A DNA stretch of 64,000 nt from Lysobacter sp. 5GHs7-4 (GTDB lineage: Bacteria; Pseudomonadota; Gammaproteobacteria; Xanthomonadales; Xanthomonadaceae), in assembly GCF_021284765.1 (NCBI RefSeq), contig NZ_CP089924.1:1072001-1136000 (forward strand). The letters are read 5' to 3'. Below, piece by piece: positions 1 through 64,000 of the stretch; the stretch's first letter is position 1; each line of letters begins with the position of its first letter. The notes below the pieces were generated by a model. The model made no database searches. It was given only the letters and a program-made list of their open reading frames with translations, and was not told where the DNA came from. The translations under genes were made by a program, and so were the position numbers.

Positions 1-2
1 TG

Positions 3-419
3 CGCGGTCTGCCCAACGACATCTACTTCAAGATCGGCCTGATCACGGTGATCGGTCTGGCGGCGAAGAACGCGATCCTGATCGTGGAGTTCGCGATCGA
101 GCAGCGGCAGGCGGGCAAGACCTTGCGCGAGGCTACGATCGAGGCCTGCAAGCTACGGTTCCGTCCGATCCTGATGACGTCGTTCGCGTTCATCATGGGC
201 GTGATTCCGCTGGCGATCTCTTCGGGCGCGGGCGCCAATTCGCGTCATGCGATCGGCACCGGCGTGATCGGCGGCATGATCTTCGCGACCTTCCTGGGCG
301 TGCTGTTGATCCCGGTGTTCTATGTGGTGGTGCGCCGGATCCTGGGCGACAAGTTGGACGAGGCGCCGAAGATCGTGCGTCACGACGACGAGCCGCCGGT
401 GGTCAAGCCGGCGACTTGA
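3..419 (+). CDS. RND efflux pump inner-membrane subunit, C-terminal fragment (AcrB/MexB type)
   Basis: This is the last 138 residues of a proton-driven resistance-nodulation-division transporter; the gene begins before the window. The reading frame is open from the first bases. It shows the conserved membrane stretch with [14 protein letters not shown], a typical signature of HAE-1 pumps, then [18 protein letters not shown] and a final helix before a charged cytoplasmic tail. Such pumps sit in the inner membrane and export drugs through a periplasmic adaptor and outer-membrane channel, which would lie outside the window. A strong terminator follows 24 bases after the stop codon, so this is the last gene of its operon. 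Family assignment is firm; the substrate cannot be told from this fragment. Confidence 0.93.
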
Positions 420-440
420 GTCGCGACGCGATGAACGAAA

Positions 441-466
441 AGCCCGCCGAAAGGCGGGTTTTTTTT
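441..466 (+). terminator. Rho-independent terminator of the RND pump operon
   Basis: A GC-rich stem (CCCGCC / GGCGGG) with a GAAA loop is followed by a run of eight T on the plus strand, just after the pump stop codon. Confidence 0.9.
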
Positions 467-531
467 GACGCGCATTTGTCGCGTCACTTCCGAGCGTTTC
501 AGCCCGTGTCGCCCGCAACAGCACTATCTCC

Positions 532-985
<454 letters not shown>

Positions 986-1025
986 GGGCGCTGCGACGCA
1001 ATCGTGCCGCCGAATTCCAGCCAAC

Positions 1026-1054
1026 AAAAAACCCGGTAGCTCGCGCTACCGGGT
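1026..1054 (-). terminator. Terminator of the phasin gene
   Basis: Ten-base arms (ACCCGGTAGC / GCTACCGGGT) around a four-base loop are followed on the minus strand by six T. It lies 44 bases past the phasin stop codon. Confidence 0.88.
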
Positions 1055-1097
1055 TTCGTGTCCGTCGGGGGTACGACGAGGAGAGAGACGTTGCGGA

Positions 1098-1502
1098 TTA
1101 CTTGGCGGCGACCTTGGCGGTGGCGGCCTTGGTGGCCTTCTCGACGTTGGCCTGGGTGGTCTTGGCGGCCGACTCGATCTGCGACTTGGCCAGCTCGCCG
1201 ATGGCTTCGTTGGCCTTCAGGGTGCGGCCGAAGACTTCCTGGTTGGTGCTGACGGCGCGCTCGACGTTCTCGCGGGCGACCTGCACGCCCTTCGGCCACA
1301 GGGTCTTGAGGGCGTCGAAGTCGCGGGCTTCGGCGGCTTCGCCGAAGAAAGCGAAGGTGGCGTTGACACGGTCTTCGATCGCGGCCAGCTGCAGGCCGAA
1401 CACGGCCTCGGCGTTGTCGAGGGTCAGACGGTTGACCTGAGCAGCCGTGTCAGCGAACTGACGCGTCGCGGCGGCGAACTGCTCGTTGAACTGCTGGTAC
1501 AT
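1098..1502 (-). CDS. Phasin family protein
   Basis: A 134-residue, alanine-rich, helical protein of the phasin family. Phasins coat polyhydroxyalkanoate granules or act as stress-related surface proteins. The sequence shows the usual layout: an amphipathic N-terminal helix (YQQFNEQFAAATRQFADTA), a central four-helix region, and a lysine/alanine-rich tail (KTTQANVEKATKAATAKVAAK) like histone-like PHA tails. There are no membrane segments or signal peptide. GGAG lies 7 bases before ATG. It stands alone with its own terminator. No PHA synthase is visible in the window, so a role on PHA granules is inferred only from the family. Confidence 0.9.
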   Translation of the reverse strand: MYQQFNEQFAAATRQFADTAAQVNRLTLDNAEAVFGLQLAAIEDRVNATFAFFGEAAEARDFDALKTLWPKGVQVARENVERAVSTNQEVFGRTLKANEAIGELAKSQIESAAKTTQANVEKATKAATAKVAAK

Positions 1503-1736
1503 GGCGTGCTCCTGAGATTCGGGTGGTCCGGGCAGGGATCGCTCGGATTGTGCGGTGCAGCATAATCCCGGCTTTGTTGCGATGCAACATCGAACCGACG
1601 AACGGTTGCCGGCTGTTCATTCAGCCTTTTCAATCAATGGCTTGCGTGCGCCGCGGGCATCCGGCGCGGCTCAGGATCGACCGCGGCCATGACCGCGCGA
1701 TGACGGACGGCGGCGCCGGGCCGCCGTTCCAGGGGC

Positions 1737-2090
1737 TCAGCCGCGGTAGCGGCAGCCGGAGGTGCAGGTCTCGTGGACCACGATCTCGCTCAGCAGCGGC
1801 AGCGCCGGCTTCAGGCGCTCCCAGATCCACACCGCCAGCCGCTCGCTGGTCGGATTTTCCAGGCCGGGGATGTCGTTGAGGTAGTGGTGGTCGAGCTGGT
1901 CGTACAGCGGTTGGAACGCCTTTTTGACGTCGCCGAAGTCCATCACCCAGCCGCTGTGCTCGCCCAGCTCGCCTTCCAGGTGCACCTCGACCCGGAACGA
2001 ATGGCCGTGCAGGCGCGCGCACTTATGGCCTTCCGGTACGTTCGGCAGCCGGTGCGCGGCTTCCAGGGTAAAGACCTTGTAGATGTTCAT
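1737..2090 (-). CDS. queD: 6-carboxytetrahydropterin synthase QueD
   Basis: Converts 7,8-dihydroneopterin triphosphate to 6-carboxy-tetrahydropterin, the second step of queuosine/7-deazaguanine synthesis in the cytoplasm. The start [24 protein letters not shown] matches the family N-terminus with the zinc-binding His of AAH, the catalytic Cys in GHKC, and LHGHSF with the other two zinc histidines. LDHHYLND and the C-terminal ETCTSGCRY segment are also typical. At 117 residues it has the family length. An upstream in-frame ATG at 2108 would add six residues (MPHNDA); 2090 fits homologues better, but neither has a clear ribosome-binding site. Confidence 0.93.
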
Positions 2091-2162
2091 GGCGTCATTG
2101 TGCGGCAAGCCGCCTGGGTCGGCGATCCGGCCGGCGAAGGGGCGTATGGGGCGGCGGATACG

Positions 2163-2186
2163 AAAAAGCCCGCGGCTGCGGGCTTT
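2163..2186 (-). terminator. Terminator after tRNA-Met
   Basis: GCCCGC / GCGGGC arms with a four-base loop, followed by five T on the minus strand, 30 bases downstream of the tRNA 3' end. Confidence 0.8.
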
Positions 2187-2215
2187 GACTGCGGCGCGTG
2201 CGGCGCCTGGAACGA

Positions 2216-2292
2216 TGGTGGCTATGGGTGGACTCGAACCACCGACCCCAGCATTATGAGTGCTGTGCTCTAACCGGCTGAGCTACATAGCC
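2216..2292 (-). tRNA. tRNA-Met (anticodon CAT), elongator type
   Basis: The minus strand folds as a full 77-base cloverleaf with encoded CCA. The acceptor stem is GGCTATG/CATAGCC, the D arm is GCTCAGCCGGTTAGAGC, the anticodon loop is CTCATAA, and the T loop contains GGTTCGAGTCC. The body resembles E. coli elongator tRNA-Met (GGCTACGTAGCTCAG start) rather than initiator tRNA, which begins CGCGGGG, so elongator Met is the better call. A tRNA-Ile2 read through lysidine is less likely. Confidence 0.95.
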
Positions 2293-2407
2293 ACGGGGAA
2301 CCGCGAATTATTCATGCCGGGACGGGTGCCGTCAATCGTTCCGGGCCGGCTTGTCGTCGGGCGGGGGCCGTGGCAGAGTCGGACGCAGTGAATTTGGAGT
2401 CCGCATC

Positions 2408-3031
2408 GTGATCGATCCGGACGGCTACAGGCCCAATGTCGGCATCGTGCTGATGCACCCGGACGGCCGCCTGTTCTGGGCCCGACGCGTGCATCGCGAC
2501 GGCTGGCAGTTCCCGCAAGGCGGGATGAACACCGACGAGACGCCGCTCGAGGCGATGTACCGGGAGCTGCGCGAAGAGACCGGCCTGCTGCCGCAGCACG
2601 TCGAGGTGCTGGGCGCGACCCCGGGCTGGCTGCGCTACCGCCTGCCGCAGCGCGCCATCCGGCGCAACGACCGCCTGGTCTGCATAGGCCAGAAACAGGT
2701 CTGGTTCCTGCTGCGCCTGACCGGGCAGGAGTCCGACCTGCGCCTGGACCTGACCGACAAGCCCGAGTTCGACCACTGGCGCTGGGTGGACTTCTGGTAC
2801 CCGGTCGAGCACGTGGTGGTGTTCAAGCGCGGGGTCTATTCCAGCGCCCTGCGTCATCTGGCCCCGTTCGCGCGCAGCATTGCCGGGGCCCAGGCGGTGC
2901 CGGCGCCCGGCCCGGACCCCCGTCCGCAGATGGACCCGCGCGCAGGCGGCCCCGGCCGCAACCGCCAGCGGCCCCGGTCGCGCCCACCCGGGATGAACGC
3001 CCGCGGGGGGCAGGATCCGTCAACGAATTGA
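2408..3031 (+). CDS. rppH: RNA pyrophosphohydrolase RppH
   Basis: A Nudix hydrolase that removes pyrophosphate from the 5' end of transcripts and so triggers RNase E-dependent mRNA decay. The start [14 protein letters not shown] and the segments [17 protein letters not shown] (Nudix box at about residues 37-59), [18 protein letters not shown] and [13 protein letters not shown] follow E. coli RppH closely. GTG at 2408 is chosen because GGAG lies eight bases upstream and the product starts exactly like homologues; the longer frame from 2351 lacks this. The protein is 207 residues, with a proline/arginine-rich tail of roughly 45 residues beyond the fold. Confidence 0.95.
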
Positions 3032-3044
3032 CAATCATTCTCAT
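3026..3044 (+). promoter_or_regulatory. Putative Fur box and promoter of bfd
   Basis: AATTGACAATCATTCTCAT is a good match to the ferric uptake regulator consensus (GATAATGATAATCATTATC). It overlaps TTGACA (3028-3033), which could serve as a -35 element. It lies about 55 bases upstream of the bacterioferritin-associated ferredoxin gene, the expected place for Fur repression of bfd. Confidence 0.72.
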
Positions 3045-3098
3045 TCCTGGCGAAATGGGTTCGCAGCCGATCCGGCTGCCTGCCCGCCCAACGCCACC

Positions 3099-3302
3099 GT
3101 GTACGTCTGCATCTGCAACGGAGTCACCGAACGCGACATCCTCCAGGCCGCCGAGGCCGGTTGCCGCAGCGTGCCCGAACTGACCATGCGGACCGGCGCC
3201 GGCGCCAATTGCGGCAGCTGTCTGGACATGGCCTCCGAGCTGCTGGAACGCGCCCGCGCCTCGCGCGAGTTGCCGCTGCCGGTGTTGCAGCAAGCCGCCT
3301 GA
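3099..3302 (+). CDS. bfd: Bacterioferritin-associated (2Fe-2S) ferredoxin
   Basis: A 67-residue [2Fe-2S] protein that binds bacterioferritin and reduces its stored iron so it can be released under iron limitation. The four cluster cysteines are visible as CxC near the N-terminus (YVCICNGVTE) and CxxC in GANCGSCLDMA, the BFD domain pattern. GTG is used as start, and homologues begin the same way (MYVC). It sits just downstream of a Fur box and 144 bases upstream of bacterioferritin, so the storage protein and its release partner are neighbours; the gap suggests bfr may also have its own promoter. Confidence 0.94.
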   Translation: MYVCICNGVTERDILQAAEAGCRSVPELTMRTGAGANCGSCLDMASELLERARASRELPLPVLQQAA

Positions 3303-3446
3303 CCGTCCCGCGCGTCGCGGTCCGCGGCGCCGCCTTCCGTCGATTCGCCCCTGTGCCGCCGTGTGCGAAATGCACTCGATTCGCGTTCCGTCACGGCGTG
3401 CGCGAAAGGTCTAGAGTGCCGCCATTGCAAACGCTGGAGCAGGGCC

Positions 3447-3917
3447 ATGAAGGGCGACCCCAAGGTCATCGAATTCCTCAACAAGGCGCTCTATAACGAG
3501 CTGACCGCGATCAACCAGTACTTCCTGCACGCCAAGATGCTGAAGAACTGGGGCCTGAAGGAACTCGCCGATCACGAGTACCACGAGTCGATCGACGAGA
3601 TGAAGCACGCCGACAAATTGTCCGAGCGCATCCTGTTCCTCGACGGCCTGCCGAACTTCCAGGCGTTGGGCAAGCTGCGCATCGGCGAGAACCCGCGCGA
3701 ACTGCTCAACTGCGATCTGGCGCTGGAGCTGGAGGCGCTGCCGGTGCTGCGCGACGGCATCAAGCACGCCGAGGCCGTGGGCGATTACGTCAGCCGTCAG
3801 CTGTTCGCCGACATCCTCGATTCGGAGGAAGAACACATCGACTGGATCGAAACCCAGTTGGCGCTGATCGATCGCCTGGGCGAGCAGAACTACCTGCTGA
3901 CCAAGATCGAAGAGTAA
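3447..3917 (+). CDS. bfr: Bacterioferritin
   Basis: A haem-containing ferritin forming a 24-subunit shell that oxidises and stores iron in the cytoplasm. It has 156 residues, the usual length. All di-iron ferroxidase ligands are present by count: Glu18, Glu51, His54, Glu94, Glu127 and His130. Met52, which ligates the haem between subunits, is also present, so this is a catalytic haem-binding subunit. ATG at 3447 is preferred over the upstream frame because GGAG lies seven bases before it and the product starts [15 protein letters not shown] as in other Bfr proteins. A terminator follows. Confidence 0.97.
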
Positions 3918-4000
3918 GGCGCCGGTCGCACGCGACCGGCCACCGCATCCAGCCAGCCATCGGGCGCGCCGCGCGCGTCACGTCGCCAGCCAGACATCGA

Positions 4001-4027
4001 AGCCACCGGCATGCCGGTGGCTTTTTT
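4001..4027 (+). terminator. Terminator after bfr
   Basis: AGCCACCGGC / GCCGGTGGCT arms around AT, followed by six T on the plus strand. It lies between bfr and the convergent DUF4126 gene and may serve both. Confidence 0.88.
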
Positions 4028-4077
4028 GTTGGGCGCCAAGAACGTCGCGTTCGACGCCGGCGGGTGCGATCGCGGGA

Positions 4078-4665
4078 TCAGCCCGCCACCGGTACCGGCT
4101 TGGGCTTGCGCCGGAAGATCAGCCGCCAGACCCACCACAGCAACAGCGCCACGACCAGGCTGATCAAGGCGACCAGCGATAGCGCGATCCACGGGTGGGC
4201 GAACACCAGCGCCAGGGTGCCGACCACGGCCAGGTCCTCGCCGACCGAGGCGGTCCAATTGGTCACCGGCTCCGGCGAGGTGTTGAGCAGCACGCGCGAG
4301 CCGGCCTTGAGCAGGTGGCTGCCCAGGGCGACGCCGGCGCCGGTGGCGAGCGCGCCCGCGCCGAGTTGGCCGTCCGGCGACAGCGTGGCCGCCGCCAGGA
4401 ACGCGCCCGCGGGCACCCGCAGCAGGGTGTGCAGCAAGTCCCAGCCTGAATCCACGCCGGGGATCTTGTCGGCGAAGAATTCGGCGGCGGCGAGCACGCC
4501 TGACACGCCGATCACCCACGGCGACTGGGTCGCCTGCAGGGCCTGCGGCAGATCCAGCCAGCCCAGGGCGCCGGCGATGCCGACCCCGAACACGGTCAGG
4601 TAGACCCGGACCCCGGCCAACCAGGCGAGAACTACCCCAATTGCGAACAGGTGCGCATCGGACAC
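4078..4665 (-). CDS. DUF4126 domain membrane protein
   Basis: An integral inner-membrane protein of the DUF4126 family, function unknown. It shows about five hydrophobic helices with family motifs AWLAGVRVYLTVFGVG, a conserved FFADKIPGVDSGWD loop and GALATGAGVALGSHLLKAGSR, and ends with basic residues (RRKPKPVPVAG). The start at GTG 4665 (VSDAHLFAIG) is preferred to ATG at 4749, since the extra 28 residues are glycine/cysteine-rich, have no family counterpart and would overlap the divergent gene at 4734. It is convergent with bfr and has no operon partner, so context gives no clue to function. Confidence 0.82.
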   Translation of the reverse strand: MSDAHLFAIGVVLAWLAGVRVYLTVFGVGIAGALGWLDLPQALQATQSPWVIGVSGVLAAAEFFADKIPGVDSGWDLLHTLLRVPAGAFLAAATLSPDGQLGAGALATGAGVALGSHLLKAGSRVLLNTSPEPVTNWTASVGEDLAVVGTLALVFAHPWIALSLVALISLVVALLLWWVWRLIFRRKPKPVPVAG

Positions 4666-4733
4666 GGCGGCAACCCCGCTAGACTTGTCGGCCGAGTATA
4701 GAACCACGCAGCGGCCCCCGCCGCCCCCGTCGC

Positions 4734-5468
4734 ATGGCCAAGGCACCACCGCCCCGTTTCGTGATCGTCCAGCAGCAGCCCGACCGGCGGCCCCTGATCG
4801 TGGCCGTGGTCGCGGTGGTGTGGCTGGCCTCGCTGGCCGGCGCCTGGACCTGGGCGACCTGGCGCGCCGCGCCGCAGCTGCCCCGGGTCAGCGCCGAACT
4901 CGATGCGGTGCGCGCGACCCTGCGCGAGCGCCAGGCGCGCCTGGACCAGCTGGAGCAGCGCGAGGCCACGCTGGAGCGCTCGGATCAGATCAGCCGCGTC
5001 GCCAACAAGCAGGTGCAGGGCGCCCTGGCCGAGCGCGAGGAGGAGATCGCCGACCTGCGCGCCGACGTCGCCTTCTACGAGCGCCTGGTCGGTTCCACCG
5101 GCAAGCCGCAGGGCCTGAACGTGCATTCCACCCAGTTCTCGCCCGAAACCGGCGGCACCTGGCGTTATCTGATCGTGCTGACCCAGAACCTCAACCGCGG
5201 CGCGGTCAGCGCCGGCCGGCTCGAGTTCGCGGTCGAGGGCGTGCGCAACGGCAAGCTGGCCACGGTCGGCTGGAACGAGCTGCACCAGAAGCCGGCCGCG
5301 CCGGCGCAGGATTATTCTTTCCGCTACTTCCAGCAGCTCGACGGCAGCGTGATGCTGCCGGCCGGGTTCACGCCGCAGCGCGTGCGCGTGTCCCTGCGGG
5401 GCGACAACGCCTCGGTGGATCAGGCGTTCGACTGGCGCAGCGGCGCAACCGTCACCGGGGAAACCTAA
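4734..5468 (+). CDS. Membrane-anchored coiled-coil protein, DUF6776-like (copy 1)
   Basis: A 244-residue protein with a short cytoplasmic N-terminus, one transmembrane helix (about residues 21-42, LIVAVVAVVWLASLAGAWTW), a coiled coil (about 53-118, ending EREEEIADLRADVAFYERLVG) and a beta-rich C-terminal domain. It is a clear paralogue of the gene at 5939-6691: the same DQISR, DLRADVAFYERLVGST, LTQNLNRGAVSAGRL, SFRYFQQLDG and LPAGFTP blocks occur in both. The two copies flank a bactofilin gene only three bases away. I recall this family as DUF6776 but cannot check it. A role as a membrane partner of the bactofilin scaffold is inferred from context alone. Confidence 0.8.
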   Translation: MAKAPPPRFVIVQQQPDRRPLIVAVVAVVWLASLAGAWTWATWRAAPQLPRVSAELDAVRATLRERQARLDQLEQREATLERSDQISRVANKQVQGALAEREEEIADLRADVAFYERLVGSTGKPQGLNVHSTQFSPETGGTWRYLIVLTQNLNRGAVSAGRLEFAVEGVRNGKLATVGWNELHQKPAAPAQDYSFRYFQQLDGSVMLPAGFTPQRVRVSLRGDNASVDQAFDWRSGATVTGET

Positions 5469-5471
5469 GTC

Positions 5472-5897
5472 ATGTTCAAGCCCAACAAACCCACCCAGCT
5501 CGCGGCCGGCCAGGTCGACACCATGATCGGCCCGCAGGTGGTGATCCGCGGCGACCTGCAGTTCAGCGGCGGGCTGTACATCGAGGGCCGCATCGTCGGC
5601 AAGATCGTCGCCGAACCGGGCCAGCTGGCGGTGCTGACCCTGGCCGAGAACGGCAGCATCGAGGGCGAGGTGCATGCGCCGGTGGTGATCATCAACGGCG
5701 AACTCACCGGCGACGTCTACGCCGCCGAGCGCGTCGAGCTGGCGGCCAAGGCGCGCGTGCTGGGCAACGTGCATTACAAGGTGGTCGAGATGATCGCCGG
5801 CTCCATGCTGACCGGCCGCCTGATCCATTCGGACACCGCCGGCGCGCCGCGCGCGGGCGCTGAAGCCCCGGTGACCGCGCACGCCCTGGCCGACTGA
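5472..5897 (+). CDS. Bactofilin family (polymer-forming cytoskeletal) protein
   Basis: Bactofilins are beta-helical proteins that self-assemble into nucleotide-free filaments and place cell-wall or envelope enzymes. This 141-residue protein has the family core: IGPQVVIRGDLQFSGGLYIEGRIVGKI, followed by repeated short beta-helix turns rich in G, V and I (GSIEGEVHAPVVIINGELTGDVYAAERVELAAKARVLGNV), with flexible ends. It starts three bases after the upstream coiled-coil gene and is followed 41 bases later by that gene's paralogue, so the three are probably co-transcribed. Its likely job is to scaffold those membrane proteins; that part is inference. Confidence 0.93.
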   Translation: MFKPNKPTQLAAGQVDTMIGPQVVIRGDLQFSGGLYIEGRIVGKIVAEPGQLAVLTLAENGSIEGEVHAPVVIINGELTGDVYAAERVELAAKARVLGNVHYKVVEMIAGSMLTGRLIHSDTAGAPRAGAEAPVTAHALAD

Positions 5898-5938
5898 GGG
5901 CGATTGCGCCGGCCCGCGCCGCGCCCTATTAATGGGGC

Positions 5939-6691
5939 ATGGCCCAATCCGAACATAGCCCCGAAGCACGCGATCCAGGGCCGCGCGGTCCCCAGAACGC
6001 ACCCGCCCACTGGCGTTATGCGGCCGCCGTGGCGCTGACCGCCGTGCTCGCGTTCGGCGGCTGGGGCCTGTGGCGCGCGTTGTCGCCGGCGCCGCCGGCC
6101 ACGCTCAGCCCCGACGCCGCGCGCGACTTGCGCGCCGAACGCGCCGAACTGGAACAGCTGCGCCAACGCGTGACCACGCTGAGCCGTTCCGACCAGATCA
6201 GCCGCGAGGCCAACCGCGACCTGCAGGGCACCTTGTCCGAGCGCGACGAGGAAATCGCCGGCCTGCGCGCCGACGTGGCCTTCTACGAGCGCCTGGTCGG
6301 CTCCACCGCCCAGCGCCGCGGCCTGGCCGTGCACGCCTTGCGCGTGCAGCCGCAGAACGGCGGCGCCTGGCATTTCACCAGCACGCTGACGCAGAACCTC
6401 AACCGTGGCGCGGTCAGCGCCGGGCGCCTGACGGTGGTGCTGGAAGGCACGCGTGGCGGCAAATTGCAGAAGCTGAGCTGGGACGATCTGCGCCAGCAGC
6501 CGAATTCGCCCGGGCTGGCGTACTCGTTCAAGTACTTCCAGCAGGTCGAGGGCGATGTGTTCCTGCCCGCGGGCGTGACGCCGGTGCGGTTGACCGTGCG
6601 CCTGACCCCGCAAAGCGGCGCGGCGGTGGAGCAGTCCTTCACCTGGGCCGAGGCCACGCGCGAGGGCAATGGGGCGACGGCGGTGGAGTAG
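5939..6691 (+). CDS. Membrane-anchored coiled-coil protein, DUF6776-like (copy 2)
   Basis: A 250-residue paralogue of 4734-5468 with the same architecture: charged N-terminus with PRGPQNAP, one membrane helix (about residues 24-43), coiled coil up to about residue 118 (ERDEEIAGLRADVAFYERLVGST), then a beta-rich domain with TLTQNLNRGAVSAGRL, YSFKYFQQVEGDVFLPAGVTP and a final SFTWAEATREG. It follows bactofilin by 41 bases, so the set reads paralogue-bactofilin-paralogue. The shared blocks point to duplication within the locus. Both copies keep an open frame with no damage, which suggests both are used, perhaps as a heteromer. Confidence 0.8.
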   Translation: MAQSEHSPEARDPGPRGPQNAPAHWRYAAAVALTAVLAFGGWGLWRALSPAPPATLSPDAARDLRAERAELEQLRQRVTTLSRSDQISREANRDLQGTLSERDEEIAGLRADVAFYERLVGSTAQRRGLAVHALRVQPQNGGAWHFTSTLTQNLNRGAVSAGRLTVVLEGTRGGKLQKLSWDDLRQQPNSPGLAYSFKYFQQVEGDVFLPAGVTPVRLTVRLTPQSGAAVEQSFTWAEATREGNGATAVE

Positions 6692-7007
6692 GACCGCCGG
6701 CGTTCGCTTTTGCTCGTGATTTCCGCGCAGGCGGGCTCAGCTTTACTTCGGCGCGAACCGAGCATCCAGGGACTTCAGCCGGTGGCTGGGTTTCGCGGAG
6801 GAGTGTCAGGGTCGCGGCCTTCGCCTTTGCTCGTCATTCCCGCGAAGGCGGGCTCCGCTTTACTTCGGCGTAAGCCGAGCATCCAGGGACTTCAGCCGGT
6901 CGCCCAAGGCCCTACAGCGCCGCTCCAACCGCGTTACCCCCACCCATCGACCGCAGCGTTCGATCCGCGAGCTTGAATGCGCGGCCTTCGCCCCCCATCC
7001 TGACGGC
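6692..7007 (+). repeat. Gene-free interval with two copies of a roughly 80-base extragenic repeat
   Basis: Two direct copies (about 6703-6784 and 6820-6902) share TTTGCTCGT.ATT.CCGCG, GGCGGGCTC.GCTTTACTTCGG, and CCGAGCATCCAGGGACTTCAGCCGGT. The inner CCCGCGAAGGCGGG portion forms a hairpin. They belong to the same family as the tandem array at 27901-28243. No gene is supported between the bactofilin locus and erpA. Confidence 0.8.
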
Positions 7008-7385
7008 ATGGAAACCATCACTGCCCTGCCCACGGCGCCGGACTACCAGTCGCTGGAGCGTCCGCTCGAGTTCACCAGCGCGGCCGCGGCCAAGGTGCGC
7101 GAGCTGATCGCCGAAGAGGGCAATGCCGCGCTCAAGCTGCGCGTCTACATCCAGGGCGGCGGCTGTTCGGGCTTCCAATACGGGTTCGAGTTCGACGAGC
7201 AGCAGGGCGAAGACGACCTCGCCGTGCGCACCGACGAGGTGACCCTGCTGGTGGACCCGCTGAGCCTGCAGTACCTGATGGGCGCCGTGGTCGACTACAC
7301 CGAAAGCCTGCACGGCGCGCAGTTCGTGATCCGCAATCCGAACGCCAAGACCACCTGCGGCTGCGGCTCCTCGTTCGCGGTGTGA
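7008..7385 (+). CDS. erpA: Iron-sulfur cluster insertion protein ErpA
   Basis: An A-type Fe-S carrier that delivers clusters to apo-proteins, including isoprenoid-synthesis and respiratory enzymes. The 125-residue sequence carries the three ligand cysteines in [11 protein letters not shown] and in CGCGSSFAV at the C-terminus, plus [18 protein letters not shown], typical of ErpA. The N-terminal extension of about 18 residues before [13 protein letters not shown] is normal for Xanthomonadaceae. The stop codon overlaps the GTG start of nudC, so the two are translationally coupled. Confidence 0.95.
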
Positions 7386-8350
7386 GCGACGCGGCCGACC
7401 AAGCGGCGCGCGCGCCCTACGCCTTCGTCGAAGCCGGCAGCGACGCCGCGGTGCGCGCGGCGCTGGATCGTGCCGACCACCTGCGCGACCAGCCCGAGGC
7501 GCTGACTGCGCTGTGGCCGCGGGCGCGCGTGATCCTGCTAGACGACTCCGGCCAGGCCCTGGCCGACGACGAAGGCCAGCTGCTCGCCCCCACCGGCACC
7601 GAACTCAGCGCCGGTCCGGGCGGCGTGGGCGCGGCCGTGTTTCTGGGCCTGGCGCCCGACGGCGTCGGTTGGTTCGCGCTGGATTCGACCTTGTCCGCGT
7701 TCGAGGCGCCGCGCCGGGTCGACCTGCGCAGTGCCGCCGCGCACTGGCCGGCGCTGCATGCCAGCGTGTTCGCGCAGGCGCGCGCGCTGCAGCATTGGCG
7801 CACGCGCAACCGCCATTGCGGCGTCTGCGGCGGCGAGGTCGGATTCTCGCGCGGCGGCTGGCAAGGCCGCTGCGGCCAATGCGGCGCCGAGCACTACCCG
7901 CGCACCGATCCGGCGGTGATCGTCGCCGTCAGCGATGGCGAGCGCCTGTTGCTGGGCCGCCAGACCGGCTGGCCGGCGCGGCGTTACTCGGTGCTGGCCG
8001 GCTTCGTCGAGCCCGGCGAATCGCTGGAGCAGACGGTCGCGCGCGAGGTGCTGGAAGAGGCCGGCGTGCGCGTGCTGCGCTGCCATTACATGGGCTCGCA
8101 GCCCTGGCCGTTCCCGGGCGCGCTGATGCTGGGCTTCTTCGCCGAGGCCGGGCCGGACGAGCCGCAGGTCGGCGACGAGCTGGAAGAAGCGCGCTGGTTC
8201 AGCGCACAAGAAGTCCGCGAGGCCCAGGCCCGCGGCGAGCGCGCGCCGCGCGAGGACGACGACGGCCCGCTGCTGTCGCCCAGCATTTCGATCTCGCGCT
8301 GGCTCATCGATCAGTGGCTGGCGGCCGCCGAGGCACGTGCGCTGCGTTGA
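7382..8350 (+). CDS. nudC: NAD+ diphosphatase / NADH pyrophosphatase NudC
   Basis: A Nudix enzyme that cleaves NAD(H) to NMN(H) and AMP and removes NAD caps from RNA. It has a four-cysteine zinc ribbon (CGVCGG ... CGQCG), [12 protein letters not shown], a complete Nudix box within [23 protein letters not shown], and the NudC-specific [11 protein letters not shown] segment. The 322 residues include the usual variable N-terminal domain. GTG at 7382 overlaps the erpA stop by four bases (GTGA), which fixes the start. The pairing with erpA probably reflects only shared transcription. Confidence 0.95.
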
Positions 8351-8469
8351 GCCACGGTAGAATCGGGCTCGGCCGGGCGCTGCGACGCTTCCGGCCGTGA
8401 CGGCGGCATGCGCGGACGCGCATCCGCCCACGCATTCATCGGGTACGCCATGCCGGGAGCCGCGCCGTA

Positions 8470-9369
8470 ATGTCAGAAACGCTGATCGCCGCCGTCGTAG
8501 CGCTAGTGCTGGGCCACCTCGCGCAGTCGCTGGCGGCCTCGGTGCGGCATTACGGCTGGTACGCCGACTGGCTGCGCTGGTTGGGCACGCGCTTTCCCGA
8601 GGACAGCATCTGGCGCGGCCGCTGGGGCATCGCCCTGGCGCTGGTGCCGCCGCTGCTGGCGGTGGGTCTGTTCCAGCTGGCCCTGGACGAGCCGCTGTAC
8701 GGCCTGGCCGGCTTGGTGTTCGGCATCGCGGTGCTGTTTTACGTTTGGGGACCGCGCGACCTGGACCTGGACGTGGACGCGATCGTCGCCGCGCCGGACC
8801 CGGCTTCGCGCCGCGAGGCCGCGGCGCGCCTGTGGCCGCACAACGCGACCCCGTCGCTGGACGGCGGCTCGCTGGTCGAGGCGGTGTTCCGCAACGCGCT
8901 GCGGCGCTGGTTCGGGGTGCTGTTCTGGTTCCTGCTGCTGGGCCCGTTCGGCGCGGCGCTGTACCGCCTGACCGAGCTGGCCGCCGAGGGCGAGGCCGCG
9001 CAAGAGCTGCCCGGCGAAACCGCCGCGGGCGCGCGCACCCTATTGGCGATCCTGGAATGGCCGGTGGCGCAGCTGCTGACCCTGGCGTTGGCCCTGGTCG
9101 GCAATTTCGACACCGTGCTGGGCGCCTGGCGCGAGTCCGGCGGCGCATCCTTGAGCCTGGAAAACCGTTTCCTGGGCGCGGTCGCGCGCGCCAGCGTGAA
9201 GACCGAGCTGGCCGAGGAAGCTGCGGACTACGCCGACGAGGCCGGTGCCGCGGCGTACGCGAGTTCGGAACTGCCCGAGCTGCGCGATGCGATGAGCCTG
9301 GTGTGGCGCAGCCTGCTGGTGTGGCTGGCGGTGTTGGCGCTGTTCGTGATCGCCGGCTTCGTCAGCTGA
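8470..9369 (+). CDS. ampE: AmpE-like regulatory membrane protein
   Basis: An inner-membrane protein related to AmpE/CobD, linked in enterobacteria to beta-lactamase induction with AmpD. The 299 residues contain about four membrane helices, an early HLAQSLAASVRHYGWYADWLRWLG, and the family motif WFGVLFWFLLLGPFGAALYRLTEL, matching the LGPxGAxLYRL signature. The C-terminal helix ends LFVIAGFVS. GGGAG lies about ten bases before ATG. No ampD is adjacent here, so the symbol is by similarity only; a role in peptidoglycan-recycling signalling is inferred. Confidence 0.82.
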   Translation: MSETLIAAVVALVLGHLAQSLAASVRHYGWYADWLRWLGTRFPEDSIWRGRWGIALALVPPLLAVGLFQLALDEPLYGLAGLVFGIAVLFYVWGPRDLDLDVDAIVAAPDPASRREAAARLWPHNATPSLDGGSLVEAVFRNALRRWFGVLFWFLLLGPFGAALYRLTELAAEGEAAQELPGETAAGARTLLAILEWPVAQLLTLALALVGNFDTVLGAWRESGGASLSLENRFLGAVARASVKTELAEEAADYADEAGAAAYASSELPELRDAMSLVWRSLLVWLAVLALFVIAGFVS

Positions 9370-9399
9370 GCCTGCAGCCTCGCGCCAACGCGCGAGGGA

Positions 9400-9678
9400 T
9401 CAGTGCGCGTCCAGCGCGGCGCCCATGACCGCCAGGCCGCCGAACAGCAGCAGCCACAGCGCGATGCCGATCGGCACGATCACCGCCGAGGCGATCGCCC
9501 AGTTGGCCGCGCTGCGCGAGGCCGCGCGCGCGCCGACGATATCGCCCGCGGCGCGCTTTCCGTCGACCTGCGCGGCGTAGACGATCGACACCACGCCCAG
9601 CGGCAGGCAGCAGAACAGGGTGGACAGGATCGCCCAGACCAGGTGATTGGGGACGTACTCGCCGTGCGGTGCGTTCAT
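9400..9678 (-). CDS. CD225/dispanin family small membrane protein
   Basis: A 92-residue protein with two membrane segments separated by a short polar loop: PNHLVWAILSTLFCCLPLGVVSIVYAAQVDGKRAAGDIVGA and a C-terminal WAIASAVIVPIGIALWLLLFGGLAVMG. The first helix plus VYAAQV and the following basic/acidic loop match the dispanin (CD225) fold, related to eukaryotic IFITM proteins. It is the third gene of a minus-strand set: dispanin, DUF2752, dispanin, with a 52-base gap upstream. Function in bacteria is unknown. It is paralogous to the gene at 10155-10484. Confidence 0.83.
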   Translation of the reverse strand: MNAPHGEYVPNHLVWAILSTLFCCLPLGVVSIVYAAQVDGKRAAGDIVGARAASRSAANWAIASAVIVPIGIALWLLLFGGLAVMGAALDAH

Positions 9679-9730
9679 GCGGTTCTTCGTGTTCCGGAGA
9701 CGTCGCCTGGGCGACAGGGGGCGGCGCGGA

Positions 9731-10153
9731 TCAGCCCGGCGCGAGCCAGCTGAAGGGCCACCAGGGCAGATTGCGCGCGATCCAATAACCGAAGAGCAGG
9801 ACCAGCCAGAACTTGGCGCTGAGCAGCCCGTCGATGGCGCGCTTGGGCAGGGGCAGGCGGTAGCCCATGCCGTGCGCGATCAGCATCGGCAGGGCCGGGA
9901 TCACCACGAACAGCAGGGGGTTCATCGCCCAGGCCTGGGCGAGGTCGCCGTGGACCAGTCCGTGCAGGGCGCGGGTGCTGCCGCAACCCGGGCAGTAGAG
10001 CCCGGTGAAGTGGAAGAACAGGCAACCGGGCAGCGGACTGTCGGGCGCGTTCGGATCGACGCGGCGCAACAGCCAGACGCCGGCCCCGACCGCCGCGAAC
10101 GCGGCGGCCGCGGCCGTCGCGTGCCACAGTCGGGGCTGGCGCAGCGCGGTCAT
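9731..10153 (-). CDS. DUF2752 membrane protein
   Basis: A 140-residue protein with three predicted membrane helices. It has the DUF2752 hallmark CLFFHFTGLYCPGCGSTRALHGLVHGDLAQAW, in which the CPGCGxTRA motif could bind a metal or take part in redox chemistry, then PLLFVVIPALPMLIAHG and a final LVLLFGYWIARN helix. Its ATG starts one base after the TGA of the upstream dispanin gene (TGATATG), so translation is probably coupled. The family's function is unknown; repeated pairing with dispanin-like proteins suggests a shared membrane role. Confidence 0.88.
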   Translation of the reverse strand: MTALRQPRLWHATAAAAAFAAVGAGVWLLRRVDPNAPDSPLPGCLFFHFTGLYCPGCGSTRALHGLVHGDLAQAWAMNPLLFVVIPALPMLIAHGMGYRLPLPKRAIDGLLSAKFWLVLLFGYWIARNLPWWPFSWLAPG

Positions 10154-10154
10154 A

Positions 10155-10484
10155 TCAACCGCCGCTCTGCATCTTCTGCATCATTTCCATGTATTCGGCG
10201 GTGCCGCCCATCATGAAGCTGCCGATGTTGAGCAGCACGCCCAGCGCGACCATCGCGGTGGCGACCCAGCACCAGATCTTGGCGTTCTCGGAGGCCTTGC
10301 GCGCGCCTTCCAGGTCGCCCTGGTTGGACTTGCTGTTGACCTGCGAGCCGTAGACGATGCCGACGATGCCCGGCGCGCAGCCGATGATGCAGCACAGGCA
10401 GAAGCCGAGCACGGTCATGCTGATCGACCAGGCCAGGTAGTTTTGAATCGGCTGCGCAGGCGCGGCCTGAGGCGGCTCGTACAT
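10155..10484 (-). CDS. CD225/dispanin family small membrane protein
   Basis: A 109-residue two-helix membrane protein with a proline/glutamine-rich N-terminus, then NYLAWSISMTVLGFCLCCIIGCAPGIVGIVYGSQVNSK (the CD225 block; the cysteine cluster is where IFITM-type proteins are often palmitoylated), a polar loop with GDLEGARKASENAK, and a second helix ending in a methionine-rich tail. It is the first gene of the dispanin-DUF2752-dispanin operon and a paralogue of 9400-9678 (both have VYxxQVxxK and the GxxxGARxAS loop). Function is unknown; regulated membrane curvature or fusion is possible by analogy only. Confidence 0.85.
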   Translation of the reverse strand: MYEPPQAAPAQPIQNYLAWSISMTVLGFCLCCIIGCAPGIVGIVYGSQVNSKSNQGDLEGARKASENAKIWCWVATAMVALGVLLNIGSFMMGGTAEYMEMMQKMQSGG

Positions 10485-10609
10485 GGGTGTCCCCTATCCT
10501 TGTTGTGTAGTGTGATCGCCGGCACTGGCCGACGCCCCCTCACCCATCCTAGCAGCGGGCCGCGACACCTGTCAGTCCTGAACGGTCGGTCCTGAACGGA
10601 CCGCGCGGA

Positions 10610-12490
10610 CTAGGCCGCGTCGCCGCGCAGCGTGCGCACCTGCGCCTCCAGGCTCTCGGCGCTGGCAGTGGCACCGTCCACCGGCGCGGCCGCCACCACC
10701 TCGACCTGGGCGCGGAAACGTCGTGGCACGCGCATGCGCGACAGGCGCGAATCGCGGTGGCTCCACATGCTGGACCACATCCCGCGCAGCGCCATCGGAA
10801 TCACCGGCACCGGCTGCTTGGCCAGGATGTGCTCGACGCCGGACTTGAACTTGGCGATTTCGCCGTCCTTGGTCAGCGCGCCCTCGGGGAAGATGCCGAC
10901 GATCTGGCCGTCGGCCAGCGCGGCCTCGATCTCGGCGAACGCGCGCTGCATCAGCTCGGGATTCTCGCGCGCGCCGGCGATCGGGATCGCCTTGGCGGTG
11001 CGGAAGATCCAGCTCATCACCGGGATGTTGAAGATCTTGTAGTACATGACGAAGCGCACCGGCCGCGGGATGCTGGCGCTGAGGATCAGCGCGTCCATGT
11101 AGCTGACGTGGTTGCACACCACCAGCGCCGCGCCTTCGTCGGGAATGCGCTCCACGCCCTGCACGCGCAGGCGGTACAGCGTGCGCACCAGCACCCAGCT
11201 CATGAAGCGCATCAGGAATTCGGGCACCAGGGTGAAGATCCAGATCGCGACCAGCACGTTGGCGATGGCCAGGGCCAGGAACACCTGCGGGATCGTCCAG
11301 TCCAGCAAGCGCTGCAGGGCCACGCCCAGCACCGCGGCCAGCACGATGAAGGCCGCGTTCTGGATGTTCATGCCGGCGATCACGCGCGACAGCTCGTGCT
11401 TGGGCGTGCGGCTCTGGATCAGCGCGAACAGCGGCACCACGAAGAAGCCGGTGAACAGGCCGATGCCGACCAGGTCGACGACGATCCGCCAGCTGCCCGG
11501 CTGCCGCATGAAGGTCGCGATGTCCACGCCGGTGGTCGCGGCCAGGCCGGTGCGGGCGAAGTAGAGGTCGAACAGGAACGCGCTCATGCCGAACGCGCCC
11601 AGCGGCACCAGGCCGATTTCGACCGTGCGCGCGGACAGCTTCTCGCACAGCATCGAGCCCACGCCGGTGCCGATCGAGAACAGCGCCAGCGGGAACACGT
11701 ACCAGTCGCCCATGCCGAGGTTGATCTCGGTGTAGGTCGGGATGTTGCCGGTCAGCACGGTGCCGACGAACCAGAACCAGGACACGCCCAGGATCGAGTT
11801 GCGCACCGCGACCTGCTTGCGCGCCAGGCGGATGATCGCCAGCGATTCGGGCAGCGGGTTCCAATTGATCTTGAGCTCGGGCGCGCCGGCCTCGGCGCGC
11901 GGAATCGCGCGGCTGACCAGGTTGCCGGTGATCGCCAGCGCGATGATCGCGCCCGCCGCGACCTCGGGCCCGTGATCGCCGGCGATCTTGAAGATCAGGC
12001 CGCCGAAGATCATGCCGATCAGGATCGAGATCGAGGTGCCCATCTCGACCAGGCCGTTGCCGCCGGTCAGCTCCTCGGGCTTGAGCACCGAGGGCAGGAT
12101 CGAATACTTGACCGGTCCGAACAGCGTCGACTGCAGGCCGGTGCAGAACAGGGCCGCCAGCAGCACCGGCAGGTTGTGGGTCACGAAACCGATCGCGGCC
12201 AGCGACATGATCACGATTTCCATCGTGGTCGTGATGCGGATCAGCCGCGACTTTTCCAGCTTCTCGGCGATCTGGCCGGCGGTGGCCGAGAACAGGAAGT
12301 AGGGCAGGATGAAGATGGCCGGTGCGAGGTTGGTGTAGAGCGTCTTGTCGGCCGCCTCCACGCTCATGTAGCCGAGCAGGCCGATGATCGCCTGGCGGTA
12401 CACGTTGTCGTTGAACGCGCCCAGCGCCTGGGTCAGGAAGAACGGCAGGAAACGTCGCTGCTTGAGCAGTTCGAACTGGTTGTGCGCCAT
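10610..12490 (-). CDS. MFS transporter fused to a 1-acylglycerol-phosphate acyltransferase (LplT-Aas-like)
   Basis: A 626-residue two-domain protein. Residues 1 to about 410 form a 12-helix major-facilitator transporter resembling lysophospholipid flippase LplT (RRFLPFFLTQALGAFNDNVYRQA start). Residues from about 430 are a PlsC-type acyltransferase with NHVSYMDALIL (the H-x4-D catalytic pair) and FPEGALTKDGE. The likely role is to flip lysophospholipids into the cytoplasmic leaflet and re-acylate them. Unlike full Aas proteins it has no C-terminal acyl-ACP synthetase domain, so acyl donors must come from elsewhere. AGGA lies five bases before ATG. It appears monocistronic. Confidence 0.9.
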   Translation of the reverse strand: MAHNQFELLKQRRFLPFFLTQALGAFNDNVYRQAIIGLLGYMSVEAADKTLYTNLAPAIFILPYFLFSATAGQIAEKLEKSRLIRITTTMEIVIMSLAAIGFVTHNLPVLLAALFCTGLQSTLFGPVKYSILPSVLKPEELTGGNGLVEMGTSISILIGMIFGGLIFKIAGDHGPEVAAGAIIALAITGNLVSRAIPRAEAGAPELKINWNPLPESLAIIRLARKQVAVRNSILGVSWFWFVGTVLTGNIPTYTEINLGMGDWYVFPLALFSIGTGVGSMLCEKLSARTVEIGLVPLGAFGMSAFLFDLYFARTGLAATTGVDIATFMRQPGSWRIVVDLVGIGLFTGFFVVPLFALIQSRTPKHELSRVIAGMNIQNAAFIVLAAVLGVALQRLLDWTIPQVFLALAIANVLVAIWIFTLVPEFLMRFMSWVLVRTLYRLRVQGVERIPDEGAALVVCNHVSYMDALILSASIPRPVRFVMYYKIFNIPVMSWIFRTAKAIPIAGARENPELMQRAFAEIEAALADGQIVGIFPEGALTKDGEIAKFKSGVEHILAKQPVPVIPMALRGMWSSMWSHRDSRLSRMRVPRRFRAQVEVVAAAPVDGATASAESLEAQVRTLRGDAA

Positions 12491-12832
12491 GCGGTCCTGC
12501 TTTGGGCGTTGGGGGCCGCGCCTGGGGCGCGGCGGGAGCTGTGCGGGGCGAGCCTAGCAAAACCGCCTGGGCGCGGTGTAGCGGGTTCGCAGTGGTAGCG
12601 GAAAAGTAGCCTGGTGGAGGAGTGGCCCTAGACCGGTCGCGGCCGGTGATGCGCTGGGGCGTCCGGTGTGCGTGCGGAGGCGGTGACCGGGCCGGGCGCG
12701 CTGAAAGCGCCGTCGCGCTCGAAACACCGTGCGCGCATGTCGAAACCGGGTGAAGACGCAGGCCGTCGTTTCGACGCCAGCCAGCTTGGCCTGGCTACTC
12801 TCGGTCCGGACCCTTGCGTAGAGGAGATCGCC
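12491..12832. other. Gene-free divergent intergenic region
   Basis: About 340 bases between the divergent MFS-acyltransferase and the 91-residue coiled-coil gene. No convincing gene, RNA or operator was seen. The only clear signal is GAGGAG at 12821-12826, the ribosome-binding site of the plus-strand gene. Confidence 0.6.
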
Positions 12833-13108
12833 ATGTCCGCGGATACCAAGACGCCGTTGGATCACGTCAATGCGGCGCTGAGCCAGCTCAAGGAAATGCG
12901 TCACTACTCCAAGAACTATGTCGAACAGTTGACCGCGCAGTGGCTATTGTTCGACGGCCAGTTGTCGAAGCTGAAGCTGGCCGCGCACATCGAAGACTTG
13001 ATGGTGCGCCAGGGCGAGCTGTACGACGCCTTGGAGAAGGAGATCGCCGAGCTGGAAGAGGTGGCGGTGTCTCTGCAGCCGGCGCCTGAGGAGGCGGTGG
13101 CGCAGTAA
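12833..13108 (+). CDS. Small helical coiled-coil protein, unknown function
   Basis: A 91-residue, acidic, soluble protein with no signal peptide or membrane segment. It is almost entirely helical by composition, with heptad-like stretches in LSQLKEMRHYSKNYVEQL and DLMVRQGELYDALEKEIAELEEVAVSLQ. ATG at 12833 is favoured by a strong GAGGAG six bases upstream; the open frame extends further 5' but without such a signal. I do not recognise the family. It is alone between the MFS-acyltransferase (divergent) and purD (convergent), so context is uninformative. Confidence 0.72.
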   Translation: MSADTKTPLDHVNAALSQLKEMRHYSKNYVEQLTAQWLLFDGQLSKLKLAAHIEDLMVRQGELYDALEKEIAELEEVAVSLQPAPEEAVAQ

Positions 13109-13151
13109 TCGTTGCGCCGCCTTTAGGTGGCGCCGCCGCTCGTGGTGGCAT

Positions 13152-13176
13152 GGTCGCGGCTCGCGCCGCTCCTGCG
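13152..13176 (-). repeat. Solo REP palindrome
   Basis: The minus strand reads CAGGAGCGGCGCGAGCCGCG, a hairpin with GCGGC/GCCGC arms. It is the same core that opens the composite repeats at 532 and 16622. Confidence 0.75.
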
Positions 13177-13209
13177 AAGAGTGGATAGGTCGTCGCCGTT
13201 AAACCAACG

Positions 13210-13242
13210 AAAACGGCCGGGAGCACGAGCTTCCGGCCGTTC
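13210..13242 (-). terminator. Terminator of purD copy 1
   Basis: AACGGCCGG / CCGGCCGTT arms, followed by TTTT on the minus strand, 24 bases after the purD stop codon. Confidence 0.85.
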
Positions 13243-13265
13243 GTGTGGGTGCGACGATACGCGGT

Positions 13266-14564
13266 TTAGGACTGAGCGCCTTGGCGCTCGCGCTCGATCG
13301 CGCGCCAGCCGATGTCGTGACGGTGGAATTCGCCGTGCCAGGAGATGCCGGCCACCGCTTCATAGGCGCGGTGCTGGGCATCGGCCACCGTCTCCCCCAG
13401 CGCGCACACGCACAGCACACGACCGCCGGCGGTGACCACCTGGCCGTCGACCAGCTTGGTACCGGCATGGAACACCCTGCTGTCCTCGGGCATCGGCACG
13501 TCCCAGGTGCTGATGGGATCGCCGGTGCGCGGCGTGTCGGGATAGTGCTCGGCGGCCATCACCACGCCCAGCGAGGGACGCGGATCCCACTGCGCCTGGG
13601 TCTCGTGCAGGCGGCCGTCGATCGCGGAGTCGACCAGGTCCAGCAGGTCCGATTGCAGGCGCATCATCACCGGCTGGGTTTCCGGATCGCCGAAGCGCAC
13701 GTTGAACTCGATCACCTTGGGCGCGCCGCTCTTGTCGATCATCAGACCGGCGTAGAGAAAACCCGTGAAGGGGATGCCGTCGGCGATCATGCCGCGTACG
13801 GTCGGCTCGACCACCTCGCGCATCACACGCGCGTGCACCTCCGGAGTGACGACCGGGGCGGGCGAGTACGCGCCCATGCCGCCGGTGTTGGGGCCGGTGT
13901 CGCCGTCATGGACGCGCTTGTGGTCCTGCGAGGTCGCCATCGGCAGGGCGGTGCGGCCGTCGACCATGGAAATGAAGCTGGCTTCCTCGCCGTCGAGGAA
14001 CTCCTCGATCACCACGCGCGCGCCGGCGGCGCCGAAGGCGTAGTCGGCCAGCATGTCGGTGATCGCGGCCTCGGCTTCGGCCAGGCTCATCGCGACGATC
14101 ACGCCCTTGCCGGCGGCCAGGCCATCGGCCTTGATGACGATGGGCGCACCCTTCTCGCGCACGTACTCCAACGCCTCTTCGACGTGAGTGTGCACGGCGT
14201 AGTGCGCGGTAGGGATCTTGTGACGGGCCAGGAAATCCTTGGCGTAGGCCTTGCTGCCTTCGAGCTGGGCCGCCGCGGCGGTGGGCCCGAAGATGCGCAG
14301 GCCGGCGGCGCGGAAGCGGTCGACCACGCCGGCGACCAGCGGCGCCTCGGGGCCGACCACGGTCACCGCGACGTTCTCGGCCGCGACCAGCGCCAGCAGG
14401 CCGTCGATGTCGGTGGCGGCCACCGCGACATTGCGGCAGCCGGCTTCGGTGGCGGTGCCGGCGTTGCCCGGGGCGACCAGGACCTCGTCGATGCGCGGGG
14501 ACTGGGCCAGCTTCCAGGCCAGCGCGTGTTCGCGCCCGCCGGACCCGATGACGAGGACCTTCAT
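13266..14564 (-). CDS. purD: Phosphoribosylamine-glycine ligase (stand-alone copy)
   Basis: Catalyses the second step of purine synthesis: phosphoribosylamine + glycine + ATP to glycinamide ribonucleotide. It has 432 residues, the normal length. It starts [19 protein letters not shown] (N-domain), has the ATP-grasp core with [52 protein letters not shown], and the metal site [15 protein letters not shown] at 14564 has GGAG eight bases upstream and is preferred over an N-extended frame. A second, fused purD lies at 17663-19441 after purH. This unfused copy keeps its own terminator and is probably the soluble housekeeping enzyme. Confidence 0.96.
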
Positions 14565-14818
14565 ACGTGCTCCAGGGAAATAACGGATGGGGAGTGGCAC
14601 ATGAGCCATGGGATTTTACGGCAAGGGCCGCGATGGGATGGTGGCTGTTACCATCGGCGCCGCTACGCCGGGCTTCGGCCCGGGCATGGACGCTGTGGCC
14701 CCCCGGAAGGCGGCGCCGCGCGGCGCGACCGAACCCGGGCGCCGCCCGGCAGCGGACGTAGCGGCACGGACGCGGCCCGGCGCTCGACTCTCCTTCGACT
14801 CTAATCGGAACCGTCCGC

Positions 14819-16273
14819 ATGGATTGGCTGCTGCACCAGATCGAACTCGCGATCTCTCCCGTCATCGGCGCGATCAACAACCTGCTGTGGAATTACGTGC
14901 TGATCTACGGCCTGCTGGCGGTGGGCGTGTTCTTCACCGTGCGGCTGGGTTTCGTGCAGGTGCGGCGCTTCCCGCACATGCTGAAGGTGATCGGACGCGG
15001 CACCGACGGCGACGACGCCGGCATTTCGCCGTTCCAGGCGCTGTGCACCTCGCTGGCGGCGCGCGTGGGCACCGGCAACCTCGCCGGCGTGGCCATCGCG
15101 ATGAGCCTGGGCGGCGCCGGCGCGCTGTTTTGGATGTGGTGCACCGCTGCCGTGGGCATGGCGACCGCGTACGCGGAAAGTTCGCTGGCGCAGCTGTACA
15201 AGGTGCGCGACGAGAAGGGCCAGTACCGCGGCGGCCCGGCTTACTACATCGCGCGCGGCCTGCGCGCGCCGAAGATGGGCTGGGCGTTCGCGGCCTGCCT
15301 GTTGTTTTCCTACGGCGTGGTGTTCAACGGGGTGCACGCCAACGCGATCGCGCAGTCGGTGGGCGAGACCTTCAAGTTCTCGCAGACCCAGGTCGCGGTG
15401 ACGCTGGTGGTGCTGACCGGCGCGATCATCTTCGGCGGCCTGCGTTCGATCGCCAAGGTCGCCGAGTGGGTGGTCCCGTTCATGTCGATCGGCTACATCG
15501 GCCTGGCGGTGTGGGCGCTGGTCGCGCATTACGACCAGATTCCGGCGGCGGTGATGATGATCCTGCGCGGCGCCTTCGGCCTGGATCAGGCCGCGGGCGG
15601 CATCGCCGGCGGTCTGGCGGCGGCGATGCTCAACGGCGTCAAGCGCGGCCTGTACGCCAACGAGGCCGGCATGGGCAGCGCGCCCAACATCGCCGCGGCG
15701 GCCACGCCGGTGCCGCACCATCCGTCCAGCCAGGGCTTCGTGCAGGCGCTGGGCGTGTTCTTCGACACCATGTTCATCTGCACCGCGACCGGTCTGATCG
15801 TGCTGCTGTCGGGGGTGCTGGGGCAGGGCGGCGACGGCGTGGTGATCACTCAGCGCGCGATGACGGTGTTCTTCGGCGAGTGGGGCGCGTGGTTCGCGTC
15901 GATCGCGCTGTTCTTCTTCGCCTTCACCACCATCCTGGGCAACTATTCCTACGCCGAGAGCGGTCTGCTCTACATCGGCGGGGGGCGCAAGTCGTTGTTC
16001 GCGCTGCGCATCGTGGCCTTGTGCGTGATCGTGTGGGGGGTGTTTTCGAAGGTGCAGTTGGTCTGGGACGCGGCGGATGCGGCGATGGCGGTGATGGCGA
16101 CCTTGAACTTGATCGCGGTGGTGTTGTTGGCCAAGGTGGTGGTCAAGTTGACGCGCGATTACGACCGGCAGTTGGACGCGGGCAAGTCGCCGGAGTTTCA
16201 TATCGCGCAGTACCCGGAGTTGGGCGAGGGTGTGGATCACGAGATATGGAAGGAGCGCACGCCTAAGGCTTGA
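14819..16273 (+). CDS. Alanine/glycine:cation symporter (AGCS family)
   Basis: A 484-residue inner-membrane transporter taking up alanine or glycine with Na+ or H+. It has about eleven hydrophobic helices and the AGCS motifs SPFQALCTSLAARVGTGNLAGVA (helix 2-3 signature), RGGPAYYIARGL, KRGLYANEAGMGSAPNIAAAA and LGNYSYAESGLLYI. The 254 bases upstream were inspected because such genes sometimes follow a glycine riboswitch; none was recognised. It lies between the two purD genes and downstream of a divergent purD start. Since PurD consumes glycine a link is possible, but the gene is not in an operon with either copy. Confidence 0.93.
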   Translation: MDWLLHQIELAISPVIGAINNLLWNYVLIYGLLAVGVFFTVRLGFVQVRRFPHMLKVIGRGTDGDDAGISPFQALCTSLAARVGTGNLAGVAIAMSLGGAGALFWMWCTAAVGMATAYAESSLAQLYKVRDEKGQYRGGPAYYIARGLRAPKMGWAFAACLLFSYGVVFNGVHANAIAQSVGETFKFSQTQVAVTLVVLTGAIIFGGLRSIAKVAEWVVPFMSIGYIGLAVWALVAHYDQIPAAVMMILRGAFGLDQAAGGIAGGLAAAMLNGVKRGLYANEAGMGSAPNIAAAATPVPHHPSSQGFVQALGVFFDTMFICTATGLIVLLSGVLGQGGDGVVITQRAMTVFFGEWGAWFASIALFFFAFTTILGNYSYAESGLLYIGGGRKSLFALRIVALCVIVWGVFSKVQLVWDAADAAMAVMATLNLIAVVLLAKVVVKLTRDYDRQLDAGKSPEFHIAQYPELGEGVDHEIWKERTPKA

Positions 16274-16335
16274 GGGCGGGTCGCGCTTTGGAGGATCTGC
16301 GCTGTGCGCGGACGGCGCGCTTTCTTTGGCGCTTC

Positions 16336-16615
16336 CTGTAGGAGCGGCGTGAGCCGCGAGCGTGAGTTCCGGCTATTGCGCTTCTCAGGTTCTGATGGCC
16401 TCCAAGCTCCGGCGTCGCGCTTTAGCTCCCTCCTTTAACAAAGGGTGAAGCCGTGCGCTTACGAACCGCAGGTTCGTGTACGGCTGAACGCCGGCAGGCT
16501 ATGCCTGCTGGCCGGGCGGGTTGGGGAGGATTTGCTGTTGCCGTTGTTTCGCTTCTTCTGACCGAAGGTCAAAGGCCTCCGCCTGCTGCGCATGCAGGTC
16601 ACTTTCTCTTGCTCG
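16336..16615 (+). repeat. Composite repeat, copy B1 (truncated)
   Basis: A diverged, truncated copy of the 532-984 element. It opens with the CTGTAGGAGCGGCGTGAGCCGC palindrome and stops inside the ACTTTCTCTTG hairpin arm, where copy B2 begins. Between AACAAAGG and GGGTTGGGGAGG it carries a module of about 70 bases (roughly 16444-16518) holding two further palindromes (ACGAACC/GGTTCGT and CCGGCAGG/CCTGCTGG). The same module is found in copy C. Confidence 0.8.
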
Positions 16616-16621
16616 CGCTCT

Positions 16622-17085
<464 letters not shown>

Positions 17086-17097
17086 TTGGCTTCAACT

Positions 17098-17559
17098 TCA
17101 ACCGACGGTGTCGAAGGCCGGGTGATAGCGTACGGTGCCGGCTGGGATCGTGCCGTCGAACGGCAAGGCCATGAAGTACTCCGGCGGTAGGCCGGGGTAG
17201 TGCAGCGCGGTGTGGTGGCGGAAGCCGAAGCGGGTGTAGTAGGCCGGGTCGCCGGCCACCACGCAGCCTTGGGCGCGCAGGGCGCGCAGGGCGCGCAGGC
17301 GCGCCAGGCCGGTGTCGATCAGGGCGCGGCCGATGCCGTGTCCCTGTTCGGTCGGTGCCACCGCGACCGGGCCCAGGCCGTACCAGGCGCCGGCGGCATC
17401 GTCGATGCGGATCGGCGAAAACGCGATGTATCCCAGCAGCGCGTCGTCGCGCATGGCTACCAGAGACAGCGTCAAGGCATCGGCGGCGCGCAAGGCGTCG
17501 ACGATGCGGTGTTCGGTCTGCTGGCTGTGCGGGTGGTCGGCGAACGCGGCCGCGACCAC
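17098..17559 (-). CDS. GNAT family N-acetyltransferase, start codon uncertain
   Basis: An acetyl-CoA-dependent acyltransferase of 153 residues counted from GTG 17559. Family features: the central beta strand LGYIAFSPIRI, motif A GLGPVAVAPTEQGHGIGRALIDTGL (the Q/R-x-x-G-x-G/A pyrophosphate loop), and AYYTRFGFRHHTALHYPGLPPEYFMAL, typical of the PA3944/YhbS-like subgroup. Homology seems to begin earlier: the frame continues upstream as TLRDERSGDHDAIRAVV, the usual GNAT N-terminus, but no ATG, GTG or TTG occurs there before a stop at 17635. The gene either uses a rare start near 17614 or makes a truncated product. It follows the fused purD on the same strand. Confidence 0.82.
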   Translation of the reverse strand: MVAAAFADHPHSQQTEHRIVDALRAADALTLSLVAMRDDALLGYIAFSPIRIDDAAGAWYGLGPVAVAPTEQGHGIGRALIDTGLARLRALRALRAQGCVVAGDPAYYTRFGFRHHTALHYPGLPPEYFMALPFDGTIPAGTVRYHPAFDTVG

Positions 17560-17662
17560 GGCGCGGATCGCGTCGTGGTCGCCGGAACGCTCGTCGCGGA
17601 GGGTCGAGGTTTTTATCGGGGCGATCCGTGTGCGTTAGCCGCAAATATGCCGCGACGCGGCC

Positions 17663-19441
17663 TCAGGTGCCAACACGTTCGCGTTCGATCGCGCGCCAGC
17701 CGATGTCGCCACGGTGGAACATGCCTTCCCAGGCGATTCGGGACACCGCCTGGTGAGCGCTGTCCTGCGCGTCCGCGACGGTGTCGCCCAGGGCGCACAC
17801 ACACAGCACGCGGCCGCCGGCGGTCACCACCTGACCATCGACCAGCTTGGTGCCGCTGTGGAAGACCTTCTGCTCCATACCGGTCGAGATGCCCAACCCC
17901 TGAATGACGTCGCCGCTGCGTGGGGCGTCGGGGTAGTTCGCCGCCGCCATGACCACGCCCAAGGCCGGGCGGGGATTCCAGCGCACGTCGACGGTGTGCA
18001 ACTGCTTGTCCAGGGCGGCTTCGATCAGCTCCAGCAGGTCGGATTGCAGGCGCATCATCATCGGCTGGGCTTCGGGGTCGCCCAAGCGCACATTGAACTC
18101 GATCACCTTGGGTGCGCCGCTCTTGTCGATCATCAGGCCGGCGTAGAGAAAACCCGTGAAGGGGATGCCGTCGGCGATCATGCCGCGCACGGTCGGTTCG
18201 ACCACCTCGCGCATCACCCGCGCATGCACGTGAGGCGTGACCACGGCAGCGGGCGAATAGGCGCCCATGCCGCCGGTATTCGGGCCGGTGTCGCCGTCGA
18301 ACGCGCGCTTATGGTCCTGCGAGGTCGCCAGCGGAAGGGCGGTGCGCCCATCGACCATGGAGATGAAGCTGGCCTCTTCGCCATCGAGGAATTCTTCGAT
18401 CACCACGCGCGCGCCGGCTGCACCGAACGCGTTGCCGGACAGCGCGTCGGTGACCGCGGCCTCGGCCTCGGCCAGGCTCGTCGCGACGATCACGCCCTTG
18501 CCGGCGGCCAGGCCGTCGGCCTTGATGACGATGGGAGCACCCTTGTGTCGGACGTACGCCAGCGCCTCGTCGAGGTGCGTATGCACGGCATAGTCCGCCG
18601 TCGGGATCTGGTGACGGGTCAGGAAATCCTTGGCGTACGCCTTGCTGCCCTCCAGGCGAGCCGCCGCCGCGCTGGGCCCGAAGACGCGCAGATTGGCGGT
18701 GCGGAAGCGATCGGCCAGGCCGGCAACCAGCGGGCCTTCCGGGCCGATCACGGTGAGGCCGATGTTCTCGCGCCGGGCCAGCTGCAGCAGGCCTTCGGTA
18801 TCCGTCGCCTGAACGTCGACATTGCGGCATTTGCGCTCCGTCGCCGTACCCGCGTTGCCGGGCGCCACGATGACCTCGGCCACGCGGCGCGACTGCGCCA
18901 GCTTCCAGGCCAGCGCGTGCTCGCGGCCCCCGGAGCCGATCACCAGCACCTTGACGACCGACCGTGCGACCGCTGGCTGGATTTGAGCGGCGGCCGCGGG
19001 TGCGCTGCGGCTGTCGCGGAACCAGTAAGCGAACCACAGCGCCGGGCTGTACAGGACCATCGCGCCAGCGGCAATGATCAGTGCGTACGATGCGGAGATT
19101 TTGCGAAACGCGAATATCTGGCTGTTGTAGGCCTGGATGATCGCGACCATGCCGATCAGCACCAGCACGAAGATCGCCAGTTCCGAACCCAGGAACAGCC
19201 GCCAGCGTTCGTCGCTCTGCATGGCGCGGGCATGGTCCTTGCTGAACCTGCTGCGCGCGATCTCGGCGCTGGCATAGATCAGGCTGATGCCCAGGACGAT
19301 GCGCAGGCCGTTGGAGTTGGGCAGCGCCATTTGTATGAAGCCAACGACGATTCCGCACAGCAGCATCGCCGCGGCGAATATGCCTATGTACTTCAGCATG
19401 GACGCAGAGGCCGCGGTATTGGAACGTGAGTACTTGCTCAT
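17663..19441 (-). CDS. purD: Membrane-anchored PurD: four-helix N-terminal module fused to phosphoribosylamine-glycine ligase
   Basis: A 592-residue single open frame. Residues 1 to about 160 are a membrane module with four hydrophobic stretches (about 17-39, 45-58, 85-104, 115-140) and RFSKDHARAMQSDERWRLFLGS between the second and third, resembling small ABZJ_00895-type membrane proteins. From residue 163 onward ([19 protein letters not shown]) it is a complete PurD, strongly similar along its whole length to copy 1. The ATP-grasp motifs [17 protein letters not shown] and [21 protein letters not shown] are intact; the metal motif reads EFNVRLGDPEAQ. The codon aligned with the Met1 of copy 1 is GTC (18953-18955), so PurD cannot start separately there. 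ATG 19441 is preferred to TTG 19471. It follows purH by 82 bases, the usual place for purD. Confidence 0.9.
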   Translation of the reverse strand: MSKYSRSNTAASASMLKYIGIFAAAMLLCGIVVGFIQMALPNSNGLRIVLGISLIYASAEIARSRFSKDHARAMQSDERWRLFLGSELAIFVLVLIGMVAIIQAYNSQIFAFRKISASYALIIAAGAMVLYSPALWFAYWFRDSRSAPAAAAQIQPAVARSVVKVLVIGSGGREHALAWKLAQSRRVAEVIVAPGNAGTATERKCRNVDVQATDTEGLLQLARRENIGLTVIGPEGPLVAGLADRFRTANLRVFGPSAAAARLEGSKAYAKDFLTRHQIPTADYAVHTHLDEALAYVRHKGAPIVIKADGLAAGKGVIVATSLAEAEAAVTDALSGNAFGAAGARVVIEEFLDGEEASFISMVDGRTALPLATSQDHKRAFDGDTGPNTGGMGAYSPAAVVTPHVHARVMREVVEPTVRGMIADGIPFTGFLYAGLMIDKSGAPKVIEFNVRLGDPEAQPMMMRLQSDLLELIEAALDKQLHTVDVRWNPRPALGVVMAAANYPDAPRSGDVIQGLGISTGMEQKVFHSGTKLVDGQVVTAGGRVLCVCALGDTVADAQDSAHQAVSRIAWEGMFHRGDIGWRAIERERVGT

Positions 19442-19523
19442 GGGGCCTGCTGCAGGACTTAGGGGCGGCAAGTACGAGTGCCGCGCCCGCCAGGATCGGG
19501 GCGCGGCTGTCGTGCCGATAACG

Positions 19524-21098
19524 TCAGTGGCGGAAGTGACGCACGCCGGTGAACACCATCGCCAGGCCGTGCTCGTCGGCGGCGGCGATCACTTCGCTGT
19601 CGCGCATCGAGCCGCCGGGCTGGATCACCGCGCGCACGCCGGCGGCGGCGGCCGCGTCGATGCCGTCGCGGAACGGGAAGAAGGCGTCGGAGGCCATCAC
19701 CGAGCCCGGCACGACCAGGCCGGCTTCCTCGGCCTTGAGCGCGGCAATCTTGGCCGAGACCACGCGGCTCATCTGGCCGGCGCCGATGCCGATGCTGCGG
19801 TGGTCGCGGGCGTAGACGATGGCGTTGGACTTGACGAACTTGGCGATGCGCCAGGCGAACAGCAGATCGCTCAGCTGCGCGTCGGTGGGCGCGAGCTTGC
19901 TGACCACCTTGAGCTCGTCGCGGCCGACTTCGCGGATGTCGCTGCTCTGCATCAGCAGGCCCGAGCCGACGCGCTTGACGTCGACATTGTTGCGGCCGTC
20001 GCCGTGCGGGATGCGCAGCACGCGCACGTTGGCCTTCTTGGCGCAGTAGGCCAGCGCGGCCTCGTCGTATTCCGGCGCGATCAGCACCTCGACGAACTGG
20101 CGGTCGAGAATGGCCTTGGCGGTGGCGGCGTCGAGCTTGGTGTTGAAGGCGAGGATGCCGCCGAAGGCCGAGGTCGGGTCGGTGGCGTAGGCCAGCTCGT
20201 AGGCGTCGCCGCAGGCCACGCCTTCGGCCACGCCGCAGGGGTTGGCGTGCTTGACGATCACGCAGGCCGGACGCTCGAACTGGCGCACGCATTCCCAGGC
20301 CGCGTCGGCGTCGGCGAGGTTGTTGTAGCTAAGCTCCTTGCCCTGCAGCTGGGTGAAGGTGGCCAGGGTGCCCGGCACCGGGTACAGGTCGCGGTAGAAC
20401 GCGCCCTGCTGGTGCGGGTTTTCGCCGTAGCGCAGGTCCATCACCTTGACGAAGTTGCTGTGCTGCTGCGACGGGAACTGCTGGCTGCGCGCGCCGTCGG
20501 CGTCCAGCGAGGACAGGTAGTTGGCGATGCAGGCGTCGTACTGGGCGACGCGGTTGAACGCGGCCACCGACAGGGCGAAGCGGGTGGGCGCCGACAGCGT
20601 GCCGGCGTTGGCCTGCAGCTCCGCGATCAGGTCCGCGTACTGGGCCGGATCGGTGGCCACCGCGACGCGGGCGAAGTTCTTGGCCGCCGAGCGCAGCATG
20701 GCCGGGCCGCCGATGTCGATGTTCTCGACGATGTCCTCGAACGAGCTGTCGGCTTTGGCCGAGACCTGCTCGAACGGATACAGGTTCAGCACCAGCAGGT
20801 CGATCGCGCCGATGCCGTGTTCGGCCATCACCGCGTCGTCGATGCCGGCGCGACCGAGCAGGCCGCCGTGCACGATCGGGTGCAGGGTCTTGACCCGGCC
20901 GTCCATCATTTCCGGAAAACCGGTGACTTCGGAGACGTCGCGCACGGCCAGGCCGGCGTCGCGGATGGCCTTGGCGGTGCCGCCGGTGGACAGCAGTTCC
21001 ACGCCTTGCGCGGACAGGGCACGGGCGAGGTCGAGCAGGCCGCTCTTGTCGGAAACGGAGAGCAGCGCCCGGCGGACGGGCAAACGATCGGAGGTCAT
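19524..21098 (-). CDS. purH: Bifunctional AICAR transformylase / IMP cyclohydrolase
   Basis: Catalyses the last two steps of IMP synthesis. The 524 residues contain the N-terminal MGS-like cyclohydrolase domain ([52 protein letters not shown]) and the C-terminal AICAR transformylase domain with [25 protein letters not shown], the Lys-His catalytic pair, [12 protein letters not shown] and the final [11 protein letters not shown]. It is first in a purH-purD(fusion)-GNAT set on the minus strand. No clear ribosome-binding site precedes ATG 21098, but the N-terminus matches homologues. Confidence 0.97.
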
Positions 21099-21348
21099 GC
21101 GGGGAGTCGGGCAGCGGAAGGGCGCGGGAATTATAGCGGGGCGGGGCTGCCCACCCGGCCGGTCGGCGGTGTTTGGGGACGCGGTTGCGCCGGTTCGGGG
21201 CCAGCCTGCGCCGTGAGGAGCGCCGGGCTGGACCGACGGGTAAGGAATGCGCTACTCCGCCGATGGGCGGGCGGAACCGCCGTCATCGGCGGCGCCAGCG
21301 GCTAAGCTGGTGTCCGTTCGCCCGCAAGGGCATGGGGACGCTCAGGGA

Positions 21349-21993
21349 ATGGCATCGATTTACGCGTTGAAGGGGCGCTTCCAGGCGCTGTTGCGGCCGC
21401 TGGTGCGCGGCCTGTACGCCGCCGGCGTGACGGCCAACCAGGTCACGTTGTTCGCCTGCCTGGGTTCGTTCGCGGTCGCGGCCTGGGTGCTGTGCGGCGG
21501 CGCGCAGCAGCCCGGGGTGTTCGCGGCGCTGCCGGCGTGGATGTTCCTGCGCATGGCCTTGAACGCCATCGACGGCATGCTGGCGCGCGAGCACGGCCAG
21601 CAGTCGCGGCTGGGCGCCTACCTCAACGAATTGTGCGACGTGGTCTCCGACAGCGCCCTGTACCTCAGCCTGTTGGCGGTGCCGAGCGTGGCGCCGTGGA
21701 CGCTGCTGGCGTTTGCCGGCATGGCCGCGCTGACCGAGTTTGCCGGCATCCTCGGTCCCCTGGTCGGCGCGCCGCGCCGCTACGACGGGCCGATGGGCAA
21801 GAGCGACCGCGCCTTCGTGGTCGGCGCGCTGGGCCTGGCGTTGGCGTTGGGCTGGGCCGGTGCGCGCGCGACCGAACTGGTCGCGATCCTGGCCGCGTTG
21901 TTGTGCATCTGGACGGTGCTGCGGCGGGTGACCGCCGGCGTGCGCCACGGCGCGGCGTCCGCCGACGCCGCAAGCTTGGAGAGTCGTGAATGA
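21349..21993 (+). CDS. CDP-alcohol phosphatidyltransferase, YnbA-like
   Basis: A 214-residue inner-membrane enzyme expected to join CDP-diacylglycerol to an alcohol-phosphate head group. It has about six helices and the catalytic segment around residues 72-101: D75-G76-x2-A79-R80-x8-G89-x3-N93-x3-D97. The canonical motif has Asp at the positions held here by Asn72 and Asn93, so it is a divergent subtype. ATG 21349 is chosen because the product starts at an amphipathic helix (MASIYALKGRFQALLRPL) and GGGGA lies about eleven bases upstream. It overlaps the next gene by four bases (ATGA). It is first of a six-gene set resembling E. coli ynbABCD. The head group is unknown. Confidence 0.88.
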   Translation: MASIYALKGRFQALLRPLVRGLYAAGVTANQVTLFACLGSFAVAAWVLCGGAQQPGVFAALPAWMFLRMALNAIDGMLAREHGQQSRLGAYLNELCDVVSDSALYLSLLAVPSVAPWTLLAFAGMAALTEFAGILGPLVGAPRRYDGPMGKSDRAFVVGALGLALALGWAGARATELVAILAALLCIWTVLRRVTAGVRHGAASADAASLESRE

Positions 21994-23732
21994 GGGAACA
22001 GCAGGAACGCCAATACGCCAGCTTCGACGGCACGCAGCTCTATTACCGGCATTGGCCGGCCGCCGGCGAAGGGCCGCGGCGCGCGGTGGTGCTGCTGCAT
22101 CGCGGCCACGAGCATTCCGGCCGGGTCGCGCACCTGGTCGACGAACTGGGCCTGGACGATTGCGATTTCTTCGCCTGGGATGCGCGCGGCAACGGCCGCT
22201 CGCCGGGCGAACGCGGCGATGCGCCGGGGTTCGAGGCGCTGGTGCGCGATCTGGACCGGTTCGTCGCGCATATCGCCGATGCGCACGGCATTGCGGTGGA
22301 AGACACGGCCGTGATCGCGCAGAGCGTGGGCGCGGTGGTGGCCGCGACCTGGGCGCACGACTACGCGCCGCGCCTGCGCGCGCTGGTGCTGGCGTCGCCG
22401 GCGTTCAAGGTCAAGCTGTACGTGCCGTTCGCGCGCGCGGGCCTGGCGCTGATGCAGAAGCTGCGCGGCAACTTCTTCGTCAACAGTTATGTGCAGCCGC
22501 AATGGCTGAGTCACGACCCCGAGCGCGTGGCCAGCTACCGCAGCGATCCGCTGATCGCGCGGCCGATCTCGGTGCGCGTGCTGCTGGGCCTGTACGAGGC
22601 CGCCGACCGCATCGTCGCCGATGCGCAGGCGATCCGGGTGCCGGTGCAGCTGCTGGTGTCGGGATCGGACTTCGTGGTCCATCGCGCGCCGCAGGACCGC
22701 TTCTACGAGCGTCTGGGCTCGAGCATCAAGCAGCGCCATTTCCTGCCCGGCTTCTACCACGACACGCTGGGCGAGAAGGACCGCGCGCCGGCGCTGGGCA
22801 AGATCCGCGATTTCCTGCGCGCGCGTTTCGAGCAGCCGTTGCAGCAGGTCTCGCTGCTGGACGCGCATCAGCGCGGCGACAGTTTCGAGGAGGCCGAACG
22901 CCTGGCCTGGCCGCCGGAACGCAATTCGCTGCAGGATCTGCGCTGGCGTTTCGTGCGCGCCGGCCTGCGCTTCGGCGGCGGCCTGTCGGAAGGCATCCGC
23001 ACCGGCCTGGACACCGGTTTCGACTCCGGCAGCAGCCTGGATTACGTGTACCGCGATCAGGCGCGCGGCGCCGGGCCGCTGGGGCGCATGGTCGACCGCA
23101 ACTATCTGGACGCGATCGGCTGGCGCGGCATCCGCGTGCGCCGCACGCATCTGCACGAGCTGTTGGGCGAGGCCATGCGGCGCCTGCGCGCGGCCGGCGC
23201 GCCGGTGGACGTGGTCGATATCGCGGCCGGCCACGGCCGCTATGTGCTGGAAGCGCTGGCCGGCGGCGCCGACTCGATCCGGCTGCGCGACTACAGCGAC
23301 CTCAACGTGCGCCAGGGACGCGCGCTGATCGCCGAACTCGGCGCCGGCGGCGTGGCCGAGTTCGAGCAAGGCGATGCCTTCGACCGCGCCGCGCTGGCCG
23401 CGCTCACGCCGCGGCCGACGTTGGCGATCGTCTCGGGGCTGTACGAGCTGTTCCCCGACAACGCGCTGGTGCGGCGTTCGCTGTCCGGTCTGGCCGACGC
23501 GGTCGCGCCCGGCGGCTATCTGGTCTACACCGGCCAGCCCTGGCATCCGCAGCTGGAGTTCATCGCGCGTGCGCTGACCAGCCATCGCGGCGGCGAGGCC
23601 TGGGTGATGCGGCGGCGCTCGCAGGCGGAGATGGACGAGCTGGTCAGCGCCGCGGGCTTCCGCAAGCTCGATCAGCGCATCGACCGCTGGGGCATCTTCA
23701 CCGTCTCGCTGGCGCAACGGGTCCAGGCATGA
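21990..23732 (+). CDS. Bifunctional alpha/beta hydrolase - SAM-dependent methyltransferase, YnbC-like
   Basis: A 580-residue soluble two-domain protein. The N-terminal part (about 1-285) is an alpha/beta hydrolase: AVVLLHRGHEHSGR (oxyanion strand-loop), the nucleophile elbow AQSVGA with Ser112, PVQLLVSGSDFVVH (acid) and FLPGFYHDTLGE (His). The C-terminal part (about 385-580) is a class I methyltransferase with motif I VDVVDIAAGHGRYVLEAL near residue 405, ending in a typical beta-hairpin (FRKLDQRIDRWGIFTVSLAQR). The same fusion is found in E. coli YnbC. Both junctions are four-base ATGA overlaps. Deacylation of a lipid plus methylation of its head group is a plausible role, inferred only from the neighbours. 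Confidence 0.88.
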   Translation: MREQQERQYASFDGTQLYYRHWPAAGEGPRRAVVLLHRGHEHSGRVAHLVDELGLDDCDFFAWDARGNGRSPGERGDAPGFEALVRDLDRFVAHIADAHGIAVEDTAVIAQSVGAVVAATWAHDYAPRLRALVLASPAFKVKLYVPFARAGLALMQKLRGNFFVNSYVQPQWLSHDPERVASYRSDPLIARPISVRVLLGLYEAADRIVADAQAIRVPVQLLVSGSDFVVHRAPQDRFYERLGSSIKQRHFLPGFYHDTLGEKDRAPALGKIRDFLRARFEQPLQQVSLLDAHQRGDSFEEAERLAWPPERNSLQDLRWRFVRAGLRFGGGLSEGIRTGLDTGFDSGSSLDYVYRDQARGAGPLGRMVDRNYLDAIGWRGIRVRRTHLHELLGEAMRRLRAAGAPVDVVDIAAGHGRYVLEALAGGADSIRLRDYSDLNVRQGRALIAELGAGGVAEFEQGDAFDRAALAALTPRPTLAIVSGLYELFPDNALVRRSLSGLADAVAPGGYLVYTGQPWHPQLEFIARALTSHRGGEAWVMRRRSQAEMDELVSAAGFRKLDQRIDRWGIFTVSLAQRVQA

Positions 23733-25069
23733 GCGACGCCGTCGCGCGCCGGCCCTGGGGTCGCGCATTGGTGTGGCTGGCCTTGCTGGGGCCGTTTTTC
23801 TTCCTCAGCTACGGCTATGCGAACTCGGTCGCGGCCCAGCGCGTAGGCGTGCCCAGCGTCGTGTTCGATTGGGAGCACGCGATTCCGTTCTGGGCGTGGA
23901 CGATCGTGCCGTACTGGTCGATCGACCTGTTCTACGGCATCTCGCTGTTCGTCTGCCGCGACCGGCGCGAGCTGGACAACCAGGCGCTGCGCCTGCTTAC
24001 CGCGCAGCTGATCGCGATCGCGTGCTTCCTGGCGTTCCCGCTGACCTTCAGCTTCGTGCGGCCGCAGACCGAGGGCGCGTTCGGCTGGATGTTCGACGTG
24101 CTGCTGGGCTTCGACAAACCATTCAATCAGGCGCCTTCGCTGCACATCGTGCTGCTGATCGTGCTGTGGGTGCGGTTCGCCCAGCACCTGGGCGGCGTGT
24201 GGCGCTGGCTGCTGCATCTGTGGTTCGGCCTGATCGGGCTGTCGGTGCTGACCACCTATCAGCATCATTTCATCGACGTGCCGACCGGCTTGCTCGCGGG
24301 CTGGCTGTGCGTATGGCTGTGGCCGGAGGGCGCGCGTTCGCCCTGGCGCGCGACGGCGTGGGCGCGCGATCGCGCGCGCTGGCGGCTGGCGGCGCTGTAC
24401 CTGGCGGGCGCGGTGTTGTGCGCGGCCTTGGCCTGGGCGCTGGGCGGCGCGGCCTGGTGGTTGCTGTGGCCGGCGCTGTCGCTGCTGTTGGTCGCGGCGA
24501 ACTATGGCGTGCTGGGCGCCGACGGCTTTCAGAAGCGCGCCGACGGACGCCTCACGCCGGCCGCGCGCTGGCTGTTCGCGCCCTACCTGTGGGGCGCCTG
24601 GCTCAATTCGCGGCTGTGGACGCGGCGCGCGCCGCGTCCGGTCGAGATCGCCGACGGCGTGTGGCTGGGGCGCATGCCGGGGCGTGGCGAGGCGGCCGGC
24701 TTCGCGCTGGTCGATGTCTGCGCCGAACTGTCGGCGCCGGCGGGGCTGCGTCCGGTGGCGGTGCGGCCGATGCTGGACCTGGTGGTGCCCGAGCCGGCGA
24801 CGCTGCGCGCGGTCGCGCAGGACATCGAAGCGGCGCGCGCGAGCGGGCCGGTGCTGGTGTGCTGCGCCTTGGGCTACTCGCGCAGCGCGGCGGCGGTCGC
24901 GGCCTGGTTGCTGTACAGCGGCCGCGCCGATGGCGTCGAGGCCGCGCTGGCGCGCGTGCGCGCGGCGCGGCCGGCGGTGGTGCTGGGCGACGCCCATGGA
25001 CGCGCGCTGCAGGCGTCCTATGCTGAGCAGGCCATCACCGCCGCGCCGCTGGGAGCGCCCGCCGCATGA
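23729..25069 (+). CDS. PAP2-like / dual-specificity phosphatase fusion membrane protein, YnbD-like
   Basis: A 446-residue protein. Residues 1 to about 290 are membrane-embedded with eight or so helices and PAP2-type motifs FNQAPSLHIVL (near 132) and TTYQHHFIDVPTGLLAGW (near 175), resembling inositol-phosphorylceramide-synthase-like PAP2 proteins. The C-terminal part (about 320-440) is a cysteine-dependent phosphatase with the P-loop C379-ALGYS-R385 (CCALGYSRS), as in dual-specificity phosphatases such as PTPMT1. The neighbours suggest removal of phosphate from a phosphatidyl-alcohol phosphate. ATG 23729 overlaps the preceding TGA, and the end overlaps the next gene's ATG. Confidence 0.87.
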   Translation: MSDAVARRPWGRALVWLALLGPFFFLSYGYANSVAAQRVGVPSVVFDWEHAIPFWAWTIVPYWSIDLFYGISLFVCRDRRELDNQALRLLTAQLIAIACFLAFPLTFSFVRPQTEGAFGWMFDVLLGFDKPFNQAPSLHIVLLIVLWVRFAQHLGGVWRWLLHLWFGLIGLSVLTTYQHHFIDVPTGLLAGWLCVWLWPEGARSPWRATAWARDRARWRLAALYLAGAVLCAALAWALGGAAWWLLWPALSLLLVAANYGVLGADGFQKRADGRLTPAARWLFAPYLWGAWLNSRLWTRRAPRPVEIADGVWLGRMPGRGEAAGFALVDVCAELSAPAGLRPVAVRPMLDLVVPEPATLRAVAQDIEAARASGPVLVCCALGYSRSAAAVAAWLLYSGRADGVEAALARVRAARPAVVLGDAHGRALQASYAEQAITAAPLGAPAA

Positions 25070-25599
25070 CCACCGCTTTCGATCTGCACACGATGGGCCT
25101 GCTGCTGCGGCAGGGGCGGCGCCTGAACACGCTGTCGCTGGGCCTGCTGGCCCTGACCGGGGTGTGGCTGTTGTTCGTGGGCTTCGGCTTCGGCGCGCTG
25201 CAGGGCTGGACCGCCTGCGCCCTGGTCGCGAGCGTGGCCGCCGGTTTGCTGCAGGTCTACCATGCCGCGCGCGTGGACTTCGATGCCGGGCTGATGCTGG
25301 CGGCGGCGCGCGAGGGCGATCCGGCTCAGGCCGCTGCGAGGGTGGATGCCAGTTTGCAGGCGCTGGGCTTGCAGCCGCGCGAGCGCGCCGGTCGCGACTG
25401 GCCCGCGCGTTGGCGCGGCGCGCGCGGCCTGCTGCGTCGGCAGGCCGCGTGCCTGGTCGCCCAGGCTCTGCTGCTGGCGTCGGCATGGTGGTGGGCGCCG
25501 CAGCCGCTGGAGGTGGATTACGAGCCGGCCGCGTTCGACGACGGCCGTGCCGCCCTGGCTCTGCCGCGGTTGGCTTCCGGGGACGCGTCGCATGCTTAG
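25066..25599 (+). CDS. Unknown membrane protein of the lipid operon
   Basis: A 177-residue protein I do not recognise. Two adjacent membrane helices (about residues 24-41 and 46-64) are followed by a cytoplasmic helical section (AREGDPAQAAARVDASLQALGLQPRERAGRDW), a third hydrophobic segment (CLVAQALLLASAWWW, about 128-145) and a short tail. It is tightly embedded: its ATG overlaps the stop of the PAP2/phosphatase gene by four bases and its 3' end overlaps the next acyltransferase by eight. That makes co-expression, and possibly complex formation, with the lipid enzymes likely. Catalytic motifs are absent. Confidence 0.75.
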   Translation: MTTAFDLHTMGLLLRQGRRLNTLSLGLLALTGVWLLFVGFGFGALQGWTACALVASVAAGLLQVYHAARVDFDAGLMLAAAREGDPAQAAARVDASLQALGLQPRERAGRDWPARWRGARGLLRRQAACLVAQALLLASAWWWAPQPLEVDYEPAAFDDGRAALALPRLASGDASHA

Positions 25600-26260
25600 T
25601 GGATGGATCGCCGACGGTTTCAGTTTTGCGATCCGCGCCCTGACCGGTGCGCGTGCGCTGTGGCGCTGCCCGCCGCTGGGGGACCGCCGCGTCTATTACG
25701 GCAACCATGTCAGCCATGGCGATTTCGTGATGATCTGGTCGGCGCTGCCGCCGGCGCTGCGCGGCGAGACCCGGCCGGTCGCGGGCGCCGACTACTGGCA
25801 GCGCGACGCGCTGCGCCGGTATCTGATCCGCGAGGTGTTCAACGGCGTGCTGGTGGATCGCGAGCCCAAGCCGCCGGACTGCGGCGATCCCGATCAGCGC
25901 CGGCACGAGGCCATGCAAACGCTGTGCGACGCGGTCGACGGCGGCGCTTCGCTGATCCTGTTCCCCGAAGGCACGCGCAACCAGGGCGACGGCCTGTTGC
26001 CGTTCAAGAGCGGTCTGTATCACCTGGCCCGCTTGCGGCCGGAACTGGAGTTCGTACCGGTGTGGATCGACAACCTGGCGCGGGTGATGCCCAAGGGCAA
26101 GCTGCTGCCTCTGCCGCTGCTGTGCACGGCGACCTTCGGCGAGCCCTTGCGGCTGCATAGCGAGGAGGGCAAGGCGGCGTTTCTGGCGCGCGCGCGCGAC
26201 GCTTTGCTGGCCCTGTCCGGCGACGGCGCGTGCGCGCCCAAGGATGCCGCGTGCTCCTGA
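25592..26260 (+). CDS. PlsC-type lysophospholipid / glycerol-phosphate acyltransferase
   Basis: A 222-residue acyltransferase. H39-x4-D44 in NHVSHGDF is the catalytic pair, and LILFPEGTRNQGDGLLPFKSGLYHLA is the glycerol-phosphate-binding block. There is no clear membrane helix beyond the amphipathic N-terminus. ATG 25592 gives a start at MLSGWIADGFSFAIRALTG, as in homologues; the longer frame before it is a shadow of the upstream gene. It overlaps the genes on both sides. In the set it would supply phosphatidic acid to the CdsA-like enzyme encoded next. A second acyltransferase, fused to a transporter, is at 10610-12490. Confidence 0.9.
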   Translation: MLSGWIADGFSFAIRALTGARALWRCPPLGDRRVYYGNHVSHGDFVMIWSALPPALRGETRPVAGADYWQRDALRRYLIREVFNGVLVDREPKPPDCGDPDQRRHEAMQTLCDAVDGGASLILFPEGTRNQGDGLLPFKSGLYHLARLRPELEFVPVWIDNLARVMPKGKLLPLPLLCTATFGEPLRLHSEEGKAAFLARARDALLALSGDGACAPKDAACS

Positions 26261-27207
26261 TCGAACGTCTCAAGGTGTTGCCGCATCCGGTGCTGCTGTT
26301 TTTGGGCGTGGCGGGCGTGCTGCTGCTGGCCACGGCGATTTCCGAGTTCCTGCGCTGGCGCGCGCGCGACAAGAACAGCCCGGTGCTGGCCAACTTGACC
26401 GCGCGCATCCGCGCCTGGTGGGTGATGGCGGCGGTGGTGGGGGCGTCGTTCCTGATCGGGCGGATCGGCGTGATCGTGCTGTTCGCGCTGGTGTCGTTGT
26501 TCGCGCTACGCGAGTTCATCACCCTCACGCCGACCCGGCGCAGCGATTACTACGCGCTGGCGGTGGCGTTCTATGCGGCGCTGCCGCTGCAGTACTGGCT
26601 GATCTACACCGATTGGTACGGGCTGTACACGCTGCTGATCCCGGTCTATGCGTTCCTGCTGTTGCCGATCCTGTCCACGGTGGGCGGCGATACCACGCAC
26701 TACCTGGAGCGTGCGGCCAAGGTGCAGTGGGGGCTGATGATCTGCGTGTTCTGCATTTCGCACGTGCCGGCGCTGTTGAATCTGGACATTCCCGGCTACG
26801 AGGGGCGCAATCTGTTGTTGATCGCGTTCCTGGTGATCGTGGTGCAGTCCTCGGACGTGCTGCAGTACGTGTGGGGCAAGTTATGCGGCAAGCGTCTGAT
26901 CGCGCCCAAGCTGTCGCCGTCGAAGACGGTGGAGGGCTTCGTGGGCGGGGTGGCGTCGGCGACGGCGCTGGGGGCGGCGTTGTGGTGGATCACGCCGTTC
27001 ACGCCCTTGCAGGCGGCGGCGTTGGCGTTGGTGATCAATCTGATGGGGTTCTACGGCGGGTTGGTGATGTCGGCGATCAAGCGCGATCGGGGGATCAAGG
27101 ATTGGGGGCACATGATCGAGGGGCATGGGGGGATGCTGGATCGGTTGGATTCGGTGTGTTTCGCGGCGCCGGTGTTTTTCCATCTGATTCGGTATTGGTG
27201 GGTGTAG
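26251..27207 (+). CDS. Phosphatidate cytidylyltransferase, YnbB/CdsA-like
   Basis: An inner-membrane enzyme making CDP-diacylglycerol from phosphatidate and CTP. It has about seven helices and the C-terminal CdsA signature SAIKRDRGIKDWGHMIEGHGGMLDRLDS. The PKLSPSKTVEGFVGG segment is also typical. A GTG start at 26251 (LLIERLKVLPHPVLL) is favoured; another GTG at 26230 would add seven residues. It is the last gene of the cluster and overlaps the acyltransferase. With the CDP-alcohol transferase at 21349 it forms a donor/acceptor pair separate from the housekeeping cdsA, as in E. coli ynbA/ynbB. Confidence 0.92.
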   Translation: MLLIERLKVLPHPVLLFLGVAGVLLLATAISEFLRWRARDKNSPVLANLTARIRAWWVMAAVVGASFLIGRIGVIVLFALVSLFALREFITLTPTRRSDYYALAVAFYAALPLQYWLIYTDWYGLYTLLIPVYAFLLLPILSTVGGDTTHYLERAAKVQWGLMICVFCISHVPALLNLDIPGYEGRNLLLIAFLVIVVQSSDVLQYVWGKLCGKRLIAPKLSPSKTVEGFVGGVASATALGAALWWITPFTPLQAAALALVINLMGFYGGLVMSAIKRDRGIKDWGHMIEGHGGMLDRLDSVCFAAPVFFHLIRYWWV

Positions 27208-27377
27208 CCGGCCGCTTTGCGCGCATTGCGCGCAGGCCGGCTACACGCCCGGCCAAGGATGGCCGGGCCGGACGGTCCGAAGCCAGCGTCTTCTCGCCAT
27301 GGATGGCAGCGAGTGGCGGCCTATGCGTCGTGCAGAACGCGCTCATCCCAAGTGGACAGCCTTTGCAGTTGCTTGCC

Positions 27378-27398
27378 ATCCCCGCGTAAGCGGGGATC
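27378..27398 (+). repeat. Solo CCGCG-TAAG-CGGGG palindrome
   Basis: ATCCCCGCGTAAGCGGGGAT is a perfect hairpin followed by CCAGTGTCTTTA. It is a solo member of the CCCGCGAAAGCGGG extragenic family found tandemly at 27901. Confidence 0.75.
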
Positions 27399-27446
27399 CA
27401 GTGTCTTTAGCACCCTCTTACACGCAAGTTTGGCCTTTGGTTTTTT

Positions 27447-27890
<444 letters not shown>

Positions 27891-27900
27891 TTGCCATAAA

Positions 27901-28243
27901 GCGATAGCTCTTGCTTTTGCCCGTCATTCCCGCGAAAGCGGGAATCCAGTGACTTCAGCGAGCGGCTCGGTTATCGCAGCGGTGTTGCGATAAAGCGGCA
28001 GCTCTGCTTTTGCCCGTCATTACCGCGAATGCGGGCTCCTCCTTACTTCGGCGCAAGCCGAACATCCAGTGACTTCAGCGGGCGGCCCGGTTATCGCAGC
28101 GGTGTTGCGATAAAGCGGCAGATCTGCTTTTGCCCGTCATTACCGCGAATGCGGGCTCCTCCTTACTTCGGCGCAAGCCGAACATCCAGTGACTTCAGCG
28201 AGCGGCTCGGTTCTCGCAGCGTTGTTGCGATAGAGCGGCAGCC
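27901..28243 (+). repeat. Tandem array of a 120-base extragenic repeat, about three units
   Basis: The central units repeat with an exact 120-base period (CTGCTTTTGCCCGTCATTACCGCGAATGCGGGCTC at about 28004 and 28124), each containing CCGCGAATGCGGG, CTTCGGCGCAAGCCGAA, CATCCAGTGACTTCAGCG and GCAGCGGTGTTGCGATAAAGCGGCAG. The first unit is shorter and the last diverges at its 3' end. Together with copy C it occupies the 1.2 kb between the CdsA-like gene and fis; 28244-28440 shows no gene. Confidence 0.85.
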
Positions 28244-28440
28244 CTCGGGCGACAGCAAAGGCAGGCGCAGCTGCTCGCAGCCTTGGGTGGCCGACAGCTG
28301 CTTGTTTTATGGTTACTTCGCGCAATCGCGTCCGTGCGGCCGGTCGTCCGCTTCGTGGATGCGTTCATGGCTAAGGCTGCGCAGAGGCTGCGCGTACTCG
28401 CGATGGGGTGCCGGCGCGGCGCAGGTGCGCCTGGCGGGTA

Positions 28441-28713
28441 TTACTCCAGCCCGTACTCGCGCAGTTTCTTGCGCAGGGTGGCGCGGTGGATGCCTAGCAT
28501 CGAGGCGGCGCGGCTTTGGTTGCCGTCGCAGTGTTGCAGGACTTCGGCGAACAGCGGGATTTCGAGTTCGCGCAGCGCGATCTCGTAGAGGTTCTCGGTG
28601 CCGCTGCCGTTGAGGTCGCCCAGGTAGCGCCGGATCGAGGTCGCCACGTGGTCGCGCAACGGGACGCGCGGTCCGCTGCGGCTGGCTTCGTTGCGATCGG
28701 TTGCGGCGTTCAA
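28441..28713 (-). CDS. fis: DNA-binding transcriptional regulator Fis
   Basis: A nucleoid-associated protein that bends DNA and controls rRNA and growth-phase genes. The 90-residue sequence ends with the Fis helix-turn-helix [30 protein letters not shown]. The N-terminal part ([13 protein letters not shown] ... [19 protein letters not shown]) is the dimerisation helices. The start is a TTG with AGGGG about eight bases upstream; homologues begin at the same place. It is last in a prmA-DUF3426-fis set. In many gammaproteobacteria fis lies next to prmA or dusB; here repeats and the lipid cluster follow it. Confidence 0.95.
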
Positions 28714-28834
28714 GCGGTTCCCCTGGTGCAGTGTCGTCCCGCCGGGCGGGTGCCTGGCGCAGAGCGCGGCGGACGGGCGGGAGGGGGAGTCTAGCGCGCG
28801 GGCGTCGCGGGGGACAACGCGACCGTCGCAGTTT

Positions 28835-29830
28835 TTATTGGAAGTCGAAGGTGAATGCGACGATCCGGGGCGCCGGCTCGACCACGTCCAACTGCACCGT
28901 CGCGCTCTGCCCGGGGGCGAGTTCGTCGGTGGGCTTGTGGCCGCGGCGGTAGTCGGCGGGAGCGAATGCGCGCTGGCCGACGTCCCGGCCGTCGACGTCG
29001 GACAAGGTCAGCAGCAAGGTCGGCCAACGCTGGGGCCAGCGTGCGTCGTTGCGGAAGCTGGCGTTGACGCGCAGCACGCCCGGCGCGCCGGGGCTGGGGC
29101 GTACGTTGCGGCCCAGCATGCTGTAGGCCGTGGGCTCGTGCCACGGCGGCAGGCTGCAGCGCAGCACGCCGCACAGCGCGCTCACCAGCGGGCGCCAGCG
29201 GGCGTCGGCGGCCAGTTCCTGGCGCTGGGCCAGCACCAGTTGCAGGGCGAGTGCGAGTACCAGTACGACGATCGCGGCGATCGCGCGCCAATCGCGGCGC
29301 GGCGGCGGCGCGGTGGCGGTGCCGCGTACGAAGCTGGGGGCGTCGCGCTTGACGCGTGCGGCGCGGGCGCTGCGCGCCGGACGGGTGCGTGTGTCCGGCA
29401 GTGCGGACGCGGCCACCGCTTCTTCCAGGGTCGGCACCGCGGCGGCGACGGCTGTCGCTTCGGCCGTAACAGAATCGGCCGTAACAGAATCGGTCGTGTC
29501 GGAATCGGCCACGTCGGCAGCATCGGTGTCGGCGGACGCGCCGTCGGCAGGCGCATCGCTAGGGAGGCCGCTGTCGACAGGCGCATCGCCGGTCGCCGCC
29601 GTCGCCGCTTCACCGGTGGAGGCCGCGGGTTCGGCCTCGCTCGCTGACGGCGCTTGGGCGTTTTCGTCCGGCACTTCGGCAGCCGCCGTGGACGCGGCGT
29701 CGGCCTGCAACTCGCGCTCGCAACGCGGACAGCGTTGCGGCGCCACGCGCGCGCCGCTACCGCCGGCGGGCAGGATCAGCGCGACCAGGAATCCACAATG
29801 GGGGCAGGCGACGAACATCGTCGTATTCAA
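28835..29830 (-). CDS. Zinc-ribbon and DUF3426 domain membrane protein
   Basis: A 331-residue protein. The N-terminus has a zinc ribbon (CPHCG ... CPRCE), followed by a long acidic Ala/Asp/Thr/Ser-rich linker (about 45-140) with short internal repeats ([14 protein letters not shown]). A basic patch leads into a transmembrane helix (about residues 183-202, [19 protein letters not shown]), and a periplasmic DUF3426 domain follows ([36 protein letters not shown] ... FTFDFQ). The second in-frame ATG at 29818 (MFVACPHCG) is an equally good start. It sits between prmA and fis, its usual position. Function is unknown. Confidence 0.88.
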
Positions 29831-29863
29831 GCATGCCGACTTCCTTGCTGTCCGCCCCCCGGG

Positions 29864-30784
29864 TCAACGGCGGCGCGTGCCCGTGACGCGCATCCAGTCT
29901 TCGAGGCGGTCGGCGCGCAGGTCCTCGAACGCCTCCGCGTAGCGCGCCAGCACCTCGTCTTCCTGGCCGGCGAGGATGCCGGACAGGGCGATGCGCCCGC
30001 CCGGCGCGACGCGCGCGGCCAGGGTGTCGGCCAGCGCGATCAGCGCCGAGGCGAGGATGTTGGCGACCACGATGGGATAGGTCGCGGCCGGTTCGTCCTG
30101 CGGCAGGTGCACCTGCATGCGCGCGGCGACGCCGTTGCGCTCGGCGTTGTCGGCGGTGGCGATCAGGGCCTGCGGGTCGTTGTCGACGCCGACCGCGTGC
30201 GCGGCGCCGAGCTTGAGCGCGGCCAGCGCGAGGATGCCGGAGCCGCAGCCGAAGTCGAGCACGCGCGCGCCGCCCAGGCTGCCGTCGGCGGCCAGGCCGT
30301 CCAACCACTGCAGGCACAGCGCGGTGGTCGGATGGGTGCCGGAGCCGAAGGCCAGGCCGGGGTCGAGGCGGATCACCGCGGCGTCGGGCGCGTCGGCGCC
30401 GTCGGGCAGGTCGTGGTTCCAGGGCACGATCCAGGTTCGCGTGCCGAACTGCAGCGGCACGTACTGGTCCATCCAGGCGCGTTCCCAGTCCTGGTCCTGC
30501 ACGGCGCGGAAGCGTGCCTGGGTCCAGTCCAGGCCGGCGTCGAAGGACTCCAGCGCGGCCAGCAGCACCAGCGCGTCGGTGTCGTGCGGGAACAGCGCGC
30601 TGAGCACGATCTCGTCCCACAGCGGCGTCTCGCCGACGCCAGGTTCGAGGATGGCGTGCTCGTCGTCGGTATCGGCGTCGGCGTCCAGCATGGTCACCGC
30701 CAGGGCGCCGACATCGTCCAGCGCGGTTTCGTAGCGCGGTTGCTCGGATTCGCGGCAGCGCAGGGTCAGTTCGAGGAAGGGCAT
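29864..30784 (-). CDS. prmA: Ribosomal protein L11 methyltransferase
   Basis: Trimethylates ribosomal protein L11 using S-adenosylmethionine. The 306 residues start [10 protein letters not shown], with a ferredoxin-like L11-recognition domain ([22 protein letters not shown]) and a methyltransferase domain with [22 protein letters not shown] and motif [20 protein letters not shown], plus [17 protein letters not shown] 30784 is chosen over 30844 because the 20 extra residues have no family counterpart. It leads the prmA-DUF3426-fis set. Confidence 0.95.
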
Positions 30785-31025
30785 CGCGGTCGCAGCGGCG
30801 GTCGGGCCGGCATTATCCCACCCCGGCGGCGATTCCGGCCTCACCGGGCCCCGTATCGGCCGTTCGTGCCCTGTACGGCGCCTTCGGCCGGGCGGTTCGG
30901 CGCCGGCTGGCGGCTTGCTTTACTATTCGTGCCATCAGGGCGTATCCCGGCTTCCGCGCGCAGCGGTGCGGCGAGGAAGGGCGGCCCGTGCGAACCCGTC
31001 TACAGGCGGCCGATACCAGGACCGA

Positions 31026-32036
31026 ATGTCCGATTTGCTGACATCCGAACTCGACAAGCACGCGTCGCCCGCGGCCAGAGCCGGTGGGTTCGCCGCGGGC
31101 CGGCCGGTGCTGCTGGTCGCCGCGATGGCGATGCTGGTCGGCGGCGTGCTGTACGCGCGTCGCGGCGCGATCGCGCCGGAGTCGGCGTTGCCGGACGCGA
31201 CGACGTCGGTGGCCGACAGCGGCAGCGCAGTCGCCTCGACGCGCGCCGCGCCGCACGGCGCCAGTGATGCCGCGCCGGCGATCGCGCGTGCGCTGACGCC
31301 GGCCCAGCGCCTGCGCGAACGTTTCGAGCACAGCGACGACCTCTACGGCTACGCCCAGGAGCTGGGCCCGGCCGTGCGCGCGGGCGAACCCGACGCGACC
31401 TGGATGTACAGCCGCGTGATGGACTACTGCGCCAGCTATGCCGCGTCGCCCGCCGATTACGGCCGCGACACCCAGGCCATCGCCGGCATGAACCTGCAGA
31501 CCTCGGCGGCCATGGTCGCGGCGCGCAACCGCGTCGGCCAGCGCTGCGCGCGTTTCACGCCGTCCGACGATCTGTCCTACGCCAACATCGTGGCCACCCG
31601 CATCCGCGCGGCCAAGGCCGGCAGCCTGCCCGCGGAAGCGTCGCTGTTGGGCATGGATCAGCCGCTGCAGGCCGATGCCGATTACGTGCGCGACCTGGTC
31701 GACCGGGTGCGCAACTCGCTGGACCCGGACGCCTTCTTCGCGATCTCGCCGAAGATGGGCATCGCCTCCAGCGGTCGCCGCAACTTTTTCGGACCGGTCG
31801 CCGGCACCCAGTTCTCGGAACTGGCCTGGCAGCTGGCCGCTTGCAGACTGGGGTTGGATTGCAGCCCCAACAGCGTGCTGATGACGACTTATTGCGCCAA
31901 CGGAGGTATCTGCTCGCAGGATCCCGACCAGGACTTCAACGATTTCGTTTTCGACGCGGCCGTGCCGCGCCAGGGAACCGAAGTGATGAACGACATGGTC
32001 AACGGTCTTGTCGGCGGAACGAGGATAACCAAATGA
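31026..32036 (+). CDS. Membrane-anchored periplasmic protein, unknown
   Basis: A 336-residue protein with a cytoplasmic N-terminus of about 20 residues, one signal-anchor helix (about 27-45, PVLLVAAMAMLVGGVLYA) and a large periplasmic part. That part contains six cysteines (SRVMDYCASYAA, NRVGQRCARF, ACRLGLDCSPNS, TTYCANGGICSQD), suggesting three disulfides. AGGA lies four to five bases before ATG 31026. It overlaps the next gene by four bases (ATGA), so they form a two-gene operon between prmA (divergent) and a convergent lipoprotein gene. I do not recognise the family. Confidence 0.8.
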   Translation: MSDLLTSELDKHASPAARAGGFAAGRPVLLVAAMAMLVGGVLYARRGAIAPESALPDATTSVADSGSAVASTRAAPHGASDAAPAIARALTPAQRLRERFEHSDDLYGYAQELGPAVRAGEPDATWMYSRVMDYCASYAASPADYGRDTQAIAGMNLQTSAAMVAARNRVGQRCARFTPSDDLSYANIVATRIRAAKAGSLPAEASLLGMDQPLQADADYVRDLVDRVRNSLDPDAFFAISPKMGIASSGRRNFFGPVAGTQFSELAWQLAACRLGLDCSPNSVLMTTYCANGGICSQDPDQDFNDFVFDAAVPRQGTEVMNDMVNGLVGGTRITK

Positions 32037-32461
32037 AAGACAAGCGCTTCGTGCACAAGGCCAAACTGCTGTTCTGGGTGCTGCTGTTCGCCGCCTATTC
32101 GGTGGGGGCGGCCGGCGTGGTGATCGACGTGCTCGCCGACGACTACAGCGAGCTGTCGCAGGTCGCGGTGACCACCGTGCATTCGCCGGAACAGACCCGC
32201 CGCGCCAGTTCGGCGCAGATCGCGGCGATGTACCGCGCGCAGAGCGGCACGCCGTTCTCGTCGTTGCCGCCGGGCAGCACCTTCAAGGTGGTGTGGCCCG
32301 ACGGTTCCAGCGAGTACGTGATGATCGTCAGCCCGGCGTCCAGCCTGGGCGCGCAGCCGATCCAGGGCACGCAGTCGCGCGTGCAGGGCGGCATGACGGT
32401 GCCGGCGCCGGATCTGGGCATGGGCACGGTCGACGTGACGGCGCCGCGCCACCTCGACTGA
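32033..32461 (+). CDS. Small exported protein, unknown
   Basis: A 142-residue protein with a basic N-terminus and a hydrophobic segment (residues 11-31, LLFWVLLFAAYSVGAAGVVID) that is a signal peptide or anchor. A mature part follows with FKVVWPDGSSEYVMIVSPASSLGAQPIQGTQSRVQ, a small beta-like domain, and a proline-rich tail. It starts inside the stop codon of the upstream cysteine-rich protein, with GAGGA about eight bases before ATG, so the two are probably translated together and may work as partners in the envelope. Family not recognised. Confidence 0.78.
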   Translation: MKDKRFVHKAKLLFWVLLFAAYSVGAAGVVIDVLADDYSELSQVAVTTVHSPEQTRRASSAQIAAMYRAQSGTPFSSLPPGSTFKVVWPDGSSEYVMIVSPASSLGAQPIQGTQSRVQGGMTVPAPDLGMGTVDVTAPRHLD

Positions 32462-32539
32462 GGCGCGCAAGCCCGGGCGCGACGCCGTCGCGCAGTGCAC
32501 CGCCGGAAGCGTTCGGCGCGCGCCGTTGAGCAGATACGA

Positions 32540-32561
32540 CTAGGGCCGCGAATGCGGCCCT
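32540..32561. terminator. Hairpin between convergent genes (possible bidirectional terminator)
   Basis: CTAGGGCCGC / GCGGCCCTAG arms with a GAAT loop lie between the convergent genes ending at 32461 and 32623. No T run follows on either strand, so termination is uncertain. Confidence 0.5.
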
Positions 32562-32622
32562 AGTGCCGTCCGGAGCCGGCGAAACGGTGGGCCGTCGCGC
32601 CGGTTCCCGCGCTCCGCCGCGC

Positions 32623-33330
32623 TCAGCCGCCGACCAGCTGCACCGCGTCGACGTAGCTGTAGCCGTTCTCTACGTTGTTGGCGAAGGTCAGCTTGACGCT
32701 CTTGGCCTGGTAGGCCGTCGGCTCGAACTTGCGCACGATCCAGGTGCGGCCGCCGCGCTCGTCGCGCTTGGTATCGCTCAGGCCGCTCCAGACCGTGTGC
32801 GCCTGGCCGGCGCTGTCGATCAGTTCGATCTTGGTGATGCCCTTGGCGCCGTTGCCGTTTTCCAGGGCGACGCGCACTTCGCTGGCGCTGACCGGCTTGT
32901 CGTAGCTCAGCTCGATCCAGTCGAAACCGACGCTCTGGTTGTTGTTGCTCCAGGAGTCGTCGTTGGCCGGGCCGGTGGCGTGGAAGGGCGAGTACGACTC
33001 GTGCGCGCTGGAGTCCTTGCCGTTGGCCGAGCCGTAGGAGGTGCTGGCCTTGGCCGCGCTCGCCCACTGGCCCTTGGGGTCGTTGAGGTAGCCGTCTTCC
33101 ATGGTCGCGAAGTCGAGCTTGGCCTGCGCCTTCGCGCGCTCTTCGTCCTCGGCGCTGGGCTCGGCCGGGGCGGCGGCGGGCGCGGGTGCGGCGGCTTCGG
33201 GGGCCGGAGTGGCGGCGCCGGCGGCCGCCGGTGCCGGTTCGGCCGCGGGGGCGGCGTCGTCGGCGGCTTTCTTGCAGGCGCTCAGCGACAGGATCGCTGC
33301 GGCGGTCAGTACGAAAATTCCGTGTTTCAT
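32623..33330 (-). CDS. Lipoprotein with a discoidin/galactose-binding-like domain
   Basis: A 235-residue envelope lipoprotein. Residues 1-19 are a lipoprotein signal peptide with lipobox LSAC, followed by a long Ala/Pro/Glu linker (to about residue 65). The C-terminal part resembles a discoidin-type beta-sandwich (NQSVGFDWIELSYDKPVSASEVRVALENGNGAKGITKIELIDSAGQ ... YSYVDAVQLVGG). Such domains bind carbohydrate or membrane surfaces. ATG 33330 is used; 33339 would add MPR. It lies between accC and a divergent pair, with no obvious partner. The ligand is unknown. Confidence 0.8.
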   Translation of the reverse strand: MKHGIFVLTAAAILSLSACKKAADDAAPAAEPAPAAAGAATPAPEAAAPAPAAAPAEPSAEDEERAKAQAKLDFATMEDGYLNDPKGQWASAAKASTSYGSANGKDSSAHESYSPFHATGPANDDSWSNNNQSVGFDWIELSYDKPVSASEVRVALENGNGAKGITKIELIDSAGQAHTVWSGLSDTKRDERGGRTWIVRKFEPTAYQAKSVKLTFANNVENGYSYVDAVQLVGG

Positions 33331-33544
33331 ACGGGGCATACCTGATTGGGGTTGGGGACCGCGCGCGCGGACGGGCTCGTGCGGCGGGCGGGCGCGGCAA
33401 AGAGTACGCAAAAAAACCACGCTGGAGCAGGCGATGCGACGGACGCGGCCCACGGTGGGGCGGGCGGCGCTTCTACGGCGCCCGGCCACGAAAAAGGCGG
33501 CGCCGGTCGCCCGACGCCGCCTGCGGGATTCGCCGCCGCCGCGA

Positions 33545-34912
<1,368 letters not shown>

Positions 34913-34922
34913 GGAGGTCGCC

Positions 34923-35399
34923 TCAGCCGATCACGAACAAGGGCTGGTCGAACTCGATCGGCTGGCCGCTCTCGGCCATCACCTTGAGCACGGTGCCGGA
35001 CACGTCGGCTTCGATCGGGTTGAACATCTTCATCGCTTCGATGATGCCCAGGGTCTCGCCGGCCTTGACCGCCTGGCCGACGCTGACGAAGGCCGGCTTG
35101 TCGGGCGAGGGCGAGGCGTAGAAGGTGCCGACCATCGGCGCGCGCACGACGTGGCCGTCGGGCAGGTCGCTGGGCTTGGCGCTGCCGCCGGTGGCGGCCT
35201 CGGTGGGCGAGTGCATCGGCATGGCCTGCGCGGGGCGCTCGGCCACCGGCGCGGCCTGCATCATCGGCGCCGCCACGGCGTAGCCGCCCTTGGGCGTGCG
35301 CGCCAGGCGCACCGATTCCTCGCCCTCCTTGATCTCGATCTCGGCGAGGTTGGATTCCTCGAGCAGGTCGATGAGTTTCTTGATTTTGCGCAGGTCCAT
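34923..35399 (-). CDS. accB: Biotin carboxyl carrier protein of acetyl-CoA carboxylase
   Basis: Carries the biotin that shuttles carboxyl groups to the carboxyltransferase. The 158 residues have the N-terminal [33 protein letters not shown] segment, a Pro/Ala-rich linker, and the biotinyl domain with [16 protein letters not shown] and the biotinylation motif EAMKMFN (modified Lys), ending FDQPLFVIG. It lies between aroQ (42-base gap) and accC (10-base gap), the standard order. Confidence 0.98.
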
Positions 35400-35441
35400 G
35401 GACGGGCCTCAGGTAGTGCCCCGGACGGCGGGGCGATGGTT

Positions 35442-35888
35442 TCAGGATTGGGGTGCGAGCCGCCGCAGCGCGGCGTCCAGCGCGTAGCGGTAGCTGTCGG
35501 CGCCGAACCCGCAGATCACGCCCAGCGCCAGGTCGCTGAAATAGCTGGTGCGGCGGAAGTCTTCGCGGGTGTGCGGGTTGGACAGGTGGATCTCGATGAA
35601 AGGGATCGCGACCGCCGCCAGTGCGTCGCGCAGGGCCACGCTGGTGTGGGTGAACGCGGCCGGGTTGATCAGGATCAGGGCGGTGCCGTCCTCGCGCGCG
35701 GCCTGCACGCGGTCGACCAGGACGTGCTCGGCGTTGGACTGCAGGCTCTCGCAGTCGTGGCCGTCGGCCTGGGCGCGGGCGCGCAGGTCGGCGTCGATCT
35801 GCGCCAGCGTGGTGCGGCCGTAGACCTCCGGCTCGCGCGTGCCGAGCAGGTTGAGGTTGGGGCCGTGCAGGACCAGGAGCTTCGCCAT
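35442..35888 (-). CDS. aroQ: Type II 3-dehydroquinate dehydratase
   Basis: Third step of the shikimate pathway: dehydrates 3-dehydroquinate to 3-dehydroshikimate as a dodecamer. The 148-residue sequence has [21 protein letters not shown] (with the catalytic Tyr of the lid loop), [33 protein letters not shown] and [32 protein letters not shown] (catalytic His). It heads aroQ-accB-accC. The 254 bases upstream, up to the tlpA stop codon, include an AT-rich stretch at about 35960-36020 suited to a promoter. Confidence 0.97.
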
Positions 35889-36142
35889 CGGGACCGGACG
35901 GAGGCCTTCAAAGGGCGGCAGTGTGCGTGAAGGCCGGTGTCATGTCCAGACGTTCGCCGCTAAATCGGCGAAGTTGTTACGATTTAAGCGGTTGTTTGAG
36001 TGGCGGCTCTAAATTTTGCGGCCTCCGGGGCACGTTGTCGGCGCGATCGCCGACGATGGCGCGGGCAGGCGGGGCGTTCACGCTCGCGGTGCGCCTGCGT
36101 GCATCCAGATGTACCACGGAGGGGCGGCCCAGGGTGGCCGGC

Positions 36143-36745
36143 TCAGTGCGCCGAACGCACCCATTCCTCGAGTTCGCCGGGCTCGAACGGGCCGATCTTC
36201 TGCTTCAGCAGCCGGCCCTGCGCCGAGACCAGGGCGGTGTAGGGCAGCACGCCCTTGGGGTTGCCCAGCTGCACGCCGGCATCGCGCGGGCCGGGGCGTT
36301 CCAGCAGGATCGGGTAGCGCACCGGCACGCGCTGCAGGAAGGCCTGCACCGCATCGGCGTCGTCCAGCGCGATCCCGACCACTTGCGTGCCGGTCGCGCC
36401 TTGGCTGGCGGCGTAGCGGTCCAGCTCCGGCATTTCCTTGATGCAGGGCCCGCACCAGCTGGCCCACAGGTTGATCAGCACCGGCCGGCCCGGATAGGCC
36501 GAGGGCAGGCGCAGCGGCTTGCCGTCCAGCGCCGGCAGCTCGATCACCGGCACCGGCGCGCCGCGGGAGGCGACCACCAGGCCCGGCGGCGGCGCGGGCG
36601 CGGTCGCGGCGATCGCGTCCTGCAGCACGCGCTGGCCGGCTTCGGTGCGCAGCAGCGGACCGGGGCCGTTGAGCCAGATCCCGAGGCCAGCGCCGAGCAC
36701 GCCGGCGATGCCGGCCACCAGCAGCACTTTCGCAGTCGAGCCCAT
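36143..36745 (-). CDS. TlpA/ResA-like thioredoxin-fold disulfide reductase
   Basis: A 200-residue envelope thioredoxin anchored by an N-terminal helix (about 5-26, AKVLLVAGIAGVLGAGLGIWL). The redoxin fold has the active site WASWCGPCIKEMPEL and the cis-Pro segment NPKGVLPYTALVSAQGRLL. It probably receives electrons from the DsbD encoded just upstream: its ATG overlaps the dsbD TGA by one base (TGATG). Family members reduce apocytochrome c or protect single cysteines. No cytochrome-maturation gene is nearby, so the target is unknown. Confidence 0.92.
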   Translation of the reverse strand: MGSTAKVLLVAGIAGVLGAGLGIWLNGPGPLLRTEAGQRVLQDAIAATAPAPPPGLVVASRGAPVPVIELPALDGKPLRLPSAYPGRPVLINLWASWCGPCIKEMPELDRYAASQGATGTQVVGIALDDADAVQAFLQRVPVRYPILLERPGPRDAGVQLGNPKGVLPYTALVSAQGRLLKQKIGPFEPGELEEWVRSAH

Positions 36746-39207
36746 CAGCGCGCGCGCCGCACGCGTTCGACGAACTTCGGCGCTTCCTCGTAGCCGAACA
36801 GGCGCAGCTCGCGGCGTTCCGCGCCGTTGCGGTAGTAGAGGGTGGCCGGCGGGCCGTGGATGCCCAGGTGCTTCATCAGCGCCGCGTCGAGCTCGTCGTT
36901 GGCGGTCACGTCGGCCTTGAGCAGCACGAAACCGGACAGCGCCTCGTGCACCGTCGGTTCGGTGAAGGTGTACTTCTCCATTTCCTTGCACGACACGCAC
37001 CAGTCGGCATAGAAGTCCAGCATCAGCGGCTGGCCGGCGGCTTGCGCGGCGGCGATTTCGCGATCGAGATCGGCGACCGATTTGATGGTGCGGAACGGCA
37101 GCTCGCGGTGCTCGACCGCGCCGCCGCGCAGGCCGGCCAGCGGCCGCAGCGGGTCGTCGCTGCCGGCCAAGGCGCCGATCAGCTGCGCCGCGCCGGTCAA
37201 GCCCAGCGCCAGCGCCGCGGTCCAGCCCAGGGTGCGCAAGCCGCCACGGCCGGGACGGCTGGCGATCAAGCCGATGGCCGCGGCCGCGGCCAGCAGCAAC
37301 GCGCCCCACAGCGCCAGCGTCGCCGGACCCGGCAGGATCCGCGACAGCATCCACACCGCCAGGCCCAGGAACACGAAACCGAACGCGCGTTGCACGCCGA
37401 CCATCCACGGCCCGCTGGTCGGCAGGCCCTTGCCGGCGGCCACGCCGAACGCGAGCAGCGGCACGCCCATGCCCAGCGCCAGCAGGAACAACGCCGCGCC
37501 GCCGAACCAGGGGTCGCCGGTCTGGCCGATGTACAGCACCGCCGCGGCCAGCGGCGGCGCCACGCAGGGGCCGACGATCAGCGACGACAGCGCGCCCATC
37601 GCCGCCACGCCGGCCCAGGAGCCGCCGCGCTGGCGGTCGCTGAGCGTGCCCAGGCGGTTGCGCAGCGCCGACGGCATCTGCAGTTCGTACAGGCCGAAGC
37701 TGGACAGCGACAGCAGCACGAACAACAGCGCGAAGGCGGCGATCACCCACGGCGTCTGGAACAGAATCTGCAGGTTCGCGCCCAGGCTGGCCGCGATCAC
37801 GCCGGCGATGGTGAACACCACCGCGTTGGCCAGCACGTACACCAGCGACAGCAAGAACGCGCGCCGCACGCCGATGCCCGGGCCGTGGCCGGCGATCAGG
37901 CCCGACAGGATCGGGATCATCGGCAGCACGCAGGGCGTGAACGACAGCGCCAGACCCAGGCCGAGGAAGCCCAGCAGCGCCAGCCAGCGGTTGGGGCCGG
38001 ACAGGGCGGCGGCGAGCAGGCTGTCTTCGGCTTGTTCGGGCGCGTTGCCGGCGGCGCTAGCGGTGCCGGTGGTGGACGTTGCCGAACCCGCGGCGACACC
38101 GGCGGCCGTGGCGTCGGCGGCCGTCGCCGGTGCCGCCGGGGTCGAAGCGTCGAGCTTGGCGGCGGCGTCCGCATCGGCGGTCGCATCGGCCGTAGCGGCC
38201 GTCGTTGCCGCGGCCGGTTCGACCGGCGTGAGCGTGCCGCGCGGCAGGTCGATCGCGATCTTGCGCGTCATCGGCGGATAGCAGATGCCGTCGGTCTGGC
38301 AGCCCATGAAGTTCGCGGTCAGCACGAACTTGGCCGCATCCTCGCGCGTGCGCCGCAGCGGCAGCGGCACGTCGATCTGGTCGAAGAACACCGTGACCTG
38401 GCCGAAGTGTTCGTCGCGATGCGCGGTGCCGCGCGGCCATTGCGGCGCGCCCAGCGCGATGCCGGCGCGGGTCGCGGCCGCGTCGAGCTTGAGCGAGGTC
38501 TTGTCGCGATACAGGTAATACCCGCGCGCCGGCGTGAAGCGCAGCAGCAGGGTGTTGCCGTCGCCGGCGATGGCCTCGAAACCGAAGGCCTGCTCCGGCG
38601 GTAGCGGCAATGCGTCGGCGCCGGCCGCGGCGGTGGGCGCGCCGCCGAGCAGGCCGCCGCCCAGCGGCGGTGCGCCGCGCGCGCCGGCGTTGCCGAACGC
38701 GACCAGCGGTTCGTCGCTGCCGGCGGCATTCGCAGCGGTGGACGCGCCGGCCGCGGGCAGGTTCACGCTGAGCTTGCGCGTCTGCGGCGGATAGCAGATG
38801 CCGGCGTCGGCGCAGCCCTGGTACTTGATCTGCAGTTCCACGCGCGTGGCGCCGGCGCGGCCGGGCAGGGTCGCGCTCAACGTGTCGCGGTAGGTTTCGA
38901 CCTCGCCGAAGAACTCGTCCTTGTGCTTGTCGCCCTTGGGCAGCTGCAGCGCCTGCGCGGCGAACGCCGGGTCGGCCTTGACCGAGATGCGGTGCTTATA
39001 CAGGTAGTAGCCGTCGGCGATCTTCCAGCGCAGCACGATGCGGTCGGCGGCCGGCGCGTCGGCGCTGAGCACGAAGGCCTGGTCCACCGGCAGCAGGTCG
39101 GATTCGTCGATCGCCAGCGCGGGTCCGGCCAGCGACAGGCCGAAGGCGAGCATGGCGGCGGCGTACACGGCACGCGCGCGCCGCAGGAAAGCTTGGGGTT
39201 CAGTCAT
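36745..39207 (-). CDS. dsbD: Thiol:disulfide interchange protein DsbD with duplicated N-terminal alpha domain
   Basis: Transfers electrons from cytoplasmic thioredoxin across the membrane to periplasmic reductases. The 820-residue protein has a signal peptide (cleavage near ALA-IDE, residue 33). Two consecutive DsbD-alpha domains follow, each with the active-site pattern GCxxxGICYPP (YQGCADAGICYPP and FMGCQTDGICYPP). A Thr/Ala-rich linker leads to the eight-helix beta domain with TPCVLPMIPIL and GPCVAPPLAAAVLY cysteines, and the C-terminal gamma thioredoxin domain has YADWCVSCKEME. The usual DsbD has one alpha domain. It overlaps cutA upstream by eight bases and tlpA downstream by one. Confidence 0.95.
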   Translation of the reverse strand: MTEPQAFLRRARAVYAAAMLAFGLSLAGPALAIDESDLLPVDQAFVLSADAPAADRIVLRWKIADGYYLYKHRISVKADPAFAAQALQLPKGDKHKDEFFGEVETYRDTLSATLPGRAGATRVELQIKYQGCADAGICYPPQTRKLSVNLPAAGASTAANAAGSDEPLVAFGNAGARGAPPLGGGLLGGAPTAAAGADALPLPPEQAFGFEAIAGDGNTLLLRFTPARGYYLYRDKTSLKLDAAATRAGIALGAPQWPRGTAHRDEHFGQVTVFFDQIDVPLPLRRTREDAAKFVLTANFMGCQTDGICYPPMTRKIAIDLPRGTLTPVEPAAATTAATADATADADAAAKLDASTPAAPATAADATAAGVAAGSATSTTGTASAAGNAPEQAEDSLLAAALSGPNRWLALLGFLGLGLALSFTPCVLPMIPILSGLIAGHGPGIGVRRAFLLSLVYVLANAVVFTIAGVIAASLGANLQILFQTPWVIAAFALLFVLLSLSSFGLYELQMPSALRNRLGTLSDRQRGGSWAGVAAMGALSSLIVGPCVAPPLAAAVLYIGQTGDPWFGGAALFLLALGMGVPLLAFGVAAGKGLPTSGPWMVGVQRAFGFVFLGLAVWMLSRILPGPATLALWGALLLAAAAAIGLIASRPGRGGLRTLGWTAALALGLTGAAQLIGALAGSDDPLRPLAGLRGGAVEHRELPFRTIKSVADLDREIAAAQAAGQPLMLDFYADWCVSCKEMEKYTFTEPTVHEALSGFVLLKADVTANDELDAALMKHLGIHGPPATLYYRNGAERRELRLFGYEEAPKFVERVRRAR

Positions 39208-39535
39208 CGTCACGGGTCTGTTCGGCCACCCAGTGCAGGTACTGGGGCAGGCCGCCGCAGGCTTCGACCGCGACAGCCTCCGGCAGTTCATAGGGATGCA
39301 GCGCCCGCAGCCGATCGATCAGGGCGTCGAGGCGGTCGGCGCTGGTCTTGATCAGCAATTGCACCTCGTCCGCGCTTTCCACGGCGCCCTGCCAGCGGTA
39401 GGTCGAGCGCAGGCCGGGCAGGCGGCTCACGCAGGCGGCCAGGCGCTCGCCCACCAGGGCCTGCGCGATCGCGTCGGCGCTGGCGGCATCCGGGCAACTG
39501 CTGAAGACCAGGCGGACGGGCGAGGGTGTGGGCAT
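39200..39535 (-). CDS. cutA: CutA divalent-cation tolerance protein
   Basis: A 111-residue trimeric ferredoxin-like protein linked to copper and other divalent cation tolerance. Family features are VFSSCPDAASADAIAQALVGERLAACVSRLPGLRSTYRWQGAVE and ELPEAVAVEACGGLPQYLHWV (the QYLxWV ending). ATG 39535 (MPTPSPVRLVF) is chosen; the upstream frame has no homology. It is first of cutA-dsbD-tlpA and overlaps dsbD by eight bases. Xanthomonads and enterics both show the cutA-dsbD order. Confidence 0.94.
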   Translation of the reverse strand: MPTPSPVRLVFSSCPDAASADAIAQALVGERLAACVSRLPGLRSTYRWQGAVESADEVQLLIKTSADRLDALIDRLRALHPYELPEAVAVEACGGLPQYLHWVAEQTRDDD

Positions 39536-39603
39536 GAGGGGCGCAGTGTAATGCCCGGCTCCGGGCGCGGCGACCGTGGACCCGGCCACGCACTGTTCCG
39601 CGC

Positions 39604-40536
39604 TCAGCCGCCGGCGTGTTCCGACAGCAAGCCCTGCCAATGCGCGGGCCGGCCGATGGATTCCTCCAGAAAGTCGATGAAGGCCTCGACCTTGCGTGGC
39701 CGGTACTCGCGTCCCGGGTAGACGGCGTAGATGCCGATCGGGATCAGGCTCCAGTCCGGCAGCACCTCGCACAGGCGGCCGTCGGCCAGCTCCTGCGCGA
39801 CGGCGAAGGTCGCCGTCTGCAGGATGCCGCCGCCGTGCACCGCCGCATCGACCAGCGGCACGCCGTAGTTCGAGCGCAGGCGGCCGCGCACCGGCACGCG
39901 CAGGGTTTCGCGGCCGCGATGGAATTCCCAGGTCGCGACATCGCGGAACAAGGTGTAATGCAGGCAGTCGTGGGCGACCAAGTCGGCCGGCGCGCGCGGC
40001 GCGCCGCGACGCTGCAGGTAGTCGGGCGAGGCCACCAGGATGCGGCGCGTGTCGGCCAGGCGGCGCGCGACCAGGCGCGAATCGTCGAGCGCGCCGATCC
40101 GGATCGCCAGGTCGTAGCCCTCGCCGATCAGGTCGACGTAGCGGTCGTCGAACTGCGCGTCCAAGGCGATCGCGGGCCAGCGCTGCAGGAACGCCGGCAG
40201 CCGCGGCATCACGTACAGGCGGCCGAAATTCATCGGCAGCGACACGCGCAATTCGCCGCGCGGCTCGCCGGCCAGATCGTGCACGCGCTCGCCCGCCGAC
40301 GCGATCTGCGCTAGCGCCGGCGCGATCTGGGCGTAGTAGTCGCGGCCCGACTCGGTGAGGCTGAGGCGGCGCGTGGAGCGGTTCAGCAGCTTGGCGCCGA
40401 GGCGGGTTTCCAGCGCATGCAGGCGGCGCGTGATCGCGCCGGTGGTCACGCCCAGCTGGCGCGCGGCGGCGGTGAAGCTGCCCTGGGTCAGGATGGCCTC
40501 GAAGGCTTCGAGCTCGGCGTACAGGCCGCCCAACAT
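39604..40536 (-). CDS. LysR-family transcriptional regulator
   Basis: A 310-residue LysR regulator. The N-terminal winged helix-turn-helix is ELEAFEAILTQGSFTAAARQLGVTTGAITRRLHALETRLGAKLLNRSTRRLSLTESG, and the periplasmic-binding-like effector domain includes RLYVMPRLPAFLQRWPAIALD and GYDLAIRIGALDDSRLVARRL, as in the CrgA-like subgroup. It is divergent from the NAD(P)-dependent oxidoreductase at 40632, which is its probable target. A palindrome (ATTGA-N7-TCAAT, 40538-40554) directly abuts its start codon and could mediate autoregulation. The inducer is unknown. Confidence 0.94.
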   Translation of the reverse strand: MLGGLYAELEAFEAILTQGSFTAAARQLGVTTGAITRRLHALETRLGAKLLNRSTRRLSLTESGRDYYAQIAPALAQIASAGERVHDLAGEPRGELRVSLPMNFGRLYVMPRLPAFLQRWPAIALDAQFDDRYVDLIGEGYDLAIRIGALDDSRLVARRLADTRRILVASPDYLQRRGAPRAPADLVAHDCLHYTLFRDVATWEFHRGRETLRVPVRGRLRSNYGVPLVDAAVHGGGILQTATFAVAQELADGRLCEVLPDWSLIPIGIYAVYPGREYRPRKVEAFIDFLEESIGRPAHWQGLLSEHAGG

Positions 40537-40537
40537 T

Positions 40538-40554
40538 ATTGATTTTCCGTCAAT
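40538..40554. promoter_or_regulatory. Putative LysR operator
   Basis: ATTGA-N7-TCAAT dyad within the 95-base divergent intergenic region, fitting the LysR T-N11-A box. It lies right at the regulator's start codon, with AT-rich sequence (TATATCGGTTATCGATTCAA) on the oxidoreductase side. Confidence 0.55.
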
Positions 40555-40631
40555 GATCAGTTGATGGGCTGATCCTATATCGGTTATCGATTCAACAATA
40601 GCCTGTGTCTCCCCGATCCGGAGACCGAACC

Positions 40632-41642
40632 ATGCACGCCTACCACCTGCAAGGCCGCACGCTGGACAGCCTGCGCCGCGTCGACCTGCCCGAACCTGCG
40701 CCCGGCGCCGGCGAGGTGCGCATCCGCACCGAGGCGGCCTCGATCAACTTCCGCGACTACGCCCTGGCCACCGGCGCCTATCAGCCTGAGCTGCCGCGCC
40801 CGTTCGTGCCGCTGTCGGACGGGGTCGGCCGCATCGAGGCGTTGGGCGCCGGCGTGCGCGGCCTGGCCGTGGGCGAGCGCGTGCTCGGCCACTACACCAC
40901 CGCCTGGCTGGATGGCGGCTTCCGTTCGGACAACCACGCCAGCAAGCTCGGCGGCCCGCGTGACGGCTGGCTGGCGCGTTCGATCGTGCTGCCGGCCACG
41001 GCGGTGCTGCCGGCACCGGCGTTCCTGAGCGCCGCCCAGGCCGCGACCCTGCCGGTGTCGGGCCTGACCGCCTGGGCCGCGCTGCGCAAGCTCGATCTGG
41101 CGCCCGGCGCGCGCCTGCTGGTGCAGGGCAGCGGCAGCGTGTCGCTGATGGCGCTGCAATTGGCGGTGGCGCGCGGCCTGCGGGTGATCGCGACCAGCGG
41201 CGATCCGGCCAAGGCGCAGCGCCTGCGCGCGCTAGGCGCGAGCGCCGTGATCGACTACCGGCAGCGCCCGGACCTGGGCGCGGCGGTGCGCGAGCTCAGC
41301 GACGGCCGCGGCGTCGACGGCATCGTCGACGTGGTCGGCGGCGCGGGCTTCGTCGAACTGTTGGCGGCGGCGGCCGACAACGCGCACATCGCCATCGTCG
41401 GTTTCCTTGGCGGCTTCGAGGTCGCCGGCAATCTGATCGGTCCGATCATGGCGCGACAGCTCAACATCCACGGCGTCAGTGTCGGCAGCGCGCGCGATTT
41501 CGCGCAGTTCCTGGCCGAGGTGGAGCGGCACCGCATCGAGCCGGTGGTGGGCGAGGTGTACGGCTTCGACGATGCGCCCGCGGCGATCGCCTCGGTCGCG
41601 CACCAGCGCGCGTTGGGCAAGCCGGTGATCGTGTTCGATTGA
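40632..41642 (+). CDS. Zinc-independent MDR-superfamily NAD(P)-dependent alcohol dehydrogenase / quinone oxidoreductase
   Basis: A 336-residue medium-chain dehydrogenase/reductase. It has the GroES-like N-domain (EVRIRTEAASINFRDYALATGAY, LSDGVGRIEALGAGVRGLAVGERVLGHY) and the Rossmann domain (ARLLVQGSGSVSLMALQLAVARGLRVIATSG, ALGASAVIDYR, VDGIVDVVGGAGFVELL). The Cys/His zinc ligands are absent, which puts it with the quinone-oxidoreductase-like members. ATG 40632 has GGAG about nine bases upstream; 40605 is less likely. It is divergent from the LysR gene. The substrate is unknown. Confidence 0.9.
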   Translation: MHAYHLQGRTLDSLRRVDLPEPAPGAGEVRIRTEAASINFRDYALATGAYQPELPRPFVPLSDGVGRIEALGAGVRGLAVGERVLGHYTTAWLDGGFRSDNHASKLGGPRDGWLARSIVLPATAVLPAPAFLSAAQAATLPVSGLTAWAALRKLDLAPGARLLVQGSGSVSLMALQLAVARGLRVIATSGDPAKAQRLRALGASAVIDYRQRPDLGAAVRELSDGRGVDGIVDVVGGAGFVELLAAAADNAHIAIVGFLGGFEVAGNLIGPIMARQLNIHGVSVGSARDFAQFLAEVERHRIEPVVGEVYGFDDAPAAIASVAHQRALGKPVIVFD

Positions 41643-41801
41643 GGCTGCGGTGCGTCCACCGGTGCCGGCGGGGAAGGGCGCCGACGCAGCGGCCGACGTC
41701 GGCAGCGATGCCGCTGGGTCGCTTCCGCAGAACGCCGCAGCGACGCGAACGGCGGACTCGTCGCGTTATGCTTGCGCTCGGATGATTGCTCAGGATTCTG
41801 C

Positions 41802-42971
41802 ATGGCGTTGCGTCAGGGACGATGGTGGTTTTCGCTGTGCCTGCTCGCCGGCACGGCCTCCGCGGCGGAGCGTCAGGAGTGGTTGCCTTTCATGGGCAAC
41901 GAGCTCAGCCAGGCGCACGCGATCCATCTGGCCGCGCTCAAGCAGCGTCCGGACGGCCTGCTGCAATCGGCCAGCCGCTACCCGCGCACCTCCAGCGCCG
42001 GCTGGACCGCCGAACAGAGCGAGCGCGGTTGGTACGAATACCTCGAACGTCTGATCGATTGCGAGACCGGTCTGTACGTCGACACCGCGTTGTCCCTGCT
42101 CGATCGCGATGACCGCCCGGTCGCGCGCCGTGAAACCAGCCGCGACGATCAATTGCAGCAGATCGCGCTGACCCAGCAGGACGTGCGCGGTCATCGCTGG
42201 CCCGGCAACAGCGAGATCTGGCTGGCCTGCGCGGCCGCTCGCTCCCCCTCGGTCGGCAACGACGCGCGGCCGGCGATCGTCGAGGCGGACGGCCGCTACG
42301 ACTACGACTACCGCGCGATCGGCGATGCGCCGCCGCCCGACGGCGACGGCCTGTTCGCGCGCCTGCGCGCGCAGTACGACGAAGGACTGGCGCGCTACTC
42401 GCTGCCGGCGCCGGCCACCGCGGGCCAACCGGCGGCCGCGTTCAAGGGCGAGCGCTGGGCCACGGTCGGCAGCCAGACCGGCGCCTGGGACATGGCCGGC
42501 CTGCGCCACCGCGGCGGCGGCATCGTCGAGGCCTCGCAGCGGGTGGCGTACGACCAGCGCCGTCCGTCGAATGTGCCCGAGAGCGCGGACCTGCGCATCG
42601 ACTACAAGGTCGACTGCCGCAGCGGCTTGATGGTGCCGGTGACCAAGTCCTACTACCTGCCCGCCAGCGAACAGCTGCTGCAACGCGGCTCCACGCCGGT
42701 GTTCGACACCTTGAGCGAGTTGACGCAGCAGGCGGCGTGGAGCGATGCCTGGACGCCCTGGCTGGGGCCGCAGCTGCCCGGTCCCGCGGCGATGCTGTGC
42801 ACCGCCGCCGCCGCGCGCTGCAACGGCGGCAAGACGCCGGCGACCGTGTTCGAGATCGATCCCGACGCGCTGCCGAACGCGAGCGGCGCGCCCTTGGTGC
42901 TGGCGGCGCGCGCGCGTTGGCTGGCGCATCGCGATGGCTTCGTTCCCTCCTGCCCGATCGGAGTTCCCTGA
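41802..42971 (+). CDS. Secreted protein of unknown function, partner of the WG-repeat protein
   Basis: A 389-residue protein with a signal peptide (residues 1 to about 21, MALRQGRWWFSLCLLAGTASA). The mature part contains four scattered cysteines and two segments with a shared pattern: LIDCETGLYVDTALSLLDRDDRPVARRE and YKVDCRSGLMVPVTKSYYL, suggesting an internal beta-rich duplication. No enzyme motif was recognised. The stop codon overlaps the ATG of the WG-repeat gene by one base (TGATG), so the two are co-translated and both exported. ATG 41802 is chosen because the signal peptide starts there. Confidence 0.78.
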   Translation: MALRQGRWWFSLCLLAGTASAAERQEWLPFMGNELSQAHAIHLAALKQRPDGLLQSASRYPRTSSAGWTAEQSERGWYEYLERLIDCETGLYVDTALSLLDRDDRPVARRETSRDDQLQQIALTQQDVRGHRWPGNSEIWLACAAARSPSVGNDARPAIVEADGRYDYDYRAIGDAPPPDGDGLFARLRAQYDEGLARYSLPAPATAGQPAAAFKGERWATVGSQTGAWDMAGLRHRGGGIVEASQRVAYDQRRPSNVPESADLRIDYKVDCRSGLMVPVTKSYYLPASEQLLQRGSTPVFDTLSELTQQAAWSDAWTPWLGPQLPGPAAMLCTAAAARCNGGKTPATVFEIDPDALPNASGAPLVLAARARWLAHRDGFVPSCPIGVP

Positions 42972-45064
42972 TGCGTGTTGGTTCCCTGGCGTTGGCCGCT
43001 GCCTTGTCGTTGGCGAGCTTCGCCGCCTCGGCGCAGGACGCGCCGCTGCAGATATTTACCGTCAAGAACGAACTGACGCGCTGGCGCGGCGACGGCCTGC
43101 GCGATGCGCAGGGCCGCGTGGCGCTGGTGCCGGCCGGCCTGCTCACTGCGTTGGCCAACGGCGGGTTCCTGGCCCAGCGCGATGACGCGTTCTGGTTGTA
43201 CGACGCGCGCGGTGCGCGCGTCGGCGGCCCCTACGACAGCCTGGAGGCGGTCGATCCGGCACTGGACGCCTTGATCGTCGGCGTCGGCGGCAATCCGGTG
43301 CTGGGCGGCGACGGCGGCCTGATCGACGGCAGCGGCCGCGAACTGATGGCGCCGGTCTACAAGGGGTTCCGCTATCTGCCAGGCACGCAGTTGTTCGCGT
43401 TCGAACAGGCGCGGCGCTGGGGCCTGGCCGACGCCAGGGGCCGGGTAGTGGTCAAGCCGACCCTCGACGGCATCAGCGACGCGCCCGGCGCGGTATTGGT
43501 CGGCGATGCGGGGCAGCAGGGACTGATCGATCGCGCGGGACGCTATGTGGTGCCGCTGGGTGCGTCCACGGTGTCGTCCCTCAACGACAGCGCCGGTGCG
43601 GCCACGGGCTATTTCGACGTGTGCGATCAGGCCGGCGCGGTCTGCCGCGGCGTCGACAGCGCCGGCCGGCCGATCTTCGGCGGGCGCAGCTTCTCCGGTG
43701 CGACCTTCCACCGCGACATGTCGCGCTGGGTCATCACCGACGCGCTGGAACCGGCAGACGCCGCTGCGAGCGATGCGCCGGCCGCCATCGGCGTGGGGAT
43801 CACGCCGCGCAAGGTGATCGCCGACGAGCAGGGCCGCACGCTGGCGACCTTCGACTGCGACTACCTGTATCGCGTGGGCGGCTTGTTCCGCGCCGCGCGC
43901 GCCAAGGACGATACGGGCGGCTGCATCTGGGGACTGGTCGATCGCGACGGCCAATGGCGCGTGCCGGCGCGTTACAACTCCATCGAAACGGTCCGCGATG
44001 CCGCGGGCGTGAAGGCGGGGGCGGCGGTTGCCGACGACTACGTGGTCGGCATCGATAGCGAGGACGGCAAACGGCTGTACGGCGTGCTGGCCGCGGACGG
44101 CAGCGAGATCCTGGCGCCGCGCTACGAGCAGGTGTTCAACCGTTATCCCGAACTCGGACTGTATGTGGTGCAACAAAACCGCAAGGTCGGCCTGGTCGAT
44201 CGCCAGGGCCGTTGGCGCCTGGAGCCGACCTACGGCGAGACCGGGACCAACACCGACCTGCATCCGCCGTACTTGTTGTTGAGCGATCGCGACGACGACG
44301 GCGACGGCCCGCGGCGCGAACGCGACACCATCGTCGACGCACGCACCGGCAAGCCGGTGTTCGCCAGCGACTACGACTACCTCGGCGTCGAGTACGACTT
44401 CCGCTGGGAAAAGCTGGGCCTGCCCTGGGAGGAGTTCGCCGTGGTCGTCGCCAGCCGCAACGGCAAGTACGGCGTGCTCGATCTGCAAGGGCGCGTGGTC
44501 GTGCCCTTGAAGTACGACAACCTGCAGGGTATGGACGCCTGGGGTCGCTTGCAGCCGACGCTCAACGAGCGCGACCTGCCGCTGGTGTCCGGGCTGGATG
44601 CGCAACGCAGCACGCGCCTGCACGACGCCGTGTCGCGGCAGCTGCGCGCGGAGCCGGCGCCTTACGCCAGCCCGTGGACGCCCTATGCCGGCCGCTACGT
44701 GCCGGCCGACTACCGCAGCGCCGAACAGGTGCGCGCAGCGGTCGCGGCCGGCCGTTTGTCGCGCGCGGTCGCGCCGATGCTGCTGCTGGACGAGGACGCG
44801 GCGATCGTCGATCTGGACATGATCGCGGGCAGACAGCGGCCCAGCTTCGATTTCGTGCAGTACTACTGCGCGCGCGATCAGGGCTTCGACCTGCTGTTGC
44901 CGCTGTCGGCGGGCGTGGAAGAGGCCTGCGAAGATCCGGCCGCGCCGAAACTGGAGTTCCGCGCCGGCGCCGACGAGAGCTGGAATTGCGGCAATTGCGC
45001 GAAGAGCGGATTGCCGTCGCGTTGGGTGCGCATCGATCCGGCAGCGGATCCGGCGATGCCTTGA
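42971..45064 (+). CDS. Secreted WG-repeat protein
   Basis: A 697-residue periplasmic or secreted protein with a signal peptide (MRVGSLALAAALSLASFAASA). It holds a series of WG-type beta repeats of 30-50 residues with the pattern [F/Y]xxxRxWGLxDxxGxxVxxPxYDxI, such as FEQARRWGLADARGRVVVKPTLDGI, GCIWGLVDRDGQWRVPARYNSI, NRKVGLVDRQGRWRLEPTY and NGKYGVLDLQGRVVVPLKYDNL. A C-terminal non-repeat part has CxxC in NCGNCAKSGLP. Such repeats are thought to form protein-binding beta structures; the function is unknown. It is co-translated with 41802-42971. Confidence 0.87.
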   Translation: MRVGSLALAAALSLASFAASAQDAPLQIFTVKNELTRWRGDGLRDAQGRVALVPAGLLTALANGGFLAQRDDAFWLYDARGARVGGPYDSLEAVDPALDALIVGVGGNPVLGGDGGLIDGSGRELMAPVYKGFRYLPGTQLFAFEQARRWGLADARGRVVVKPTLDGISDAPGAVLVGDAGQQGLIDRAGRYVVPLGASTVSSLNDSAGAATGYFDVCDQAGAVCRGVDSAGRPIFGGRSFSGATFHRDMSRWVITDALEPADAAASDAPAAIGVGITPRKVIADEQGRTLATFDCDYLYRVGGLFRAARAKDDTGGCIWGLVDRDGQWRVPARYNSIETVRDAAGVKAGAAVADDYVVGIDSEDGKRLYGVLAADGSEILAPRYEQVFNRYPELGLYVVQQNRKVGLVDRQGRWRLEPTYGETGTNTDLHPPYLLLSDRDDDGDGPRRERDTIVDARTGKPVFASDYDYLGVEYDFRWEKLGLPWEEFAVVVASRNGKYGVLDLQGRVVVPLKYDNLQGMDAWGRLQPTLNERDLPLVSGLDAQRSTRLHDAVSRQLRAEPAPYASPWTPYAGRYVPADYRSAEQVRAAVAAGRLSRAVAPMLLLDEDAAIVDLDMIAGRQRPSFDFVQYYCARDQGFDLLLPLSAGVEEACEDPAAPKLEFRAGADESWNCGNCAKSGLPSRWVRIDPAADPAMP

Positions 45065-45072
45065 GCCACACG

Positions 45073-45141
45073 TGGGGCGGCGTAAGCCGTGGCCGCGTCG
45101 CAGCCGAGGTGGCACGGTCGCGACTTGCGGCGCTCCTGCGG
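45073..45141. repeat. Inverted pair of REP palindromes
   Basis: A forward half (GGGCGGCGTAAGCCGTGGCC, about 45075-45094) faces a reverse half (GGTCGCGACTTGCGGCGCTCCTGC, about 45116-45140) of the same family as the REP core at 532. It lies in the space between convergent genes. Confidence 0.68.
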
Positions 45142-45197
45142 ACGGACTGCGCTGCGCCTTGGGCTGAGTGCCAGGCATGGCAACAGGCCCAAACGAA

Positions 45198-45223
45198 CGA
45201 ACGCCCGCGTGTGCGGGCGTTCG
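45198..45223 (-). terminator. Terminator of the endonuclease gene
   Basis: CGAACGCCCGC / GCGGGCGTTCG arms with a GTGT loop. The minus strand continues TTCGTTT, a weak T run. It lies 23 bases past the endonuclease stop codon. Confidence 0.72.
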
Positions 45224-45245
45224 TGGTCCTGCGATGGAGCGTCGC

Positions 45246-47009
45246 TTACGGAATCAGCGTGCAGCTCGGCGGCTTGGCCGAGGTGAACAACGCGTTGCTC
45301 GCCCATTCCGGGTGATCGATGAAGGGGTTGCGGTTGCCCTGGAAGCTGAAGATCACTTCGTTGCGCTCCAGTTCCGCGGCGTCCACCGGATCCTGCGTGT
45401 GCCAGGCCAGCAGCGTGCTCAGCAGGCCCATGTAGGCCGGCGAGGACGAGGTGATGACGATCTGGCTGCGGTTGTCGGTGAGCTCCAGGTCCGGTTCGCT
45501 CTGGCCGGTCACCGGGTGGGTGCCGCCTTCGTAGCGGATCGCCATGTACATCACCGCGCGCGCCATGTTGCCCTTCATGTGGTTCCAGACCTGGAACGAA
45601 CCGGCGTTGCCGTCGGGCGTCTTGACCCAGTTGGAATTGCCCGGGTACACGCCGCTGCCGCCGCCGTAGCCGGCGTTGGCTTCGGTGACGCGTTCGCCGC
45701 AGCCGCTGGCCAGGGTGCAGTCCGCGTACGGCTTGTTGCCGCGGTCGGCGTTCCAGGTGGCGTCGGTGAGGTACAGCATGTGGGTGTCGGTGTAGGGGCC
45801 GTGCGGCAGGCCGAGGTTGCCGGTGGCGCTGCCGAAGCCCAGCGAGTTGGGCCAGGTGTGTTCGCGGTTGTACTTCAGGCCGCTGCCGCTGCCCGCGCGG
45901 TCGGTGACCTTGAGGTAGCTGCGGTTGCGGTAGGCATCGAGGATGCGGCCCGAATTGTTCGGGTCCTCGTCGGCGATTTCCAGGATGGTCCAGGTGTTGG
46001 TGGTGCCGCCGCTGTACGGATAGACCGTGTGGCCCTTGATGGTCTCGTGCAGCGAGCAGCGCAGCTGGCTGGCGCTGCTGGTGTTGACGTGCGCGTAGTA
46101 GCCGCCGCCGCTGCCGCCGCTGGCGACGTTGAAGTTCACCACGGTGTTCGCCGCCGGATGCGCGCCGCCGCTGTCGGTGACCTGCGCGGCGACCACGGTG
46201 TAGGTGCAGCTTTCGCCGGCGACCAGGGCGGTGCCGGTGGAGGCGGTGAAGCTGGTGCCGCTGGACGGGTAGGTCAGCGCGACCGTGCCCGAGCTTGCGC
46301 AGCTCAGCGTGAGCGCGCCGCTGCCCAGGGTCACCGCTTCGCTGAAGCTCACCTGCAGATCGCCGGCGGCGGGGAAGCTGTTGCTGCCGCTGGTCGGCGT
46401 GGTCGAGGTGACGGTGGGTGCCGGGTTGGGCGTGGAGAAGGTCTGACCGGCGTTGCAGGCGCCGAAGCTCTGCGTAGCCGAGGGCTGCCAGGCGAAGTTG
46501 GCGTAAGCGCTGCCGGTGCCGGACAGGCGCAGCGAGGTGCCGGCCGCCGTCGAGCCGCTCTCGGACACCGGCAGGTTGCTGCTGGTCATGCCCGAGGCCG
46601 GACCGCCCGATGCGGTGATCGCGCCTTCGTAGCTCAGGAACTGGACCACGTTGCCGCTGCCGTCGACCAGGGCGAAGCCGTCGTTGCTGCCGTTCTGGAT
46701 GCCGTTGGTGGGATAGCTGAGCACGGCGATGCGCACGCTGCCGCCGCAGGCGACCACGCTGCCGGCCGGCAGCAGGTCGTTGTCGTAGCTGGTGGCGGCC
46801 GAGGGCGTGGCGCCGTTGTACAGGTAGATGCGGTAGTTGCTGAGGGTTTCGCCGGCAGTGGCGACCACCTCGATCTTCTCGCCGACGTCGCCGCTGGAGG
46901 TGGCGTCGTCGTAGTGGAATTCGTTGATGAAGACGGCGGCCGGCGCGGCGGTGGGCAGCGCGGCGGCCAATAGCACGGCGATGCTGGAACGACGTAATGA
47001 CAACGACAT
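45246..47009 (-). CDS. Secreted endonuclease I family nuclease with lamin-tail and Ig-like domains
   Basis: A 587-residue extracellular nuclease. The signal peptide is residues 1 to about 24. A lamin-tail (LTD) domain begins AVFINEFHYDDATSSGDVGEKIEVVA, a bacterial Ig-like domain (about 195-300) begins PAPTVTSTTPTSGSNSFPAAGDLQVSFSEAV, and an endonuclease I (EndA/NucM type) domain has its His-Me finger in LKYNREHTWPNSLGF (catalytic His), HMLYLTDATWNADRGN and FQVWNHMKGNMARAVMYMAIRYEG. It should degrade DNA outside the cell for nutrient or phosphate scavenging, or prey lysis. It is monocistronic with its own terminator. Confidence 0.93.
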   Translation of the reverse strand: MSLSLRRSSIAVLLAAALPTAAPAAVFINEFHYDDATSSGDVGEKIEVVATAGETLSNYRIYLYNGATPSAATSYDNDLLPAGSVVACGGSVRIAVLSYPTNGIQNGSNDGFALVDGSGNVVQFLSYEGAITASGGPASGMTSSNLPVSESGSTAAGTSLRLSGTGSAYANFAWQPSATQSFGACNAGQTFSTPNPAPTVTSTTPTSGSNSFPAAGDLQVSFSEAVTLGSGALTLSCASSGTVALTYPSSGTSFTASTGTALVAGESCTYTVVAAQVTDSGGAHPAANTVVNFNVASGGSGGGYYAHVNTSSASQLRCSLHETIKGHTVYPYSGGTTNTWTILEIADEDPNNSGRILDAYRNRSYLKVTDRAGSGSGLKYNREHTWPNSLGFGSATGNLGLPHGPYTDTHMLYLTDATWNADRGNKPYADCTLASGCGERVTEANAGYGGGSGVYPGNSNWVKTPDGNAGSFQVWNHMKGNMARAVMYMAIRYEGGTHPVTGQSEPDLELTDNRSQIVITSSSPAYMGLLSTLLAWHTQDPVDAAELERNEVIFSFQGNRNPFIDHPEWASNALFTSAKPPSCTLIP

Positions 47010-47094
47010 CGGGCGACTCCCTTTCCCCAGGTGGTCGCGCGAGTCTAGTCGGCCTTTGTGACATCGCCTGCCGCAGCGCAGCAGGCGCGGTCGT

Positions 47095-47511
47095 TCACAG
47101 CACCACGCGGCTGCCCTTGGTGAGGGTGGCGCGCGGGCGGCCGGTGCGCAGCTCGGCCAGCTGTTCGGCGATTTCCACCAGCGGCGCCTTGGACTTGGTC
47201 GGGGTGTCGCGGAAGGCCACGATCAAGCGCAGTTCCAAGGGATCGTCGACCAGCAGGGCCTCGGCCGCGGCCACCGAATCCATCTCGGTGTCCGCCGACA
47301 AATTCATCTTGCCGCGCCCTGTGGCCAGCCATTCGAACTGCACGCCCGTGATCAGCGCGACCTCGCGCAGATGGGCCACGCTGGGGAACTTGCCCTGTGC
47401 GCTTTCCCAGTGCCCGACCGCGCTGCGCTGCACGCCCACCGCCGCGCCCAGGGCCGCTTGCGACATGCCTGCATGGCGCCGCGCGAGCCGAATCCGTTGT
47501 TGTGGCGTCAT
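47095..47511 (-). CDS. XRE-family helix-turn-helix regulator
   Basis: A 138-residue protein with an N-terminal Cro/C1-type helix-turn-helix (RIRLARRHAGMSQAALGAAVGVQRSAVGHWESAQGKFPSVAHLREVALITGVQFEWLATGRG). A helical C-terminal part carries LELRLIVAFRDTPTKSKAPLVEIAEQLAEL, perhaps for dimerisation. ATG 47511 is chosen since GGAG lies seven bases upstream; the longer frame adds residues with no homology. It is alone. Upstream lie an inverted repeat and a short interval that ends in a plus-strand terminator, suggesting a divergent small transcript under its control. Confidence 0.9.
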   Translation of the reverse strand: MTPQQRIRLARRHAGMSQAALGAAVGVQRSAVGHWESAQGKFPSVAHLREVALITGVQFEWLATGRGKMNLSADTEMDSVAAAEALLVDDPLELRLIVAFRDTPTKSKAPLVEIAEQLAELRTGRPRATLTKGSRVVL

Positions 47512-47555
47512 CCTTACGCTCCTTGTTGAGGGGTTTTTGCCTACAAAATAGCCAT

Positions 47556-47616
47556 TTGCTACCACCGGTCACTAGGCGACCGATAGTGAGAATACCTTGT
47601 GTGCTTTCGGTAGCAA
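47556..47616. promoter_or_regulatory. Inverted repeat upstream of the XRE gene, possible operator
   Basis: TTGCTACC (47556-47563) and GGTAGCAA (47609-47616) are perfect 8-base arms 45 bases apart. Between them GGTCACTAGG and CGATAGTGAG form a second imperfect dyad. The position, 45-105 bases before the XRE start codon, suits cooperative binding by the regulator to its own control region. Confidence 0.5.
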
Positions 47617-47836
47617 GTTGAGCCCGAAGGGGGGTTCAAAGTCAATGGCGACGGCGTTCAGCCTTTCGCGATGCCACCAGGAGTCGGCAAATTTCGCGAC
47701 CGGGGACCTAGAAAATGTGACGTGGAGTGAACAACATCCACTCACGCCAACAAGGACGTCGGCAAACGACACGAGGTCGGTTCGGGGGAAGGGGCGCAGG
47801 ATCGCGCCATGCTGAGGACGGCCATCTCCGCACCAA

Positions 47837-47870
47837 AGAGCGCGTTCCACGGGACGCGCTCTTTTCTTTT
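47837..47870 (+). terminator. Orphan Rho-independent terminator
   Basis: AGAGCGCGT / ACGCGCTCT arms followed by TTTTCTTTT on the plus strand. No recognised plus-strand gene lies upstream within 2.7 kb, so it probably ends an unannotated short transcript. Confidence 0.75.
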
Positions 47871-48101
47871 GGGCGATCCGAACGCAGTGCCGCCGCAACG
47901 CGGCGCACCTGCACGCACCTGGTTTTCGTCGCCGCGCATAACGCGGATCGCGGCGTTTCTCCCCATGCCTTTCCGACGCCGCGATTCGCGCTTGTTCGCA
48001 GGGTCGCGCCGGCCGCGTCGTCGTGGCGTAAAGGCGTGAGCGGCCGCGCCGTTCGACACGCCATCGCGACACGCCGATCGCGACGCGTCCCCGCCTGCTG
48101 C

Positions 48102-48126
48102 CTGTAGGAGCGGCGTGAGCCGCGGC
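48102..48126 (+). repeat. Solo REP palindrome
   Basis: CTGTAGGAGCGGCGTGAGCC followed by GCGGCG: the same sequence that opens composite repeats A, B1 and B2, here without the rest of the element. Confidence 0.82.
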
Positions 48127-48283
48127 GACCGCCAACCCGCACCGGCGGCGCAGCCTCCGGATCCCGCACGACCCGCCGACTCCCGCGCCTTGGGCGCGCG
48201 CTCGACGGCCGCCCCGTCAGGCGCCCCGGCCCCGAATCCCGGACGGCTCCGCAGGCCGCGCTGGCGCCGTCGCTCGCCGGGCG

Positions 48284-48311
48284 CTTGAAAAGCCCCGTCC
48301 CCGCCCCATCT
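48284..48311 (+). promoter_or_regulatory. Sigma-32 (RpoH) heat-shock promoter of groES-groEL
   Basis: CTTGAA (48284-48289), a 14-base spacer and CCCCATCT (48304-48311) match the RpoH consensus CTTGAA-N13-17-CCCCATNT. It lies 114 bases upstream of the groES start codon. Confidence 0.85.
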
Positions 48312-48351
48312 CCTGGCTATCCCGGTCCGCCGGGCGTTTTTGTCCCCGGCA

Positions 48352-48378
48352 TTGGCACTCTGCTGGGGCGACTGCTAA
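48352..48378 (+). promoter_or_regulatory. CIRCE operator (HrcA) overlapping a vegetative promoter
   Basis: TTGGCACTC (48352-48360), nine bases, then GACTGCTAA (48370-48378) is a near-perfect CIRCE element (TTAGCACTC-N9-GAGTGCTAA). It overlaps a possible sigma-70 promoter: TTGGCA at 48352-48357 and TAAAAT at 48376-48381 with an 18-base spacer. HrcA binding here would block that promoter. Confidence 0.88.
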
Positions 48379-48424
48379 AATTCACGTTCTTTCTCCACCC
48401 ATTCAGTCACTTACAGAGGTCGTC

Positions 48425-48712
48425 ATGAATCTCAAGCCGCTCTATGACCGCGTCGTGGTCAAGCCGATCGAAGCCGACGAAATTTCCGCCGGCGGCATCA
48501 TCATCCCGGACGCCGCCAAGGAAAAGTCGACCAAGGGCGAAGTCGTCGCCATCGGCGAAGGCAAGGCGCTGGACAACGGCAGCCTGCGCGCACCGAAGCT
48601 CAAGGTCGGCGACAAGGTCATCTACGGCCAGTACTCGGGCAGCTCCTACAAGCAGGACGGCATCGAATACAAGATCCTCAAGGAAGACGACGTTTTCGCG
48701 ATCGTCGGCTAA
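48425..48712 (+). CDS. groES: Co-chaperonin GroES
   Basis: The lid of the GroEL folding chamber; 95 residues as usual. It starts [19 protein letters not shown], has the mobile loop [26 protein letters not shown] that contacts GroEL, and ends [20 protein letters not shown] lies about seven bases before ATG. It is the first gene of groES-groEL, with a 106-base spacer, and is controlled by the RpoH-type promoter and CIRCE operator upstream. Confidence 0.99.
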
Positions 48713-48803
48713 GCGCCGCGACGGGGCCCACGCGATTCGAGTAGCGCTTGCGCTGCGATTCCGCCCCGTACGCCCTCCGCTCTTCCTCATTCCCAATCCC
48801 TAA

Positions 48804-50459
<1,656 letters not shown>

Positions 50460-50490
50460 TCCACCGTTCGCCGTTCGCGCGAAACGAAAA

Positions 50491-50517
50491 ACCCCGCCGC
50501 GAGGCGGGGTTTTTTTT
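50491..50517 (+). terminator. Terminator of groES-groEL
   Basis: ACCCCGCC / GGCGGGGT arms with a GCGA loop and eight T on the plus strand, 31 bases after groEL. Confidence 0.93.
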
Positions 50518-50572
50518 GCGCGTTACCAAGGCACCGAGGCCGGTTCGGCCGATACGCCCTGCGCGGGCATCC

Positions 50573-50953
50573 TCACATGAACGAGGGTCGGGTCGAGCTG
50601 GCGTGCTCGATCGTAAACCGGGTGGTCATGCCGATGACCTCGAAGTAGCTCGCCTGGCCGAAGAACGGCGTGAACCTCATGGTGGGACCGTTGCGCCGCA
50701 CGCCGCCGATCGCGCCTACGCGCAGGCGCACGCTGTCGCCTTCTTGCAGGCGCTCGCCATGGAAGCGCAGCGTGGTCAGGTCGATGCGGCGGTGTCGTCC
50801 CGTCGACAAGCGGCCCAGGCTGTTGGTCTGGCTGATCAGCCGATCGTCGACCAAACGCTGGATGACGAAGCGCAGGACGAAAATGGCGTTGTTGACGATG
50901 ACCAGATGCTGGTTCGGCACGTCTCGATCATCGGGATGTCCAAAGCGTTGCAT
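50573..50953 (-). CDS. Unknown beta-rich protein, tandem paralogue 1
   Basis: A 126-residue soluble protein with no signal peptide, not recognised. It shares most of its core with the adjacent gene: RFV.QRLVD.RLISQT..LGR....RRIDLTTLRFHGE.LQ.GD.VRLR.GA.GGVRRNGP...F.P, ending FEVIGMTTRFTIEHASSTRPSFM. The alternating pattern suggests a beta-barrel or beta-sandwich. GAGG lies eight bases before ATG 50953. It lies 33 bases downstream of its paralogue and is probably in the same transcript. It is convergent with groEL. Confidence 0.8.
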   Translation of the reverse strand: MQRFGHPDDRDVPNQHLVIVNNAIFVLRFVIQRLVDDRLISQTNSLGRLSTGRHRRIDLTTLRFHGERLQEGDSVRLRVGAIGGVRRNGPTMRFTPFFGQASYFEVIGMTTRFTIEHASSTRPSFM

Positions 50954-50986
50954 GGCTTAGACCTCGTGCGCAGGAAGGTGGGCAAG

Positions 50987-51340
50987 CTAGTGTTGACGGA
51001 CCGAAAACGCCAAGGTCGTGCCGCGCACCTCGAAGCGCGCGACCTCGCCGCTGGGCGCGAACGCCACCAAGGGGCCGTTGCGCCGCACTCCGCCGACCGC
51101 GCCGATGCGCAGGCGCACGTGATCGCCGACCTGCAAGGCCTCGCCATGGAAACGCAGCGTGGTCAGATCGATTCGGTAGGTCTGATGGGCCCGCATGCGG
51201 CCGAGGATGCGGGTCTGGCTGATCAGTCGGCCGTCGACCAGGCGTTGCACGACGAAGCGCGCCACGAAGGCGCCCATGTGGGTGTAGTCGATGTAGTGGT
51301 AATGCGGTTCCGATTCCCCGGACGCTACTGGCGTGTGCAT
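50987..51340 (-). CDS. Unknown beta-rich protein, tandem paralogue 2
   Basis: A 117-residue paralogue of 50573-50953, first in the pair. Its N-terminus differs (MHTPVASGESEPHYHYIDYTHMGAFVA, histidine/tyrosine-rich), then RFVVQRLVDGRLISQTRILGRM..HQTYRIDLTTLRFHGEALQVGDHVRLRIGAVGGVRRNGPLVAF follows. ATG 51340 has a strong GGGAGGGGGG just upstream; the longer frame to 51514 has arginine-rich sequence unlike protein. The conserved GD.VRLR.GA.GGVRRNGP motif may be a ligand or RNA/carbohydrate contact. Function unknown. Confidence 0.8.
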   Translation of the reverse strand: MHTPVASGESEPHYHYIDYTHMGAFVARFVVQRLVDGRLISQTRILGRMRAHQTYRIDLTTLRFHGEALQVGDHVRLRIGAVGGVRRNGPLVAFAPSGEVARFEVRGTTLAFSVRQH

Positions 51341-51543
51341 GGCAGGCCCCCCTCCCGTGTGCGCAGCAAGCTGTTTGCGGAGTCTACGTGAAGACCAGCG
51401 GTCCCGGCGGTGGTTCCCGGCCGCGTTGGCCCCGCGCGATTCGGCGGATTGCTTGGCCGGTCCGCGTCGATGGGCGGCACGCGCGTTTACCGCCGCCCTC
51501 GCATGAGCGGACAATGGCGGCCTGATCCAGCAACGGAGGCGGG

Positions 51544-53448
51544 ATGCGATCCAGCCGGCGGTTCCCCCAGACGATCGTGCTCGCCCTGGCCTGGCTGTTG
51601 CTCAGCGGCTGCGCGGTGGTCTCGGTCAAACAGCACAAGGCCGGCGATGCCGCGATCGCGCGTCGCGCCGACGTGCTCAGCAGCGGCAAGCTCAGCGCCG
51701 ACGCGGCCACCACCCTGGCCGCGGCCGGCCTGGACAGCGATGTCTGCACCCGCGATCCGGCGCCCTGCGCGCAGCAACTGCGCGACGCGGTGCCGGTGGA
51801 GGCCTGGCTGGCCACCGCCGCCGAACTGCACCTGGCGCGCCTGCAATCGGACAAGCAGGCGCAGGCCGCCGACGCGCCCCTGCGCACCCAGCTCGCGGCC
51901 GATGCCGCGCGCTGGTCTTACGCCTATTTGTTCCTGACCCCGCGCACGCCCGAGCAGCGCGTGTTCGAATCGCGCCAGCAGCGTGTGCTGGCGATCTACA
52001 ACCGCGCGGTCGAGCTGCTGGCCCAGGCCACCTTCGAGGCCAGCCGGGCCCAGGGCGGCGTCGGCAGTTCGCCGGTGCGGGTGGGCGAGCTCGAGACTAC
52101 GGTGGTCCTGCACGGCTTCGAAGCCAGCCAGCTCAGCAGCCAGCCCGACGAACTGCTGGCCTCCGACACCCTGGGCTTCGACAACTTGCGCGCGGTGTAT
52201 CGCCGCGACGGTTTCGGTTCCAGCGTGGTCGCGGTGTATCCGCGCCCGCAGCGCGATCCCGACCAGACCCAGGTCGCCTACCGCGACACCCGCTACTTGC
52301 CGGTGACCGTGACCATGCGTTTCCCGGGCGACAGCCTGGATGCGGTGTTGGCCAGCCGTGAGCTGCGCGTGGACGCGTACAACCCGTATCGGATCGACAG
52401 CGAAACCATCGCCGGGCGCACCGTGCCGCTGGCGGCGAATTTCTCAGCCGCTTACGGCGTGTGGCTGGCGCGTTCGGACTTGGCCCGGCTGAGCCTGGCC
52501 AGCCTGCTCAAGCCGCGTCAGAGCACGGTGTTCAAACCGCGCGTGTATCTCAACCAGCCTTACGATCCGGACAAGCGCGTCATCATCCTGGTGCATGGCC
52601 TGGCCAGCAGTCCCGAGGCCTGGGTCAATCTGGCCAACGAACTGCTGGGCGACGACGAGCTGCGCGATCACTACCAGGTGTGGCAGGTGTTTTATCCGAC
52701 CAACCTGGGCCTGCTCGCGAGCCGGCAATCGATCGACGCCGCGCTGCAGTCCACATTCCGCCACTACGACCCGGACGGCAACGATGCCGCCAGCCACGAG
52801 GCGGTGCTGGTCGGCCACAGCATGGGCGGTGTGATCGCGCGCCTGTTGGTCAGCGACAGCGGCGAGCGCGTGCTCGATGCCAGCCTGGCCTCGTTCTCGC
52901 CCGAGCAAATCGCGCGCCTGCGCCAGGAGCCGCTGGTACGCGGTTTGACCGTGTTCACGCCGATGCCGCAGGTCGGGCGCGTGGTGTTCATGGCGGCGCC
53001 GCACCGCGGCGCGGGCGTGGCCGATGGCTGGGCCCTGCGGGTGGTGCGCAAACTGATCGGGCTGCCGTTCGAGGTGCTGCGCGAGACCGCCGAGCTGGCG
53101 CAACGCGCCGACGTCGACGATCAGGCGCTGCAGAAGATCGGTTTCCGCAAGGGCCGGCCGCCGACCGGGCCCGACGATCTGAGCCCGACTTCGTGGTTCA
53201 TGCACGTCACCGAGGGCGTGACGATGGAGCCGGGCCTGCCGTTCCACACCATCGTCGGCCACAAGGACCCGGCGGTGCCGCTGGCGCAGTCCAGCGACGG
53301 CTACGTGCCGTACGCCAGCGCGCATCTGGACGGTGCGGTCTCGGAGTTGGCGATCGCTTCCGGCCACAGCGTGCAAGAGACCCCGCAGGCGATCATCGAG
53401 CTGCGCCGGATCCTGCGTGAGGACGAACGCGCGCACGCGAAGCATTGA
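51544..53448 (+). CDS. Alpha/beta-hydrolase (lipase/esterase-like) lipoprotein
   Basis: A 634-residue envelope lipoprotein. The signal peptide has lipobox LLSGC (Cys23), then a helical/beta N-terminal part of roughly 330 residues, then an alpha/beta hydrolase with RVIILVHGLASSPEAW (oxyanion hole), the nucleophile elbow VLVGHSMGGVIARLL, VFMAAPHRGAG and, near the end, PFHTIVGHKDPAVPLAQSSDGYVPYASAHLDG and ASGHSVQE (likely Asp and His). Bacterial homologues are annotated as triacylglycerol-lipase-like or PGAP1-like. GGAGG lies just upstream of ATG 51544. Monocistronic; substrate unknown. Confidence 0.88.
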   Translation: MRSSRRFPQTIVLALAWLLLSGCAVVSVKQHKAGDAAIARRADVLSSGKLSADAATTLAAAGLDSDVCTRDPAPCAQQLRDAVPVEAWLATAAELHLARLQSDKQAQAADAPLRTQLAADAARWSYAYLFLTPRTPEQRVFESRQQRVLAIYNRAVELLAQATFEASRAQGGVGSSPVRVGELETTVVLHGFEASQLSSQPDELLASDTLGFDNLRAVYRRDGFGSSVVAVYPRPQRDPDQTQVAYRDTRYLPVTVTMRFPGDSLDAVLASRELRVDAYNPYRIDSETIAGRTVPLAANFSAAYGVWLARSDLARLSLASLLKPRQSTVFKPRVYLNQPYDPDKRVIILVHGLASSPEAWVNLANELLGDDELRDHYQVWQVFYPTNLGLLASRQSIDAALQSTFRHYDPDGNDAASHEAVLVGHSMGGVIARLLVSDSGERVLDASLASFSPEQIARLRQEPLVRGLTVFTPMPQVGRVVFMAAPHRGAGVADGWALRVVRKLIGLPFEVLRETAELAQRADVDDQALQKIGFRKGRPPTGPDDLSPTSWFMHVTEGVTMEPGLPFHTIVGHKDPAVPLAQSSDGYVPYASAHLDGAVSELAIASGHSVQETPQAIIELRRILREDERAHAKH

Positions 53449-53640
53449 GGCTGCGGCGCGCTACTGCGGCGCACGAAGCCGATACCCGCGCCGGTGCGGT
53501 TGTCACCGCACCCTAAGGCTCGCGACGCATGAAGAGCGGCGTCCCGTAGGATGCGCAGAGCCAAAGGCGAGCCGCATCGTCGCGACTCGCCCGGCTCCCG
53601 CGCCGATGCGCTGGTCACCGCGCCCTACGACGCCCCGTCT

Positions 53641-55647
53641 TCAATGATGACGGCTGCCGTCGATCCCGCCGCCCTTGCCGTCGGGCACCAGCACGCGCAC
53701 GTTCTGCATCATGCCCTGGTCCTCGTGTTCGAGGATGTGGCAGTGCAGGACGTACTCGCCGATGTAGCGCTGGTAGCGCGTGCGCACGTACACGCGGTAA
53801 CCCTTCTTGACGAACAAGGTGTCCTTCCACACGCCCTTGGTGTTGGCGTACTGCGGATCGTTCTTCTCGCCGGTGACGCTGACGTCGTTGCCCTGCGGGT
53901 CGAGGATGCGTGAGACCTGGAACGGATTGACGTGGATGTGGAAGGGATGGCCGCCCAGGTCCGAGCGCAGTTCCCATTCCTCGATGTCGCCCAGCACCAG
54001 GTCGCGCGACTTGGTCGGGTCGTAGGGGAAGCCGTCGATCTTGTACACGTTCGGCGTCTGGCTGCCGTCGATGTCGAACACCAGTTCCTGATGGCCGGTG
54101 AGTTCGCCGTCGCCGATGTCCGGGTGCGGCACGAACGCATCCAGGCGCAGGCCGTCGCGCAATGCGGCGACGATGCCGGCGCGCAGGTCGGCTGGCATCT
54201 GGGTCTCGGCGGCCGCGACCAGGCGGTCGGTCACGTAGGCCGGCAGCTGCGCGATCGGCCCGCCGCTGCCGGCGGCGACGTTGGCCACGCCCAGCAGCTG
54301 ACGGTCTTCGGCGGCGTTGGTGATGCTGGCGCTGGCCGGCGCGGCGGCGTCGATCACGCAGTACTGGCCGGCCTGGGGGAACACCACCAGCGCGTCGCTG
54401 CGGTAGCCCGGCTGCAGCACGTTCTCGTTCTTCTGGATCGCGCGCGCATGGCTGAGGCCGTCGGCGGCGACTTCGAACTGCGGCACCACCGGGCCGGTGC
54501 AGTTGCGCGCCACCCAGTTGTCCAGCGCGGTGCCGGACAGGCCTTCCATGCTGGTGTGGTTGGCGCGCAGTTCGCGCAGCTGCAGGTTGATGGTGTCGCG
54601 CACGCCCGCGTGCAGCAGGCGCCAGCGCTCGATGCGGCCGGCGACCAGGCCGGTGAAGGTCGGCAGCACGTCGCCGTTGATGCTGGTGTGGCGACCGGAC
54701 TGCACCCAGGTGTCGACGGTCGCGCCGGGCTCGAAGCCGAACTGGTCGTAGCCCTCGATGCCGCCGATGTCGCCCGGGTCGCAGACCCAGGCCACGGTCT
54801 GACCGGCGGCGTTCTTGCTGACCTTGATCTTGTTGGTGGTTTTGTCGCGGCAGGCGTAGGCGACCTGCTGGAACAGCAGCAGGCGCTCGGGCATCGCGCT
54901 GCCGTCGGGGTCGCGCAGCAGGGTGTCGAGGTCGCCGGTGCGGCCGGCCGCGGGCAGGCGGTTGCCGCGCACCAGCAGCGCGCCGGCCATGCCGCTGGAC
55001 ACCTGCAGCGCGGTCGAGCCGTGCAGGTGCGGGTGGTACCAGTAGGTGCCGGCCGGGTGGTCGGCGGGCAGGTTGTACTCGTACTCGAACTTCACCCCCG
55101 GGCGCAGGGTCAGCAGCACGTTGTCGCTGTTGCCGGTGGGGCTGACCCACAGGCCGTGCGAATGCAGGTTGGTGGAGTTGAAGCAGTGCGGGATGTTGAT
55201 GTTCTTGGGCGTGCAGGCCGGCTGCTCAGGCAGGTCGTTGTGCAGGCGGATGCGCACGGTTTCGCCGGGCGAGGTAACGATGGTCGGCGCCACGAACGGC
55301 ACGTCGGGATTGGTGCCGGGGCTGTGATACGAGCGCAGGTTGACCTCGTCGTAGCGCTGGCTCTCCGGGTTCCAGATCCGCGAGCGGGTGTAGGCGATGC
55401 GCAGGTCGAGCGTGGCCTCGTGCGTGTCCAGCGGGCGCGCGCCGGCCGGGGTCAGGCTCAGCAGCGGCTTGGCGGCGTCGGCGGAGCGCAGCATGCGCGC
55501 CTGCACGGGCTGGTCGAGGTCGCGTTCGTCGGCTGCGTCCTGCGCGGCCAGCGGTGGTGCCAGCGCCAGCAACAGGGCGGCGAGGAGGGTGCGCCGCGCG
55601 ATCGGCGCGCGGAGATGGCCCGGTGTGGCCAGGGGAGTGCGTTCCAT
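53641..55647 (-). CDS. Multicopper oxidase, CotA/bilirubin-oxidase-like
   Basis: A 668-residue exported oxidase with three cupredoxin domains. The N-terminus has a twin arginine and hydrophobic stretch (RRTLLAALLLALAPPLAAQ), which may be a Tat signal. Copper motifs in order: LHSHGLWVSP, YWYHPHLHG, HPFHIHVNPF and YVLHCHILEHEDQGMM, the last with the T1 Cys and axial Met. ATG 55647 is chosen since GGAG lies about nine bases upstream and the signal starts there. It probably oxidises phenols, metals or bilirubin-like compounds. Not in an operon; the 290 bases between it and the upstream effector gene hold no clear feature. Confidence 0.92.
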   Translation of the reverse strand: MERTPLATPGHLRAPIARRTLLAALLLALAPPLAAQDAADERDLDQPVQARMLRSADAAKPLLSLTPAGARPLDTHEATLDLRIAYTRSRIWNPESQRYDEVNLRSYHSPGTNPDVPFVAPTIVTSPGETVRIRLHNDLPEQPACTPKNINIPHCFNSTNLHSHGLWVSPTGNSDNVLLTLRPGVKFEYEYNLPADHPAGTYWYHPHLHGSTALQVSSGMAGALLVRGNRLPAAGRTGDLDTLLRDPDGSAMPERLLLFQQVAYACRDKTTNKIKVSKNAAGQTVAWVCDPGDIGGIEGYDQFGFEPGATVDTWVQSGRHTSINGDVLPTFTGLVAGRIERWRLLHAGVRDTINLQLRELRANHTSMEGLSGTALDNWVARNCTGPVVPQFEVAADGLSHARAIQKNENVLQPGYRSDALVVFPQAGQYCVIDAAAPASASITNAAEDRQLLGVANVAAGSGGPIAQLPAYVTDRLVAAAETQMPADLRAGIVAALRDGLRLDAFVPHPDIGDGELTGHQELVFDIDGSQTPNVYKIDGFPYDPTKSRDLVLGDIEEWELRSDLGGHPFHIHVNPFQVSRILDPQGNDVSVTGEKNDPQYANTKGVWKDTLFVKKGYRVYVRTRYQRYIGEYVLHCHILEHEDQGMMQNVRVLVPDGKGGGIDGSRHH

Positions 55648-55937
55648 GCGGCGTAGCTCCTGCGGTCGATGTGGATTGGATGTGCCGCAGGAGCATAGCC
55701 CGGCTGTGAAGACGCGCAGCGGCCGGCAGCCGGGGGCGCCGGCCTGCCGATACGCGCGAGTGCGCCCCGACGGCGTCGCGGCGTTGAATGAGAATTGCCG
55801 GAAATAGCGCACATTTGCGCGCCAGAACGCCGCATGCGCGCGGCATGCGGCGGGTTTGAAAGCGGACGCGTGCGGCTGGTCGCGCCGCCGCCGCGCCGAC
55901 CGCCGATGCCGTGGCACCGACGGACGGTCGCGCGGAC

Positions 55938-57368
55938 TTACATCGACTGCGCCTGGCGCTGTTCCCGCAGCGGCGCCGGCTGCGCCGGGGCCTGCTGATT
56001 GAGTGCGTCGAGCTGGCGGAACGACTCTTCGGCCGACGGCGCCTTGTCGGTGGGCACGCCGACCCGGACATGGGCCGGATCGCTAAGCCCGCCCTGGACC
56101 AGGAACGCGGTCTTGCCGACTTCCTTGGTCACCGGGTCCACGCTCAAGGCGACGTGGTCGGGGCTGGTGATGCCGTTGCGCTTGCCTTCCACGGTCATGC
56201 CGGCGGCGATGCGGTCCAGCTCGCCCTCGGACACGCTGCGGCCGTGGCGCGCGAATTCGCCCTCGACCTTTTCGCGGATGCCGGAGAACAGCTTGTGGTC
56301 GGCATGCTCGGCGCTGCGCGGATCGACGCGGATGTGCGAGTGCTGATCGTCCAGCAGCGCATCCAGCGGCGAGTTGATGTTGACGTGCGCGTGCGTGGTC
56401 TTGGTGTGGTCGAAGTGGCCGGGCTTGGGCGTGCTGGTGCTGATGTCGACGTAGGGCTGGCGGCCGGCCGAGTTCGCGCCCAGATCGACGCCGTTCTGCT
56501 CCATCAGGCTTTCGTTGAGCTTGAGCTGGGTCATGTTCAGATGCACCGCCGGCTTGCTGCCGTCGGCGGTCTTGCCATGGGCGTGTTCGAGCTGGCTGAT
56601 GTAGCTGACGTAGCTGGCGCCGTAGTAGTTGGCGTAGTCCGAGTTGCCGTTGTGGCCCAGGCGCGCCTGCGAACCGGGCATGTCGAAGTAGTACTTGCCC
56701 ATCGCCTTGATGTTGTCGGCGCTCTGCGCCATCGACAGGTCGGCGCCGATGGTCAGGTCGGCCTTCATCGCGTAGGTGAAGTTGGGCGCGGTGCCGCTGC
56801 GGGTCATGAAGTCGCCGGCGCGGCCGGGCGAGGACAGGTACACGTCCTCGATGGTCGCCGTGGGCTTGGCCTGGCGCGCGGCGCCGACCAGGGCGTTCCA
56901 GCCGGCGATGTGGGCCTTGGCCTCGTCGTCGCGGTTGGTCTGGATCATCTTGCCGACGATAGGCGTGTAGTCGTGCACTGCCGCCGGGCTCTTGGCCATC
57001 GCCGTGGCTTCGGTGGCGAAGGTCGACAGGGCGGTGGCGCGGTCGCCGCGGAAATAGCCGTGCTGCACTTCGTGGCCGAGCACGAAGGTCATGTTGCCGG
57101 CGTTGTAGGTGCCGCCGGGCGCCTTCTCCAGGCCCTTGATCGGCAGCAGCATGGTCTGGTCGCTGCTGCGGTAGGCGCCGCCCGCATGCGGGTCGGTGAG
57201 CGCGGCGAACGACTTCAGGTGGCCCTTGTCGACCACGTCGTTGAGCTGCGCGAGTAGGGCCGGCGAGCCGTTGATCGTGGCGGTGAGGTTGGTGACGGCT
57301 TCGGCGCTGACGCCGGGCTTCTTGCCGAAATCGTCGATGAGTTTCTGCAGGTCTGCGCTAATGGGCAT
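55938..57368 (-). CDS. Putative type IV secretion (X-T4SS) effector with HExxH motif and C-terminal XVIPCD
   Basis: A 476-residue protein. Its C-terminal part (about 350-460: HKLFSGIREKVEGEFARHGRSVSEGELDRIAAGMTVEG ... ITSPDHVALSVD ... TAFLVQGG) followed by a glutamine-rich tail fits the XVIPCD, the signal recruiting effectors to VirD4 of the Xanthomonadales killing T4SS. The N-terminal part (about 1-200) has a zincin-like motif H99-E-V-Q-H103 (FVLGHEVQHGYF), with Glu120 a candidate third ligand. It has no signal peptide, as expected for a T4SS cargo. A lipoprotein gene 15 bases upstream is the likely immunity partner. AGGA lies eight bases before ATG 57368. Exact activity unknown; a peptidase acting on a rival's envelope is the best guess. 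Confidence 0.83.
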   Translation of the reverse strand: MPISADLQKLIDDFGKKPGVSAEAVTNLTATINGSPALLAQLNDVVDKGHLKSFAALTDPHAGGAYRSSDQTMLLPIKGLEKAPGGTYNAGNMTFVLGHEVQHGYFRGDRATALSTFATEATAMAKSPAAVHDYTPIVGKMIQTNRDDEAKAHIAGWNALVGAARQAKPTATIEDVYLSSPGRAGDFMTRSGTAPNFTYAMKADLTIGADLSMAQSADNIKAMGKYYFDMPGSQARLGHNGNSDYANYYGASYVSYISQLEHAHGKTADGSKPAVHLNMTQLKLNESLMEQNGVDLGANSAGRQPYVDISTSTPKPGHFDHTKTTHAHVNINSPLDALLDDQHSHIRVDPRSAEHADHKLFSGIREKVEGEFARHGRSVSEGELDRIAAGMTVEGKRNGITSPDHVALSVDPVTKEVGKTAFLVQGGLSDPAHVRVGVPTDKAPSAEESFRQLDALNQQAPAQPAPLREQRQAQSM

Positions 57369-57383
57369 GACGGGATCCTTCCC

Positions 57384-58013
57384 TTACTCGACCGTGATCA
57401 TCTTCACGCAGTGGTGGCGAACCTTCTCCGGCGTTTCGTCGGATTCGCCTTCGATGTAGACCTCCAGCGACAGCGTCGGACGCTGGAACCGGTAGTGGTC
57501 GACGCGGCCGTGCTCGCCGTAGCTGACGCTGTCTTCGAAGCCCATGCCCTTGAGCGCCTCGGCGTACTGCTTGTAGTCCATGCCGCAGATGGCGGTCATC
57601 GGCGCATGGCCTTCGCCGGTGCGCGAGAAGTCGAAGATCAGCTTGTTCTTGTCGTCGCCCGGGGTCTTGCTGACGTACAGGTTGTAGGCCCAGTCCGGGG
57701 TGAGCTGCGCGCCGGTGCCGAAGGCGTCGGGGCGGCTGGCCGCGCGTTGGATCGACAGGCCGGTCTGCTGCTCGACGTATTCGGGGGTGAGCTGGTCGCT
57801 GGACTTGAGGCCTTCGATCAGCTTGAGCACGCGCCGGCTGACTTCGTCGCCGGACAGCGTGGCGTTGGCGGTGGTCATGGATTCCTCCTTGATGGATGTC
57901 GGTTCGTTCTTGCCCGGCGACACGTGCGCGCAGGCGGCCAGGGCGAGGCCGCTGAGCGGCAGCACGCACCAGGCGGTAAGGGCGTTGGGGGATGTGGAGC
58001 GGGGCGGCGGCAT
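57384..58013 (-). CDS. Lipoprotein, probable immunity protein for the adjacent T4SS effector
   Basis: A 209-residue lipoprotein with signal peptide and lipobox L25-A-A-C28, a short linker, and a mixed alpha/beta domain (LSGDEVSRRVLKLIEGLKSSDQLTPEYVEQQTGL ... YNLYVSKTPGDDKNKLIFDFSRTG ... ICGMDYKQYAEALKGMGFEDSVSYGEHGRVDHYRFQRPTLSLEVYIEGESDETPEKVRHHCVKMITVE). GGAGGA lies about seven bases before ATG 58013. It is immediately upstream of, and co-directional with, the XVIPCD effector (15-base gap). Known X-T4SS immunity proteins are mostly periplasm-facing lipoproteins encoded next to their effector, so this fits. An internal ATG (MTTANATL) could give a cytoplasmic form. Confidence 0.78.
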   Translation of the reverse strand: MPPPRSTSPNALTAWCVLPLSGLALAACAHVSPGKNEPTSIKEESMTTANATLSGDEVSRRVLKLIEGLKSSDQLTPEYVEQQTGLSIQRAASRPDAFGTGAQLTPDWAYNLYVSKTPGDDKNKLIFDFSRTGEGHAPMTAICGMDYKQYAEALKGMGFEDSVSYGEHGRVDHYRFQRPTLSLEVYIEGESDETPEKVRHHCVKMITVE

Positions 58014-58174
58014 GGCGTCTCCTCCGTGGACGCTGGGGGTTTCCAAGTTATAGATCATGCGCTGAGACCTATACAACGAGAGAACCGCGTCGAAGCGGCC
58101 ACCTGCGTTGCGTTCTGGCCTGAGGGCGCGCCGGTCCGCGTTGCCTGTCCACAATCCCGAATCAGGAAACGCGC

Positions 58175-59776
58175 ATGGCCCGCACGCCTCTGTACTCGTT
58201 GTTGCGCCGCGCGGCGCGGATCGCGCGCGCGTCCCTGCACACGCCGCAGGCGGCCGACGAGCTGCAGGACTACGCGCGCGAGCGCCGCACCGACCTGCGC
58301 CGTCGGCGCCTGCTGCAGGGCGCCGGTGCCGGCCTGATGCTGGCCGGCTGCGCACAGGCGCCGCCGCGCGCGTTGACGTCCGCGGGCGACGAAGTGGTCG
58401 TGGTCGGCGCCGGCATCGCCGGCCTCACCGCGGCCTGGCGGTTGCGCCAGGCCGGCGTGCGCGTGCGCGTCTACGAAGCCCAGGGCCGGGTCGGCGGACG
58501 CATGCTCAGCCTGCGCGACCATTTCCCTGACGGCCAGGTGATCGAGCTGGGCGGCGAGTTGATCGACAGCAACCACGCGCGCATCCGCGCCCTGGCCGGC
58601 GAACTGGGGCTGACCCTGGACGACCTGCTCGCCGGCGACAGCGATGCCGACGCCTGGTACTTCGACGGCCGCCGCATCGGCGAGCGCGAACTGGTCGAGG
58701 CCTTCGTGCCGGTCGCGGCCCTGATCGAGCGCGACCTGTCGCGCCTGGGCGACGGCGACATCACCTACCGCGACGCCCAGGGCGCGCAGGCGCTGGACGC
58801 GCTGTCGATCGCGCAATGGCTGGACGCCAACCAGGTCGGCGGTTGGCTGCGCAAGCTGATCGACGTGGCCTACACCACCGAGATGGGCCTGGCGATCGAG
58901 CAGCAGTCGGCGCTGAACCTGCTGACCTTCATCGGCACCGGCGGCGACGCCTTCGCCGTGTTCGGCGAAAGCGACGAGCGCTTCCACGTGCGCGGCGGCA
59001 ACGACCTGATCGTGCAGCGGCTGGGCGGCAAGCTCGAGGACGCGATCGAGCAGGGGCAGGTGTTGGAGTCGGTGCGCGTCGAGGCCGGCGGCTATGCGCT
59101 GTCGTTCCGGCGCGGTGCGGCCTCGCGCACGGTGCGCGCCAAGCAGGTGGTGCTGGCGCTGCCGTTCACCCTGCTGCGCAAGGTCGAGATCGCCGCCGAA
59201 CTGCCGCCGGTCAAGCGCCGCGCGATCGACGAGCTGGCCTACGGCAGCAACGCCAAGTTGATGATCGGCTACGACCGCCGGGTCTGGCGCGAGCAGGGCG
59301 GCAACGGCGCCTCGATGAGCGACCTGGCCTACCAGACCAGTTGGGACACCACGCGCAAGCAGGCCGGCGCGGGGGGCGTGCTGACCAACTTCACCGGCGG
59401 CCAGCACGGCCTCGACCTGGGCCGGGGCACGCCGCGCGAGCAGGCCGACGCCGCCACCGCGGCGCTGGACCGGGTCTTCCCCGGTCTGGCGCAGGCGCGC
59501 ACCGGCGCGCGCGAGGCGCGGTTCCACTGGCCCAGCCATCCCTGGTCGCTGGGCAGTTACGCCTGCCTGCGCCCCGGCGACTGGACCGGCCTGCGCGGGG
59601 CGATGGGCGAATCGGTGGGCGGCCTGCACTTCGCCGGCGAGCATTGCGCGCTGGACACGCAGGGCTTCATGGAGGGCGGTTGCGAGTCCGGCGAGACGGC
59701 GGCGCGGGCGGTGCTGGCGCAGCTGGGTTTGGCACCGCTACGGCATGCGGCGGCCCCTATTCATGTAACTGCCTGA
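58175..59776 (+). CDS. Flavin monoamine oxidase family protein
   Basis: A 533-residue FAD-dependent amine oxidase. An N-terminal twin-arginine-like region (RRRRLLQGAGAGLMLAGCAQ) suggests export, possibly as a Tat-dependent lipoprotein. The Rossmann motif is VVVVGAGIAGLTAAWRLRQAG with YEAQGRVGGRML, followed by GQVIELGGELID. The C-terminal FAD motif is GLHFAGEHCALDTQGFMEGGCESGETAAR. AGGA is upstream of ATG 58175. It is divergent from the immunity lipoprotein gene and probably ends at the terminator at 59884. The amine substrate is unknown. Confidence 0.91.
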   Translation: MARTPLYSLLRRAARIARASLHTPQAADELQDYARERRTDLRRRRLLQGAGAGLMLAGCAQAPPRALTSAGDEVVVVGAGIAGLTAAWRLRQAGVRVRVYEAQGRVGGRMLSLRDHFPDGQVIELGGELIDSNHARIRALAGELGLTLDDLLAGDSDADAWYFDGRRIGERELVEAFVPVAALIERDLSRLGDGDITYRDAQGAQALDALSIAQWLDANQVGGWLRKLIDVAYTTEMGLAIEQQSALNLLTFIGTGGDAFAVFGESDERFHVRGGNDLIVQRLGGKLEDAIEQGQVLESVRVEAGGYALSFRRGAASRTVRAKQVVLALPFTLLRKVEIAAELPPVKRRAIDELAYGSNAKLMIGYDRRVWREQGGNGASMSDLAYQTSWDTTRKQAGAGGVLTNFTGGQHGLDLGRGTPREQADAATAALDRVFPGLAQARTGAREARFHWPSHPWSLGSYACLRPGDWTGLRGAMGESVGGLHFAGEHCALDTQGFMEGGCESGETAARAVLAQLGLAPLRHAAAPIHVTA

Positions 59777-59883
59777 ATCCTGGGCTTTTTTGAACTGGCG
59801 GGTATCGTTTTGCAGTGCAGCGTGCAAAGGGGATAACGTTTCCTTCACGATCGCCCCGCATCCCGACGTGGGGGAGGGAGCAG

Positions 59884-59918
59884 GCCCGCAACCGGTTCGA
59901 CCGGGGCGGGCTTTTTTA
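59884..59918 (+). terminator. Terminator after the amine oxidase gene
   Basis: GCCCGC / GCGGGC outer arms with an inner CCGGT-TCG-ACCGG stem, then six T on the plus strand. It lies in the 317-base gap before the protease gene, which otherwise holds only the Clp-like site at 60058. Confidence 0.86.
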
Positions 59919-60057
59919 TTGCGCGCGCTTTTGTACGCGATCGGCGCCACGCCCCGCGCCGCTGCCCCACGCGACATACGGTGGCCGTTTTCGGCCGCGA
60001 ATCCGTGCCTTGAGACCCCTTCCGCATCGGCCTACGCTGCGCACGCACGGGGGTGAC

Positions 60058-60073
60058 TGTGACGTAAATCACT
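60058..60073 (+). promoter_or_regulatory. Putative Clp/CRP-binding site before the protease gene
   Basis: TGTGA-CGTAAA-TCACT matches the CRP/Clp consensus TGTGA-N6-TCACA with one mismatch. It ends 20 bases before the ATG, just ahead of the ribosome-binding site (AGGAG at 60081-60085). Clp is a known activator of secreted lytic enzymes in Lysobacter, but this location would suit repression or an RNA-level overlap better. Confidence 0.6.
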
Positions 60074-60093
60074 CTTATCCAGGAGTAGAGGCT

Positions 60094-61443
60094 ATGAAAG
60101 CTTGGACATTGGCCTTGTGCGCGACCGCGCTGGTGGCGGGCAACGCGCATGCGGCGACTTACGTCGTACAGGCGAAAGCGCTGAACTTCAGTCCCGCGCT
60201 GGCCGCCAAGATCGCCGCCGCGGGCGGACAGGTACAGGCGCGCTACCCGCAGATCGGCGTGGCGATCGTCGAGGCCGACGACGGCTTCGCCGCACGCGCG
60301 ATGCAGTTGAGCGAAATCGAATCGGCGGCGCGCGACAGGGTGCTGCAGTTCGAGCAGCCGACCGTGGTGAGCGGACTCAGCCTGGGCGAGAACGCCGCCA
60401 GCCCGCCGAACACCGGCGACAACGACACCCGCTTCGACCTGCAGTGGGGCCACACCGCGATCCACGCCACCGACGCGTGGGCGCACGGCTATCGCGGCGC
60501 CGGCGCGGTGGTGGCGGTGCTGGATTCGGGCGTGGACTGCGCGCATCCGGACCTGGTGCCGAACCTGCTGGCCAACCTCAACACCTCGTTCGTCGCCGGC
60601 GAAGGCGCCTGCGCGACGCGGCCGTTCCCGGCGTTCAACCACGGCACCCACGTCGCCGGCACCATCGCCGCGGCCGACAACGGCGTCGGCATCATCGGCG
60701 TGGCGCCCTCGGCCAAGTTCTTCGCGGTCAAGGTGCTGTCGGAGTTCACCGGCAGCGGTAGCTTCGCCGGCATCCTGCAGGGCATCGTCTACGCCACCGA
60801 CAACGGCGCCGACGTGATCAACATGAGCCTGGGCGTGAGCGGCGGCCTGCCGATCGCCGCCGACACCAAGGACTTGATCAAGGCGATGCAGAAGGCGGTG
60901 CTGTACGCGCGCCAGAACAACACCATCGTGATCGCGTCCACCGGCAATGAGGCGATCGATTTCGACCACGAGACCGATGCCGACGGCAACCGCCTGATGT
61001 CGTTCCCGGGCGGCGTCGAAGGCGTGATCGGCATATCGGCGACCGCGCCGATCGGCTGGGCGCTGAACTTCAACACCAACCTCGACATTCCGACCAGCTA
61101 CACCAACTACGGCAAGCGCACCGTCGACTTCGCCGCGCCGGGCGGCGACTCGGTGTATCCGGGCAACGAGAACTGCACCGTGGCCGGCCTGTTGCGGCCG
61201 TGCTGGGTGTTCGACCTGGTGTTCAGCGACAGCACCGGCGGCTTCTCCTGGGCCGGCGGCACCAGCATGGCCTCGCCGCACGCGGCCGGCATCGCGGCGC
61301 TGGTCATCGGCGCCAACGGCGGCGAGCTGCAGGTCTCGCGGGTCGAGGACGCGCTCAGGCACGGCGCGGCCGACCTGGGTGCACGCGGCGTCGACGAATT
61401 CTTCGGCAAGGGGCGCGTGAACGCCGACGACGCGCTGCGCTAG
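60094..61443 (+). CDS. Secreted S8-family (subtilisin-like) serine protease
   Basis: A 449-residue exported protease. It has a signal peptide (MKAWTLALCATALVAGNAHA), a propeptide of about 80 residues (TYVVQAKALNFSPALAAKIAAAGGQVQARYPQIGVAIVEAD), then the catalytic domain with Asp in VVAVLDSGVDCAHPDL, His in NHGTHVAGTIAA, the oxyanion Asn in IASTGNEA and Ser in GGTSMASPHAAGIAAL. It lacks a C-terminal pre-peptidase domain and ends right after the fold. AGGAG lies about nine bases before ATG 60094. It is followed by a terminator and so is monocistronic. The likely role is extracellular protein digestion. Confidence 0.95.
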   Translation: MKAWTLALCATALVAGNAHAATYVVQAKALNFSPALAAKIAAAGGQVQARYPQIGVAIVEADDGFAARAMQLSEIESAARDRVLQFEQPTVVSGLSLGENAASPPNTGDNDTRFDLQWGHTAIHATDAWAHGYRGAGAVVAVLDSGVDCAHPDLVPNLLANLNTSFVAGEGACATRPFPAFNHGTHVAGTIAAADNGVGIIGVAPSAKFFAVKVLSEFTGSGSFAGILQGIVYATDNGADVINMSLGVSGGLPIAADTKDLIKAMQKAVLYARQNNTIVIASTGNEAIDFDHETDADGNRLMSFPGGVEGVIGISATAPIGWALNFNTNLDIPTSYTNYGKRTVDFAAPGGDSVYPGNENCTVAGLLRPCWVFDLVFSDSTGGFSWAGGTSMASPHAAGIAALVIGANGGELQVSRVEDALRHGAADLGARGVDEFFGKGRVNADDALR

Positions 61444-61490
61444 CCGTTACCGAGCAGGGGTGCCGCGACCGAGGTGACCGGGCGCGGCGA

Positions 61491-61533
61491 CGGACGCCCG
61501 ACCGACACGTGCGGCGGGCGTCCGCTTTTTTTT
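61491..61533 (+). terminator. Terminator of the S8 protease gene
   Basis: CGGACGCCCG / CGGGCGTCCG arms followed by eight T on the plus strand. Confidence 0.88.
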
Positions 61534-61581
61534 GAGAGCGCGCGTGGCGAAGCGTCGCGACCGCCATGCGATCATCGGCGC

Positions 61582-64000
61582 ATGTCCGAACCCGCCGTCG
61601 TTTTCTCCGATGCCAGCGAGCGCGCGCTCGCGCGCCTGCGCGCGTCCGCGCCCGACACCGCCGCCGCGCTGGCCGATCCCGAACTCGCCGCGCGGGTGGC
61701 GCGCGTCGCGGCGATCAGCGATTTCGCCGTCGACACCCTGGTCCGCCAGCCCGCGCTGCTGCAGGCACTGGCCGCCGACGACGGCGCGCAACCCTGGCCG
61801 CTGCCGGAGCTGCTGCCCGAGCAGCGCGCGGATTGGGGCGGCGTGCTGCGCCGCTACCGCGCGGCCGGCTCGACCCGGCTGATTTGGCGCGACGCGCTGG
61901 GCCTGGACGAGGTCGACGCCACCCTGGCCGGCAGCACCGAACTGGCCGAGGTCTGCCTGCAGCGCGCGCTGCAGGCGCTGGAGGCCGAGTTCGCGCAGCG
62001 CTACGGCGTGGTCCGCGACCGCGACGGCGCGCAGCAGCGGTTGGTGGTGTTCGGCCTGGGCAAGCTCGGCGGCGGCGAGCTCAACTTCAGCTCCGACGTC
62101 GACCTGGTCTATGCCTACGAACACGACGGCAGCACCGAATACGACGGCCGCGATCCGGCGCGCGCGCTGGACGCGGAGAACTACTTCGCCAAGCTCGGCC
62201 AGCAGTTGGCGCGCCTGCTCGACGAGGTCACCGCCGACGGCTTTTGCCATCGCGTCGACCTGCGCCTGCGCCCTTACGGCAACGCCGGCCGCCTGGCCTG
62301 GTCGTTCGCGGCGATGGAGCAGTACTTCCAGCGCGAAGGCCGCGACTGGGAACGCTATGCCTGGCAGAAGGCGCGCCCGGTGGCCGGCGACATCGACGCC
62401 GGCGAGCGCTTTCTCGAAGCGCTGCGCCCGTTCGTGTACCGGCGCTATCTCGACTTCGGCGCCCTCGACGGCCTGCGCGCGATGAAGGCGGCGATCAGCG
62501 CCGAGGTCGCGCGCAAGGAACTGGCCGACGACATCAAGCGCGGGCCCGGCGGCATCCGCGAGATCGAATTCCTGGCCCAGGCCCTGCAACTGATCCGCGG
62601 CGGCCGCGAAGCCGAACTGCGCGGTCGGCGCCTGTTGCCGGCGCTGCGCGAGCTGATCGCGCAGCGCCAGATCGGCGAGGCCGCGGGCGCGGCACTGATC
62701 GACGATTACCGCTACCTGCGCCGGCTGGAAAACCGCCTGCAGATGCTGCGCGATGCGCAGACGCATGCGCTGCCGGAGGCCGACGGCGACCGCGCGCGCA
62801 TCGCGCACGGCCTGGGCTATGCGGATTGGCAGGAGCTGCGCACGGCCCTGGACGAACGCCGCGCGCGCGTGACCGCCGAGTTCGACGCGCTGCTGGCGCC
62901 GCGCCGGCGCGTGGTCGCGCCCAATGCGCTGACCGTGTACTGGCGCGCGCTGCCGGAGGCGGGCAGCGCCGAGGTGCTGGCCGACGCCGGCTTCGAGGAC
63001 GCGGCCTCGGCCGACACGCTGCTGCGCGACCTGGCCCGCAGCCCCGGCGTGCGCGGCCTGTCCGACGGCGCGCGCGCGCGCCTGGACCGCGTGCTGCCGG
63101 CGCTGCTGCAGGGTGCGGCGGTGTCCTCGCAGCCGATGCTCGCGCTCAAGCGCCTGCTCGCGCTGCTGCACAACATCCTGCGCCGCAGCGCCTATCTGGC
63201 GCTGCTCGACGAACAGCCGGCCGCGTTGTCGCGCCTGTTGGAAACCGTCACCCGCAGCGCCTTGCTGGCCGAGCGCCTGGCCGCGCATCCGCTGCTGCTG
63301 GACGAGCTGCTGGACGCGCGCGTCGCCGGGCCCTTGCCGGGCCGGTCGGAACTGATCTCGGCCTGCGAGGAAGTCGACGGCGGCGACGACACCGAGGCCT
63401 CCCTGCAGGCCTTGAACGAAGTGCGCCAGGCGCTGAGCTTCCGCATCGCCCTGGCGCTGCGCGACGGTCGCCAGTCGGCCGAGGAAAGCGCGCGCCAGTT
63501 GGCCTGGCTGGCCGACGGCGTGGTGCTGCGCGTGCTCGCGCTGGCCGAGCGCGAGGTCGCCGCCGCGCACGGCCGCGTGCCGGGCTCGCGCTTCGTGGTG
63601 CTGGGCTACGGCAGTCTGGGCGGCGAGGAGCTGGGCTTCGGCTCCGACCTGGACCTGGTGTTCCTGTACGACGCGCCGCGCGCGGACGCGGACGGCGTGT
63701 CGATCGAGAGCCTGCATTCCGACGGCGCGCGGCCCTTGGAAGCGGTGCGCTGGTTCGCGCGGCTGGCGCAGAAGGTGGTCGCGCTGTTGGGCGCGGTGAC
63801 CGCGGGCGGACGTCTGTTCGACGTCGACGTGCGCCTGCGCCCCGACGGCGCCAAGGGCCTGCTGGTGTCGTCGCTGACCAGCTTCGCCGAGTACCAGCGC
63901 GAGCGCGCCTGGACCTGGGAGCATCAGGCGCTGGTGCGTGCGCGCGGCGTCGCCGGCGATCCGGGGCTGCGCGAGGATTTCGAGCGGGTGCGCGCGCAGA
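61582..64000 (+). CDS. glnE: Bifunctional glutamine synthetase adenylyltransferase/deadenylase, 5' part
   Basis: Attaches and removes AMP on glutamine synthetase in response to PII state. About 806 residues are present; the gene runs off the window, and full-length proteins have about 950. It starts [25 protein letters not shown]. The first (deadenylase) nucleotidyltransferase site is [25 protein letters not shown] near residue 170, with [20 protein letters not shown] and the [25 protein letters not shown] helix typical of GlnE. The second (adenylase) site is [23 protein letters not shown] near residue 686. The open frame is undamaged throughout. Confidence 0.96.

Follow-up and report, generated by a model that had tools for sequence, protein, structure and literature searches.

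The enzymes of de novo purine synthesis are generally regarded as cytosolic. PurD (GAR synthetase) is described near its partners in two settings, through covalent association in the vertebrate trifunctional GART and through transient association in Escherichia coli, for which kinetics suggested PurF-PurD channelling, and a stable complex was sought and none found (PMC10912719). Both are multi-enzyme assemblies, and the portion of that source available to us describes no membrane anchor on PurD. PurD also has a high rank for weak contacts among E. coli enzymes (PMC12583656), and the accessible part of that text mentions neither PurF nor membranes. CvpA (PF02674), a small multi-helix membrane protein in purine company, offers a further comparison, but it is not fused to PurF. 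No report of a membrane-anchored PurD was found in limited literature listings, judged by titles and abstract openings.

The locus described here lies in a 64,000-nucleotide stretch of the Lysobacter sp. 5GHs7-4 genome (the window) and joins a complete PurD to an N-terminal membrane module. We consider it probable that the gene codes for a GAR synthetase tethered to the inner membrane. Translation would begin at the module ATG, four helices would insert into the inner membrane with both ends cytosolic, a short flexible linker would keep the complete PurD domain at the inner membrane face, and the tethered PurD would ligate glycine to phosphoribosylamine with ATP. The window's strain would have acquired a fused second copy beside purH, in addition to its own soluble PurD. 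If these predictions hold, this is ordinary chemistry in an unexpected place. The fusion also provides a first enzymatic context for the ABZJ_00895 family.

The fused gene (17663..19441, minus strand) is a single uninterrupted frame of 592 codons from ATG 19441 to the stop at 17663, coding for an ABZJ_00895-type membrane module plus PurD (P0001; the genome is G000), and so confirms the in-frame fusion claimed by an earlier sequence-only reading. Its PurD domain occupies residues 163-592 (17666..18955, minus strand); in a profile search TIGR00877 covers residues 164-586 with 559 bits (cut-off 288), and the N, ATP-grasp, and C domains are present over the whole length, which places the protein in the PurD / GAR synthetase family. 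An AlphaFold2 model (mean pLDDT 78.6) has four helices, a low-confidence linker, and the PurD fold, with the linker and some PurD loops below pLDDT 50. The 15 best Foldseek ranks are all GAR synthetases, and the match to E. coli PurD (1gso) scores 579 bits. The whole three-domain enzyme is present, as in PurD itself, whereas listed GAR synthetase chains have 391-476 residues and the fused protein adds an N-terminal module and linker of 162 residues. The GC content of the module by codon position (51/45/84%) is a coding signature, as expected of a translated stretch in a G+C-rich genome.

The membrane module comprises residues 1-146 (19004..19441, minus strand), with four predicted helices. In the model, predicted membrane helix 1 spans residues 16-39 (19325..19396), predicted helix 2 residues 44-70 (19232..19312), and predicted membrane helices 3 and 4 residues 76-106 (19124..19216) and 118-145 (19007..19090), all on the minus strand. 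The four hydrophobic segments of the sequence-only reading reappear as four hydropathy peaks and these four helices, and its suggestion of membrane attachment is supported by prediction as probable. Its proposed likeness to ABZJ_00895-type proteins is also borne out, since NF038216 (ABZJ_00895_fam) covers residues 16-141 with 50.7 bits against a cut-off of 33, matching profile positions 1-126 of 134; unlike that family, whose 134-position model has no enzyme, the module here is joined to PurD. The linker (residues 146-162; 18956..19006, minus strand) has low model confidence and poor conservation. Charge distribution favors a topology in which both ends of the module are probably in the cytosol (12 K+R in the N-tail, loop 2, and C-tail versus 2 in the other two loops), and the active site would then be in the cytosol with its substrates.

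The architecture is shared by 24 full-length fusions among the best 120 homologues of 7998 scored, and further ones are possible beyond these. The listed fusions have 580-612 residues and align with 98-100% query coverage and 60-68% identity, and with the window's protein they form a set of 25. The 18 members scanned all match purD as well as ABZJ_00895 (E <= 0.01 for NF038216), and hydropathy peaks of at least 1.2 number four in 21 of the 25 and three in the other 4 (P0005, P0015, P0022, and P0023). Mean pairwise identity across the set is 0.40 for the module (2% gaps), 0.19 for the linker (25% gaps), and 0.79 for the PurD part, and the best-kept part of the module is the end of helix 2 and the following loop (residues 61-82; identity 0.51). 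Its recurrence in relatives shows that the design is genuine and conserved, and not the product of a sequencing error. The fused members are mostly from metagenomes or from assemblies outside the genomes sampled below, and their PurD parts fall near or within the Lysobacteraceae. We note that P0043, near the fused clade, carries about 30 residues of residual N-terminal sequence ahead of PurD; it looks like a member of the fused lineage after in-frame loss of the helices, and this seeming loss suggests that the module is not indispensable. Another protein, P0122, seems to be a misassembly that combines a fused PurD with a distant one.

Among the genomes sampled the fusion is rare, as a survey of the kind proposed by the sequence-only reading showed. 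The window's own genome is the only one of 20 searched in the genus with the fused gene, none of the other 19 having it. Across 395 family genomes, for each of which three first-look candidates were scored, 388 have a PurD match at E <= 1e-100 and two (G000 and G063) have the fused form; these two head the matches listed, ordered by score, and none of the remaining family genomes reaches a best E-value of 0. A search with the module only (nine candidates scored per genome) returned the same 2 of 395, and in a draw of 398 genomes from the order it returned the window's genome alone. Four of the five best-scoring unfused PurDs among the family matches listed belong to one genus (g14), in which 10 of 11 genomes have a PurD match and 0 of 11 are fused.

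The strongest argument that the fused form works as an enzyme comes from the second of these genomes, G063. The fused gene is its only PurD match, in an assembly of ~110 contigs tabulated as 100% complete, which leaves a small chance of a second purD in an assembly gap. It is preceded by a good Shine-Dalgarno sequence, AAAGGAATCACC, right before the module ATG, and is located between genes that we take, from their translations, to code for an AGCS-type transporter and an lplT/plsC-like product; a congener, G107, carries an unfused purD at the equivalent locus. The fused protein of Lysobacter sp. 13A (P0023), taken to be that of G063, has a PurD part 90% identical to the G107 PurD, and none of its residues departs from the consensus at columns with at least 97% conservation across rows. 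Activity of the fused form is suggested by this combination of sole copy, canonical PurD, good Shine-Dalgarno, and native locus. A membrane-fixed PurD that is the sole PurD in one species' assembly would make it possible to test directly, by genetics, whether it matters where this step takes place.

The window itself carries two purD copies, as previously claimed, the second being a stand-alone gene (13266..14564, minus strand) 3.1 kb from the fused one. Alignment of the two, a check that the sequence-only reading had put forward, gives 78% protein identity. That reading had also taken the fused copy for the usual purH-purD one, but the stand-alone copy is the native orthologue, 93-96% identical to those of four sister species, and the terminator it placed after this gene did not appear in a scan from 12900 for terminator-like sites. 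The sisters (G011, G012, G013, and G014) share the gene order purH-GNAT-purD-lplT/plsC, these labels being our own assignments from the translations, and in their DNA only 18-24 bases separate purH from GNAT. In the window, what we read from its translation as purH (19524..21098) is located 82 bp upstream of the fused gene on the same strand, and the stretch from about 17601 to 19523 is extra, without counterpart in the four sisters. Relative to these genomes the fused gene is a 1.9-kb addition between purH and the GNAT-like gene, and we infer that it was acquired by transfer. The origin proposed earlier, fusion of two neighboring genes in place, does not fit a stretch missing in four sisters and an architecture present in 24 listed proteins, and is unlikely given that no fused gene was found in 19 of 19 other congeners.

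The DNA of the two copies differs unevenly, with identities of 0.90-0.93 over residues 403-466 (18044..18235, minus strand), 0.84-0.88 over residues 243-402, and 0.64-0.76 at the ends; the fused gene is 0.65-0.83 identical to L013 and L014, and the native gene is 0.74-0.91 identical to L014. The segment of residues 403-466, unusually near native Lysobacter purD, is possibly the trace of an old exchange with the native gene, although natural conservation would explain some of it. In a tree the window's fused PurD stands on a long branch close to other fused PurDs, and AU tests are compatible both with a single fused clade and with a placement of the window's copy with native purDs (p 0.34-0.36). 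At PurD columns with at least 97% conservation across rows, departures were counted for 10 of 73 rows and number 12 in the window's fused copy (e.g., F to L in RFGDPE), 1 in the stand-alone copy, and 0 in P0023 and P0008. Eleven of the 12 departing positions depart in P0003 too, 10 with the same residue. The contrast with the stand-alone copy could mean a changed catalytic activity of the window's fused enzyme, but two other rows have 9 and 10 departures.

These substitutions, the occurrence of a PurD pair (both at E <= 1e-100) in G000 alone among the 388 matching family genomes, and the GNAT gene seemingly without its original start region at the junction are what would be expected if the fused gene were a redundant or decaying extra copy, a transferred passenger of little function with the stand-alone PurD doing the work. 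We consider this unlikely. The frame is open with a GC3 of 84-87%, and the fused form is the sole PurD in the G063 assembly. Moreover, the metagenome-assembled protein P0003 is 97% identical to the window's fused protein, and it appears, with the stand-alone P0040 from a contig of equal length, to repeat the window's pair. Over 429 columns P0001/P0003 and P0002/P0040 each show 97% identity, so recent evolution of the fused PurD domain has been no faster than that of the stand-alone one.

If the fused protein is a tethered GAR synthetase, the tether could bring PurD near PurF, and a local purine-synthesis site is possible. Both G000 and G063 carry cvpA (PF02674) followed by what is presumably purF, recognized by its MCGI start. 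A membrane hand-off site for the unstable phosphoribosylamine, at which tethered PurD would meet PurF encoded with CvpA so that the first two purine steps occur at the inner membrane, is nonetheless a doubtful extension, and is made less likely by a pathogenic E. coli cvpA deletion that grew without added purines and was sensitive to bile salts, as reported in the part of PMC6705877 available to us, a result that speaks against CvpA acting in purine synthesis. The module is also not a CvpA, with no PF02674 match at E <= 1 and no detectable homology by hhalign of a nine-module profile against one CvpA sequence (probability 0.3%). Such a hand-off, if it occurs, would amount to a bacterial equivalent, fixed in the genome, of the transient purine metabolon.

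It is improbable that the module stands apart from the enzyme and that a soluble PurD is made from an internal start, as the 439-aa database entry for the window's gene, P0004, which begins after the module, might suggest. The codon aligned with PurD Met1 is GTC at 18953-18955, as the sequence-only reading had it; a GTG is present two codons later, at codon 165, but has no Shine-Dalgarno match in a simple scan, and the start codon of the P0004 entry is ATC. Across codons 2-172 of the G000 gene, ATG 74, which itself lies within the module, is the sole candidate start preceded by a Shine-Dalgarno-like match, codon 1 not being scored since the scanned DNA began there; the Shine-Dalgarno of the window's fused gene looks weak. 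Three homologues (P0024, P0025, and P0038) have Met at the PurD start column, but 22 of the 25 fused proteins do not, so a start there is not what evolution kept, and the module is conserved in frame. The full-length form of P0004 is not among the matches listed, and a database entry that begins after the module makes the fusion easily missed; this suggests that N-terminal fusions of essential enzymes can go unseen when gene calls begin at the known domain.

A new role, in which the module would keep a transporter- or sensor-like activity and PurD would supply or sense its ligand, is very improbable. In its favor, the loop at residues 61-82 and not the helices is best conserved in the module, ABZJ_00895 appears as a hypothetical protein in the sole paper found, and the AGCS-type transporter gene adjoins the fused gene in G063. 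Against it, that transporter gene is also a neighbor of purD in G107 and G012, where purD is unfused, and so is not tied to the fusion, and at the most conserved columns P0023 and P0008 have canonical PurD residues.

Several further features of the window lie near the fused gene. By-eye comparison with the sisters over 17555-17665 indicates that the GNAT gene seemingly lost its first codons, with the original ATG, to the added stretch and may now start at GTG 17559. In G012 and the window an AGCS-type gene lies between GNAT and purD; none was found in the examined stretches of G011, G013, and G014, and the region around GNAT and purD is variable in this respect. After the AGCS gene, at 16329-16831, are two direct-repeat pairs of ~95-102 nt that are 82-86% alike, one of which has a core, GTAGGAGCGGCGTGAGCCGCGA, that we take to be REP-like. 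Just past the GNAT end, at 17027-17085, is a perfect array of 9.8 copies of the hexamer CAACGG, which is possibly prone to slippage.
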